Source of the DNA: a virus
DNA length: 31,581 nt
Virus record (IMG/VR): IMGVR_UViG_3300017751_000111
Span: 1 to 31,581 of that record
Strand: one strand, 5' to 3'
Shown: positions 1 through 31,581 of the stretch, in pieces
Position numbering within the stretch: the stretch's first letter is position 1
How the letters are laid out: every line of letters begins with the position of its first letter
Notes under the pieces: generated by a model
The model's database searches: none
Told to the model about the DNA's origin: nothing
The model's input: the letters and a program-made list of their open reading frames with translations, nothing else
Translations under genes and position numbers: made by a program

Positions 1-2204
1 ACATAAGCGCAACATCAGGTTCAGGAGGATCAAGTGGTACTTCAGGTAATGCAGGTGAAGCGGGAGCAAGTGATGCAAGTAATACATCAGGTTCAAGTGG
101 TTCAAGCGGTACTAATGGTGATGCCGGTCAATCAGGTTTAAGTAACACTTCAGGTTCCTCAGGTACATCAGGTGATGATGGTACTTCAGGGATAAGTGCT
201 ACTTCAGGTTCAGGAGGATCATCAGGTACATCAGGAGATGCAGGTAATGCAGGTTCAAGTAATATAAGCGCAACATCAGGTTCAGGAGGATCAAGCGGTA
301 CTTCAGGTAACGCAGGTGTAGCAGGTTCAAGTAATGTAAGTGCAACATCAGGTTCAGGAGGTTCAAGTGGTACTTCAGGAGACGCAGGTGTAGCAGGATC
401 TAGTAACATAAGTGCTACTTCAGGATCAGGAGGTTCTTCAGGTACTTCAGGTGGTGCAGGCGTAGCAGGTTCAAGTAATATAAGCGCAACATCAGGTTCA
501 GGAGGATCAAGCGGTACTAATGGTGATGCAGGTAATGCAGGTTCAAGTAATGTAAGTGCTACTTCAGGTTCAGGAGGATCAAGTGGTACAAGTGGAGACG
601 CAGGTGTAGCAGGTTCAAGTAATGTAAGTGCAACATCAGGTTCAAGTGGTTCATCAGGTACAACTGGTATTATAGGTGGAAATGGTGAAAGTGCAGAAAG
701 TGGTTCAAATGGTTCTTCAGGATCAAGCGGTACATCAGGTAATGCTGGTAATGCTGGAGCAAGTGCTTTAAGTAACACTTCGGGTTCAGGAGGTTCTTCA
801 GGTACTTCAGGTAACGCAGGTGTAGCAGGTTCAAGTAACATAAGTGCTACTTCAGGTTCAGGAGGATCAAGTGGTACTTCAGGAGACGCAGGTGTAGCAG
901 GTTCAAGTAATGTAAGTGCAACATCAGGATCAGGAGGATCAAGTGGTACAAGTGGAAATGCAGGTGTAGCAGGTTCAAGTAACATAAGTGCTACTTCAGG
1001 ATCAGGAGGTTCTTCAGGTACCTCAGGTAATGCGGGAGCAAGTGCTTCAAGTAATACAAGTGGTTCATCAGGTTCAACAGGTACTTCAGGTAATGCTGGT
1101 AATGCTGGAGCAAGTGCTTTAAGTAACACTTCAGGTTCAGGAGGATCATCAGGTACATCAGGAGATGCAGGTAATGCAGGTTCAAGTAATGTGAGCGCAA
1201 CATCAGGTTCAGGAGGTTCTTCAGGTACTTCAGGTAATGCAGGCGTAGCAGGATCTAGTAACATAAGCGCAACATCAGGTTCAGGAGGTTCAAGTGGTAC
1301 TAGTGGTGCAGCAGGAGCTAGTGCTTCAAGTAATACTTCAGGATCAAGTGGTTCAGCAGGATCTTCAGGTACTGCAGGTGCTGCGGGAAATAGTAAAACA
1401 AGTAATACTTCAGGTTCAAGTGGTTCATCAGGTACAAGTGGTGTTGTAGGTACTGGGGGTGGAAGTGCAACAAGTAACACTTCAGGTACTTCAGGTTCAA
1501 CAGGGTCAAGTGGTATAGGTGGAGCTGGTGGAGTATCGGGAGGATCAGGTTCAGCAGGTACCTCAGGTACTTCAGGATTAAGTAATACAAGTGGTTCATC
1601 AGGTTCAGCAGGTACTTCAGGTTCAAGTGGTGTCGTAGGTGGGTCAGGTGCTTCAATTACAATCACTACTCAAAATGATTTGTTAATTGATGGAGCTACT
1701 TCAAATACACTAGATACAAGTAGAACTCTTAGTATTAATAATCCATTTAGATTAGGACAAGATAGAACCAGTAACTCAGGAAATATAGAATACTCAGTTC
1801 CTTCAGCAGTAAACAACCAAAGTGGTGAAATTATATTTACTGGTAAAGGTAATGGAGGAACTACTCCAGCTTTTGGAGATATTCTAGTTTTGGATCAAGG
1901 ATTTTGGTATAAAGCCCAAGGTGATGATGTTGCTACTTCAACTGGAATAATGGGTATTTCTTTAGGTACTAACCCAACATTAGATGGAGTTTTAATAAGA
2001 GGAATGTTTAGAACAACAAAATCATGGGGGTTAGGAGGTGGAGAACCTTTTTATCTATCAACTACATCAGCTGGAAATGGACAATCTTCAGCTCCAACAA
2101 CCTCAGGAGATATTGTTAGAATAGTTGGGTATGAAATATATGTAAGTGGATCTAATAGGTTATATTATATATGTCCTGATAATACTTGGATTGAACTTGC
2201 TTAA
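1..2204 (+). CDS. Collagen-like, Gly/Ser/Thr-rich phage fibre protein (5'-truncated)
   Basis: The reading frame is open from the window edge (first whole codon at 3) to the stop at 2202-2204, about 734 residues, and its true start lies upstream. Up to about base 1650 it is built of Gly-X-X triplets rich in Ser, Thr and Ala (GSG-GSS-GTS-GNA-GVA-GSS), broken regularly by N(I/V)SATS. The remaining C-terminal part, from about GASITITTQND onward, is an ordinary mixed beta-type domain. Its 'PFYLSTT...GDIVRIVGYEIY' stretch resembles C-terminal domains I associate with phage fibre and virion-surface proteins. I infer a long thin tail or head fibre with a C-terminal receptor-binding or trimerising knob. 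It stands 12 bases before a methyltransferase gene and upstream of four sugar-transfer genes, so the Ser/Thr repeats may be glycosylated. GTG at 1191 is not a convincing start because the repeats continue upstream in frame. Confidence 0.85.
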   Translation, partial: ISATSGSGGSSGTSGNAGEAGASDASNTSGSSGSSGTNGDAGQSGLSNTSGSSGTSGDDGTSGISATSGSGGSSGTSGDAGNAGSSNISATSGSGGSSGTSGNAGVAGSSNVSATSGSGGSSGTSGDAGVAGSSNISATSGSGGSSGTSGGAGVAGSSNISATSGSGGSSGTNGDAGNAGSSNVSATSGSGGSSGTSGDAGVAGSSNVSATSGSSGSSGTTGIIGGNGESAESGSNGSSGSSGTSGNAGNAGASALSNTSGSGGSSGTSGNAGVAGSSNISATSGSGGSSGTSGDAGVAGSSNVSATSGSGGSSGTSGNAGVAGSSNISATSGSGGSSGTSGNAGASASSNTSGSSGSTGTSGNAGNAGASALSNTSGSGGSSGTSGDAGNAGSSNVSATSGSGGSSGTSGNAGVAGSSNISATSGSGGSSGTSGAAGASASSNTSGSSGSAGSSGTAGAAGNSKTSNTSGSSGSSGTSGVVGTGGGSATSNTSGTSGSTGSSGIGGAGGVSGGSGSAGTSGTSGLSNTSGSSGSAGTSGSSGVVGGSGASITITTQNDLLIDGATSNTLDTSRTLSINNPFRLGQDRTSNSGNIEYSVPSAVNNQSGEIIFTGKGNGGTTPAFGDILVLDQGFWYKAQGDDVATSTGIMGISLGTNPTLDGVLIRGMFRTTKSWGLGGGEPFYLSTTSAGNGQSSAPTTSGDIVRIVGYEIYVSGSNRLYYICPDNTWIELA
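192..1334 (+). repeat. 72-bp (24-codon) tandem repeats inside the fibre gene
   Basis: Seven units start at 192, 264, 336, 408, 480, 552 and 624 with exact 72-base spacing, each opening with an ATA or GTA codon followed by Ser-Ala-Thr-Ser-Gly. Further units start at 840, 912 and 984, and two more at 1191 and 1263, with shorter irregular Gly-X-X blocks between them. A related partial copy starts at base 3. Every unit is a multiple of three, so copy-number change keeps the frame. The end coordinate is approximate because later units degrade into irregular triplets. Confidence 0.85.
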
Positions 2205-2216
2205 AAATTTAATATT

Positions 2217-2786
2217 ATGGAATATATATCCCAAAGTTTAACATTTGAAGAAAGTAAAATATTATTTACACATCCCTTTGATGTAAACGATGAATATCAA
2301 GTAATGATGGATTGGGAAGATACTTTAATGTCAGCATCTGCCGCCTATGCTTGCGAAGGAGGGGGGGATATTCTTGAAATAGGATTTGGAATGCATATAT
2401 CTGCTGATTATATTCAATCTCATAGTATTAATTCCCATACAATTATTGAAAACCATCCAGACATACTCATTAAAGCAAATGAATGGGCAGCGGATAAACC
2501 TAATGTAACTATAGTAGAAGGAGATTGGTATGATATAAAAGATACTTTAAGTACTTATGATGGGTTATTTTATGATACTTATGGAGATGATAATATGCAA
2601 TATTTTGCAGATTCATTACCTTCACTAATGAATGAAGGTGGAAAAGCTACTTGGTGGAATAATATACCTAGTAGTAGTAATTATTATGGAATATCTAATG
2701 TTGTTTATGATATCCATAATGTTAACCCCCCACAAAATAGTTATTTTAACCATAAAGAATATTATTTACCTAAAAAACAGTTTTAA
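2217..2786 (+). CDS. GAMT/RMT2-like SAM-dependent methyltransferase
   Basis: This is a 189-residue class I methyltransferase. Motif I is DILEIGFGMHISADYIQ at residues 51-67, preceded by QVMMDWEDTLM at 29-38. IIENHP (76-81) would hold the acidic residue that binds the SAM ribose, and FYDTYGDD (118-125) follows. The combination (V)MM-x-WE, LEIGFGM, IIE-x-HP and F/Y-DTY is what I know from guanidinoacetate N-methyltransferase and the fungal arginine delta-N-methyltransferase Rmt2. The family call is fairly firm, but the substrate is not: guanidino or arginine groups are the family precedent. It starts 12 bases after the fibre stop and ends 3 bases before the next gene, so it is co-transcribed with both. 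Methylation of a fibre arginine, or of a small guanidino compound, are both possible. Confidence 0.72.
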   Translation: MEYISQSLTFEESKILFTHPFDVNDEYQVMMDWEDTLMSASAAYACEGGGDILEIGFGMHISADYIQSHSINSHTIIENHPDILIKANEWAADKPNVTIVEGDWYDIKDTLSTYDGLFYDTYGDDNMQYFADSLPSLMNEGGKATWWNNIPSSSNYYGISNVVYDIHNVNPPQNSYFNHKEYYLPKKQF

Positions 2787-2789
2787 ATA

Positions 2790-3494
2790 ATGGCGACATT
2801 TACTCAAGCAACAAGTGGATTTGGTGTAATCCTGGGGCAAGTTACTACAGGATGGACTAATGTTCGTAACCTTAGTACAGGAACTTCAGTAAGCCAAGGA
2901 ACAATAAATAATTTTTCAAGTTGTGGTGTTGGTGTTTTTTCTGGAAGAGGTGCACCAACAAACCGTATATGTAGAACATTTGGATGGGCCGATTTATCAG
3001 CCTATGCTCCTAATATAACAACACTTTCTTTTGATTTACAATCCCATTATGTTAGCAGTGCAGGTTTAAATGCAGTTGATTGTATAGTTTGTGAAAGTTT
3101 TGCTTATAGTAATGCAGCTAGTACAACTCTATCAGCCTCAGACTTTAACATAAGTGGTGGTTGGAATGTAAACAAAACTTATTCTTCATCTACTTCTTGG
3201 GTAAGCACTCCATTTTCACTTACAGGCAATTCGACTGCTATATCAGATGCAAATTCTCAAGGTTATATTAATTTTGTAGTAATTAATAATACTTATGATT
3301 ACTTTGATATAGACCCTGGTGCTGCTCCTGTAAATCTTTTTGGTGGTGTTAATCTAACCCCTGCAAATAATGATGTAAGTGGAAATTATAATGCGGGTTA
3401 TCCAAATTACTTAAATGGAATAAGTGTGCTTGTAACTGTAGATAATATTAATGATGTAGGTACTTCTACTATAGATAACATAAATGATGTTTAA
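2790..3494 (+). CDS. Beta-rich probable virion surface protein, function unknown
   Basis: The 234-residue product is rich in Ser, Thr, Asn and Gly with alternating hydrophobic residues and few charges, the composition of an all-beta fibre tip or decoration protein. I recognise no catalytic motif and no signal peptide. The C-terminus carries a short duplication, DNINDV-GTSTI-DNINDV, encoded by the last 60 bases. It starts 3 bases after the methyltransferase stop and lacks a Shine-Dalgarno sequence, so translational coupling is likely. Position between fibre and glycosyltransferase genes suggests an adhesin or fibre-associated part. This is context only, and homology to a known fold would need a structure search. 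Confidence 0.55.
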   Translation: MATFTQATSGFGVILGQVTTGWTNVRNLSTGTSVSQGTINNFSSCGVGVFSGRGAPTNRICRTFGWADLSAYAPNITTLSFDLQSHYVSSAGLNAVDCIVCESFAYSNAASTTLSASDFNISGGWNVNKTYSSSTSWVSTPFSLTGNSTAISDANSQGYINFVVINNTYDYFDIDPGAAPVNLFGGVNLTPANNDVSGNYNAGYPNYLNGISVLVTVDNINDVGTSTIDNINDV

Positions 3495-3554
3495 TAGCTT
3501 GGATATGTTATAATTTTTACTTATATTGGTTAAATAGTTTTAAAAAAGTGTTTT

Positions 3555-6269
3555 ATGAAAAAAATTTTAATCATTGCACCCCACTTATCAACTGGGGGGC
3601 TTCCACAATATTTAACAAAAAAAATAGAATTATTAAAAGAAGAATTTAATATTTATTTAGTTGAATGGAATGATTCTACTGGGGGTAAACTAGTAGTACA
3701 AAAAAATAAAATAAAAAACTTATTACCTAAAAATAATCTTTTTACATTTGGGGAAGATAAAACAGAATTATTTAATATAATTAATAAAATTCAACCTGAT
3801 ATTATTCATTTAGAAGAAATTCCTGAATATTTTATGGATGATAATATAGCTAGAAAATTATATTCTGTAGATAGGGATTATTTTTTAGTTGAGACTTCTC
3901 ATGATTCTTCAATGAATACAGATAATAAACTTTTCTTTCCTGATAAGTTTATGTTTGTATCTAACTGGCAAATAGATCAGTATAAAAACATAGATATACC
4001 TAAAATATTAGTAGAATATCCAATTGAATATACCCTACGCCCTGATAGAGTAAGTGCTTTAAAACGCTTAAACTTAGACCCATCAAAAAAACATATTCTA
4101 CACATTGGTTTATTTACTTCTAGAAAAAATCAAAAAGAATTTTTTGAGTATGCAAGAGCTTTACCTGAATATGAATTTCATAGTGTAGGAAATCAAGCCG
4201 ATAACTTTAAATGGTATTGGGAACCCTTAATGAAAGAAAAACCTGATAATTTAACATGGTGGGATGAAAGAACAGATGTTGAAAATTTCTACCAATCAAT
4301 GGATTTATTTTTATTTACATCTAGGGGAACAGCTAATGATAAAGAAACAATGCCTCTAGTTATTAGAGAAGCTCTATCATACCAAATACCACAACTATTA
4401 TATAATTTAGAAGTTTATCAAAATTATTTTGATAGCTATGATTCTATTAATTATTTAGACTTTAATGATTTCGATAAAAATGTTTCATTAATTAAAAATC
4501 AATTTAATAATTCTGCTGAAATATTTGAGGAAGAAGAAGCATATGTTGTTTGTACCTACCCAGAAACCCAAGCTGTTGTAGATACAACTATAGAATGTAT
4601 AAAAGCTTTAAGAAAAGAAAGTAATCGAAAAATAATAATTTCAGCACACTGTCCAGTTCCTAAAGAACTCCAAGATATGGTTGATTATGTATTTTATGAA
4701 AAAAATAATTTATTAACAAAACATACATTTTATTCAGGGTATTGGATGAGAGGAAACCAATATGATACTCATGTTAATTTAAGAGGTGAGGATAATGATA
4801 GATATCATGGACCAGCTTGTTATACTTCATTTTATAATCCAGCAACATTTGCAAAAAACCTAGGGATTAAAAAATTATACTATATCAATTTTGATTATAT
4901 ATTAAAAGATAAATCCCATATAGATTATGTTTCAAATAAATTAAATAATCATGATGTTTACTTTGGAGAAAATATAGCACAAGAAGGCAATTGCTATTTT
5001 ACATATTTTTTTGGAGCTAGACCAGAAGCTATTTTAAACCATTGCCATTTTATTGAAGATGAAAACCAGTATAATAGTTTAATGGGTAAACATGGTGCTG
5101 AGTCTAATGGTATTGAGAATTTATATTACCATATATTTAAAAATAATAAAAACAGTTTTATTGAAACTAGAGAAAAATTTGAAAGTGATGTAGAAAAATA
5201 TTTTGATTTTAAAGATTATTCAATGGTTGAATATTATACTATCCTTCCTACGGATGTTGACAATCATTTTTGCCCCTGGATAACTATTTCTAATGCTAAA
5301 GAAAGCAAAGATATTTATTATACTGTAGAAAAGAATGGAGAAACTATTATTAATAGGTTATTAGAAGTTAGAGGGAAGTATCATTTTTGGGATTTAATAA
5401 AATATGATTTGAATGATTTATTTACAGTTACATTTGATGTTAGAGATACTGTAACAGGAGAAACAGTAAAATACCATAAATTTGAATTAAATCAAGAATA
5501 TTTTTCAAATATAATGCCAGATAATGGTATGTTTAATTGGAAAGGAGATAGAAGTAGATATAATCCTAAAATTAAATTACTACATTTAGTAACAGACCCA
5601 AAAAATAATAAAAAAGAACAAAGGTCAATAAATAATTTAAAAGAATTCTGCAATAATACGGGAATTATATATGATATGAGGGTGAATAAAATATGGAAAG
5701 AATTACCCCCATCAGAGAATTGCCACAGACCAGAACATATATCTTTAACCCCTGCTCCTATAGGAAATGGTTTTGGAAAATTAACTCCAGGTCATTATGG
5801 GTGTTACTTAGCTCATAAAAATGCTATATGTTTAGATGATAATAAAGATTATGATTTTATTTTAATTTTTGAAGGCGATACTATTGTAGATTCTGACATT
5901 GAAGAATTATACAACTCTTTATTTAGATTTAATAATATAGCTCTTGCTGAAGGTTTAGATTTAGTTGGGTTTGGTAATCCCCCAACATCTACAAATATTA
6001 AAGGTAACAAAAATCAAGACGTTTATTGTGATGTGATACCTTTTGTACCAGCACAATCATATTTAATACCTAATAAAAGTTTAAGTAATTGGAAAGAAAA
6101 ACTAGAAAACAAAAAATGGGAAGCTTGGGATTTATGGATTATGAATATAGGACAAATGAAATCGGGAATAGCTGAAAAAGTTTATACTAAACACCTCCCA
6201 GGATTTAGTTTAGTTGATCAGATTGAAAAAAATAAAGATAATGATAACCCCTTAATATTTACTGATTAA
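3555..6269 (+). CDS. Multidomain glycosyltransferase (GT-B domain, middle GT-A-like domain, GT25-like domain)
   Basis: The 904 residues appear to hold three parts. Residues 1 to about 320 look like a GT-B (GT4-type) enzyme: ILIIAPHLSTGGLPQYL at the start, HILHIGLFTSRKNQ, then the ETMPLVIREALSYQIP acceptor-side motif. Residues about 330-640 are a separate region (YVVCTYPETQAVVDTTIECI...) that reads like a nucleotide-sugar (GT-A) or glycan-recognition domain, with KLYYINFDYILKDKSHI in the place of a DXD-bearing strand. Residues about 670-904 resemble GT25 (LPS biosynthesis) enzymes: LTPGHYGCYLAHKNAI followed by FILIFEGDTIVDSD. The ATG overlaps no upstream gene (60-base gap). The stop overlaps the next ATG by one base (TAATG), so the set is translationally coupled. 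No signal peptide or membrane helix is visible, so it should act in the host cytosol. Specific sugars cannot be read from sequence. Confidence 0.75.
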   Translation: MKKILIIAPHLSTGGLPQYLTKKIELLKEEFNIYLVEWNDSTGGKLVVQKNKIKNLLPKNNLFTFGEDKTELFNIINKIQPDIIHLEEIPEYFMDDNIARKLYSVDRDYFLVETSHDSSMNTDNKLFFPDKFMFVSNWQIDQYKNIDIPKILVEYPIEYTLRPDRVSALKRLNLDPSKKHILHIGLFTSRKNQKEFFEYARALPEYEFHSVGNQADNFKWYWEPLMKEKPDNLTWWDERTDVENFYQSMDLFLFTSRGTANDKETMPLVIREALSYQIPQLLYNLEVYQNYFDSYDSINYLDFNDFDKNVSLIKNQFNNSAEIFEEEEAYVVCTYPETQAVVDTTIECIKALRKESNRKIIISAHCPVPKELQDMVDYVFYEKNNLLTKHTFYSGYWMRGNQYDTHVNLRGEDNDRYHGPACYTSFYNPATFAKNLGIKKLYYINFDYILKDKSHIDYVSNKLNNHDVYFGENIAQEGNCYFTYFFGARPEAILNHCHFIEDENQYNSLMGKHGAESNGIENLYYHIFKNNKNSFIETREKFESDVEKYFDFKDYSMVEYYTILPTDVDNHFCPWITISNAKESKDIYYTVEKNGETIINRLLEVRGKYHFWDLIKYDLNDLFTVTFDVRDTVTGETVKYHKFELNQEYFSNIMPDNGMFNWKGDRSRYNPKIKLLHLVTDPKNNKKEQRSINNLKEFCNNTGIIYDMRVNKIWKELPPSENCHRPEHISLTPAPIGNGFGKLTPGHYGCYLAHKNAICLDDNKDYDFILIFEGDTIVDSDIEELYNSLFRFNNIALAEGLDLVGFGNPPTSTNIKGNKNQDVYCDVIPFVPAQSYLIPNKSLSNWKEKLENKKWEAWDLWIMNIGQMKSGIAEKVYTKHLPGFSLVDQIEKNKDNDNPLIFTD

Positions 6270-7228
6270 TGAAATTAAATATATGTCATGTAGACCCAGC
6301 TTGTGGTTTAAATATACCCCCTAAAAATTGGGGAGCAATAGAAAAAATTATTTGGGAGTTTGAAATAAACCAAACATTATTAGGTCATAATTCTACCCAC
6401 AAATTAGAAGCTAAAATCCAACCTGGAGAGTTTGATATTGTACACTGCCATGTGGCTAATTTAACTAAAGGTTTAAGAGAAAGGGGTATACCCTATATCT
6501 ACCAATTACATGATCATCATGTTTTACATTATGGTCCAAATTCCAATGTATACAAAGAAAATCTAGAGGCAATTGAAGGTTCATTAATATCTTTAATGCC
6601 TGCTAATTGGTTAGTTGATTATTTTAATCACCCTAAATGTGTTTATTTTTCTCATGGGGTTAATATTGATGAGTTTTATCCTAAAGAAATTATAAAACCA
6701 ACCCCTGCAAACCCAAAGTTACTAATGTTAGCTAATAATGGTTTAGGGGGAGATGAAGCCTTTGACAGAAAAGGATTTGAATATGGTTTAGGTTTAGCTA
6801 TGATTAATAATTTAGAAATTACTATAGCTGGGCCTTCTAATAATAAAAACTTTTTTAATAATCACATTTGGATGTTAAACTACCCTAAATTAAATTTGGT
6901 ATTTGATACACCTAATACTAAACTCCTTGATTTATACCACCACCATGATATTTTTATCCACCCTACAATGTTAGAAGCAGGACATCCTAATTTAACAATG
7001 TTAGAAGCTTTAGCTGCTGGGTTACCTGTTATTGCTGATTGGGAAATGGAAGTTGATTTACATGGATGTTGGAGATCACCCCGTAATATTTTTGAAATGG
7101 ATAAGGGTTTAAAAGATATTTTAAATATTTGGTCTGATTATAGAGAAAAAGGTTTAGAAACAGCTACTAATTTATCTTGGTTAAATAGAACAAAAGAATT
7201 AATTAAAATATATAAAAATCATATATGA
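6269..7228 (+). CDS. GT4-family glycosyltransferase
   Basis: The 319-residue protein has the order of a short GT-B retaining enzyme. The N-terminus reads KLNICHVDPACGLNIPPKNWGA (acceptor-side Rossmann entry), with DIVHCH in the middle. YFSHGVNIDEFYP marks the inter-domain linker, KLLMLANNGLGGDEAFDRKG starts the second Rossmann domain, and HPTMLEAGHPNLTMLEALAAGLPVIA is the donor-binding EX7E-type motif. It is shorter than most GT4 enzymes (usually 350-400). It shares a base with the stop of the upstream gene and overlaps the downstream FkbM gene by four bases (ATGA). Like its neighbours it has no signal peptide. Donor and acceptor are unknown. Confidence 0.82.
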   Translation: MKLNICHVDPACGLNIPPKNWGAIEKIIWEFEINQTLLGHNSTHKLEAKIQPGEFDIVHCHVANLTKGLRERGIPYIYQLHDHHVLHYGPNSNVYKENLEAIEGSLISLMPANWLVDYFNHPKCVYFSHGVNIDEFYPKEIIKPTPANPKLLMLANNGLGGDEAFDRKGFEYGLGLAMINNLEITIAGPSNNKNFFNNHIWMLNYPKLNLVFDTPNTKLLDLYHHHDIFIHPTMLEAGHPNLTMLEALAAGLPVIADWEMEVDLHGCWRSPRNIFEMDKGLKDILNIWSDYREKGLETATNLSWLNRTKELIKIYKNHI

Positions 7229-7863
7229 AACGTAATACCCGTTTAGTTAGTATAAAAAATACCCCTATGATGATATTTGAGGGGCCTGAATGCATATCAG
7301 ATGATATAGTTAAATATAATGATTTTTGGGAATTTAATTTGTTTAACTGTTTTAAACAATACTTTCCAAAAGAAGGATTAATGTTAGATATTGGAGCTAA
7401 TATAGGTGCTCATTGTGTACAATTTAAACATTATTTTCCTGATTTAAAAATATGGGCTTTTGAACCTTTTTTTGAAAATTATAACCTATTAAAAACTAAT
7501 ACTGATAGGTATAATGATGTTCATTGTTTTAATGTGGGGGTAGGAAGTAATAATTCAATGGTCCATTTTGGGGGTGAAGAAGAAAAAAACTCAGGAGTAG
7601 TAAAAGTTGTCCCTAATGGTAATATTACTAATTTAGTTATGGCTTTAGATTCAATTTCTTTCCCTGAACCTATTAAATTTATCAAAATTGATATAGAAGG
7701 CCATGAATTATCTGCTTTTGAGGGTATGAAAGAAACTATATTAAAATATAAACCTCTAATATGGTTAGAAGATAATAAAAAAACAGCAGTCTCCTATTTG
7801 GAAAAATTAGGATATAAAATAATTTTAAAACAAACCGCAACTAACGATTATTTAATGGTATGA
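7225..7863 (+). CDS. FkbM-family SAM-dependent methyltransferase
   Basis: The 212-residue enzyme has motif I LDIGANIGAH at residues 54-63, an acidic residue after the second strand (WAFEPF, 77-82), and the FkbM hallmark IKIDIEGHE at 153-161. FkbM enzymes O-methylate hydroxyl groups on sugars and secondary metabolites, and are common in glycan loci. Here it sits inside a four-gene glycosyltransferase run, joined by ATGA overlaps on both sides. I infer capping or modification of the sugar chain made by the flanking enzymes by O-methylation. Start chosen for the ATGA coupling and because no upstream in-frame alternative is needed. Confidence 0.88.
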   Translation: MKRNTRLVSIKNTPMMIFEGPECISDDIVKYNDFWEFNLFNCFKQYFPKEGLMLDIGANIGAHCVQFKHYFPDLKIWAFEPFFENYNLLKTNTDRYNDVHCFNVGVGSNNSMVHFGGEEEKNSGVVKVVPNGNITNLVMALDSISFPEPIKFIKIDIEGHELSAFEGMKETILKYKPLIWLEDNKKTAVSYLEKLGYKIILKQTATNDYLMV

Positions 7864-9059
7864 AAGAAATTTTAGTAAAAGAATATAATAATTTAATTAA
7901 AAAACCAATTAAATCTTTATTTCCCACAAATAATATTTATAGCACTTTTGTTAATGGGGCTAAAATTGAAATTTTAGGGGATATAAAGAAAAAATATAAA
8001 GTTCAGTTTATCGATAGAAACACAAATAAACTTCTTCATGAAACAGAAATAAGTAATAATATGTGGTCTAAACTAAATAAACAATACTATATTGATTGTT
8101 TAATTAAAATAATAGATTTAGAAACTAATGAAATAATAGAACATACATTTAATGCAGGGGATAAAAAAGTTTATATACACTTTGCTTCAAAAGCTTTAGG
8201 TGATACTATAGCGTGGATGCCATATGCCGAAGAATTTAGAAAAAAACATAAATGTAGATTAATTGTATCAACATTCCATAATAAAATGTTTGAAGAAAAT
8301 TACTCAAACATTGAATTTATTGAACCTGGAACTATCCAAAAGGATTTATATGCTATGTATGAGGTAGGGTGGCATTATAATGAAGAAGAAAAAATTGATT
8401 ATAATAGAAATCCTTTAGACTTTAGAAAAATTCCATTACAAGGGGCAGCCTATAGCATTTTAGGACTAGAATCAAAAGAAATTAAACCTAAACTAACATT
8501 TAAAAATACAGGATCTACTATAGAAGGTGATTATGTGGTTATAGCACCTCATGGTTCAGCTCATGCTAAGTATTGGAATCGAAAAGATGGATGGCAAACT
8601 GTAATAAATTATTTAAATAATAAAGGCTACAAAGTAGTAATGATTACCCAAGAACCCTTAGGAGATAAGTGGCATGATTCTAAATTAGGAGGTACTTTAA
8701 CAGGGGTTATTGATAAAACAGGTAACCACCCTCTAAGTGAAAGAGCAAATGATATAATGAATGCTAAAGCATTTATAGGTATTGGAAGTGGTTTAAGTTG
8801 GTTAGCTTGGGCTTTAGAAACACCTGTAGTTATGATATCTGGATTTAGTGAAGCCTATAGTGAATTTGAAGATTGCGAAAGAATATCTCCTCCCAAAAAC
8901 AAATGCTCAGGATGTTTTAATAGAATAAGGTTAAACGGTGGGGATTGGGAGTGGTGTCCTGACCATAAAGATACAGATAGGATGTTTGAGTGTACTAAAT
9001 CAATAACACCCGATTTAGTAATAAATTCTATAAACAATCAATTATTAAAAAGTTTTTAA
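7860..9059 (+). CDS. TibC/BAHT-like protein O-heptosyltransferase (GT9-related)
   Basis: The 399-residue product matches the plan of bacterial autotransporter heptosyltransferases. An N-terminal beta domain (about residues 1-100) is followed by a GT-B catalytic core starting VYIHFASKALGDTIAWMPY (104-122), whose Asp in GDT (115) is the expected base. VVIAPHGSAHAKYWN (226-240) is the nucleotide-binding entry, and FIGIGSGLSWLAWALETPVV (305-324) is the heptosyltransferase donor loop. A four-cysteine finger follows: C349-x2-C352, C366 (EWCPDH) and C378 (FECT). TibC and its relatives use such a finger to bind iron, and transfer heptose to Ser side chains of repetitive autotransporters. The gene closes the modification cassette, 60 bases before the tail block. 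Substrate inference: the Ser/Thr-rich fibre repeats encoded at 1-1650. The donor sugar in this host is unknown. Confidence 0.82.
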   Translation: MKEILVKEYNNLIKKPIKSLFPTNNIYSTFVNGAKIEILGDIKKKYKVQFIDRNTNKLLHETEISNNMWSKLNKQYYIDCLIKIIDLETNEIIEHTFNAGDKKVYIHFASKALGDTIAWMPYAEEFRKKHKCRLIVSTFHNKMFEENYSNIEFIEPGTIQKDLYAMYEVGWHYNEEEKIDYNRNPLDFRKIPLQGAAYSILGLESKEIKPKLTFKNTGSTIEGDYVVIAPHGSAHAKYWNRKDGWQTVINYLNNKGYKVVMITQEPLGDKWHDSKLGGTLTGVIDKTGNHPLSERANDIMNAKAFIGIGSGLSWLAWALETPVVMISGFSEAYSEFEDCERISPPKNKCSGCFNRIRLNGGDWEWCPDHKDTDRMFECTKSITPDLVINSINNQLLKSF

Positions 9060-9067
9060 TATTTATA
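9060..9067 (+). promoter_or_regulatory. TATTTATA motif, copy 1 (putative late signal)
   Basis: The sequence TTAATATTTATAATAAG overlaps the end of the heptosyltransferase gene, 54 bases before the next ATG. It matches five similar sites before tail genes. Function as a late promoter is inferred from position and recurrence. Confidence 0.45.
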
Positions 9068-9108
9068 ATAAGAAATAAAAAAGCATACAATTTTAACAAA
9101 TACTTTAA

Positions 9109-9116
9109 TATTTATA
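9109..9116 (+). promoter_or_regulatory. TATTTATA motif, copy 2 (putative late signal)
   Basis: TTAATATTTATAACAAG repeats copy 1 exactly 49 bases downstream and ends a few bases before the ATG at 9122. That is very close for a -10 element: a transcript from it would be almost leaderless. It may instead be an RNA-level element or a duplicated promoter. Confidence 0.4.
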
Positions 9117-9121
9117 ACAAG

Positions 9122-9373
9122 ATGGAAAGCAAAGTTCTAACAAAAGAAGAAATTCAAACACTAACCGAATTAAAAGAAAAATATAATAAGTTAGTAATAG
9201 TTTTAGGTGAAACCGAAGCCCAAGTAATGGATTTGGAGTTAAGGAAAGAACAAATTAAATCTAATTTAATTACCCTTAAACAAGATGAAGTGAAGATAGG
9301 GAAAGAATTAGAAGAAAAATATGGAAACGGAACTATTTCATTAGAAAGTGGTAAGTTTTCTCCAACAGAGTAA
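9122..9373 (+). CDS. Small coiled-coil protein, function unknown
   Basis: The 83-residue protein is dominated by a charged helix (residues about 6-68, many Glu, Lys and Leu in heptad-like spacing: LTELKEKYNKLVIVLGETEA), ending in a short Gly/Ser-rich tail. No enzyme motif is present. It lies directly before the sheath gene and behind two copies of the putative late signal, so it is probably a late gene. A role in tail assembly or as a chaperone is possible but unproven. There is no Shine-Dalgarno sequence. The next Met is at about residue 36, so the first ATG is the only reasonable start. Confidence 0.7.
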   Translation: MESKVLTKEEIQTLTELKEKYNKLVIVLGETEAQVMDLELRKEQIKSNLITLKQDEVKIGKELEEKYGNGTISLESGKFSPTE

Positions 9374-9393
9374 ATTTTTAACAAAACTTCATA

Positions 9394-9401
9394 TATTTAT
9401 T
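9394..9401 (+). promoter_or_regulatory. Variant TATTTATT motif before the sheath gene
   Basis: ATATATTTATTATCAAAATA differs from the other copies by one base in the core and stands 25 bases before the sheath ATG, the same distance range as the copies before the tube gene and the 16457 gene. Confidence 0.35.
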
Positions 9402-9426
9402 ATCAAAATAATAACAATTTAACAAC

Positions 9427-12033
9427 ATGGCAGAAACATTAATTTCCCCAGGAGTATTAGCAAGAGAAAATGATCAATCCCAGATTACTTCTCAACCAAT
9501 ACAGGCTGGTGCAGCGCTAGTAGGACCAACCGTAAAAGGTCAAGTCAATATTCCAAAACTTATAACTACTTATAGTGAATACCAAGCTAATTTTGGTACT
9601 ACTTTTGAGAGTGGTTCTGTAAATCAGATGGATGAATATACTTTCTTCACATCAATTTCAGCATATAACTACTTCACAAACGGTGGTACATCATTAATTG
9701 TTACTAGAGTAGCATCAGGTGATTTTACATCAGCAACTTCTTCAAGAATTTTTAATGACGTAGAAAGTGGAAATATTCCACCAGCTACTGATTTATTTGG
9801 TTCTTATACTTCAGGAGGTAGTGATGGTACAGCAGGTACTTATGTAGGTAAACCAACAACAGTATCTCCAGCAGGAGGAACTGGTTTAACCGTAACAGTA
9901 GTAACTAACACAGCTAACGGAAAAATTAAAACAGATGCTGATCAGCTTGTGCCTGGAATTTCTACAAACACTGTAGTTGCCGGGGCAGAAGTATATCCTG
10001 GAGTATCATTAACAAATGCTGGTGGTACTGATGGAAGTGGAGCCATAGCTACTGTAACAGTAACAGGAACAACTGCTCCAACGGTAACTGGTATAACAAT
10101 TACAAATCCTGGATCAGGATATGTAGATACTGACCAATTATCAATAGCAGGAGGATTATTAGGAACTGGACAATTAATAAATGATGGTACTAATATACTT
10201 AGTATATCTAACGGAGCTTCATATAACATTGGTGGTGGAGCACCAGCAACTGGTTTAGCTACTACAGTATCTCCAGCAGGAGGAGAAGGAGCTACAATTG
10301 ACGTAACATCAGATGGAACAAATGTTTCAGTATTAACAGTTGAAAATATTGGTACTGGTTATTCAGATGGTGATGTAGTAAATGTTTCTCAAGCAGCTTT
10401 AGTTGCCGCTGGGTTTGCATCAGCAGCTGCGGGTGGTATAGACATTACATTAGGTAGTGCAAACCTCCAAAACTCAGGAGAAGTAATAATTGATGTAGCA
10501 GAAACTGATTTATTAGTAGAAGTAGCATCTATAACAACTGTAGCAGAAGGTACAGGATATGCTATAGGTGATGTAGTAACAGTAGCGGCAGCAGAAATAG
10601 GTACCCCAACAGCTGACTTAGTAGTAACTTTAGTAGATGCTGACATTACAGATGAAAATGCTTTCACATTAGAAACAATGGGTGAAGGTATAATTATGAA
10701 TAGTGCTGGTGATGAAGCATCAACAGGAGCCCTAACAAATGGTACATCAGATAATATTAGATGGGAGATAGTTTCTCCAAATACATCATCAGGTACATTT
10801 AGTGTAGTTATTAGACAAGGTAATGATAATACAAGATCAAAATCAGTACTAGAAAGCTTTAATAATGTATCATTAGATCCAAAATCTTCAAATTATATTT
10901 CAAGAATAATAGGTGATCAAAAACAAGTAATTAGAGGATCAGGAACAGATGTTTATTTACAAACAACAGGATCATTTGCTAATGCTTCAAGATATGTAAG
11001 AGTAAAAGAAGTTAAATTTAAAACTCCAGACTATTTAGATAATAGTGGGATAGCAAAAGATCAATACACAGCTTCTATACCAGTAGCGGCTTCAGGAACA
11101 TTTGGAGATGCAGTAGGTACCATTTTAACAGGAACTGGTAAATATTACCAATATATTACTGGAAATGATACTCAAGGATTAGTAGGAAGTGATTATACAA
11201 CAGCTTTTAACATATTAGCTAATAAAGATGATTTTAAATATAATCTCATCTCAGCTCCAGGATTATACCAATCAGATTATAGCTCAGTATTAAATACTTT
11301 AATTGCAAATACTGAAAATAGAGGAGATAATATTGTAGTATTAGATCTTGAAGCTTATGCTTCATCAATAACAGCAGTAAGTACTACAGCAGCCGCTCAA
11401 GATACATCATATGCAGCTTCATATTGGCCTTGGTGTATGGTAACTGATCCAGATTCAGGACAAAGAGTTTGGGTACCAGCAGGAACATTAATTCCAGGAG
11501 TTTATGCTAACAATGATAGAACAGCAGAAGCATGGTTTGCTCCAGCAGGTATTAATAGAGGTGGATTAGGTCAAGTAATTCAAGCTGAAAGAAAATTAAC
11601 TCAAGCTAATAGAGATACATTGTATACAGGTAAAGTAAATCCAATAGCAACATTCCCAGGAAGAGGAGTTGTAGTATTTGGACAGAAAACATTACAAAAT
11701 ACAGCAAGTGCTTTAGATAGAGTTAATGTTAGAAGATTGCTTATTGCCCTTAAAAACTATATTTCTCAAATATCTGATAATTTAGTATTTGAACAAAATA
11801 CAGCAGCAACAAGAAATATATTCTTAACACAAGTTAATCCATACCTAGAATCAGTACAACAAAGACAAGGTTTATACGCGTTTAAAGTTGTAATGAACGA
11901 TTCAAATAATGGACCTGACGTAATTGATAGAAATGAATTGAGAGGTGCTATATACATTCAACCTACAAAAACAGCAGAATTTATATACCTAGATTTCAAT
12001 ATTCTTCCAACAGGAGCTGAATTTCCTGCATAA
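9427..12033 (+). CDS. 18: Tail sheath protein (T4 gp18-like) with a large repetitive insertion
   Basis: At 868 residues this is clearly longer than T4 gp18 (659). Residues 1-110 are a typical sheath start (ISPGVLARENDQSQI..., AALVGPTVKGQ..., YNYFTNGGTSLIVTRV). The C-terminal half, from about residue 440, carries the conserved assembly domains and ends NELRGAIYIQPTKTAEFIYL-DFNI. Between about residues 135 and 410 lies an insertion of low-complexity beta repeats with a GxGYxxGDxxxV theme (PGSGYVDTDQLSI, IGTGYSDGDVVNV, EGTGYAIGDVVTV). Two 21-base stretches coding for TVSPAGG are identical (9859-9879 and 10264-10284). Sheath subunits form the contractile outer tail, and the insertion probably faces outwards. 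The gene is followed directly by the tube gene, as in T4. Confidence 0.93.
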   Translation: MAETLISPGVLARENDQSQITSQPIQAGAALVGPTVKGQVNIPKLITTYSEYQANFGTTFESGSVNQMDEYTFFTSISAYNYFTNGGTSLIVTRVASGDFTSATSSRIFNDVESGNIPPATDLFGSYTSGGSDGTAGTYVGKPTTVSPAGGTGLTVTVVTNTANGKIKTDADQLVPGISTNTVVAGAEVYPGVSLTNAGGTDGSGAIATVTVTGTTAPTVTGITITNPGSGYVDTDQLSIAGGLLGTGQLINDGTNILSISNGASYNIGGGAPATGLATTVSPAGGEGATIDVTSDGTNVSVLTVENIGTGYSDGDVVNVSQAALVAAGFASAAAGGIDITLGSANLQNSGEVIIDVAETDLLVEVASITTVAEGTGYAIGDVVTVAAAEIGTPTADLVVTLVDADITDENAFTLETMGEGIIMNSAGDEASTGALTNGTSDNIRWEIVSPNTSSGTFSVVIRQGNDNTRSKSVLESFNNVSLDPKSSNYISRIIGDQKQVIRGSGTDVYLQTTGSFANASRYVRVKEVKFKTPDYLDNSGIAKDQYTASIPVAASGTFGDAVGTILTGTGKYYQYITGNDTQGLVGSDYTTAFNILANKDDFKYNLISAPGLYQSDYSSVLNTLIANTENRGDNIVVLDLEAYASSITAVSTTAAAQDTSYAASYWPWCMVTDPDSGQRVWVPAGTLIPGVYANNDRTAEAWFAPAGINRGGLGQVIQAERKLTQANRDTLYTGKVNPIATFPGRGVVVFGQKTLQNTASALDRVNVRRLLIALKNYISQISDNLVFEQNTAATRNIFLTQVNPYLESVQQRQGLYAFKVVMNDSNNGPDVIDRNELRGAIYIQPTKTAEFIYLDFNILPTGAEFPA

Positions 12034-12049
12034 GAATTAGAAAATATAA

Positions 12050-12057
12050 TATTTATA
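12050..12057 (+). promoter_or_regulatory. TATTTATA motif before the tail tube gene
   Basis: TATAATATTTATAATTGAA stands 27 bases before the tube ATG in the 51-base gap after the sheath gene. Same core and flanks as the other copies. This spacing equals that before the 16457 gene. Confidence 0.45.
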
Positions 12058-12084
12058 ATTGAATAAAAATAAAACAAACATAAA

Positions 12085-12573
12085 ATGGCAGTATTAGACC
12101 CAAACGAAATATTTTTCACCGCTTTTGAACCCAAAGTAGCTAATAGGTTTATAATGTATGTTGATGGTTTTCCATCTTACATTATAAAGGGTGTTAGTGG
12201 ATTAGGTTTTGCACAAGATGAAATTACATTAAATCATATCAATACTTATAGAAAAGTAAAAGGTAAATTAAGATGGAATGATATTACTATGCAGTTATTT
12301 GATCCAATTACACCATCAGGTGCTCAAGCAGTAATGGAATGGGTTAGATTACACCATGAATCAGTAACAGGTAGAGATGGGTATAGTGATTTCTATAAAA
12401 AAGATTTAACTATAGATGTATTAGGTCCTGTAGGTGATGTAGTTAGTGAATGGATTATAAAAGGTGCATTTATTAAAGATGGTTCATTTGCCGATATGAA
12501 TTGGGACACTGATGGTGAAGCAATGAATATTGACTTAACAATCGGAATGGATTATTGCGTATTAAATTTCTAA
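12085..12573 (+). CDS. 19: Tail tube protein (T4 gp19-like)
   Basis: The 162-residue protein has the size of T4 gp19 (163) and the family pattern: NRFIMYVDGFPSYIIKGVSG near the start, the central LNHINTYRKVKGKLRW-NDITMQLFDPI stretch, and the end INLTIG-type strand (MNIDLTIGMDYCVLNF). Tube subunits stack as hexamers inside the sheath and conduct DNA. It follows the sheath gene and is followed by a strong terminator, so sheath and tube form one late unit. A-rich leader, no Shine-Dalgarno sequence. Confidence 0.93.
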   Translation: MAVLDPNEIFFTAFEPKVANRFIMYVDGFPSYIIKGVSGLGFAQDEITLNHINTYRKVKGKLRWNDITMQLFDPITPSGAQAVMEWVRLHHESVTGRDGYSDFYKKDLTIDVLGPVGDVVSEWIIKGAFIKDGSFADMNWDTDGEAMNIDLTIGMDYCVLNF

Positions 12574-12598
12574 TAACAATAAATATTTTTTTAAAAAT

Positions 12599-12625
12599 AG
12601 CTTGGCTTCGGTCAAGCTTTTTTTT
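12599..12625 (+). terminator. Rho-independent terminator after the tube gene
   Basis: AGCTTGGC-TTCG-GTCAAGCT forms an 8-bp stem (one G-T pair) with the stable UUCG tetraloop closed by C-G, followed by eight T residues (12618-12625). An A-rich stretch lies upstream. It separates highly expressed sheath and tube genes from the chaperone and tape-measure genes. Confidence 0.93.
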
Positions 12626-12634
12626 ATGTTATGT

Positions 12635-12644
12635 ATGTATACAT
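12635..12644 (+). other. 10-bp palindrome ATGTATACAT between terminator and chaperone gene
   Basis: A perfect palindrome lies 30 bases before the chaperone ATG, just upstream of an AAGTTAT element at 12652-12658. It could be a binding site for a dimeric regulator, but ten AT-rich bases are weak evidence. Confidence 0.25.
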
Positions 12645-12674
12645 GATAATTAAGTTATAACAAATAAAATTTAT

Positions 12675-13421
12675 ATGGAAGAATTAAAATTACCCACTGA
12701 ACAAGTAGACCTCCCCTCAAAAGGTTTAGTCTATTCTAAAGACAATCCTTTATCTTCTGGAGTCATTGAAATGAAATATATGACTGCTAAAGAAGAAGAT
12801 ATTTTAACTAATCAAAATTACATTAAAGATGGAACGGTTGTTGATAGGTTACTAAAGGCATTAATTGTATCAAAAATTAACTATGATGATTTAATTGTAG
12901 GAGATAAAAATGCAATTATGGTAGCAGCGCGTGTTTTAGGGTATGGTAAAGACTATACTTTTAATTATGATGGGGAAACTGTAACTGTAGATCTATCAGA
13001 GTTAGAACAACGTTTTATCGATGAAGAAGTATTAATTGAAAAAAATACTAACCAATTTTCATTTACACTACCTCACTCAAAGGTTGAAATTACTTTTAAA
13101 CTATTAAATAATAGAGATGATAAATCTATTAAAGCTGAAATAAAAGGTTTAAAAAAGATAGATAAAAAAGCATCCCCTGAATTATCAACTCGTTTAAAAT
13201 ATATGATTACTTCTATAAATGGTGATAGTGATGTAAAGACTATTAGAGAATTTGTAGATAATTATATGCTAGCTAGAGATTCAAGAGCATTTAGAGAATA
13301 TATTAGAGAATTCCAACCAGATATTGATTTAACTTTCAACCATGTGAGTAGTGACGGCAACGAAAGGGATCTTACCCTTCCGATGACCGTCAACTTTTTT
13401 TGGCCTGACAGCGACTTATAG
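12675..13421 (+). CDS. T4 gp26-like baseplate/tail assembly chaperone (zero-frame product)
   Basis: The 248-residue product begins LPTEQVDLPSKGLVYSKDNP and continues with MTAKEEDILTNQNYIKDG, LIVGDKNAIMVAARVLGYG and a C-terminal LTLPMTVNFFWPDSDL. This is the pattern of the T4 gp26-type baseplate family, which I associate with tail assembly chaperones. Family members often carry Cys-x2-Cys before the final FFWP block. Here no cysteines remain (FNHVSSDGNERD in that place). The gene lies immediately upstream of the tape measure gene, the classical position of chaperone genes that use a translational frameshift. The stop TAG is at 13419-13421, and a continuing frame is open from 13387 (see the extension entry). 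Confidence 0.75.
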   Translation: MEELKLPTEQVDLPSKGLVYSKDNPLSSGVIEMKYMTAKEEDILTNQNYIKDGTVVDRLLKALIVSKINYDDLIVGDKNAIMVAARVLGYGKDYTFNYDGETVTVDLSELEQRFIDEEVLIEKNTNQFSFTLPHSKVEITFKLLNNRDDKSIKAEIKGLKKIDKKASPELSTRLKYMITSINGDSDVKTIREFVDNYMLARDSRAFREYIREFQPDIDLTFNHVSSDGNERDLTLPMTVNFFWPDSDL

Positions 13422-13701
13422 GATCAATCTCTTCAAGACCATCCATGAAATAGTATATTATGGAAATGGTGGTTATGATTGGAATACTGTTTATAGTATG
13501 CCTATATGGTTGCGGAGATTTACCTACCAGCAAATCCACGAAGCAAGATCTGCAGAACAAGAAGCAATGAAAAAAGCTTCTAAAGGGAAGGGGACTAATA
13601 TAGATTTAAATAGTAATATTAAACAAAAAATCCCTAAACAAGCACTTCAACCAAAACAAAAACTATCTCCAAATTATGTTACGAAGGCATCAAGAAAATG
13701 A
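13387..13701 (+). CDS. Frameshift extension of the tail assembly chaperone (+1 frame, no own start)
   Basis: The frame one base ahead of the chaperone gene is open from 13387 (after a TGA at 13384-13386) to the TGA at 13699-13701. Its first ATG is at 13498, but the codons before it already read as ordinary protein: TYRINLFKTIHEIVYYGN, GGYDWNTVYSMPIWLRRFTY. Translation from 13498 alone would discard this part and give only 67 residues. Fusion at the T7 run (13395-13401) would give a product of about 342 residues, similar in logic to lambda gpGT. The tail end is basic and Gln/Lys-rich (KQKIPKQALQPKQKL), suited to binding the tape measure. Alternatives are an independent short gene from 13498, or a homopolymer error in the assembly. 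Confidence 0.65.
   Translation, partial: PSTFFGLTATYRINLFKTIHEIVYYGNGGYDWNTVYSMPIWLRRFTYQQIHEARSAEQEAMKKASKGKGTNIDLNSNIKQKIPKQALQPKQKLSPNYVTKASRK
13395..13401 (+). other. Candidate slippery site (seven T) for programmed +1 or -2 frameshift
   Basis: The zero frame reads AAC TTT TTT TGG CCT. After a +1 slip the P-site Phe tRNA re-pairs perfectly on TTT at 13399-13401 and the next codon is GGC. A -2 slip would also keep perfect TTT pairing. Within the only window where both frames are open (13387-13421) this run is the clear slip candidate. Confidence 0.55.
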
Positions 13702-13708
13702 TGCCTTC
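13683..13708 (+). terminator. Strong hairpin between chaperone extension and tape measure gene
   Basis: GAAGGCATCA and TGATGCCTTC form a perfect 10-bp stem around an AGAAAA loop. The right arm contains the TGA stop (13699-13701). The stretch after it is TAATATTTAT rather than a T run, so it is a weak intrinsic terminator or an mRNA processing/stabilising hairpin. A TATTTATA motif follows at once. Confidence 0.6.
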
Positions 13709-13711
13709 TAA

Positions 13712-13719
13712 TATTTATA
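13712..13719 (+). promoter_or_regulatory. TATTTATA motif before the tape measure gene
   Basis: CTAATATTTATAACAAAATA lies just after the hairpin and 17 bases before the tape measure ATG, a layout expected if transcription stops at the hairpin and restarts here. Confidence 0.45.
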
Positions 13720-13736
13720 ACAAAATATAATTTTAG

Positions 13737-16421
13737 ATGGCTGATCAAAAAGACATACAAAATCAAAAGGATCTCAATAATGAGATGTCTCAAACTAAAT
13801 CCAATCAAAAGGATATTAATAAGGAGATGTCCATAACTAAATCTTTTGAAGAACAAATTATTGACCTTTTAAGTAAAAGAAGAGGAATTAATTCTGATGT
13901 ACTTTCAGATCAGCAAGATATAGCAAATACTCTCCAAGATCAAGTTAAACAACAAAAATTCTTAAACTCAGAAAAAAAATTAGCTAGAGATATATCAAAC
14001 CAGATTACAAAGATAGCACAAGACACTTATGCAGTTACTAAAGATGAATTAGGTCTGACCCAAACAAATTCTAAATTAAAAAAACAACAACAAACTTTAG
14101 AAAAAAATATTATTTTAGCAAAACAACAACAAGCTAAATTTTCTAAAATGTCTTTAGAAGGAGATATAGAAAGTAGAAAATTAAATGCTGAAATTGCTAG
14201 ATCATTAGGAGAACAAGCTAAACAAGCACAAAAAACAAGTACACAAATAGATTCAATTGCAAAAGGTTCTGAAGGAATATCAAAAGCTTTAGGGGTTAAA
14301 ACCTTTGGTGGTTTATCTGAAATAATGGAAAAAGTCCCAGGATTAAGTAAATTTAGTGGTCCTTTTAAAGAGGCAGCAGAAGCTGCTAGGGAACATGGAG
14401 CAGCTGAAATTGAAAGAAACATGGCTGTAAATAAAGGGATAAGTGAATATAAACAGCTAAGAGCAGAAGGTGTAGGGATGTCTGAAGCTATGAAACAAGC
14501 TGGGGTTAATGCTAAACAAATTAAAGTAGGTGAATTACCTTTAAAAGCCCCTGGAACCCTCAAAGCAGGTTTTAAATCTTTAGGACCTGCCATTGCTAAA
14601 GCATTTGGTCCTATAGCTTTAGCAACTACAGCATTGAATATGGTAATTAAAGCCTTTAAATCTGCTGACCAATCTGCAGGTCAATTAGCTAAAAGTCAGG
14701 GAATATCATATGAAGAAGCACGTAAATTTAATCAAGAAATTGCTGACTCAGGAGTAACAAGTGGTAAACTGTTAACTAATACTAAAGATGTAGTAGCTGC
14801 CCAAATAGAATTAAATAAAATATTTGGAACATCTCTTAAATTTTCAAATGAATTTGCAGCTGAATTTTCAGAAATACAAAAAAGAACAGGTCTATCAGGA
14901 CATGCAATGGAATTATTTGCTGAAAAAGCAATGTTAGGTGGAACTTCTATACAAGATCAATTAGAAAAAGTTACAGCTGTTACTCAAGAATTAAATGCCC
15001 AAAATTCAATTTCACTAAGTGCTAAAGACATTCAAGAAGGTATTGGTCAAATGTCAGCTTCCCAAATATTAAATAATAAAATGAATACCAAAGAAATGGC
15101 TAACCAGGTATTTCAAGCTAAAATGTTAGGTATTTCTCAATCTCAATTAGAAGGTGTTCAAAGTAAGTTATTAGATTTTGAAAGTTCAATTGCAGCTGAA
15201 ATGGAAGCTGAATTATTAACAGGTAAACAACTTAATTTAGAAGGAGCTAGAGCCGCAGCATTAGCAGGTGACCAAGCTAAACTAGCAGCTGAATTAAGAA
15301 AAGAAGTAGGTACAGCTGCTGAGTTTGGGGCAATGAATGTAATCCAACAAGAAGCAATGGCTAAAGCATTTGGGTTGTCTAGAGATGATATGTCTAAAAT
15401 GTTAATAGAACAGGAAAAACTTGCGTCTCTACAAAAAGCATTTGGGGGTGATGTTAAAACAATGAGTGAGGCCCAAGCTGAATATAATAGATTATCAGCA
15501 GCCGGTGAATTAACAGAAAAGAAAAAGAAAGAATTAGCTGAAGCAGGAGTATTAGATCAACTAGAATCAGTATCACAACAAGAAAAATTAACTGCTATTA
15601 CTGAAAAGTTAACAGATTTATTTATTCAACTAGCTGACCCATTAATTCCTGTAATCAGTAAAATTATGGATATAGGAGCAGCAATAATTCAATTTGTAGC
15701 ACCAGCATTTAAAATGCTTGGAAAAGTAATTGAAGGTATAATGGTTGTCCTTCAACCTATAGTCGATGCCTTTATGCTTATAGGAGAATTAATTGGTTCA
15801 TTCTTTGACCCAACACAATCATTTTTTGACACTTTAAGTGAAGCTGATCCTTTAGTACAAGGTTTAGCTGTAGCTTTTGGAATTGTAGGAACAGCTTTAG
15901 TAGTATCTATTTTACCATCTATTGCAGCTGCTGTAATTTCAATGGGGGCACTTGCTATTGAAGCCGGTATAGCAGCAGTTGCAGCAGTCACCAGTGCATC
16001 AGCAATGACTTTAGGTGTTGGAGCAATTGCAATAGCTGCTGGTATAGCAACAGTAGTAGCTGCTATGAGTAGCGCTGAACCAGCAGGTGATATGTTTTCT
16101 CCAGCTGATGGTAGAACACAAGTATCAACAAAAGAGGGTGGATTATTTGAACTTTCCCCAAATGATGATTTCATGGCGGCTCCGGGTATATCTAATATGA
16201 TGAGTAGTAGTAACCCTACACCACCATCAACTCCACCAGCAACCTCATCACCTACAAGTAATACCTCCCAACAAGGGACAACTCAATCTAACCAACAGTT
16301 AGTAGAATTAAACGCTAAAATGAGTAGGTTAATATCAATTATAGAAAAAGGTGGTGATGTTATTATAGATGGAGCTAAAGTAGGTAAATCATTAGTATTA
16401 GCATCTTCTAAAATAGGTTAA
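13737..16421 (+). CDS. Tail tape measure protein
   Basis: At 894 residues this is longer than T4 gp29 (590). The first ~180 residues are polar, Gln/Lys-rich coiled coil. They start with a 14-residue tandem duplication (QKDLNNEMSQTKSN / QKDINKEMSITKSF). A long helical middle follows (MSEAMKQAGVNAKQIKVG..., LNNKMNTKEMANQVFQAKML). Between about residues 630 and 780 there are several hydrophobic segments (AFGIVGTALVVSILPSIAAA, MTLGVGAIAIAAGIATVVAA), the membrane-active part common in tape measures. The C-terminus has a Pro/Ser/Thr linker and a final amphipathic stretch (MSRLISIIEKGGDVIIDG). Position after the chaperone and before baseplate genes fits. It sets tail length and is ejected during infection. 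Confidence 0.88.
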   Translation: MADQKDIQNQKDLNNEMSQTKSNQKDINKEMSITKSFEEQIIDLLSKRRGINSDVLSDQQDIANTLQDQVKQQKFLNSEKKLARDISNQITKIAQDTYAVTKDELGLTQTNSKLKKQQQTLEKNIILAKQQQAKFSKMSLEGDIESRKLNAEIARSLGEQAKQAQKTSTQIDSIAKGSEGISKALGVKTFGGLSEIMEKVPGLSKFSGPFKEAAEAAREHGAAEIERNMAVNKGISEYKQLRAEGVGMSEAMKQAGVNAKQIKVGELPLKAPGTLKAGFKSLGPAIAKAFGPIALATTALNMVIKAFKSADQSAGQLAKSQGISYEEARKFNQEIADSGVTSGKLLTNTKDVVAAQIELNKIFGTSLKFSNEFAAEFSEIQKRTGLSGHAMELFAEKAMLGGTSIQDQLEKVTAVTQELNAQNSISLSAKDIQEGIGQMSASQILNNKMNTKEMANQVFQAKMLGISQSQLEGVQSKLLDFESSIAAEMEAELLTGKQLNLEGARAAALAGDQAKLAAELRKEVGTAAEFGAMNVIQQEAMAKAFGLSRDDMSKMLIEQEKLASLQKAFGGDVKTMSEAQAEYNRLSAAGELTEKKKKELAEAGVLDQLESVSQQEKLTAITEKLTDLFIQLADPLIPVISKIMDIGAAIIQFVAPAFKMLGKVIEGIMVVLQPIVDAFMLIGELIGSFFDPTQSFFDTLSEADPLVQGLAVAFGIVGTALVVSILPSIAAAVISMGALAIEAGIAAVAAVTSASAMTLGVGAIAIAAGIATVVAAMSSAEPAGDMFSPADGRTQVSTKEGGLFELSPNDDFMAAPGISNMMSSSNPTPPSTPPATSSPTSNTSQQGTTQSNQQLVELNAKMSRLISIIEKGGDVIIDGAKVGKSLVLASSKIG
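13764..13847 (+). repeat. Two-copy 42-bp tandem repeat at the tape measure N-terminus
   Basis: Copies start at 13764 and 13806, each beginning CAAAAGGAT and encoding QKD(L/I)N(N/K)EMS(Q/I)TKS plus one variable residue. The 42-base period is a multiple of three, so the frame is kept. Confidence 0.7.
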
Positions 16422-16429
16422 TATTTATA
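16422..16429 (+). promoter_or_regulatory. TATTTATA motif before the 16457 gene
   Basis: TTAATATTTATAATAAAATAA overlaps the tape measure stop and stands 27 bases before the next ATG. It is the last copy of this motif in the window. Confidence 0.45.
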
Positions 16430-16456
16430 ATAAAATAACAATTAAAATAAAAAATT

Positions 16457-16759
16457 ATGTCAAATTCAATTGAAAATATGTTTAACTCAAATGGTTCTAA
16501 TTTAGGAGTTCCTGTATCTCCAAATTCTAACCCTTTAACTGATCCTGCTATTAGTATTGTAGGTAATTCTCAACTTCATAATCAATATTCTAATATTGGA
16601 GATCCTAGTTTACAAAACCCAGCTTATACAAATTTTGGAGCTGGAGCTATGGGGTATACAAATCCATCTACTTCACAATTAGGTGAGACAGCCAACTCAT
16701 ACCAAGAACCAGTAAATAGATACGCAAATAATTTACCTGCAGGAGCAGCCGGACTTTAA
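16457..16759 (+). CDS. Small Asn/Pro/Ser-rich protein, function unknown
   Basis: The 100-residue product is low in charge and rich in Asn, Pro, Ser, Gly and Tyr (NSNPLTDPAISIVGN, DPSLQNPAYTNFGAGAMGYT), so probably little folded alone. No motif is recognised. It ends 9 bases before the baseplate gene at 16769 and is preceded by the late motif, so it is a likely late structural or assembly protein, perhaps a minor baseplate part. Confidence 0.6.
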   Translation: MSNSIENMFNSNGSNLGVPVSPNSNPLTDPAISIVGNSQLHNQYSNIGDPSLQNPAYTNFGAGAMGYTNPSTSQLGETANSYQEPVNRYANNLPAGAAGL

Positions 16760-16768
16760 TACCAACAT

Positions 16769-18964
16769 ATGCCTTTAATTAACTTCCAAACAGATTTAAC
16801 TAATCTACCTTGGGGAAGAGATAAACGTGGCGGGGGAGATAGTAATCAACCTTACATCACTAAAGAAATCCCTAAAGGTTTAGAATCAGATGACCTTCCT
16901 GTAAGATCAGGTCCTGATTTTATAGTTAGAGGAGGGTTAAAAATGGTAACCAATGCTGTAGATGATGTAAGTAGGTTATTTAAAATGTTTATAGATACTA
17001 AAAACTTATCTGCAGGGATTGGGTTTATAGTTAAACAAAATATTTTATCTAGAACATCTGTAAAAACCCCAGCTTCATTTGGTTTAGGGTATGCTGGTTC
17101 AAGAGATTATTATTTTGAAGATGGTATTAATGGGTTAGCAGCTACTGGAGGGGGAAATATTAATCAAGGAGTTTATACTCCAATATCAACTTTAGCACAA
17201 GCTGTAGGTAATGGTTTGGGGTTACATGCTAATTTATTAGGTATAGATCCATTTTCTCCTATGAGTGGTGTAGTAGAAGGCTCATTATTTTCGGGAGGTT
17301 TAGATGAGGGGTTAAGTTTATTAGGTTTAAACACCTATGAAGCTGCTACTAAAAAGTTTAATGAAACCTCTGATGGTAATAAATTAGTAATATTTAATAA
17401 TAGAGCTAATGAAAGAGGAACAGATAATGATCAAAATATTTATTCCTATGGTGGAGGACCAGGATCTATATTAGGGATAGGTAAAACAAATATTAGATTT
17501 GCAGATCAAAGAACTGGATTAGCAAATGCAAATGGTAGTGGAATAGAAGCAGGAACTTATCAAGTAGGCCTAGCAGCAAGGACATGGACAGATCAAATTC
17601 AAGGTTTAGTTAAAGGAGATTTTAGTGGGGGTGGTGAATATGCTTCTTCCAAATACCTCAAATCTTTCCCTATGGGGGATCAAGCTTTCTTTGCAAATTC
17701 TGATAGCTTATTTTATGACGTAAATGGGGAAGCTATTGTAATAGGAAAAGAGAAAGGTTGGACACAAAATTTCCCCACTTCTGTTAATAGTTTATTTTCA
17801 GGCTCAGTGGAAATAAATCCCAGTGTGTTGTATAAAAACAACTCAAGAACTTATAATCTATCCCAAATAGCAGACAGTTCAAATGTAATTGGGGGAAATC
17901 AAGCAGGGTTAGATCCCACAGACTTTAGAAAAAATTTATATACAGCTTCAACTCAAGATATTTTACCCCCTACAGAAGACCCCTTAAAACCTTTTGAGGG
18001 TGGAAGCCAAAAATCATCAGTATTATCAGTTTCCCCAAATTATAGAACTAAAAATATTGATTCAAGACTAAATATGGGTCAGCCTGGTAAATCTGGGGGA
18101 GGGTTTAAAGAAACATTTGATGGGTCTAAAAACGTATGGAATTACTCAATAGCAGCAAGCCAATCCATGGCTTTAGACAAAATGACAGCAAATCCTATGT
18201 ATGTACATACAAACGGTGCTGATGGGTCTAGGGCTATTAATGACTCTGTAAAATTTAGAATAGCAGCTATTGATAATAATAATCCAAGTCAAGCTGTTTA
18301 TATGCATTTTAGAGCATTTATAGATAGTATGGATGATAATTATTCATCTACTTGGAATCCTGTAAACTATGCCGGAAGAGGTGATACCTTATATAATTAT
18401 GGAGGGTTTAATAGAACTATGAATTTATCATTTACTGTAGCGGCCCAATCAAAAGCAGAACTTATACCTATGTATAAAAAATTAAACTATTTAGCTTCTA
18501 CTCTAGCTCCTAGTTATAATTCATCAGGGTTTATGAGAGGTAATTTAGTTAGATTAACTATAGGTGGTTATGTGTATGAACAACCAGGATTTATTACATC
18601 ATTAACTTATACAGTCCCTGAAGCATCACCTTGGGAAATTGCAATTAATAGTGAAGGAACAAGTGATACTAGTGTTCAAGAACTCCCTCATGTTATTCAA
18701 GTAACCGGGTTTTCATTTACCCCTATTCATACATTCTTACCATCAAAACCAGAAGGTACAAGTAAAGAAGAAACTGAAGCATTAGCAAATAATCCTCTAT
18801 CAACCGAAGCAGGAAGTAATAATGGAAATCAAAGGTTTATATCTTTAGCTCGTGGCATAAGTGATTCATCAGATAGTATTTTTACAAGTTATAATGACAA
18901 ATACCCTACATATGAGCCTAATACCCCATCTGATGGTGATAACCAATCAATTACAGAGGAATAA
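16769..18964 (+). CDS. Baseplate / tail-tube-initiator-like protein
   Basis: The 731-residue product has a poorly recognisable N-terminal two thirds (LPWGRDKRGGGDSNQPYI, VRGGLKMVTNAVDDVSRLFK) and a conserved-looking C-terminal block at about residues 490-655: DSVKFRIAAID, MHFRAFIDSMDDNYSSTWN, GRGDTLYNYGGFNRTMNLSF, ELIPMYKKLNYLASTLAP, GFMRGNLVRLTIGGYVYEQP and WEIAIN. I associate this block with T4-like baseplate proteins of the gp48/gp54 tube-initiator type. The family assignment rests on memory and context (tape measure, this gene, gp53, hub). The stop overlaps the gp53 ATG by one base, so the two are coupled. Confidence 0.6.
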   Translation: MPLINFQTDLTNLPWGRDKRGGGDSNQPYITKEIPKGLESDDLPVRSGPDFIVRGGLKMVTNAVDDVSRLFKMFIDTKNLSAGIGFIVKQNILSRTSVKTPASFGLGYAGSRDYYFEDGINGLAATGGGNINQGVYTPISTLAQAVGNGLGLHANLLGIDPFSPMSGVVEGSLFSGGLDEGLSLLGLNTYEAATKKFNETSDGNKLVIFNNRANERGTDNDQNIYSYGGGPGSILGIGKTNIRFADQRTGLANANGSGIEAGTYQVGLAARTWTDQIQGLVKGDFSGGGEYASSKYLKSFPMGDQAFFANSDSLFYDVNGEAIVIGKEKGWTQNFPTSVNSLFSGSVEINPSVLYKNNSRTYNLSQIADSSNVIGGNQAGLDPTDFRKNLYTASTQDILPPTEDPLKPFEGGSQKSSVLSVSPNYRTKNIDSRLNMGQPGKSGGGFKETFDGSKNVWNYSIAASQSMALDKMTANPMYVHTNGADGSRAINDSVKFRIAAIDNNNPSQAVYMHFRAFIDSMDDNYSSTWNPVNYAGRGDTLYNYGGFNRTMNLSFTVAAQSKAELIPMYKKLNYLASTLAPSYNSSGFMRGNLVRLTIGGYVYEQPGFITSLTYTVPEASPWEIAINSEGTSDTSVQELPHVIQVTGFSFTPIHTFLPSKPEGTSKEETEALANNPLSTEAGSNNGNQRFISLARGISDSSDSIFTSYNDKYPTYEPNTPSDGDNQSITEE

Positions 18965-19284
18965 TGGATAGATATAATGGAGTAAAAATATTAAGAAATA
19001 AAAACCAATACGTTGGAACCCCCAATACTCAGTATTATAATGGGGTTACTTATCCACTTATTCCAAATTCAGAAACTGATCTTTGGATTGAAACAGAATT
19101 TGGGGATAGATTAGATAATTTAGCAAACCAGTTTTATGGGGATGTTAATTTGTATTGGATTATTTCTATTGCAAATCCTAATAAAATTAATATGGGTTCT
19201 TTTACTTTACCTGTAGGATCACAAATTAGAGTCCCAACGAAAATAGTAAATATAGTAGACGATTATAATGTTTTAAATAAATAA
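18964..19284 (+). CDS. 53: Baseplate wedge protein gp53-like (LysM-like fold)
   Basis: The 106-residue protein carries WIETEFGDRLDNLANQFYGD followed by VNLYWIISIANPNKIN and LPVGSQIRVPTK. This matches the gp53 baseplate family, whose LysM-like domain starts with 'gDrlD-lA-xxfYgdxxlyWiI' and ends with a 'Gxxl-x-iP' strand. T4 gp53 is longer (196 residues), so this is the core domain with a short N-terminal lead. gp53 staples neighbouring baseplate wedges together. It starts within the stop of the upstream gene (TAATG) and ends 3 bases before the hub ATG. Confidence 0.78.
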   Translation: MDRYNGVKILRNKNQYVGTPNTQYYNGVTYPLIPNSETDLWIETEFGDRLDNLANQFYGDVNLYWIISIANPNKINMGSFTLPVGSQIRVPTKIVNIVDDYNVLNK

Positions 19285-19287
19285 GTT

Positions 19288-22200
19288 ATGAATATATTAG
19301 GAGAACCTTTTGATGATTACGTCAAAACCCAGATTGAAGTCCGCCAGGAAGCTCTTGGAAAGTATGGGAATATATCAGAAAAGGATTTATTATCTTTTAC
19401 TACTAAGGCACCCTTCTTAAAATTAATGAGTTCTGTTAATTTAACCAATAGAGGTTCTGATAATAATGAATTATCATCTTCAGTATTAAAAAAATTAGTA
19501 GCATCTGGAATTAATGAAAATGATATTTCAGGTGAAAAATTAGCAAAATCTTGCATTCTTCAAGGAGGAACAATTAATTCATCATCTTCAATGCCCGAAG
19601 CAGGATTGTCTAATGGTGGTTTAAATGGAGCTTATGGTTGGGGAGGTATATCAGAACGAGGATATGTCCCATTACCAGGAATAACAAACGCTAATATAAC
19701 TTATTATAATAATGGGGCATTAAGTAAAACTGTAATTAATATAAAATGTTTTTCTAAAAAACAATTTAGCTTGATAGATGTTTTGTACATGAGACCAGGT
19801 TACACTCTATTATTAGAGTTTGGTCATAGTGTATATTTAAATAATAATAAAGAACTCACCTCAGCAGATACAAATCTTTCTTTACCGGCTTCAGGATTTT
19901 TAAATGGTACCAAAACAGTTGCACAAATATCAAGTCTTATTTCAGACCATAGAAGAACAACTAATGGAAATTATGAAGCTATTCTTGGTAGAGTAACTAA
20001 ATTTAATTGGCAATTTAACCCTGATGGGAGTTATGATTGTCAAATCCAATTAACAGCCGTAGGCGATGTATTTGAATCCTTAAAATCAAATATTTCATTT
20101 TCAGGTGAATTAAGTAAAGAAGCAGCATCTGTTAAAAAACAAACAGAAGAGTACCAAAATATAAGAAAAAAAGATTCATCAAAAATAATTCCAGGTAAAC
20201 AATTTGCTCCTGTTTTAGTAGCTAATGCAGCAAAATCTTTATTAGATAATTTTTTATTCAATGAATATCAAAGGATATTAGATGGATACGCTAGCCTAGG
20301 AGGTAAAGGATTTAAAAAGAAACAAGTTGGTTTTTCAGATTCAACATTATTTAATTTTAACGATAATATATCAAGCGATGATCAGGTAGTTTTTAAAGGA
20401 GCTTTATTTTTTTTAACAAACTCACGGGGGGATGCTGGTCTTGATCAAAACCCAAGGGTGTATATGAAATTTGGTTTCCTTTTAGCTTGGGTTCAAAGAA
20501 ACTTATTTCTTTATGATGAGTATGGTATTCCTGATTTAGAATTTGATATGAATTTTAGAGATTTACCTAATGATGATAATTTTATACTAAACATTCCGGG
20601 GCAGATTTCAACTGAACCTCAAAAATTACTTATACCTTATAGAAATTTTTCATTTAAAGATGAATCTGGAGGTGTAATTGGGTATAAAAATACCCTAATA
20701 AATACTAATTTGTCTGAAGAACAATGTGGGTTTTATAATAATGTAAAAAGCCAATATTTAGGAAGAATTGCAAATGTATATATTGCTACCCAAGAAATAA
20801 GTAATATACTATCAAGTATGAAACCTGATGAAAATGGTAATATTAAACTACTAGATTTTCTTGGAAATATAACAGATATGATGATTGAGTCTATGGGTAG
20901 TATAAATAAATTTCGTTTTAAAATATCTCAAGATGGTTTAAAAATTAAAATTATAGAAGATATTCCTCAAAGGTTTGATGAGGAAAAAACAGGATTTACC
21001 AAATTAATAGCCTATGGGGTAAAACCAGGAATAGAAGGTAGTTTTGTAAGAGATGTTAGTCTCACAGCAGATTTATCAAATGATTTTGCTACTATGATTT
21101 CAATAGGCGCCCAAGCTAATGGTAATCAAGTTTCAGCTGATGCTACTTCTTTTTCAAATTATAATGCTGGGTTAATAGATAGAGTTACTCCTGTAAAGGT
21201 TAGTTCCCCAGATTTAGAATCTTTTGCTGCAGGTTCTAATGCTACTATTCCTAAAAAGAAACAAGTAGCTAATATTTTAGTAGCTATGGCTCCAATATTT
21301 AATTCAATGTACGATACATCCGTATATAATAAGGAAGAAATAGATGCCTATAAAAATAATATGTCTGAAGCCATTTCTTTAGCATTAGGAATCCTCACTA
21401 ATTCCAATTCAGAAGGTGAACCCCAACTCCCAGCTCCATTTTTCCTCCCTTTTAATTTAAAATTAACAATGGATGGGATAAGTGGGCCTAAACTTTATCA
21501 AAAATTTAAAATAAATGATGAAATACTTCCACCTTCTTATGAAAAAGATGGAGTTGGTTTACAATTAACAGGGTTGAATCATAACATTGATGTTGCGGGG
21601 TGGACTACTGAATTTGAAACATTATCGGTTCCTGAAAGTAGAGCATTAGGTCCAATACAAGCACCTCCTCCTTTAGAAGATAACACCCCAGTTTACATTG
21701 CTGGAGAATCTGGAGGATTCCCCCAACCCCCAGAAGGTAATGAGACATTACAAGAAATTTATGAAAATTATGCAAAATTAAGAATAAGATTAACAAGAAT
21801 TTATGGGTTTAATAGACAAGTACCACCTGAAACATATGGAAATGGTCAAACTTTAGGTATTATGGAGGTATTTGCTGAGGATGAGACAACAGTGTTAGCA
21901 ACTTTTGCAACTGTAGAATTACCATGGTTAGGTAATCAAAATAATATTAGTTGTGTACCATCAGGTAATTATCTTGTTAGAAATAATTACCGTCGTCCAA
22001 AAGGAGAACCAAAAGCAAATAATAACAAAGCATTTCGATTAGAGGGTAACGAAGCAGGTAATTTTGCAGCAAATCAAATTTATGGTAATGGGTACATAAG
22101 GAAGCATGTATTAATTCATGAAGCCCCAGTTGCTCAAAACTGGTTAGCTGGGTGTATTGCTCCTAGTTTTAAATTTAATTCTGGGAATATACTCCAACCT

Positions 22201-22455
22201 GGAAATACTAGCAAAGAAAATACAGGAACTGGGGGAGGGTGGTTACAACCTTCATTACAAGAAACAACCGCAGCAAATGCACAACTTATTAGCCTGCTAC
22301 ATAAACCCACCAATACCGCATATACAGATGCATTTTTCAAGATGGAAATAGTAAACTTAGGAGGTGTTCCTGATGGAGGTTTACCTTCATTGTTTGGTAG
22401 CCCAACAAACCCACAAACTCCTTATAACCTTGCATTATCAAAAGGTTTAATATAA
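19288..22455 (+). CDS. Baseplate hub protein with C-terminal DUF5675-like domain
   Basis: The 1055-residue product starts with a hub signature of large T4-like phages: YGWGGISERGYVPLPGI, then SLIDVLYMRPGYTLLLEFGH. The middle (about 280-800) is long and hub-like. From about residue 830 a separate domain begins (LRIRLTRIYGFNRQ, TLGIMEVF, CVPSGNYLVRNNYR, KHVLIHEAPVAQNWLAGCIA) that resembles DUF5675, a phage-associated domain with a conserved His and a Gly-Cys-Ile motif. Here these are H944 and C956. The His...GC order recalls L,D-transpeptidase active sites, so a cell-wall role replacing the T4 gp5 lysozyme is plausible but not shown. A short Gly-rich tail ends the protein. An AAGTTAT element overlaps its ATG. 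Confidence 0.78.
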   Translation: MNILGEPFDDYVKTQIEVRQEALGKYGNISEKDLLSFTTKAPFLKLMSSVNLTNRGSDNNELSSSVLKKLVASGINENDISGEKLAKSCILQGGTINSSSSMPEAGLSNGGLNGAYGWGGISERGYVPLPGITNANITYYNNGALSKTVINIKCFSKKQFSLIDVLYMRPGYTLLLEFGHSVYLNNNKELTSADTNLSLPASGFLNGTKTVAQISSLISDHRRTTNGNYEAILGRVTKFNWQFNPDGSYDCQIQLTAVGDVFESLKSNISFSGELSKEAASVKKQTEEYQNIRKKDSSKIIPGKQFAPVLVANAAKSLLDNFLFNEYQRILDGYASLGGKGFKKKQVGFSDSTLFNFNDNISSDDQVVFKGALFFLTNSRGDAGLDQNPRVYMKFGFLLAWVQRNLFLYDEYGIPDLEFDMNFRDLPNDDNFILNIPGQISTEPQKLLIPYRNFSFKDESGGVIGYKNTLINTNLSEEQCGFYNNVKSQYLGRIANVYIATQEISNILSSMKPDENGNIKLLDFLGNITDMMIESMGSINKFRFKISQDGLKIKIIEDIPQRFDEEKTGFTKLIAYGVKPGIEGSFVRDVSLTADLSNDFATMISIGAQANGNQVSADATSFSNYNAGLIDRVTPVKVSSPDLESFAAGSNATIPKKKQVANILVAMAPIFNSMYDTSVYNKEEIDAYKNNMSEAISLALGILTNSNSEGEPQLPAPFFLPFNLKLTMDGISGPKLYQKFKINDEILPPSYEKDGVGLQLTGLNHNIDVAGWTTEFETLSVPESRALGPIQAPPPLEDNTPVYIAGESGGFPQPPEGNETLQEIYENYAKLRIRLTRIYGFNRQVPPETYGNGQTLGIMEVFAEDETTVLATFATVELPWLGNQNNISCVPSGNYLVRNNYRRPKGEPKANNNKAFRLEGNEAGNFAANQIYGNGYIRKHVLIHEAPVAQNWLAGCIAPSFKFNSGNILQPGNTSKENTGTGGGWLQPSLQETTAANAQLISLLHKPTNTAYTDAFFKMEIVNLGGVPDGGLPSLFGSPTNPQTPYNLALSKGLI

Positions 22456-22476
22456 AAACCATAAATAAAGATAAAA

Positions 22477-23217
22477 ATGGCTTATATACCAAGTAATAAA
22501 ATAAAAACAAACCAATACACTCCTGGGGGGAGGTACATGATAGAGGGTACTAATGAAGATTATGTGGGTTATTATTATGAGTTATATACTGGGGAAAAAT
22601 ATACAGGAAAAACACAAAATGACCCCCCAAATCTCCTTCTTTTAGACTCAGATACTTCAGAAGATCAAATATATGCAGCATCCGATAGTAATAATGCTTA
22701 TTCTTTTACAACAGTCACTACAGATTTTGCACCTTTCCCAAATCAAAGTGTTGATGGGATGCAAGATATAGCAGATTATTTAAATTCTAGTGAATTACAA
22801 GAAGGAGTACGATTTATTCCTCAAATAACTTACAGAAAACCAACAAAAGAAGATTATGATTTAGGGGTATTTACTAGATATTTCTGTGTAAAAAGAAATG
22901 AGATTCAATGGGTAGAAGTAAATAAAGAGGTTTATGATAGTATTTTTAATAAAGATAACAAATGGGAATGGCGTTTATACCAATCTATTAAACTCCAATG
23001 GACTTTAAAAGGAAAAGAAGATTATGTTTCTAATACTAATAGAAATTCTGTTCTTCTAACTGAAAAGTTCTTTAAAACAAAGGGTTTAAGAGAGTTTTTA
23101 AGGGAAGATTATTTAAAATTTTATGCCCCCGAAGAATTAATGAATGTTAAAAAATCAAATAATTCCTTTAGTGCTAAACGTAGACCAACCAAACCAAAAC
23201 GAAATACTTATAATTAA
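22477..23217 (+). CDS. Probable baseplate-associated protein, function unknown
   Basis: The 246-residue protein opens with a turn-rich stretch (YIPSNKIKTNQYTPGGRYMI) and YVGYYYELYTGEKYTG. It has an aromatic middle (YFCVKRNEIQWVEVNKEVYD, KWEWRLYQSIKLQWTL) and a strongly basic C-terminus (SAKRRPTKPKRNTYN). I do not recognise a family for certain. It is the last gene of the tail block, 21 bases after the hub, and the next gene is a polymerase. The basic tail could bind DNA or mediate assembly. Confidence 0.6.
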   Translation: MAYIPSNKIKTNQYTPGGRYMIEGTNEDYVGYYYELYTGEKYTGKTQNDPPNLLLLDSDTSEDQIYAASDSNNAYSFTTVTTDFAPFPNQSVDGMQDIADYLNSSELQEGVRFIPQITYRKPTKEDYDLGVFTRYFCVKRNEIQWVEVNKEVYDSIFNKDNKWEWRLYQSIKLQWTLKGKEDYVSNTNRNSVLLTEKFFKTKGLREFLREDYLKFYAPEELMNVKKSNNSFSAKRRPTKPKRNTYN

Positions 23218-23281
23218 AAATAAGTTATTTTAATTTGGATACCCTACTTCCTTTTTTTATATTAACTATAAAGTAATAGTT
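23218..23281 (+). promoter_or_regulatory. Junction between tail and replication blocks, with start-codon hairpin
   Basis: This 64-base gap holds an AAGTTAT element (23222-23228), a run of seven T (23252-23258) and a 7-bp perfect inverted repeat, TAACTAT-AAAGTA-ATAGTTA (23263-23282), whose right arm reaches the A of the polymerase start codon. The hairpin could limit ribosome access. The gap is where an early or middle promoter for the replication genes would be expected, but I see no convincing consensus. Confidence 0.4.
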
Positions 23282-24541
23282 ATGTTTTGGTTAGTAGAGT
23301 CTAAAGATCAACTTAAAAGGTTTTATAATAGTAATTATAAAGAAGCATTTGTAGAGATAATTCCCTACAATAATAAAATACACCCAACCCAAAATAAAGT
23401 TTGTGCTATTTATATTCGTCCGTTATTATCAACAAAAGGATTTATAATACCCATTTCGCATAGTGAGACTTTAAATACTAATATAGACAATATTACTCGC
23501 GTATTAACAAAATATAATAAGTTATATGTACGTGATAAAAAAGAATTTTTACACTATTTTCCTTTAAAAACTCTCTTCGACATAACACTCAATTCGAGTA
23601 CGTATATACAAGAACACACACAAACCCACTCCTACTTCTATAGCAAGATGGGTGATAAAATAGATATAAACCGCATTATTCCGATAGTAAAACATTATGA
23701 ATATTGTGAAAAAACTTTTCATGATTTAAAAAATAAAATAAATGAACCAATCAACGACTTTTACAACACAAAAGCCTCAGTGGTATTCAACGCCGTGGAG
23801 CGAAGTGGTATACGAATTAATAGAGAAAAATTTGAATCGTACTTTCACCCTATCGATGGAGAGTATGCCTACACACAATTCAACTTCAAAACCCTCACAG
23901 GAAGACCAAGTAATAGATTTAAAGGAGTAAATTATGCAGCTATTTCCAAAGATGACGACAGTCGAGAAAGTTTTATCGCAAGTAATGATTGCTTGTTTGA
24001 AATTGATATATCCGCTTATCATCCTACTTTGTTGGCTAAATTGGTTGGTTATGATTTTGTGGAGGAAGACATTCACGCTGCCTTTGCAGAAATGTATAAA
24101 GTGGATTACAAAAAAGCTAAAGAACTAACATTTAAACAAATGTATGGTGGGGTGTTTGAACAATATAAAGATTTAGAGTTTTTCAAAAAAATGACAGTAT
24201 ATACTGATGATTTGTGGGATCGTTTTCAACATGAAGGCTCAATTGAATGTCCTATTTCTAAAAAAATATTTTACAAAGATGAGTTAAGTGATATGAAACC
24301 TCAAAAACTCTTAAATTATCTGTTACAAAATTTGGAGACCGCATATAATGTTTGTATATTATGGGAAATAATAAAGCTATTAAAAAATTGTAAGACCAAA
24401 TTAGTACTTTACACATACGATAGTTTTCTTTTTGATTTTGATAAAGAAGAAAAGGATGTGATGGAAAGTATTATAAATTTGTTTAAACAATATAAATTAA
24501 AAATTAAAACTAATTATGGAGACACTTACAATTTCAAATAA
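23282..24541 (+). CDS. Compact family-A-like DNA polymerase
   Basis: The 419-residue protein shows the three family A palm and finger motifs in order: motif A LFEIDISAYHPTLLAKL (metal Asp 242), motif B KKAKELTFKQMYGG (277-290), and motif C LYTYDSFLFDF (Asp 380), where the usual HDE is reduced to YDS. FKTLTGRPSNRF and VNYAAISKDDDSRESF (residues 202-231) match the template-binding region of this family. The first ~130 residues (FVEIIPYNNKIHP, AIYIRPLL, FIIPISHSETL) look like a worn-down 3'-5' exonuclease domain without visible catalytic acids. It is about half the length of Pol I or T7 polymerase (704). Whether it is the replicative enzyme (T4 uses family B gp43) or an accessory one cannot be judged without the rest of the genome. 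Confidence 0.72.
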   Translation: MFWLVESKDQLKRFYNSNYKEAFVEIIPYNNKIHPTQNKVCAIYIRPLLSTKGFIIPISHSETLNTNIDNITRVLTKYNKLYVRDKKEFLHYFPLKTLFDITLNSSTYIQEHTQTHSYFYSKMGDKIDINRIIPIVKHYEYCEKTFHDLKNKINEPINDFYNTKASVVFNAVERSGIRINREKFESYFHPIDGEYAYTQFNFKTLTGRPSNRFKGVNYAAISKDDDSRESFIASNDCLFEIDISAYHPTLLAKLVGYDFVEEDIHAAFAEMYKVDYKKAKELTFKQMYGGVFEQYKDLEFFKKMTVYTDDLWDRFQHEGSIECPISKKIFYKDELSDMKPQKLLNYLLQNLETAYNVCILWEIIKLLKNCKTKLVLYTYDSFLFDFDKEEKDVMESIINLFKQYKLKIKTNYGDTYNFK

Positions 24542-24989
24542 TTCTGTTAATATGTATACAGTAGACGACTTTCAGGAGTTCGAAAACTTAAATATAACAG
24601 ATTTGAATAATAAATTATTTTGCACATTTACAACATTAGCAGAATTGGATGGGTTATTATCCCACATTACTACTAGCTATGATGTAATGTACAATAAAAT
24701 ATTTGTATTACATATTAAAAGTAATGATGAATATGTTTGTACTTACAACATTGAACAAGGCAATGCAGGTGGTTTGCCCCCTAATACTATAATGGTGCAC
24801 AGAAAAAAAGATACAAATACATTGTATACTATAAATGCCCTAAATGAATTAATTAAAAAATTAAATGGGGGAGTTGTTGACACCAGATTTCCAATTGACT
24901 GGCAACATTATAGAAATACAGTTCTGCTCACCCAACATGATGAATTAAAACAACTAAAAACGAAAATTCACAAAATTATTGAACTTTAG
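24516..24989 (+). CDS. Small protein overlapping the polymerase gene, function unknown
   Basis: The 157-residue product (or 145 from the second ATG at 24552, which would leave a 10-base gap instead of a 26-base overlap) has no motif I recognise. It is an ordinary mixed sequence (FQEFENLNITDLNNKLFC, IFVLHIKSNDEYVCTYNI, ALNELIKKLNGGVVDTRFP) without membrane segments. It sits between polymerase and ssDNA-binding protein genes, so a replication accessory role is a fair guess only. A hairpin spans its stop codon. Confidence 0.6.
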   Translation: METLTISNNSVNMYTVDDFQEFENLNITDLNNKLFCTFTTLAELDGLLSHITTSYDVMYNKIFVLHIKSNDEYVCTYNIEQGNAGGLPPNTIMVHRKKDTNTLYTINALNELIKKLNGGVVDTRFPIDWQHYRNTVLLTQHDELKQLKTKIHKIIEL

Positions 24990-25012
24990 GTTGGAATACC
25001 AAACCTAAGTTC
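24981..25012 (+). terminator. Hairpin over the end of the 24516 gene
   Basis: GAACTTTAGGTTGG and CCAAACCTAAGTTC pair with a single-base bulge on each side around an AATA loop, giving about 13 pairs. TTATATTA follows, only partly T-rich. It probably insulates gp32, usually made in large amounts, from upstream transcription, or stabilises one of the mRNA ends. Confidence 0.6.
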
Positions 25013-25056
25013 TTATATTAATACCGTTATTAAATTAAAATTAAAAGTTATAAAAC

Positions 25057-25893
25057 ATGGATTTAAATGCAATTAAAAAGCGTCTCGGAGAGATGCAAAA
25101 TCAAACCTCTAACAATTCAGGAGGAGGAAAACAATTATTTTGGAAACCGTCAGTAGGTAAACAAGTCGTAAGAGTTGTTCCTAACAAGTACAATAAAGAA
25201 TTCCCTTTTACAGAGATGAAATTCTATTATGGAATTGGTAGTAAGCGAGTAATGGCTTCTCCTTCAAATTGGGGTGAGAAAGATCCAATTATGGAATTTG
25301 CTAAACAACTTCGTGGGACTAATGATAAAGAAAACTGGAGACTAGCTAAAAAGTTAGACCCAAAAACACGTATTTTTGCTCCTATCGTAGTTAGAGGTGA
25401 AGAAAGTGAAGGAGTTAAATTATGGCAGTTTGGTAAAGAAGTTTATCAAGGATTTTTAAATATGGCTGCTGATGATGAAATTGGTGATTACACTGATATG
25501 GCTCAAGGTAGAGATATTAAATTAACTACTGTAGGACCTGAAGTTACAGGTACTCCATATAACAAAACATCAATTGGACCTTCAATGAAAACTTCCCCGA
25601 TTGCAGAAGATTCTGAGGTTGTGAAATCATGTTTAGAGGACCAAGCTGATCCTATGAAAGTATTTAAACCACTTACTTATGATGAGATGAAAGAAGCTCT
25701 TCAAGAATGGTTAGCTCCAGAAGGAAGTGAAGAAGAAGGATCAATAGTCTCAGAACCTGCTGTTGCTTTTGATAGTGATACTAAAAAATCTAACTATTCA
25801 TTAGATACAACAGCTACAAATGTAAAAAAATCTAAATCAGCACAGTTTGATGATTTATTTAATGATGATAAAACTGACGATTTACCGTTTTAA
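25057..25893 (+). CDS. 32: Single-stranded DNA-binding protein (T4 gp32-like)
   Basis: The 278-residue protein has gp32 architecture. A basic N-terminal part (MDLNAIKKRLGEM...) supports cooperative binding, and the OB core contains QLFWKPSVGKQVVRVVPNKY, KFYYGIG, RIFAPIVVRGEE and KLWQFGKEVYQGFL. A Ser/Asp-rich linker leads to an acidic tip ending FDDLFNDDKTDDLPF, which in T4 recruits partner proteins. T4 gp32 (301 residues) binds zinc through a His and three Cys residues. Here the core has a single Cys (KSCLEDQ), so the zinc site is absent. The gene starts the gp32-UvsX-RNase H-helicase run and has an AAGTTAT element 5 bases before its ATG. Confidence 0.9.
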   Translation: MDLNAIKKRLGEMQNQTSNNSGGGKQLFWKPSVGKQVVRVVPNKYNKEFPFTEMKFYYGIGSKRVMASPSNWGEKDPIMEFAKQLRGTNDKENWRLAKKLDPKTRIFAPIVVRGEESEGVKLWQFGKEVYQGFLNMAADDEIGDYTDMAQGRDIKLTTVGPEVTGTPYNKTSIGPSMKTSPIAEDSEVVKSCLEDQADPMKVFKPLTYDEMKEALQEWLAPEGSEEEGSIVSEPAVAFDSDTKKSNYSLDTTATNVKKSKSAQFDDLFNDDKTDDLPF

Positions 25894-25903
25894 TTAAAGT
25901 TAT

Positions 25904-26980
25904 ATGGCAAGAAAGAAAAAATCACTATCGGAGGCAGTCTCCTCAGAAATTAAAGCAAATTTTAACCTAGATGGGTTTAAATCTAAAAAAGGTTTAACAT
26001 CTAAAGCTAAATTTAAAGACCAAGAATGGATACCTCTTTCTGAAGCTTATCAAGAAATTACTTCAGTCCCTGGTATCCCAACAGGACATATTGTTTTACT
26101 TAGAGGTCATTCAGATACAGGTAAAACTACAGCATTACTAGAAGCAGCTGTATCAGCTCAAAAACGTAAAGTACTCCCTGTATTTATTATTACAGAGATG
26201 AAATGGAATTGGGAACATGCTATGCAGATGGGACTAGAAGTAAATGAAGTTGTTGATAAAGAAACAGGTGAAATAGTTGATTATAATGGTAATTTTATTT
26301 ATGTAGATAGAGAAACTATTAATTCTATTGAAGATGTAGCTGTTTTTATTTTAGATTTAATTGATGAGCAGAAAAAAGGTAATTTGCCTTATGATTTATT
26401 ATTCTTATGGGATTCAATAGGATCAGTACCTTGTGAAATGTCTATTAAATCAAATAAAAATAATAATGAGTGGAATGCAGGTGCAATGTCTACCCAATTT
26501 GGTAATAGCGTAAACCAACGTATAGTATTGTCTCGTAAAGAAAGTAGCCCATACACTAATACCCTTGTGTGTATTAATAAAGTATGGACAGCAAAAGCAG
26601 AATCACCTATGGGTAAACCTAAATTAATGAATAAAGGAGGGTTTGCAATGTGGTTTGATTCAACATTTGTAGTTACATTTGGGAATATTTCAAACGCTGG
26701 AACATCTAAAATTAAAGCAATTAAAGATGGTAAGCAGGTTGAATTTGCTAAACGAGTTAATTTACAAATTGATAAAAACCATATTAATGGTGTTACTACT
26801 AGAGGTAAAATTGTTATGACCCCCCATGGGTTTATACTTGATACTGATAAATCCTTAAAAGAATATAAGGATGAAATGAAAGATGAATGGAAGAAAATCC
26901 TAGGTGGTGGAGACTTTCAGATAGTAGAAGAAGAACAAGCTTATACTGATATTACTTCTCATACAGACGAGCCACATTAA
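25904..26980 (+). CDS. uvsX: UvsX-like RecA-family recombinase
   Basis: The 358-residue protein carries Walker A GHSDTGKT (68-75) after VPGIPTGHIVLLR, the catalytic Glu of ITEMKW, Walker B DLLFLWDSIGS, and a RecA-type L2 region with NKGGFAMWFDSTFVVTFG. It forms filaments on ssDNA for recombination-dependent replication and repair, loading against gp32, which is encoded 10 bases upstream. Its ATG is directly preceded by AAAGTTAT. T4 UvsX is 391 residues. Confidence 0.93.
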   Translation: MARKKKSLSEAVSSEIKANFNLDGFKSKKGLTSKAKFKDQEWIPLSEAYQEITSVPGIPTGHIVLLRGHSDTGKTTALLEAAVSAQKRKVLPVFIITEMKWNWEHAMQMGLEVNEVVDKETGEIVDYNGNFIYVDRETINSIEDVAVFILDLIDEQKKGNLPYDLLFLWDSIGSVPCEMSIKSNKNNNEWNAGAMSTQFGNSVNQRIVLSRKESSPYTNTLVCINKVWTAKAESPMGKPKLMNKGGFAMWFDSTFVVTFGNISNAGTSKIKAIKDGKQVEFAKRVNLQIDKNHINGVTTRGKIVMTPHGFILDTDKSLKEYKDEMKDEWKKILGGGDFQIVEEEQAYTDITSHTDEPH

Positions 26981-26986
26981 ATTTTG

Positions 26987-27019
26987 ATGCCTGGAGTATT
27001 TTTCGTATATTCCGGGCAT
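26987..27019 (+). promoter_or_regulatory. Hairpin between uvsX and the exonuclease gene
   Basis: ATGCCTGGAGTAT and ATATTCCGGGCAT form a 13-bp stem (two G-T pairs) around TTTTCGT. It is followed by A residues, not T, and ends 14 bases before the next ATG. As a + strand terminator it is weak. On the - strand the trailing T run would make a proper terminator, and near the ATG it could also regulate translation. Confidence 0.55.
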
Positions 27020-27033
27020 AAAAAATAATCTAA

Positions 27034-28059
27034 ATGAAACAAAAACAATTATTAGAACTCCTCAATAACCTTGATGAGAACAGGAAGGAAACTGTAGAAG
27101 GAGAAAGAATATTAATGATAGATGGTTTAAATCTATTCTTTAGGAACTTTGCAATGATGAATATGGTAAACCCAGATGGGGTTCATATTGGTGGTTTAGG
27201 GGGATTTTTTCGTTCACTGGGTGCTGAAATCCGAAGAGTTGATCCTACCCAAGTTTATGTAATATTTGATGGGGCTGGATCAGCAAATGCTAGAAAAAAT
27301 TTACTACCTGAATATAAATCAGGAAGAGATTTACAACGTATTACTAATTGGGATGCTTTTGATAATAAAGATGATGAAGATGATGCTAAAGTAGATCAAA
27401 TTGTTAGAATAATCCAGTACTTAAAAACATTACCCGTAAAAACAATAGGATTACCTAAAGTTGAAGCTGATGATGTTATTGCTTATTTATCAGATATTAT
27501 TCCACAATCACCCAAAGATAAAGTATTTATTGTTTCTTCTGATAAAGATTTCCTACAATTAGTAAATGAGAATGTAATTGTGTACCGCCCTATGGAAAAG
27601 GAATTTTATACTGAAGAAACAGTAGTAGAAAAATTCAAAATGTCTCCTACTAATTTTATCTTATATAAAACTTTAATGGGTGATAATTCTGATAAAGTTA
27701 AAGGTGTAAAAGGGTTAGGTGAAAAAAAGCTTTATAAGTTATTCCCTGAATTAAGTGAAAAAGATATGTCATTAGATGATATATATAACATCTGTGAAGG
27801 AAAATTTAAAGAAAATGTTATTTATGCTAGGATAATCGAAAATATATATGATTTAGAGAAAAATTATAAAATAATGGATTTATCAAATCCTATGTTGGAT
27901 GAAAATGATAAAAAATATTTATCTGAAATTGTTAAATCCAAAGACTATCATTATATTCCAGACCAATTCATAGCCTTTTATAATGAAGATAAATTAGGTG
28001 GTATGATCCGAAATGTGGAGTTTTGGGTTAAAGATGTTTTTGAAAAATTAAAGTTATAA
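27034..28059 (+). CDS. rnh: 5'-3' exonuclease / T4 RNase H-like flap nuclease
   Basis: The 341-residue protein has the PIN/FEN fold motifs: ILMIDGLNLFFRNF (Asp 30), YVIFDGAGSANARKNLLPEY, VEADDVIAYL, FIVSSDKDFLQL, and the helix-hairpin-helix part TLMGDNSDKVKGVKGLGEKK. T4 RNase H (305 residues) removes RNA primers and flaps from lagging-strand fragments together with gp32. Position between uvsX and the helicase gene agrees. The C-terminal ~70 residues (YLSEIVKSKDYHYIP...) are not family hallmarks. Confidence 0.9.
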   Translation: MKQKQLLELLNNLDENRKETVEGERILMIDGLNLFFRNFAMMNMVNPDGVHIGGLGGFFRSLGAEIRRVDPTQVYVIFDGAGSANARKNLLPEYKSGRDLQRITNWDAFDNKDDEDDAKVDQIVRIIQYLKTLPVKTIGLPKVEADDVIAYLSDIIPQSPKDKVFIVSSDKDFLQLVNENVIVYRPMEKEFYTEETVVEKFKMSPTNFILYKTLMGDNSDKVKGVKGLGEKKLYKLFPELSEKDMSLDDIYNICEGKFKENVIYARIIENIYDLEKNYKIMDLSNPMLDENDKKYLSEIVKSKDYHYIPDQFIAFYNEDKLGGMIRNVEFWVKDVFEKLKL

Positions 28060-28081
28060 AAATAAATAAAATAAAAGTTAT

Positions 28082-29446
28082 ATGACCCTCACAAGTTTAA
28101 ATCAATATGGTACACATTTCCAAATTAAAGTAATATCATCATTACTTACCCATAAAGAGTTTTTAACTAATATACACGATATTATTAGTGAAGAATATTG
28201 GGATAACCAGGCACACCAGTGGATTATAAAAGAAATAATTAGGTATTATGATAAATATCATACTACACCTTCAATGGATATCCTAAAAGTTGAACTGCAA
28301 AAAGTTGATAATGAAGTTTTAAGATTATCTATTAGAGAACAGTTAAAAGCAGCTTATGAGTCATCTGATGACGATTTAGAATATGTTAGAGAAGAATTTT
28401 CAACATTTTGTAAAAACCAACAACTAAAAAAAGCATTACTTAATAGTGTTGATTTGCTTAAAGCCGGAGATTTTGATGGGATTAAACATTTAGTAGAATC
28501 AGCTTTAAAAGCCGGTAATGATAAAAATATAGGACATGAATATAATAAAGATATTGAATCTCGTTTTAGAGAAGATGCAAGAACAACTATTGCAACTCCT
28601 TGGGAAAGAATCAATGATATATTACAAGGTGGATTGGGAAATGGAGATTTTGGTCTCATATTTGGTAATCCAGGAGGTGGTAAATCATGGAGTTTAGTAG
28701 CTTTAGGAGGATATGCTGTGAGAATGGGTTATAATGTTTTACATTACACATTAGAGTTAGGTGAAGAGTATGTCGGTAGAAGATATGATGCTTTCTTCAG
28801 TAAAATCCCAGTAGACCAAGTTATTAAAAATAGGTCAAAAATAGAAGAAATAATTCCTGAAATCCCAGGTGAATTGATTATTAAAGAATTTCCAACAGGA
28901 CGTGCAACAATATCAACAGTTGAATCCCACATCCGTAAAGTTACGGATTTAGGAACTAAACCAGATTTAATTATAATTGATTATGTTGATCTTCTTTCAA
29001 CAAAAAAGAGAACAGCTGATCGTAAAGGAGAAATTGATGATATTTATACAAGCACTAAAGGACTTGCTCGTGAATTAGATGTACCAATTTGGTCAGTCTC
29101 ACAAGTAAATCGTGCAGGTGCAAAAGATGATGTTATTGAGGGGGACAAAGCAGCTGGTTCATATGATAAAATTATGATCACAGATTTTTGTCTATCTCTT
29201 TCAAGGAAAGCAAAAGATAAGGTTAATGGTACTGGGAGATTCCATATTATGAAAAACAGATACGGTATGGATGGTTTAACATTTGGGGTAAAAGCAGATA
29301 CTTCAACTGGTCATTTCCAAGTTCATGATTATAATGCTGATGACTATGAAGATGATACACCTCAACAACAAAATCAAAGTTATGGAGATTTTGATACATT
29401 TGATAAACAAGTATTAAAGAATAAGTTTTTTGAATTAAATTCTTAA
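28082..29446 (+). CDS. 41: Replicative DNA helicase (T4 gp41 / DnaB-like)
   Basis: The 454-residue protein has an N-terminal helical domain (about 1-150), a linker, and a RecA-type C-terminal motor. The motor shows TPWERINDILQGGLGNGDF, Walker A GNPGGGKS (195-202), VLHYTLELGEEYVGRR and Walker B DLIIIDYVDLL, then the DnaB-type PIWSVSQVNRAG switch motif. A hydrophilic, Gln/Asp-rich tail follows. It unwinds the fork as a hexamer and works with a primase not seen in this window. AAAGTTAT directly abuts the ATG. Confidence 0.92.
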   Translation: MTLTSLNQYGTHFQIKVISSLLTHKEFLTNIHDIISEEYWDNQAHQWIIKEIIRYYDKYHTTPSMDILKVELQKVDNEVLRLSIREQLKAAYESSDDDLEYVREEFSTFCKNQQLKKALLNSVDLLKAGDFDGIKHLVESALKAGNDKNIGHEYNKDIESRFREDARTTIATPWERINDILQGGLGNGDFGLIFGNPGGGKSWSLVALGGYAVRMGYNVLHYTLELGEEYVGRRYDAFFSKIPVDQVIKNRSKIEEIIPEIPGELIIKEFPTGRATISTVESHIRKVTDLGTKPDLIIIDYVDLLSTKKRTADRKGEIDDIYTSTKGLARELDVPIWSVSQVNRAGAKDDVIEGDKAAGSYDKIMITDFCLSLSRKAKDKVNGTGRFHIMKNRYGMDGLTFGVKADTSTGHFQVHDYNADDYEDDTPQQQNQSYGDFDTFDKQVLKNKFFELNS

Positions 29447-29468
29447 ACTAAAAAAAAACTAAAAAAAC

Positions 29469-30458
29469 ATGAAAAAGAAAACTTCATTACTTGAAGAGAG
29501 ATTCGTCTACAAACCTTTTGAATATCAAACAGCCTCTGATTATTGGTTAAAACAACAACAGGCACATTGGTTACATACAGAAGTACCTATGATGTCTGAT
29601 GTTAATGATTGGAAACAGAATCTCTCTGAAAATGAAAAAAATATTATTGGTTCTATCTTAAAAGGATTTGCTCAAACCGAAACTGTAGTGAATGATTATT
29701 GGTCAACCTTAGTTACTAAATGGTTTAGAAAGCCTGAAGTTATTAAAATGGCAGTTACTTTTGGTGCTTTTGAAACCATACACGCTGAAGCTTATTCTTT
29801 ATTAAATGAAGAATTAGGTTTAGATAATTTTAGTGAATTTCTAGAAGATGAAGCAACAATGGCTAAAATAGAAGCATTAACAGCTGTACGAGATTCTCAT
29901 GATGGTACTCCCAATTGGCATGAAAGAGCAAAATCATTAGCAATATTTTCAGCATTTACTGAAGGTGTTAATTTATTTTCTTCATTTGCTATTTTATTAT
30001 CATTTAAATTAGATAATAAACTTAAGGGTGTTGGGCAAATAGTAGAATGGAGTATTAGAGATGAATCATTACACTCAGAAGCAGGATGTTGGTTATTTAG
30101 AACTTTAATGGAGGAACACCCGGAATTTAATACCCCTGAATTAAAAAAAGATATTGAAGAAGCAGCAAAGTTGTCTTTAAAACTAGAATTAGATTTTATA
30201 GATAAAGTTTATGAAATGGGAGATCTAAAAGGGTGCCCCAAATATGATTTAGTTTCATTTATTAAACATAGGGTAAATACTAAAATGGGTGATTTAGGAT
30301 ATGGTCCTGTAGTTAATGGAATTGATAAAGATGCAGTCCAAAGAATGAAATGGTTTGATAGCTTATCAGCTGGAAAACAACATACAGATTTCTTTGCAAA
30401 CAGAGTTACTAACTATTCAAAAGGTGTTCAAGATTGGGACGCTAACAGTATATTTTAA
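29469..30458 (+). CDS. nrdB: Class I ribonucleotide reductase small subunit
   Basis: The 329-residue protein keeps the full set of metal ligands: E71, E102 and H105 with radical Tyr109 (FETIHAEAY), E165 (FTEGVN), E199 and H202 (RDESLH). The first ligand is Glu, not Asp as in E. coli NrdB. A radical-bearing tyrosine is present. The C-terminal tail (QDWDANSIF) is the part that binds the large subunit. The leader is almost pure A with a duplicated AAACTAAAAAA. nrdA starts 4 bases after the stop. The pair supplies dNTPs for phage replication. Confidence 0.93.
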   Translation: MKKKTSLLEERFVYKPFEYQTASDYWLKQQQAHWLHTEVPMMSDVNDWKQNLSENEKNIIGSILKGFAQTETVVNDYWSTLVTKWFRKPEVIKMAVTFGAFETIHAEAYSLLNEELGLDNFSEFLEDEATMAKIEALTAVRDSHDGTPNWHERAKSLAIFSAFTEGVNLFSSFAILLSFKLDNKLKGVGQIVEWSIRDESLHSEAGCWLFRTLMEEHPEFNTPELKKDIEEAAKLSLKLELDFIDKVYEMGDLKGCPKYDLVSFIKHRVNTKMGDLGYGPVVNGIDKDAVQRMKWFDSLSAGKQHTDFFANRVTNYSKGVQDWDANSIF

Positions 30459-30462
30459 AAAT

Positions 30463-31581
30463 ATGGAAAATAACGCACTACAAGCAGATTACAGTAATTG
30501 GGAAGCTGGAAAACAATACCCAGAATGGATGGATGAAATATCCTTAGCAACAATCTCTAAAGGTTATTTATTACCTGGGGAAACCGTTAAAGCAGCCTAT
30601 AGAAGAGTTTCAAATGCAGCTGCTACTAGACTTAAAAAACCAGAATTATCAAATAAGTTCTTTAAACTTATGTGGAATGGTTGGTTAGGTTTAGCATCTC
30701 CTGTTTTATCTAATATGGGGACTGATCGTGGTTTACCAATTTCATGTTTTGGGGTTGATACCCCTGATTCTATACGTGGTATAGGGTTAACAAACGCAGA
30801 ATTAATGAAGTTAACAGCAGCCGGTGGTGGTGTAGGTATTTCATTATCTCGTATTAGAGAACGCGGAACTGAAATTACGGGTAATGGTAAAAGTGAAGGT
30901 GTAGTACCTTGGGCTAAAATTTATGATTCATCAATTATTGCTACTAACCAAGGCAATGTTCGTAGGGGAGCAGCATCTGTTAATTTAGATATTGAACATG
31001 GGGATATTGATGAATTCTTACAAATTCGTAGACCTAAAGGTGACCCTAATAGACAGTGCTTAAATCTCCACCAGTGTGTAGTTGTAGGTGATTCATTTAT
31101 GAGAAAATTAGAAGCTAGAGATCCCGAATCAATGAATAGATGGGCTACAGTTTTAAAATCAAGAATGGAAACTGGAGAACCTTATATCATGTATAAGGAT
31201 AATGTTAATAAAGATAATCCAATTGCATATAGATTAAATAATTTGGATGTAACAATGACTAATATATGCTCTGAAATTACATTATTTACAGATGAGGAGC
31301 ACAGTTTTATTTGCTGTTTATCTTCTATGAATTTAGCAAAGTACGAAGAATGGAAAGACACAGATGCCGTTGAATTAGCTACTTGGTTTTTAGATGGTGT
31401 AATGCAAGAATTTATTGATAAATCTAATGGGAAAGATTCATTAAAAAGAACCCACTACCATGCTAAAAAAGGTAGAGCATTAGGTTTAGGTGTGATGGGT
31501 TGGCATACATTCTTACAACAGAAAAATTTACCATTTAATTCAATTGCTTCAACTGCTTGGACTCATACAATTTTTAGTGAT
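30463..31581 (+). CDS. nrdA: Class I ribonucleotide reductase large subunit (3'-truncated by window)
   Basis: The frame opens with ATG at 30463 (MENNALQADYSNW) and stays open for 373 codons to the window edge. It shows SNMGTDRGLPISC (redox Cys 95), TAAGGGVGISLSRIRERG, the active-site NICSE (Asn 267, thiyl Cys 269, Glu 271), and the second redox Cys at 284 or 285 (FICCLSSMNLA). There is no room for the N-terminal ATP-cone of E. coli NrdA, so it lacks that allosteric activity switch. The start is supported by the 4-base distance to nrdB. The end of the gene lies outside the window. Confidence 0.92.
   Translation, partial: MENNALQADYSNWEAGKQYPEWMDEISLATISKGYLLPGETVKAAYRRVSNAAATRLKKPELSNKFFKLMWNGWLGLASPVLSNMGTDRGLPISCFGVDTPDSIRGIGLTNAELMKLTAAGGGVGISLSRIRERGTEITGNGKSEGVVPWAKIYDSSIIATNQGNVRRGAASVNLDIEHGDIDEFLQIRRPKGDPNRQCLNLHQCVVVGDSFMRKLEARDPESMNRWATVLKSRMETGEPYIMYKDNVNKDNPIAYRLNNLDVTMTNICSEITLFTDEEHSFICCLSSMNLAKYEEWKDTDAVELATWFLDGVMQEFIDKSNGKDSLKRTHYHAKKGRALGLGVMGWHTFLQQKNLPFNSIASTAWTHTIFSD

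Follow-up and report, generated by a model that had tools for sequence, protein, structure and literature searches.

A viral gene block proposed to O-glycosylate a collagen-like tail fibre

Introduction

A tail fibre gene followed at close quarters by several glycosyltransferase genes raises the question of which molecule the enzymes modify: the fibre itself, another virion protein, or the surface of the infected cell. In mycobacteriophages, glycosylation targets the capsid and the tail tube, the enzymes are unrelated to those described here, and no collagen-like substrate is involved. Phage-encoded glycosyltransferases are there thought to modify virion proteins, as described for Maravista (PMC11256854). 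Among prokaryotic surface fibres, the bacterial collagen-like proteins of the BclA type are O-glycosylated (PMC8968730).

The DNA analysed here is IMG/VR record IMGVR_UViG_3300017751_000111, positions 1 to 31,581, from a marine bacterial virus; this whole stretch of 31,581 nucleotides is called the window. A sequence-only reading of the window had proposed that enzymes encoded at its 5' end place a first sugar on a repetitive fibre, extend it, and cap it with methyl groups. From comparison of genes and genomes, we consider it probable that the virus O-glycosylates its own collagen-like fibre and that the block serves as a cassette for the O-glycosylation of virion proteins. Judged by titles and abstracts, no paper among those searched connected a heptosyltransferase to collagen-like proteins in the sense meant here, or linked phage fibres to autotransporter heptosyltransferases.

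Results

The gene order and coordinates of the earlier reading were correct on re-check, and the grouping of fibre and enzymes with overlaps was confirmed overall. The features are as follows.

3..2204, + strand, collagen-like Ser/Thr-rich tail fibre, proposed sugar acceptor (PF01391, 5e-24; PHROG tail fibre)
2217..2786, + strand, GAMT-like SAM methyltransferase (3orh match, 8e-15)
2790..3494, + strand, protein, possibly structural (same-place relatives in L002, L007, L011, L013, L130, and L243)
3555..6269, + strand, 904-aa multi-domain glycosyltransferase (PF00534, 6.9e-9; PF01755 in relatives; Foldseek)
6269..7228, + strand, GT4-family glycosyltransferase, proposed extension step (PF00534, 1e-7)
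7225..7863, + strand, FkbM-family methyltransferase, proposed optional cap (PF05050, 1.6e-13; TIGR01444, 73.6 bits)
7860..9059, + strand, TibC/Aah-family protein O-glycosyltransferase (GT9) of a collagen-linked clade, proposed initiator (TIGR04414; 4rap TibC, 5e-61)
9122..9373, + strand, small protein (ORF8) ahead of the sheath, right boundary mark (in sheath loci with and without a TibC-like gene)

From the fibre on, the genes are separated by gaps of 12, 3, and 60 bases and then overlap by 1, 4, and 4 bases. The order of fibre, 904-aa enzyme, GT4, FkbM where present, and GT9, upstream of ORF8 and the sheath, is kept in nearly all covered loci. The content of the cassette varies (an extra FkbM, an epimerase, fused genes), and structural proteins adjoin it in many relatives. 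ORF8 was rejected as a cassette member because it is retained by relatives that have no cassette.

The fibre ORF is open at the 5' end of the contig and the start of the fibre is missing; the remainder comprises a repeat region of 545 aa and a non-repetitive C-terminal head of about 188 aa. The description of this protein as a Ser/Thr-rich repetitive fibre holds and can be refined, as the fibre is a Gly-X-Y, collagen-like protein that matches PF01391 and contains 94 G-X-Y-G-X-Y-G windows in its repeat, compared with a maximum of 26 across 1000 composition-preserving shuffles. Ser makes up 33% of the repeat, Thr 10%, and Gly 30%; Pro is absent and Lys occurs once. Position X is Ser or Thr at a frequency of 0.76 and position Y is Ser at 0.53. 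Non-Gly triplets interrupt it regularly, about every 24 residues, and the DNA repeats with a 72-nt period in about 15.6 copies.

The TibC/BAHT-like identity of the last enzyme was likewise borne out: TIGR04414 (hepto_Aah_TibC) scores 325.4 bits against a cut-off of 200 over model positions 10-372 of 374, LPS-heptosyltransferase models score at most 38 bits, and the match to the TibC structure 4rap is full-length. In TibC, Asp110 is catalytic and T226, K230, R286, and W305 are donor residues (PMC4358343). Alignment with 4rap gives D115, S233, K237, R295, and W314 as their GT9 equivalents; three of the four donor-contact residues are thus identical and T226 is conservatively replaced by Ser. The iron-finger cysteines C349, C352, C366, and C378 match TibC C339, C342, C358, and C370 and are invariant in 32 diverse viral homologues, over which the catalytic and donor-binding residues are also retained. 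For the N-terminal beta-barrel, TibC_1st gives E = 0.0049, under the Pfam cut-off, and the phmmer alignment covers the region from TibC residue 22. The hydrophobic thumb tip by which TibC forms its dodecamer (F265/V266) is not conserved; the aligned GT9 residues are Asp/Lys, and the homologues share another conserved motif there, WHDSKLGG. The stereoselectivity residue also differs (P300 of TibC is Gly309 in GT9), and heptose as the transferred sugar is unsupported.

Full-length homology, the catalytic Asp, the four-Cys iron finger, and a gene position beside a repetitive Ser/Thr-rich partner are common to TibC/AAH (BAHT) and the phage enzyme. However, the TibC/AAH partner is a beta-helix autotransporter with strand-loop-strand repeats, whereas that of GT9 is a collagen-like Gly-X-Y protein, and phage GT9s, unlike TibC/AAH, are usually accompanied by extra glycosyltransferases. 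The GT9 tree splits the collagen-linked and autotransporter-linked enzymes into separate clades (support 100/99), and partners with AIDA-like repeats are confined to the sister clade of the collagen-linked enzymes. In a single bacterial order, enzymes of the collagen-linked clade lie beside other repetitive partners than do those of the autotransporter-linked (classical TibC-like) clade.

The GT9 family was found in at least 589 viral stretches and 16 cellular loci. A search of related phages for co-occurrence, suggested together with the sequence-only reading, was run on sheath-selected relatives and detected a collagen-like fibre in 13 of 17 with GT9 and in none of the 19 sheath-matched relatives without it (GT9+COL+ 13, GT9+COL- 4, GT9-COL+ 0, GT9-COL- 19; Fisher p = 1e-6, counting related phages as independent). 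On the sheath tree, GT9 and collagen were gained or lost jointly several times. GT9 also adjoins Ser/Thr collagen in unrelated phages whose sheath is divergent or undetected, including Microcystis phage Mel-JY01, in which a fused GT4-TibC-like enzyme accompanies an X-Ser-Gly fibre. Mere synteny with the sheath was rejected as the cause of the link, since the pair lies far from any sheath in other phages and occurs in bacteria that have none.

Of the 112 distinct collagen-like ORFs near GT9 genes, 102 are rich in Ser/Thr, with a median Pro of 0, and 7 are poor in Ser/Thr, the repeats of L180, L367, and L369 being essentially devoid of both. A strict rule that the iron finger implies a Ser/Thr collagen fails, as P/Q-rich collagens exist. 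Enzymes without a repetitive fibre, which the earlier reading had regarded as contrary evidence, do occur, though in a minority: no Pfam-level collagen was found in the whole record of the GT9-bearing LR756504, L085, L102, and L386. A short XSG repeat is present in L102. With the fibre repeat as query, tblastn gave no match in annotated phages, a result that low-complexity masking probably explains.

On the chromosomes of free-living bacteria, a collagen gene lies at most 8 kb from the single full-length GT9 in 12 of 13 genomes, with 0.16 expected. This bacterial form is a minimal two-gene unit of a GT9 of the collagen-linked clade and a small collagen-like protein, with no virion protein. Other cassette glycosyltransferases were undetected beside the bacterial GT9s in most cases, an indication that GT9 is the enzyme that acts first. 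In a check of ADP-heptose supply, HldE was present in methanotrophs and below cut-off or fragmentary in flavobacterial MAGs.

The 904-aa enzyme had been read as a three-part glycosyltransferase; it is multi-domain, but its parts are now a GT4 domain (1-~320), a GT-A domain (~325-555), a beta-sandwich (~560-655), and a GT25-like GT-A domain (~668-890). Of 20 relatives, 15 match PF01755 (GT25), the best of them at 1.5e-5, and the protein of the window itself scores 0.0077, under the cut-off. The top Foldseek matches are COLGALT1 (3e-13), LH3, GT4 BshA, and mimivirus R655, the COLGALT1 match being domain-wise only (Foldseek E 1e-12 to 3e-13, TM 0.18-0.30, rmsd about 20 Å, pTM 0.46 and 0.58). Sequence profiles of both GT-A domains gave no credible relatives in the PDB, so fold and Pfam are what the link to COLGALT1 is based on. 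Human COLGALT1/GLT25D1, LH3, and R655, which are known to act on collagen, are the closest solved structures to the GT-A/GT25-like half, although the phage enzyme has ~10% identity to them, a different domain arrangement, and an extra GT4 domain. Moreover, collagen glycosyltransferases use hydroxylysine as acceptor, which the phage repeat does not offer (1 Lys in 545 residues).

Discussion

The central claim of the sequence-only reading, namely action of the enzymes on the repetitive fibre, has good support as a genomic argument from relatives and their controls, unrelated phages, and bacterial chromosomes; heptose as the sugar, general methyl capping, the first methyltransferase as a capping enzyme, and a role in host range or shielding are unsupported. 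What the sequences show is gene content, family membership, conserved residues, and the pairing with collagen-like proteins in phages and cells; from these we infer which residue accepts the sugar, how the steps are ordered, and what chemistry and benefit result. The reactions would take place in the cytoplasm of the infected cell, ahead of fibre trimerisation. There, the TibC-like enzyme would place the first sugar on Ser of the X-Ser-Gly repeats, using an ADP-heptose-derived or another NDP-sugar donor, and the GT4 enzyme and the 904-aa GT4/GT25-like enzyme would lengthen it, and FkbM may O-methylate the glycan. The outcome would be a fibre in the form of a sugar-coated rod. It is possible that the sugars stand in for proline or hydroxyproline and stiffen the triple helix of a Pro-free collagen, and they may also change adsorption or shield the virion.

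An alternative that we regard as unlikely is that the enzymes alter the LPS or capsule of the host against superinfection, and that their link with the fibre reflects a shared variable host-interaction region. Pelagiphage glycosyltransferases near tail fibres have been interpreted as host-surface modifiers (PMC7029224), and LPS enzymes exist within both the GT25 and GT9 families. However, the association singles out collagen-like fibres and is absent from the sheath-matched controls, GT9 also lies beside small collagen-like proteins on bacterial chromosomes, and its fit is to the protein-modifying TibC/Aah model rather than to LPS-heptosyltransferases. In addition, all four overlapping enzymes lack a hydrophobic stretch resembling a typical membrane helix.

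The cassette could instead glycosylate another virion protein, such as the 2790-3494 product or another fibre, and travel with the collagen-like fibre as an exchangeable module. The structural proteins next to many cassettes and the GT9s beside a Ser/Thr-poor collagen, or none, would agree with this, but many cassettes have no 2790-3494-like gene and the bacterial two-gene units hold a collagen-like protein only, and we consider such a target quite improbable. Coincidental cargo, with glycosyltransferases that gathered in a variable region and are functionally unrelated to the fibre, would fit the variable cassette content but is scarcely credible in view of the bacterial counts, the phage Fisher test, and the split of the GT9 clades.

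Glycosylation of the collagen-like fibre by its own phage would resemble the BclA-type proteins, in that both are prokaryote-made collagen-like surface fibres, with the sugars of the phage fibre being proposed. The BclA type differs in its Gram-positive spore surface and its enzymes, and collagens of bacteria are as a rule rich in Pro and Thr, whereas the phage fibre is Ser-rich without Pro. A broader proposal, for which we see the chances as evenly balanced, is an unrecognised prokaryotic collagen-glycosylating system, in which iron-finger TibC-like enzymes of a clade dedicated to collagen would act alone on bacterial X-Ser-Gly surface proteins and, on phage tail fibres, alongside COLGALT-like GT25 and further enzymes, Ser sugars replacing stabilisation by Pro or hydroxyproline. 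If fibre glycosylation by the cassette is true, a substrate could be named for a large viral glycosyltransferase family that would otherwise be annotated as LPS-modifying, the TibC family would gain collagen-like proteins as substrates, and phage enzymes would be linked structurally to animal and giant-virus collagen glycosyltransferases. The two-gene bacterial unit (Methylobacter, Methylomicrobium) and the isolated phage Mel-JY01 offer models for direct tests.

The 2790-3494 product, which the earlier reading took for a probable surface protein and which is possibly structural, had no family match in Pfam and PHROG. The 2217-2786 product best resembles guanidinoacetate N-methyltransferase, its gene is limited to some relatives (e.g. 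L002, L011, L013, and L243), and its assignment to glycan capping is unsupported. It is no recognised sugar methyltransferase. The FkbM identity was upheld (TIGR01444 cut-off 37.7), but FkbM was detected close to 17 of 97 GT9 genes; methyl capping as a general feature is unsupported, and the methyl cap would be optional.

The collagen-like fibre and its neighbouring genes

The window, a linear IMG/VR record of 31.6 kb, belongs to a T4-like myovirus: it encodes UvsX-like and other replication proteins as well as the sheath, tube and baseplate of the tail. Judged by sheath, the isolates nearest to it are the Flavobacterium phages 'immuto', at 52% identity. Contigs with this layout have been binned into MAGs of Flavobacteriales and Winogradskyella (L243, L245); the host is therefore likely to be a marine flavobacterium, although MAG binning can mislead. 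The genes that concern us are the following:

3-2204: collagen-like fibre, 5' end missing (PF01391, 5e-24)
downstream of the fibre: GAMT-like methyltransferase (2217-2786), then a protein matching no Pfam or PHROG family (2790-3494)
3555-9059: cassette of four overlapping genes (904-aa enzyme, GT4, FkbM, TibC-like enzyme; overlaps of 1, 4 and 4 bases)
7860-9059: TibC-like enzyme, aligning with TibC (4rap) over nearly its whole length (5e-61)
9122-9373: ORF8, a small protein
9427-12033: tail sheath

The sequence-only reading had described a Ser/Thr-rich repetitive fibre grouped with overlapping genes. This is confirmed, and the fibre can be refined to collagen-like, as its repeat region of 545 residues is built of Gly-X-Y; the pattern G-X-Y-G-X-Y-G fits 94 windows of it, whereas none of 1000 shuffled versions exceeded 26. 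The region has a repeat unit of 24 aa (72 nt) and contains 33% Ser, 30% Gly and 10% Thr, with a single Lys and no Pro. An antisense shadow ORF of the fibre lies at 128-1666 (-). The sheath has 868 aa compared with about 570 aa in many relatives, making it ~300 aa longer, and it includes a repetitive Gly/Thr-rich insertion. A 42-base short tandem repeat is found at 13761-13843, close to the start of an 894-aa ORF.

Identity of the cassette enzymes

The last cassette gene had been read as TibC/BAHT-like, and this was borne out. Its product passed the NCBIfam TibC/Aah equivalog with 325 bits (cut-off 200), while LPS heptosyltransferase models reached 38 bits at most. Mutation work on TibC has defined a set of residues needed for function (PMC4358343), and D115, K237, R295, W314 and the four iron-finger cysteines are kept, with the donor contact T226 replaced by Ser. 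The required residues are invariant or nearly so across 32 viral homologues. Differences from TibC are found in the hydrophobic thumb tip, through which its ring is assembled, and at P300, the residue that sets sugar stereoselectivity, which is Gly here. Thus, a TibC-type fold and chemistry class is well supported, whereas the exact donor and the ring may differ.

The 904-aa enzyme begins with a GT4 part, which AlphaFold models (pLDDT 79.6 and 83.6; pTM 0.46 and 0.58) predict to be followed by GT-A, beta-sandwich and second GT-A domains. The second GT-A domain is GT25-like (PF01755 in 15/20 relatives, best 1.5e-5). Top matches among solved structures were human COLGALT1 (3e-13), LH3 and mimivirus R655, the last named in an article on a mimivirus collagen galactosylhydroxylysyl glucosyltransferase (PMC9546862). 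Because this likeness holds domain by domain, with an overall TM of 0.18-0.30, the COLGALT1-type match is taken as a lead and implies no family membership.

Co-occurrence of enzyme and fibre

A profile search for the TibC-like enzyme found at least 589 viral stretches and, with the patterns used, only 16 cellular loci in about 85,000 genomes. Among 80 close viral homologues, nearly all loci with upstream DNA covered have the order collagen-like fibre, 904-aa enzyme, GT4, optional FkbM, TibC-like enzyme, ORF8 and sheath. As these loci had been picked by the enzyme, controls were picked by sheath, with near-copies removed and at least 5 kb upstream required. The enzyme tracks the collagen-like fibre in this set: 13 loci had both, four the enzyme only, none the collagen only and 19 neither (p = 1e-6, kinship ignored). 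One 'enzyme only' locus is cut at the contig end near the cassette, and three belong to a fused-enzyme subclade. Among 14 control records searched whole, none had the enzyme and two had a collagen-like ORF, both reaching the contig end. In immuto, no collagen-like ORF was found within the 31 kb examined around the sheath, nor a TibC-like gene in the search of the collection. About six changes on the sheath tree, at least four of them forced, indicate that the module was gained or lost several times.

Distant viral members occur in other phages, where the sheath is divergent, tens of kb off or not found; they too have a collagen-like gene as neighbour, in many cases on the other strand. In Microcystis phage Mel-JY01 (PP395634.1), the TibC-like enzyme is fused with GT4 and a GT-A-like domain into a single protein of 1226 aa. 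Its gene lies downstream of a collagen-like fibre ORF (2-3052, +), of which the annotated 'hypothetical protein' CDS 739-2298 (-) is an antisense shadow. In the relative L025, an NAD-dependent sugar epimerase is set into the cassette at 5218-6219 (best NCBIfam match GalE, below cut-off).

Proposed substrate and exceptions

That a minimal unit has no more than the enzyme and a repeat protein suggests a first sugar added to the collagen-like protein by the TibC-like enzyme; in phages, the additional enzymes would extend it. The neighbouring collagens have a make-up that would suit an acceptor: of 112 distinct collagen-like ORFs close to the enzyme gene, 102 are rich in Ser/Thr, and the median is 0.60 for Ser in position Y and 0 for Pro. 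The four overlapping enzymes showed no segment resembling a membrane helix, as would be expected of soluble protein-modifying enzymes. FkbM is detected near 17/97 TibC-like genes, and in some relatives the cassette includes an epimerase or one more FkbM; the methyl cap thus appears to be optional and the glycan make-up probably varies.

The proposal that the fibre is the substrate of the cassette enzymes has strong comparative support from these sequences, against which stand several Ser/Thr-poor or collagen-less loci. Four full-length enzymes (L042, L043, L057, L140) adjoin Ser/Thr-poor collagens, and the collagens at L180, L367 and L369 are Pro-rich with almost no Ser/Thr. The enzymes of the latter three are fused ~760-aa proteins with the TibC-like domain at the end. 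Enzymes without a repetitive fibre, which the sequence-only reading had named, where they modify the cell surface instead, as refuting its proposal, were seen in few records: LR756504, L085 and L386 have no collagen in the whole record, and the collagen-like signal of L102 is limited to a short XSG repeat. LR756504 (636 kb) and L085 (a 348-kb contig) are huge phages with a long-branch TibC-like gene. At such loci the acceptor may either be different or be located outside repeats. TibC-type protein O-glycosylation is known; its direction at collagen-like proteins would be the new part.

Related units on bacterial chromosomes

In Gammaproteobacteria such as Methylobacter and Methylomicrobium, a small exported-looking (GTS/GSS)n protein is encoded ~50-2000 bases from the enzyme. 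A collagen gene is found within 8 kb of the sole full-length enzyme in 12/13 genomes (0.16 expected); collagens elsewhere in these genomes are mostly of the Pro/Ala/Thr type, with a few Ser-rich exceptions. Lower-scoring Methylococcales enzymes lie mostly beside long AIDA-like repeat proteins (repeat type read from sequence), and collagen-linked and AIDA-like-linked enzymes form separate clades (support 100/99). The classical TibC family and the collagen-linked family thus each sit beside a repetitive Ser/Thr-rich partner of their own.

The methanotroph two-gene unit of L337 (6740-8942), an exported-looking (GTS)n protein and the TibC-like enzyme, lies downstream of an apparent mfd and is also present in L247, L249 and L338-L340. 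A Nitrosotalea MAG (G010:C8, L263) carries a 970-aa X-Ser-Gly collagen on another contig than the enzyme, possibly of phage origin.

What the first reader, a model, noticed from the sequence alone, without database searches (positions are those of the whole stretch)
7860..9059. Phage-borne TibC/BAHT-like heptosyltransferase with four-Cys finger
The four cysteines (349, 352, 366, 378) and the GDT, HG-type and GSGLSWLAWAL motifs are those of autotransporter heptosyltransferases. In bacteria these act on adhesins outside any phage context. In a tail cassette it would be a new setting, and Bacteroidota hosts may not offer the same heptose donor.
Basis: partly seen in the sequence, partly recalled or inferred. 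Interest (0 to 1): 0.7.

Follow-up and report, generated by a model that had tools for sequence, protein, structure and literature searches.

The report
TibC-like enzyme for phage collagen-like fibres
The phage gene is a genuine relative of the bacterial enzyme TibC, which puts sugars on serines of adhesins, but it belongs to an uncharacterised sister branch whose gene nearly always lies with giant collagen-like Gly-(Ser/Thr)-Ser repeat proteins, so it probably coats the phage's own tail fibre with sugar.

Summary
ORF 7860-9059 is real, under purifying selection, and a full-length TibC relative: TIGR04414 325 bits (cut-off 200), TibC 4RAP by sequence (5e-61) and by AF2/Foldseek (TM 0.82), catalytic Asp and all four finger Cys conserved. 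LPS heptosyltransferases score at most 38 bits. It is not an autotransporter heptosyltransferase: those form a separate 100/100 clade in a 58-sequence tree. The other clade (phages plus a few chromosomes) accompanies Gly-X-Y repeat proteins with Ser/Thr at X and Ser at Y; the window's own (1-2204, open at the edge) heads the same cassette. Tail-module phages with the enzyme: 23 of 25 clusters have the repeats; without it: 2 of 26. Chromosomes: an exported repeat (or poly-Ser) protein beside the gene in 10 of 10; classic loci 0 of 12. Reverse search: 7 of 8 contigs >=100 kb found by the repeat alone carry the enzyme. Two Ser-poor lineages have Pro/Gln collagen plus 2-oxoglutarate oxygenases instead. 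A neighbouring glycosyltransferase has a GT25 (collagen galactosyltransferase-like) domain. Best reading: phage-encoded glycosylation of a collagen-like tail fibre, priming Ser. Acceptor supported by genomics, untested biochemically; donor open (HldE domain in 2 of 199 Flavobacteriaceae genomes).

The parts
7860..9059 (+). TibC-like O-glycosyltransferase (GT9/GT-B fold, TIGR04414), 399 aa; base D115, donor residues S233, K237, R295, W314
8904..8993 (+). four-Cys metal finger, codons C349, C352, C366, C378
   Evidence: aligned to TibC Cys339/342/358/370; invariant in 58/58
1..2204 (+). collagen-like Gly-X-Y repeat fibre, frame from base 3, open at the window's 5' edge, at least 733 aa (200 Ser, 76 Thr, 189 Gly, 7 Pro); proposed acceptor
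   Evidence: (Pfam Collagen 29.4 bits); conserved upstream in relatives
2217..2786 (+). methyltransferase-like protein, 189 aa, present in some cassettes
   Evidence: weak Methyltransf_25 (below cut-off)
2790..3494 (+). unknown 234-aa protein of the cassette
3555..6269 (+). multidomain glycosyltransferase, 904 aa: N-terminal GT4 domain; C-terminal GT25-like domain at 5547-6266
   Evidence: GT25; COLGALT1 best structural match
6269..7228 (+). GT4 glycosyltransferase, 319 aa; its counterpart is fused to the TibC domain in L089 and L151
7225..7863 (+). FkbM-family methyltransferase, 212 aa, optional member
9427..12033 (+). tail sheath, 868 aa (setting)
12085..12573 (+). tail tube, 162 aa (setting)
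12675..13421 (+). baseplate hub-like protein, 248 aa (setting)

Best explanation
The gene encodes a TibC-type, GT-B fold O-glycosyltransferase that modifies serines of the phage's own giant collagen-like tail fibre. Shown: family, fold (predicted), catalytic residues, Cys finger, purifying selection, and a genomic link to (G-[ST]-S)n proteins in phages and in chromosomes, found in both search directions. Inferred: in the infected cell the enzyme adds the first sugar to Ser in X-Ser-Gly of the unfolded chain; companion enzymes (GT4 and GT25 domains, the 319-aa GT4 enzyme, FkbM methyltransferase) extend and methylate the glycan; the sugar-coated repeats form a stiff, hydrated, protease-resistant fibre without needing proline. 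That the repeat protein is a tail fibre is itself inferred from its place and weak tail-fibre matches. The donor is probably an ADP-sugar (Arg295, Lys237 and Trp314 kept); ADP-heptose is possible but not shown.
For: Family and fold. Tail-module contrast: repeats in 23/25 clusters with the enzyme, 2/26 without, Fisher 4e-10. Chromosomes: exported (GTS)n/(GSS)n-type protein 8-172 bp away in 9/10, poly-Ser protein in the tenth; classic BAHT loci 0/12. Methylococcales (G[ST][ST])5 pattern: 4 of 7 genomes with this clade, 4 of 194 others; in G717, G811 and G815 it is the adjacent gene. Reverse search: 16 of 50 contigs >=20 kb, 7 of 8 >=100 kb, against 0 of 17 control contigs and 4 of 50,697 phage records. 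Prediction met: the rest of the L151 contig holds 2357- and 571-aa repeat ORFs. Ser is 64% of Y positions in 5,959 triplets; TibC modifies Ser, not Thr, at N-S-G and T-S-A. Fusions with GT4 or methyltransferase domains. GT25 domain nearest COLGALT1 and mimivirus R655. The exceptions L041-L043 and L056 have Pro/Gln collagen plus 2OG oxygenases.
Against: No biochemistry. L090 (34% identity) shows no repeat within 14 kb, and many contigs with the repeat lack the enzyme (34 of 50 >=20 kb, mostly fragments; one of eight >=100 kb). L167 has the repeats and a 2OG oxygenase but no enzyme on its 11-kb contig. The thumb residues that build the TibC dodecamer are not conserved. The Arg that contacts adenine is lost in most chromosomal and fused relatives, so the donor may vary. 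ADP-heptose supply in the presumed hosts is doubtful. The L033 cluster counts as positive only by a weak match, so 22/25 on the strict rule. Significance tests treat related clusters as independent.
Confidence: 0.77

Rival explanations
1. It modifies another virion protein, such as the tail sheath directly downstream, and the collagen-like fibre is only a neighbour.
For: The enzyme lies next to the sheath in nearly all tail-module phages; sheath lengths vary (507-900 aa).
Against: Chromosomal copies have no sheath but keep the repeat protein. In Mel-JY01 the enzyme lies more than 20 kb from the sheath but beside repeat ORFs. Immuto-like phages have the sheath without the enzyme.
Confidence: 0.08
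2. It is a true autotransporter/adhesin heptosyltransferase used on host surface proteins during infection, for example to block other phages.
For: Family name and TibC homology.
Against: Separate 100/100 clade; no autotransporter neighbour; conserved place among structural genes next to the tail.
Confidence: 0.05
3. It is an ordinary LPS heptosyltransferase or another sugar-lipid enzyme that alters the host envelope.
For: GT9 superfamily; weak RfaQ/WaaC/WaaF similarity.
Against: At most 38 bits against cut-offs of 134-467; has the TibC N-terminal barrel and Cys finger; TM 0.82 for TibC against 0.51 and 0.43 for WaaF and WaaC.
Confidence: 0.02
4. It glycosylates hypermodified phage DNA bases.
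For: Phage glycosyltransferases often act on DNA (general knowledge; also stated in PMC12619734).
Against: The TibC family acts on Ser; the gene sits with fibre and tail genes, and chromosomal copies sit with repeat proteins.
Confidence: 0.02

Closest known systems
TibC / AAH bacterial autotransporter heptosyltransferases (BAHT, TIGR04414)
   Same: Whole-length homology, predicted fold, catalytic Asp, donor Lys and Trp, four-Cys finger; O-linkage to Ser presumed
   Different: Sister clade; no autotransporter partner; different thumb; Gly at the Pro300/Ser294 position; Trp363 where classic enzymes have Phe; partner is a Gly-X-Y repeat protein
Mimivirus collagen modification (L230, R699, R655; PMC9546862) and animal COLGALT1
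   Same: Virus-encoded collagen-like protein with its own glycosyltransferases; the cassette's GT25 domain is structurally nearest COLGALT1 and R655
   Different: L230 and R699 act on hydroxylysine with UDP-glucose; here Ser-rich repeats and a TibC-type enzyme, in viruses of bacteria
BclA collagen-like glycoprotein of Bacillus spores (review PMC8968730)
   Same: Bacterial collagen-like repeats carrying glycans
   Different: Different enzymes (general knowledge); bacterial collagens favour Thr at Y (31.6% of Y in all bacteria), here Ser 64% and almost no Pro
Glycosylated mycobacteriophage capsids and tail tubes (Freeman et al. 2023, as cited in PMC12619734)
   Same: Phage-encoded glycosylation of virion proteins
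   Different: C-terminal capsid or tube target rather than a repeat fibre; enzymes not compared here

Membership tests
TIGR04414 / BAHT (TibC-like) | Full-length profile match above curated cut-off | tested here: met
   325.4 bits vs 200, residues 24-392
TIGR04414 / BAHT (TibC-like) | Catalytic base Asp110 | tested here: met
   D115, 58/58 sequences
TIGR04414 / BAHT (TibC-like) | Donor residues Thr226, Lys230, Arg286, Trp305 | tested here: met
   S233 (conservative change, also in 4 of 13 classic enzymes), K237, R295, W314 in the window
TIGR04414 / BAHT (TibC-like) | Four Cys of the iron finger | tested here: met
   C349/352/366/378 invariant; the metal itself was not tested
TIGR04414 / BAHT (TibC-like) | TibC fold with N-terminal beta-barrel | tested here: met
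   AF2 pLDDT 91.4; Foldseek TM 0.82, 384 columns; Pfam TibC_1st 17.3 bits, under its cut-off of 27
TIGR04414 / BAHT (TibC-like) | Beta-hairpin thumb with hydrophobic tip (F265, V266), dodecamer | tested here: inconclusive
   Tip residues not conserved; tail phages have GDKWHDSKLGG there; oligomer not testable
Autotransporter-specific BAHT | Adjacent autotransporter partner | tested here: not met
   None in the window or its relatives; classic loci mostly have large AIDA-like repeat proteins
Autotransporter-specific BAHT | Groups with autotransporter-linked BAHTs in a tree | tested here: not met
   Separate clade, 100/100
Autotransporter-specific BAHT | Transfers heptose from ADP-heptose to Ser | not testable with these tools
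   Needs an enzyme assay
LPS heptosyltransferases (RfaC/F/Q) | Profile score above cut-off | tested here: not met
   15-38 bits vs 134-467

The most novel reading that the evidence does not exclude
A widespread, undescribed phage and bacterial system in which a TibC-type enzyme O-glycosylates proline-free, Ser/Thr-rich collagen triplets, with the sugar replacing (hydroxy)proline as the stabiliser of the triple helix; related phages switch between this form and a proline-hydroxylation form of the fibre.
Probability: 0.4. Interest if true: 0.85.

Novelty: new variant of a known kind. Interest (0 to 1): 0.74.

Why it matters
It assigns a likely acceptor to an unstudied half of a known enzyme family, for which the database name 'autotransporter heptosyltransferase' is probably wrong. 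It points to a glycosylated collagen-like fibre in many environmental phages, bears on how collagen can be stable without proline, and gives a simple testable peptide substrate. No paper in the held library links these enzymes to phages or describes these repeats as their target.

Tried and rejected
LPS heptosyltransferase: rejected by scores and fold. Phage-encoded ADP-heptose pathway: not established. G001/G002 have a stand-alone HldE-II-like 134-aa protein (102 bits, cut-off 181.5) without a GmhA. The Mel-JY01 'cytidylyltransferase' neighbour is not HldE. Huge phage LR756504 has GmhA 27 kb from its enzyme copy but no pathway cluster was recognised. Even sampling of Gammaproteobacteria gave only 2 of 369 genomes, both already known. 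Paper searches for Mel-JY01 and for the repeat motif gave nothing relevant.

Full report
Observation. ORF 7860-9059 (+) encodes 399 aa with the cysteines and motifs described. TIGR04414 matches residues 24-392 with 325 bits (cut-off 200); LPS heptosyltransferase models give 38 bits or less. TibC is the only protein of the PDB matched by sequence, 5e-61. An AF2 model (pLDDT 91.4) has TibC as best structural match, TM 0.82; the next GT9 proteins reach about 0.55 or less. Against the published TibC residues (PMC4358343) the window keeps D115, K237, R295, W314 and C349/352/366/378, with S233 for Thr226 and G309 for Pro300. Synonymous change exceeds non-synonymous change about 4- to 9-fold among relatives.

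Setting. The window is a 31.6-kb virus record with contractile-tail and T4-like replication genes. By tail tube its closest isolates are Microcystis phage Mel-JY01 and Flavobacterium phage immuto. Two relatives sit in Flavobacteriales bins, which hints at the host but may be binning error. At least 218 viral stretches encode relatives, yet only 4 of 50,697 deposited phage records do.

The proposed acceptor. The window opens inside a Ser/Gly/Thr repeat protein running to base 2204. In relatives the order is: repeat protein, GT4/GT25 enzyme, GT4 enzyme, optional FkbM methyltransferase, TibC-like enzyme, small ORF, sheath, tube, hub. In the related phage G001 the repeat protein is about 3,000 aa, judged from its coordinates in two overlapping stretches. 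In L046 the repeats score 481 bits for Pfam Collagen. Over 5,959 triplets X is Thr 41%/Ser 26% and Y is Ser 64%, so the Ser is followed by Gly, as at one mapped TibA site. That it is a tail fibre rests on its place and on weak tail-fibre matches.

Tests of the link. Tail-module phages with the enzyme and enough upstream sequence: 23 of 25 clusters hold the repeats (22 on a stricter rule); tail relatives without it: 2 of 26. Chromosomal members, in Methylococcales, Polaromonas, Arenicellales and another gammaproteobacterium, have an exported or lipobox-bearing (GTS)n/(GSS)n-type protein 8-172 bp away in 9 of 10, in either orientation, and a poly-Ser protein in the tenth; one has such a protein on each side (export judged by eye from the N-termini). 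Twelve classic loci have none. Starting instead from the repeat pattern, 7 of 8 viral contigs of at least 100 kb carry the enzyme, against 0 of 7 control contigs of that size (Fisher 0.0014). L151, which showed the enzyme but no repeat in view, turned out to have two repeat ORFs further along its contig.

Phylogeny. The 13 classic enzymes form one clade (100/100) and the 45 others lie across the branch; chromosomal copies fall in two lineages among phage copies. The repeat-linked clade is therefore likely old and has moved between phages and chromosomes.

Companions. The enzyme is fused to a GT4 domain in L089 and L151, to a methyltransferase domain in L010, and to GT4 plus further domains in Mel-JY01. 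The C-terminal domain of the 904-aa neighbour is GT25-like (26.6 bits in L006, cut-off 24; window 18.2, below it), and a medium-confidence model (pLDDT 76) is closest to human COLGALT1 and mimivirus R655. The lineages L041-L043 and L056, whose collagen is rich in Pro, Gln and Tyr and poor in Ser, have a 2OG-Fe(II) oxygenase and a DUF6445 protein between the collagen and the glycosyltransferase; no other enzyme-bearing tail locus seen has them. This suggests that in those phages the hydroxyl may be made rather than encoded (inference).

Donor. R295 supports an ADP-sugar in tail phages, but it is replaced in most chromosomal and fused relatives. HldE domain II was found in 2 of 199 Flavobacteriaceae genomes at E 1e-35, so a Flavobacteriaceae host would rarely supply ADP-heptose. 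The phage G001 has an HldE-II-like gene below cut-off. The donor is open.

Verdict. Observation confirmed; the family is right; the autotransporter label is not. Most likely a phage fibre glycosylation system with the collagen-like repeat as acceptor.

Noticed in passing
window 23282-24541: 419-aa ORF with what look like family A DNA polymerase motifs but only a weak PHROG match (16.5 bits); could be a shortened or divergent polymerase.
   Followed up: no
window 9427-12033: Tail sheath is 868 aa; relatives vary from 507 to 900 aa while the tube stays up to 99% identical.
   Followed up: no
L041 1-7095, L056 3-5046: Collagen (with PA14 domain in L041) followed by GT2-methyltransferase, DUF6445 and 2OG-Fe(II) oxygenase genes: a possible phage collagen hydroxylation cassette.
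   Followed up: partly
L167 2-5094: Very long (G-S/T-S)n protein without the TibC-like gene on an 11-kb contig, followed by a 2OG oxygenase.
   Followed up: partly
L264 12084-12653 (LR756504): Huge phage encodes GmhA (251 bits, over cut-off) 27 kb from its TibC-like gene.
   Followed up: partly
L258 10064-10468 and 11307-12245: Relative phage G001 encodes an HldE-II-like nucleotidyltransferase and, nearby, a UvsE/UvdE endonuclease (196 bits).
   Followed up: partly
L219 4185-7554: Chromosomal TibC-like gene with a repeat protein on each side, one (GSS)n and one (GTS)n.
   Followed up: yes
L088 739-2298: In Mel-JY01 the deposited annotation calls a minus-strand gene over what looks like the plus-strand repeat ORF.
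   Followed up: partly

Follow-up and report, generated by a model that had tools for sequence, protein, structure and literature searches.

A probable +1 frameshift in a gp26/gp51-family tail chaperone gene, with a conserved stem-loop upstream of its slip site

Described frameshifting systems and the chaperone locus

The frameshift motif of phage lambda is GGGAAAG. In the available excerpt of Atkins 2016 (PMC5009743), frameshifting of tail chaperone genes is described as conserved in long-tailed phages "except T4", and transcripts of the Roseiflexus IS630 element are reported to lack one base. The T4-like tail chaperones are the topic of a 2022 Virology paper by Vladimirov and colleagues, and a 2025 paper that cites it mentions poly-T −1 signals in T4-like chaperone genes, as far as the accessible portions of these sources extend. 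Frameshifted tail chaperones are already known, and the 2022 paper covers related ground. A first, sequence-only reading of the DNA analysed here proposed a programmed frameshift in the tail chaperone gene and held that this is little described for T4-like phages. The latter statement is correct only in part, since the 2022 paper covers T4-like chaperones and the 2025 paper poly-T −1 signals; neither a +1 case in T4-like phages nor a +1 group with an upstream hairpin was found in the literature searched, beyond whose reach lay the content of the 2022 paper and most subscription papers.

The analysed DNA (the window) is the whole 31,581-base virus record IMGVR_UViG_3300017751_000111. The features of the locus are listed below.

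12085..12573, plus strand: tail tube gene (gp19-like), directly upstream of the chaperone gene (phrog_4542 tail tube, E 2.3e-22)
12675..13421, plus strand: short form of the likely gp26-like tail assembly chaperone, 248 amino acids, frame 0 (phrog_150 match; AlphaFold pLDDT 92)
13352..13392, plus strand: predicted RNA stem-loop just ahead of the slip site (folding energy −19.7 kcal/mol, z −4.8; covariation; synonymous-codon null)
13387..13421, plus strand: stretch of 35 bases in which both frames are open
13395..13401, plus strand: putative slip site, a run of seven T's read as TTT TTT T(GG), identical in 81 of 83 non-redundant relatives
13402..13701, plus strand: +1-frame extension (putative C-terminal domain of the long form), 99 codons and a stop, without a start codon before 13498
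13737..16421, plus strand: probable tape measure gene, 894 amino acids, directly downstream (from position and length; the immuto counterpart is annotated as tail tape measure protein)

As in the G/GT type, the chaperone gene has the tail tube gene on its upstream side and the putative tape measure gene on its downstream side. The 894-residue putative tape measure protein gave no family match of its own in Pfam and PHROG profile searches. The end of the frame-0 gene at 13421, the open +1 frame at 13387–13701, their 35-base overlap and the first ATG of the +1 frame at 13498 were all verified as first reported, and ATG, GTG and TTG are absent from this frame upstream of 13498. At the slip site, frame 0 reads AAC TTT TTT TGG CCT GAC and the +1 frame reads TTT TTT GGC CTG ACA; the frame-0 protein ends in NFFWPDSDL followed by the stop.

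A strong intrinsic-terminator-like hairpin with a T run lies between the tail tube and chaperone genes (12599–12627), and a ten-pair terminator-like hairpin (13683–13708) spans the stop of the +1-frame extension. Elsewhere in the window, a 512-residue ORF overlies a collagen-repeat tail fibre-like gene (1191–2204) on the opposite strand.

Conservation of the slip site and coding of the +1 frame

We collected relatives from viral contigs; for the first part these were the best 80 of 586, and for the second part there were 49. One of the six peptide patterns used in the first-part scan spans the slip site and is degenerate for TTT/TTC, and the patterns of the second-part and distant-relative scans stay clear of it. 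The second part was in the +1 frame in all 131 sequences with matches to both parts, immuto, Mel-JY01 and the window included (132 sequences were counted, one of them ending at a contig end). Among the 137 loci with a first-part match, TTTTTTTGG was present in 130, TTTCTTTGG in 2 and neither site in 5. When the relatives were made non-redundant at 90% nucleotide identity, beyond which they are not phylogenetically independent, 81 of 83 carried TTTTTTTGG and 2 carried TTTCTTTGG; L133–L136 and L142, which are without the FFW site, and the cut locus L052 were left out. In this set the two Phe columns used the TTT codon in 83 of 83 and 81 of 81 Phe, a constancy matched by one other conserved synonymous-choice column only, that of the doubly coding Asp codon just 3'. 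The codon bias extended to the position before the slip site, where AAC accounted for 35 of 37 Asn codons in the non-redundant relatives versus a background of 29%. The comparison of the T run and of both frames in relatives, suggested as a check in the sequence-only reading, thus gave a near-invariant run with a constant frame relation, and the observation itself is borne out.

The same comparison bears on a sequencing or assembly error, in which the true run would be six T's within one continuous gene. Homopolymers are prone to sequencing error, and six T's had been named as the outcome that would overturn the proposal. However, the same T count recurs in the 130 loci and in an isolate, Mel-JY01; seven T's were also found in L084 and L085, which are other assemblies with both proteins identical to those of the window, and the isolate immuto shows the same arrangement at TTTCTTT, a broken run that shares the frame relation. 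Because identical assemblies carry T7 and isolate genomes share the arrangement, a miscounted T is very unlikely, and we consider the error reading refuted, its remaining probability being negligible.

We determined dN/dS for the stretch from the frame-0 stop to the first ATG of the window, using the 62 gapless relatives among the 83. The value was 0.13 in the +1 frame, whereas the remaining frames gave 1.13 and 1.68. These values indicate that the +1 frame evolves as protein before its ATG, in agreement with the first impression of its translation. That the second part is made separately from a start codon of its own, and not as a fusion, is hardly credible on these grounds: gene callers did call a separate gene there in immuto, SP-15 and Mel-JY01, and of the four T4-type phages L138–L141, which belong to another group, three have an ATG at the junction, but protein-like evolution begins upstream of the ATG, the window offers no ATG, GTG or TTG before 13498, and in the stretch tested 61 of 83 near relatives were without ATG and 24 without any of the three codons. 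The annotations of immuto and SP-15 give the second part as a separate short hypothetical protein and would thus miss the long form. An internal start at the CTG at 13405 was also considered and rejected; this codon is not conserved in TTTTTTTACC relatives.

The site varies more widely beyond the near relatives. A pattern scan for the TTTCTTT variant TTTCTTTGGCCTGAC fetched 80 loci, of which 61 belong to the family (with L001 and L015 added, 46 are non-redundant), a count that is uninformative on frequency because the scan targeted the variant itself. About 90 further distant loci (L263–L355) came from a profile scan that covered viral and genome contigs. A recognised site was present in 89 of 93 loci of the distant set, 76 of them non-redundant, distributed as TTTTTTTGGCCT in 44, TTTTTTTACCCT in 27, TTTCTTTGGCCT in 2, and TTCTTTTACCCT, TTCTTTTGGCCT and TTTTTTTTCCCT in 1 each; the +1 frame from the site was open for 58–100 codons in the 84 loci that were not cut off. 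A scan of viral contigs with the SP-15 protein matched only SP-15 itself.

TTTTTTTACCCT, the second large site type (L264, L272, L289 and others; 27 of the 76), encodes FFYP and consists of T7 followed by ACC. The contigs of the relatives L343–L355, which are probably binned phage contigs, are filed under MAGs of bacteria or archaea, among them Flavobacteriales and one Woesearchaeota bin.

The broken T runs TTTCTTT and TTCTTTT retained the +1 frame, and a +1 continuation was also found from TTT CAC in SP-15, TTT CGT in GXN1 and TTT CTA in a 484-kb phage. These sites share a UUU (or CUU) codon with a pyrimidine after it, an element at which a forward slip would re-pair. Retention of the +1 frame by broken runs argues against transcriptional slippage and, in part, against −2 slipping. 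A −2 ribosomal frameshift at the T run, as in phage Mu, would re-pair perfectly at T7 and add one Phe, and the sequence-only reading accordingly allowed a slip of +1 or −2. Only the +1 part of that claim held, since L271 (TTC TTT TGG), L267 (TTC TTT TAC) and GXN1 (TTC TTT CGT) re-pair fully in the forward direction and are mismatched after a −2 slip, which makes the −2 reading very improbable.

Other members of the wider group behave differently. In the 595-kb phage record L135 the chaperone gene continues in the −1 frame, and a −1-frame continuation at a T-rich site was likewise seen in the cyanophage, the two Rhizobium phages and the Pseudomonas phage of L138–L141.

The stem-loop upstream of the slip site

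A conserved stem-loop immediately 5' to the slip site, overlooked in the sequence-only reading, is the new element of this analysis as predicted from the alignments. It ends 2–4 bases before the slip site. The 45 bases 5' of the site had the lowest mean z (−1.66) of 42 windows in the 83 relatives. Among 12 distinct close relatives, changes on both sides of a pair were found in 8 cells versus 2.2 in shuffled alignments (0 of 500). We also used a null in which synonymous codons were exchanged between relatives at the same position (200 permutations); in each of the four groups, including that with TTTCTTT, folding was weaker under this null (0 of 200). Eight control stretches gave one value of 0 of 200 (TTTTTTTACC group, −90 to −45), one of 4 of 200 and six of 17 to 66 of 200. 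The first two of these values indicate that the upstream structure of the TTTTTTTACC group extends beyond the hairpin. The 3' arm tends to lie at −9 to −4, whereas lineages differ in hairpin position and in the 5' arm, and in many single relatives the hairpin z was not significant. One consensus hairpin for all lineages was sought and rejected, the 5' arm being different.

A shared downstream stimulator was also rejected: no consistent structure follows directly after the site, and 13402–13470 of the window had a z of 0.35. Farther on, at +30 to +75, a weak structure signal (mean z about −1 in the 83 relatives) lies within the +1 coding sequence.

For Roseiflexus IS630 the excerpted text (PMC5009743) describes the same arrangement, a hairpin immediately 5' to a T7 run, and the mean hairpin z was −1.6 in T7 lineages versus −0.95 in TTTCTTT lineages. 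Both observations would fit stem-loop-mediated transcriptional slippage, in which the polymerase, followed by a nascent hairpin, would produce a share of transcripts with six U's whose normal translation gives the long form. The stem-loop is present directly 5' of the site, but a slippage-prone homopolymer tract is not conserved: members with TTTCTTT (TTTCTTTGGCCTGAC) and TTCTTTT have no homopolymer to slip on and retain the +1 frame, and the broken-run TTTCTTT members retain the upstream structure too. Transcriptional slippage is therefore an unlikely explanation, and we infer instead that the stem-loop stimulates the shift by acting on the ribosome.

The Shine-Dalgarno-like stretch that precedes the slip codon by 3 bases in prfB-type sites is absent in the window, and the 3' arm of the stem-loop lies there. 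Ribosomes of Bacteroidia occlude the anti-Shine-Dalgarno, and Flavobacterium prfB retains its Shine-Dalgarno-like frameshift signal, according to the part of PMC8710568 that was available. If the host belongs to that class, a hairpin would be a reasonable substitute given this occlusion. A wider scheme, which we put forward tentatively and hold to be somewhat more doubtful than probable, is that the hairpin drives the +1 shift in place of the prfB Shine-Dalgarno helix, that this arrangement spread in phages of anti-Shine-Dalgarno-occluding hosts (e.g. Flavobacteriia), and that the T4-type chaperone family changed between having two separate genes and having a single frameshifted gene (+1 or −1).

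Protein family, proposed mechanism and known systems

The phrog_150 profile matched the short form with E 3.5e-10 (profile positions 9–233) and the fused protein with E 3.5e-11 (9–263), and its coverage in T4 is 14–235 for gp26 and 13–280 for gp51. Both T4 proteins carry PF12322. Among 18 relatives tested, phrog_150 was matched by all 18 and PF12322 by 13; the window protein had no Pfam match over the cut-off, PF12322 included. Profile-profile comparison of the family gave a probability of 96.6% against a small gp26-type set and 50% against a gp51 set, and the C-terminal part had no significant match to the gp51 C-terminus (hhalign probability 0.3%). These matches place the gene in the T4 gp26/gp51 family (PF12322/phrog_150), and its product is likely a tail assembly chaperone. 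The best solved-structure matches of the short-form AlphaFold model were YqbN (Z 5.6, 87 residues) and HK97 gp13 (Z 4.5, 79 residues), both below the caution level of 8 of the tool, with the next entry at Z 2.3; both proteins are tail chaperones according to the accessible part of PMC9603447. The added C-terminal domain was predicted as three helices. Foldseek against the PDB gave no match at E 0.001, the model of the C-terminal part had no significant match among viral models, and a sequence search of solved structures gave nothing meaningful. Each of three long records had one PF12322 match, which supports a single gene rather than a T4-like gene pair in these records; two further records had none, so the test is weak there. 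In immuto, tblastn found one place per record.

From the constant +1 relation, the near-invariant site and the coding before the ATG, a programmed frameshift in the tail chaperone gene remains the best reading, and very probably one gp26/gp51-family gene makes two proteins by +1 ribosomal frameshifting at UUU-Y. The majority of ribosomes would terminate at 13421 and give the 248-residue short form. A minority would slip +1, the P-site tRNA(Phe) on UUU re-pairing one base downstream (with UUU in the window and with UUC in relatives), and would read the +1 frame to 13701 to give a long form of about 341 residues with an extra conserved helical domain. The stem-loop is probably a stimulator of the shift that sits or refolds behind the ribosome, at about the position of the Shine-Dalgarno-like helix of prfB (release factor 2). 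If the analogy with lambda G/GT holds, the tape measure protein may be coated by many copies of the short form, and a few of the long form may recruit the protein of the tail tube. A large group of T4-type phages thus appears to use one gene of this chaperone family with a +1 shift, which suggests how the two genes of T4 relate, and the upstream stem-loop is an unusual candidate for a +1 stimulator.

The locus resembles lambda gpG/gpGT in the gene position between tail tube and tape measure and in a short form accompanied by a long form that results from a shift close to where the first frame ends (PMC5009743, excerpted text). In contrast to the −1 shift of lambda, the shift here would be +1 at UUU-Y with an upstream hairpin, in a different protein family. 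Roseiflexus IS630 likewise has a stem-loop directly 5' of the slip motif (same excerpt), whereas the motif here is often not a homopolymer. Both slippery forms seen here recur in prfB, which slips at CTTT, or at TTTT in some low-GC genomes, and as in prfB the candidate stimulator lies just upstream of the site (PMC12421855, available part). The stimulator of prfB is a Shine-Dalgarno-like helix and its A site holds a stop codon, whereas a stem-loop and the sense codon UGG are found here. T4 gp26 and gp51 belong to the same family, gp26 fitting the profile to the end of the short form and gp51 to the end of the profile, but they are two separate genes where one is found here, and the C-terminal similarity to gp51 is not significant. 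The −1 frameshifted chaperones of Pakpunavirus, as far as the source at hand describes them, and the genes of the T4-type cyanophage, Rhizobium and Pseudomonas phages have a T-rich site at the same gene position; their second part is in the −1 frame, whereas that of the present group is in the +1 frame.
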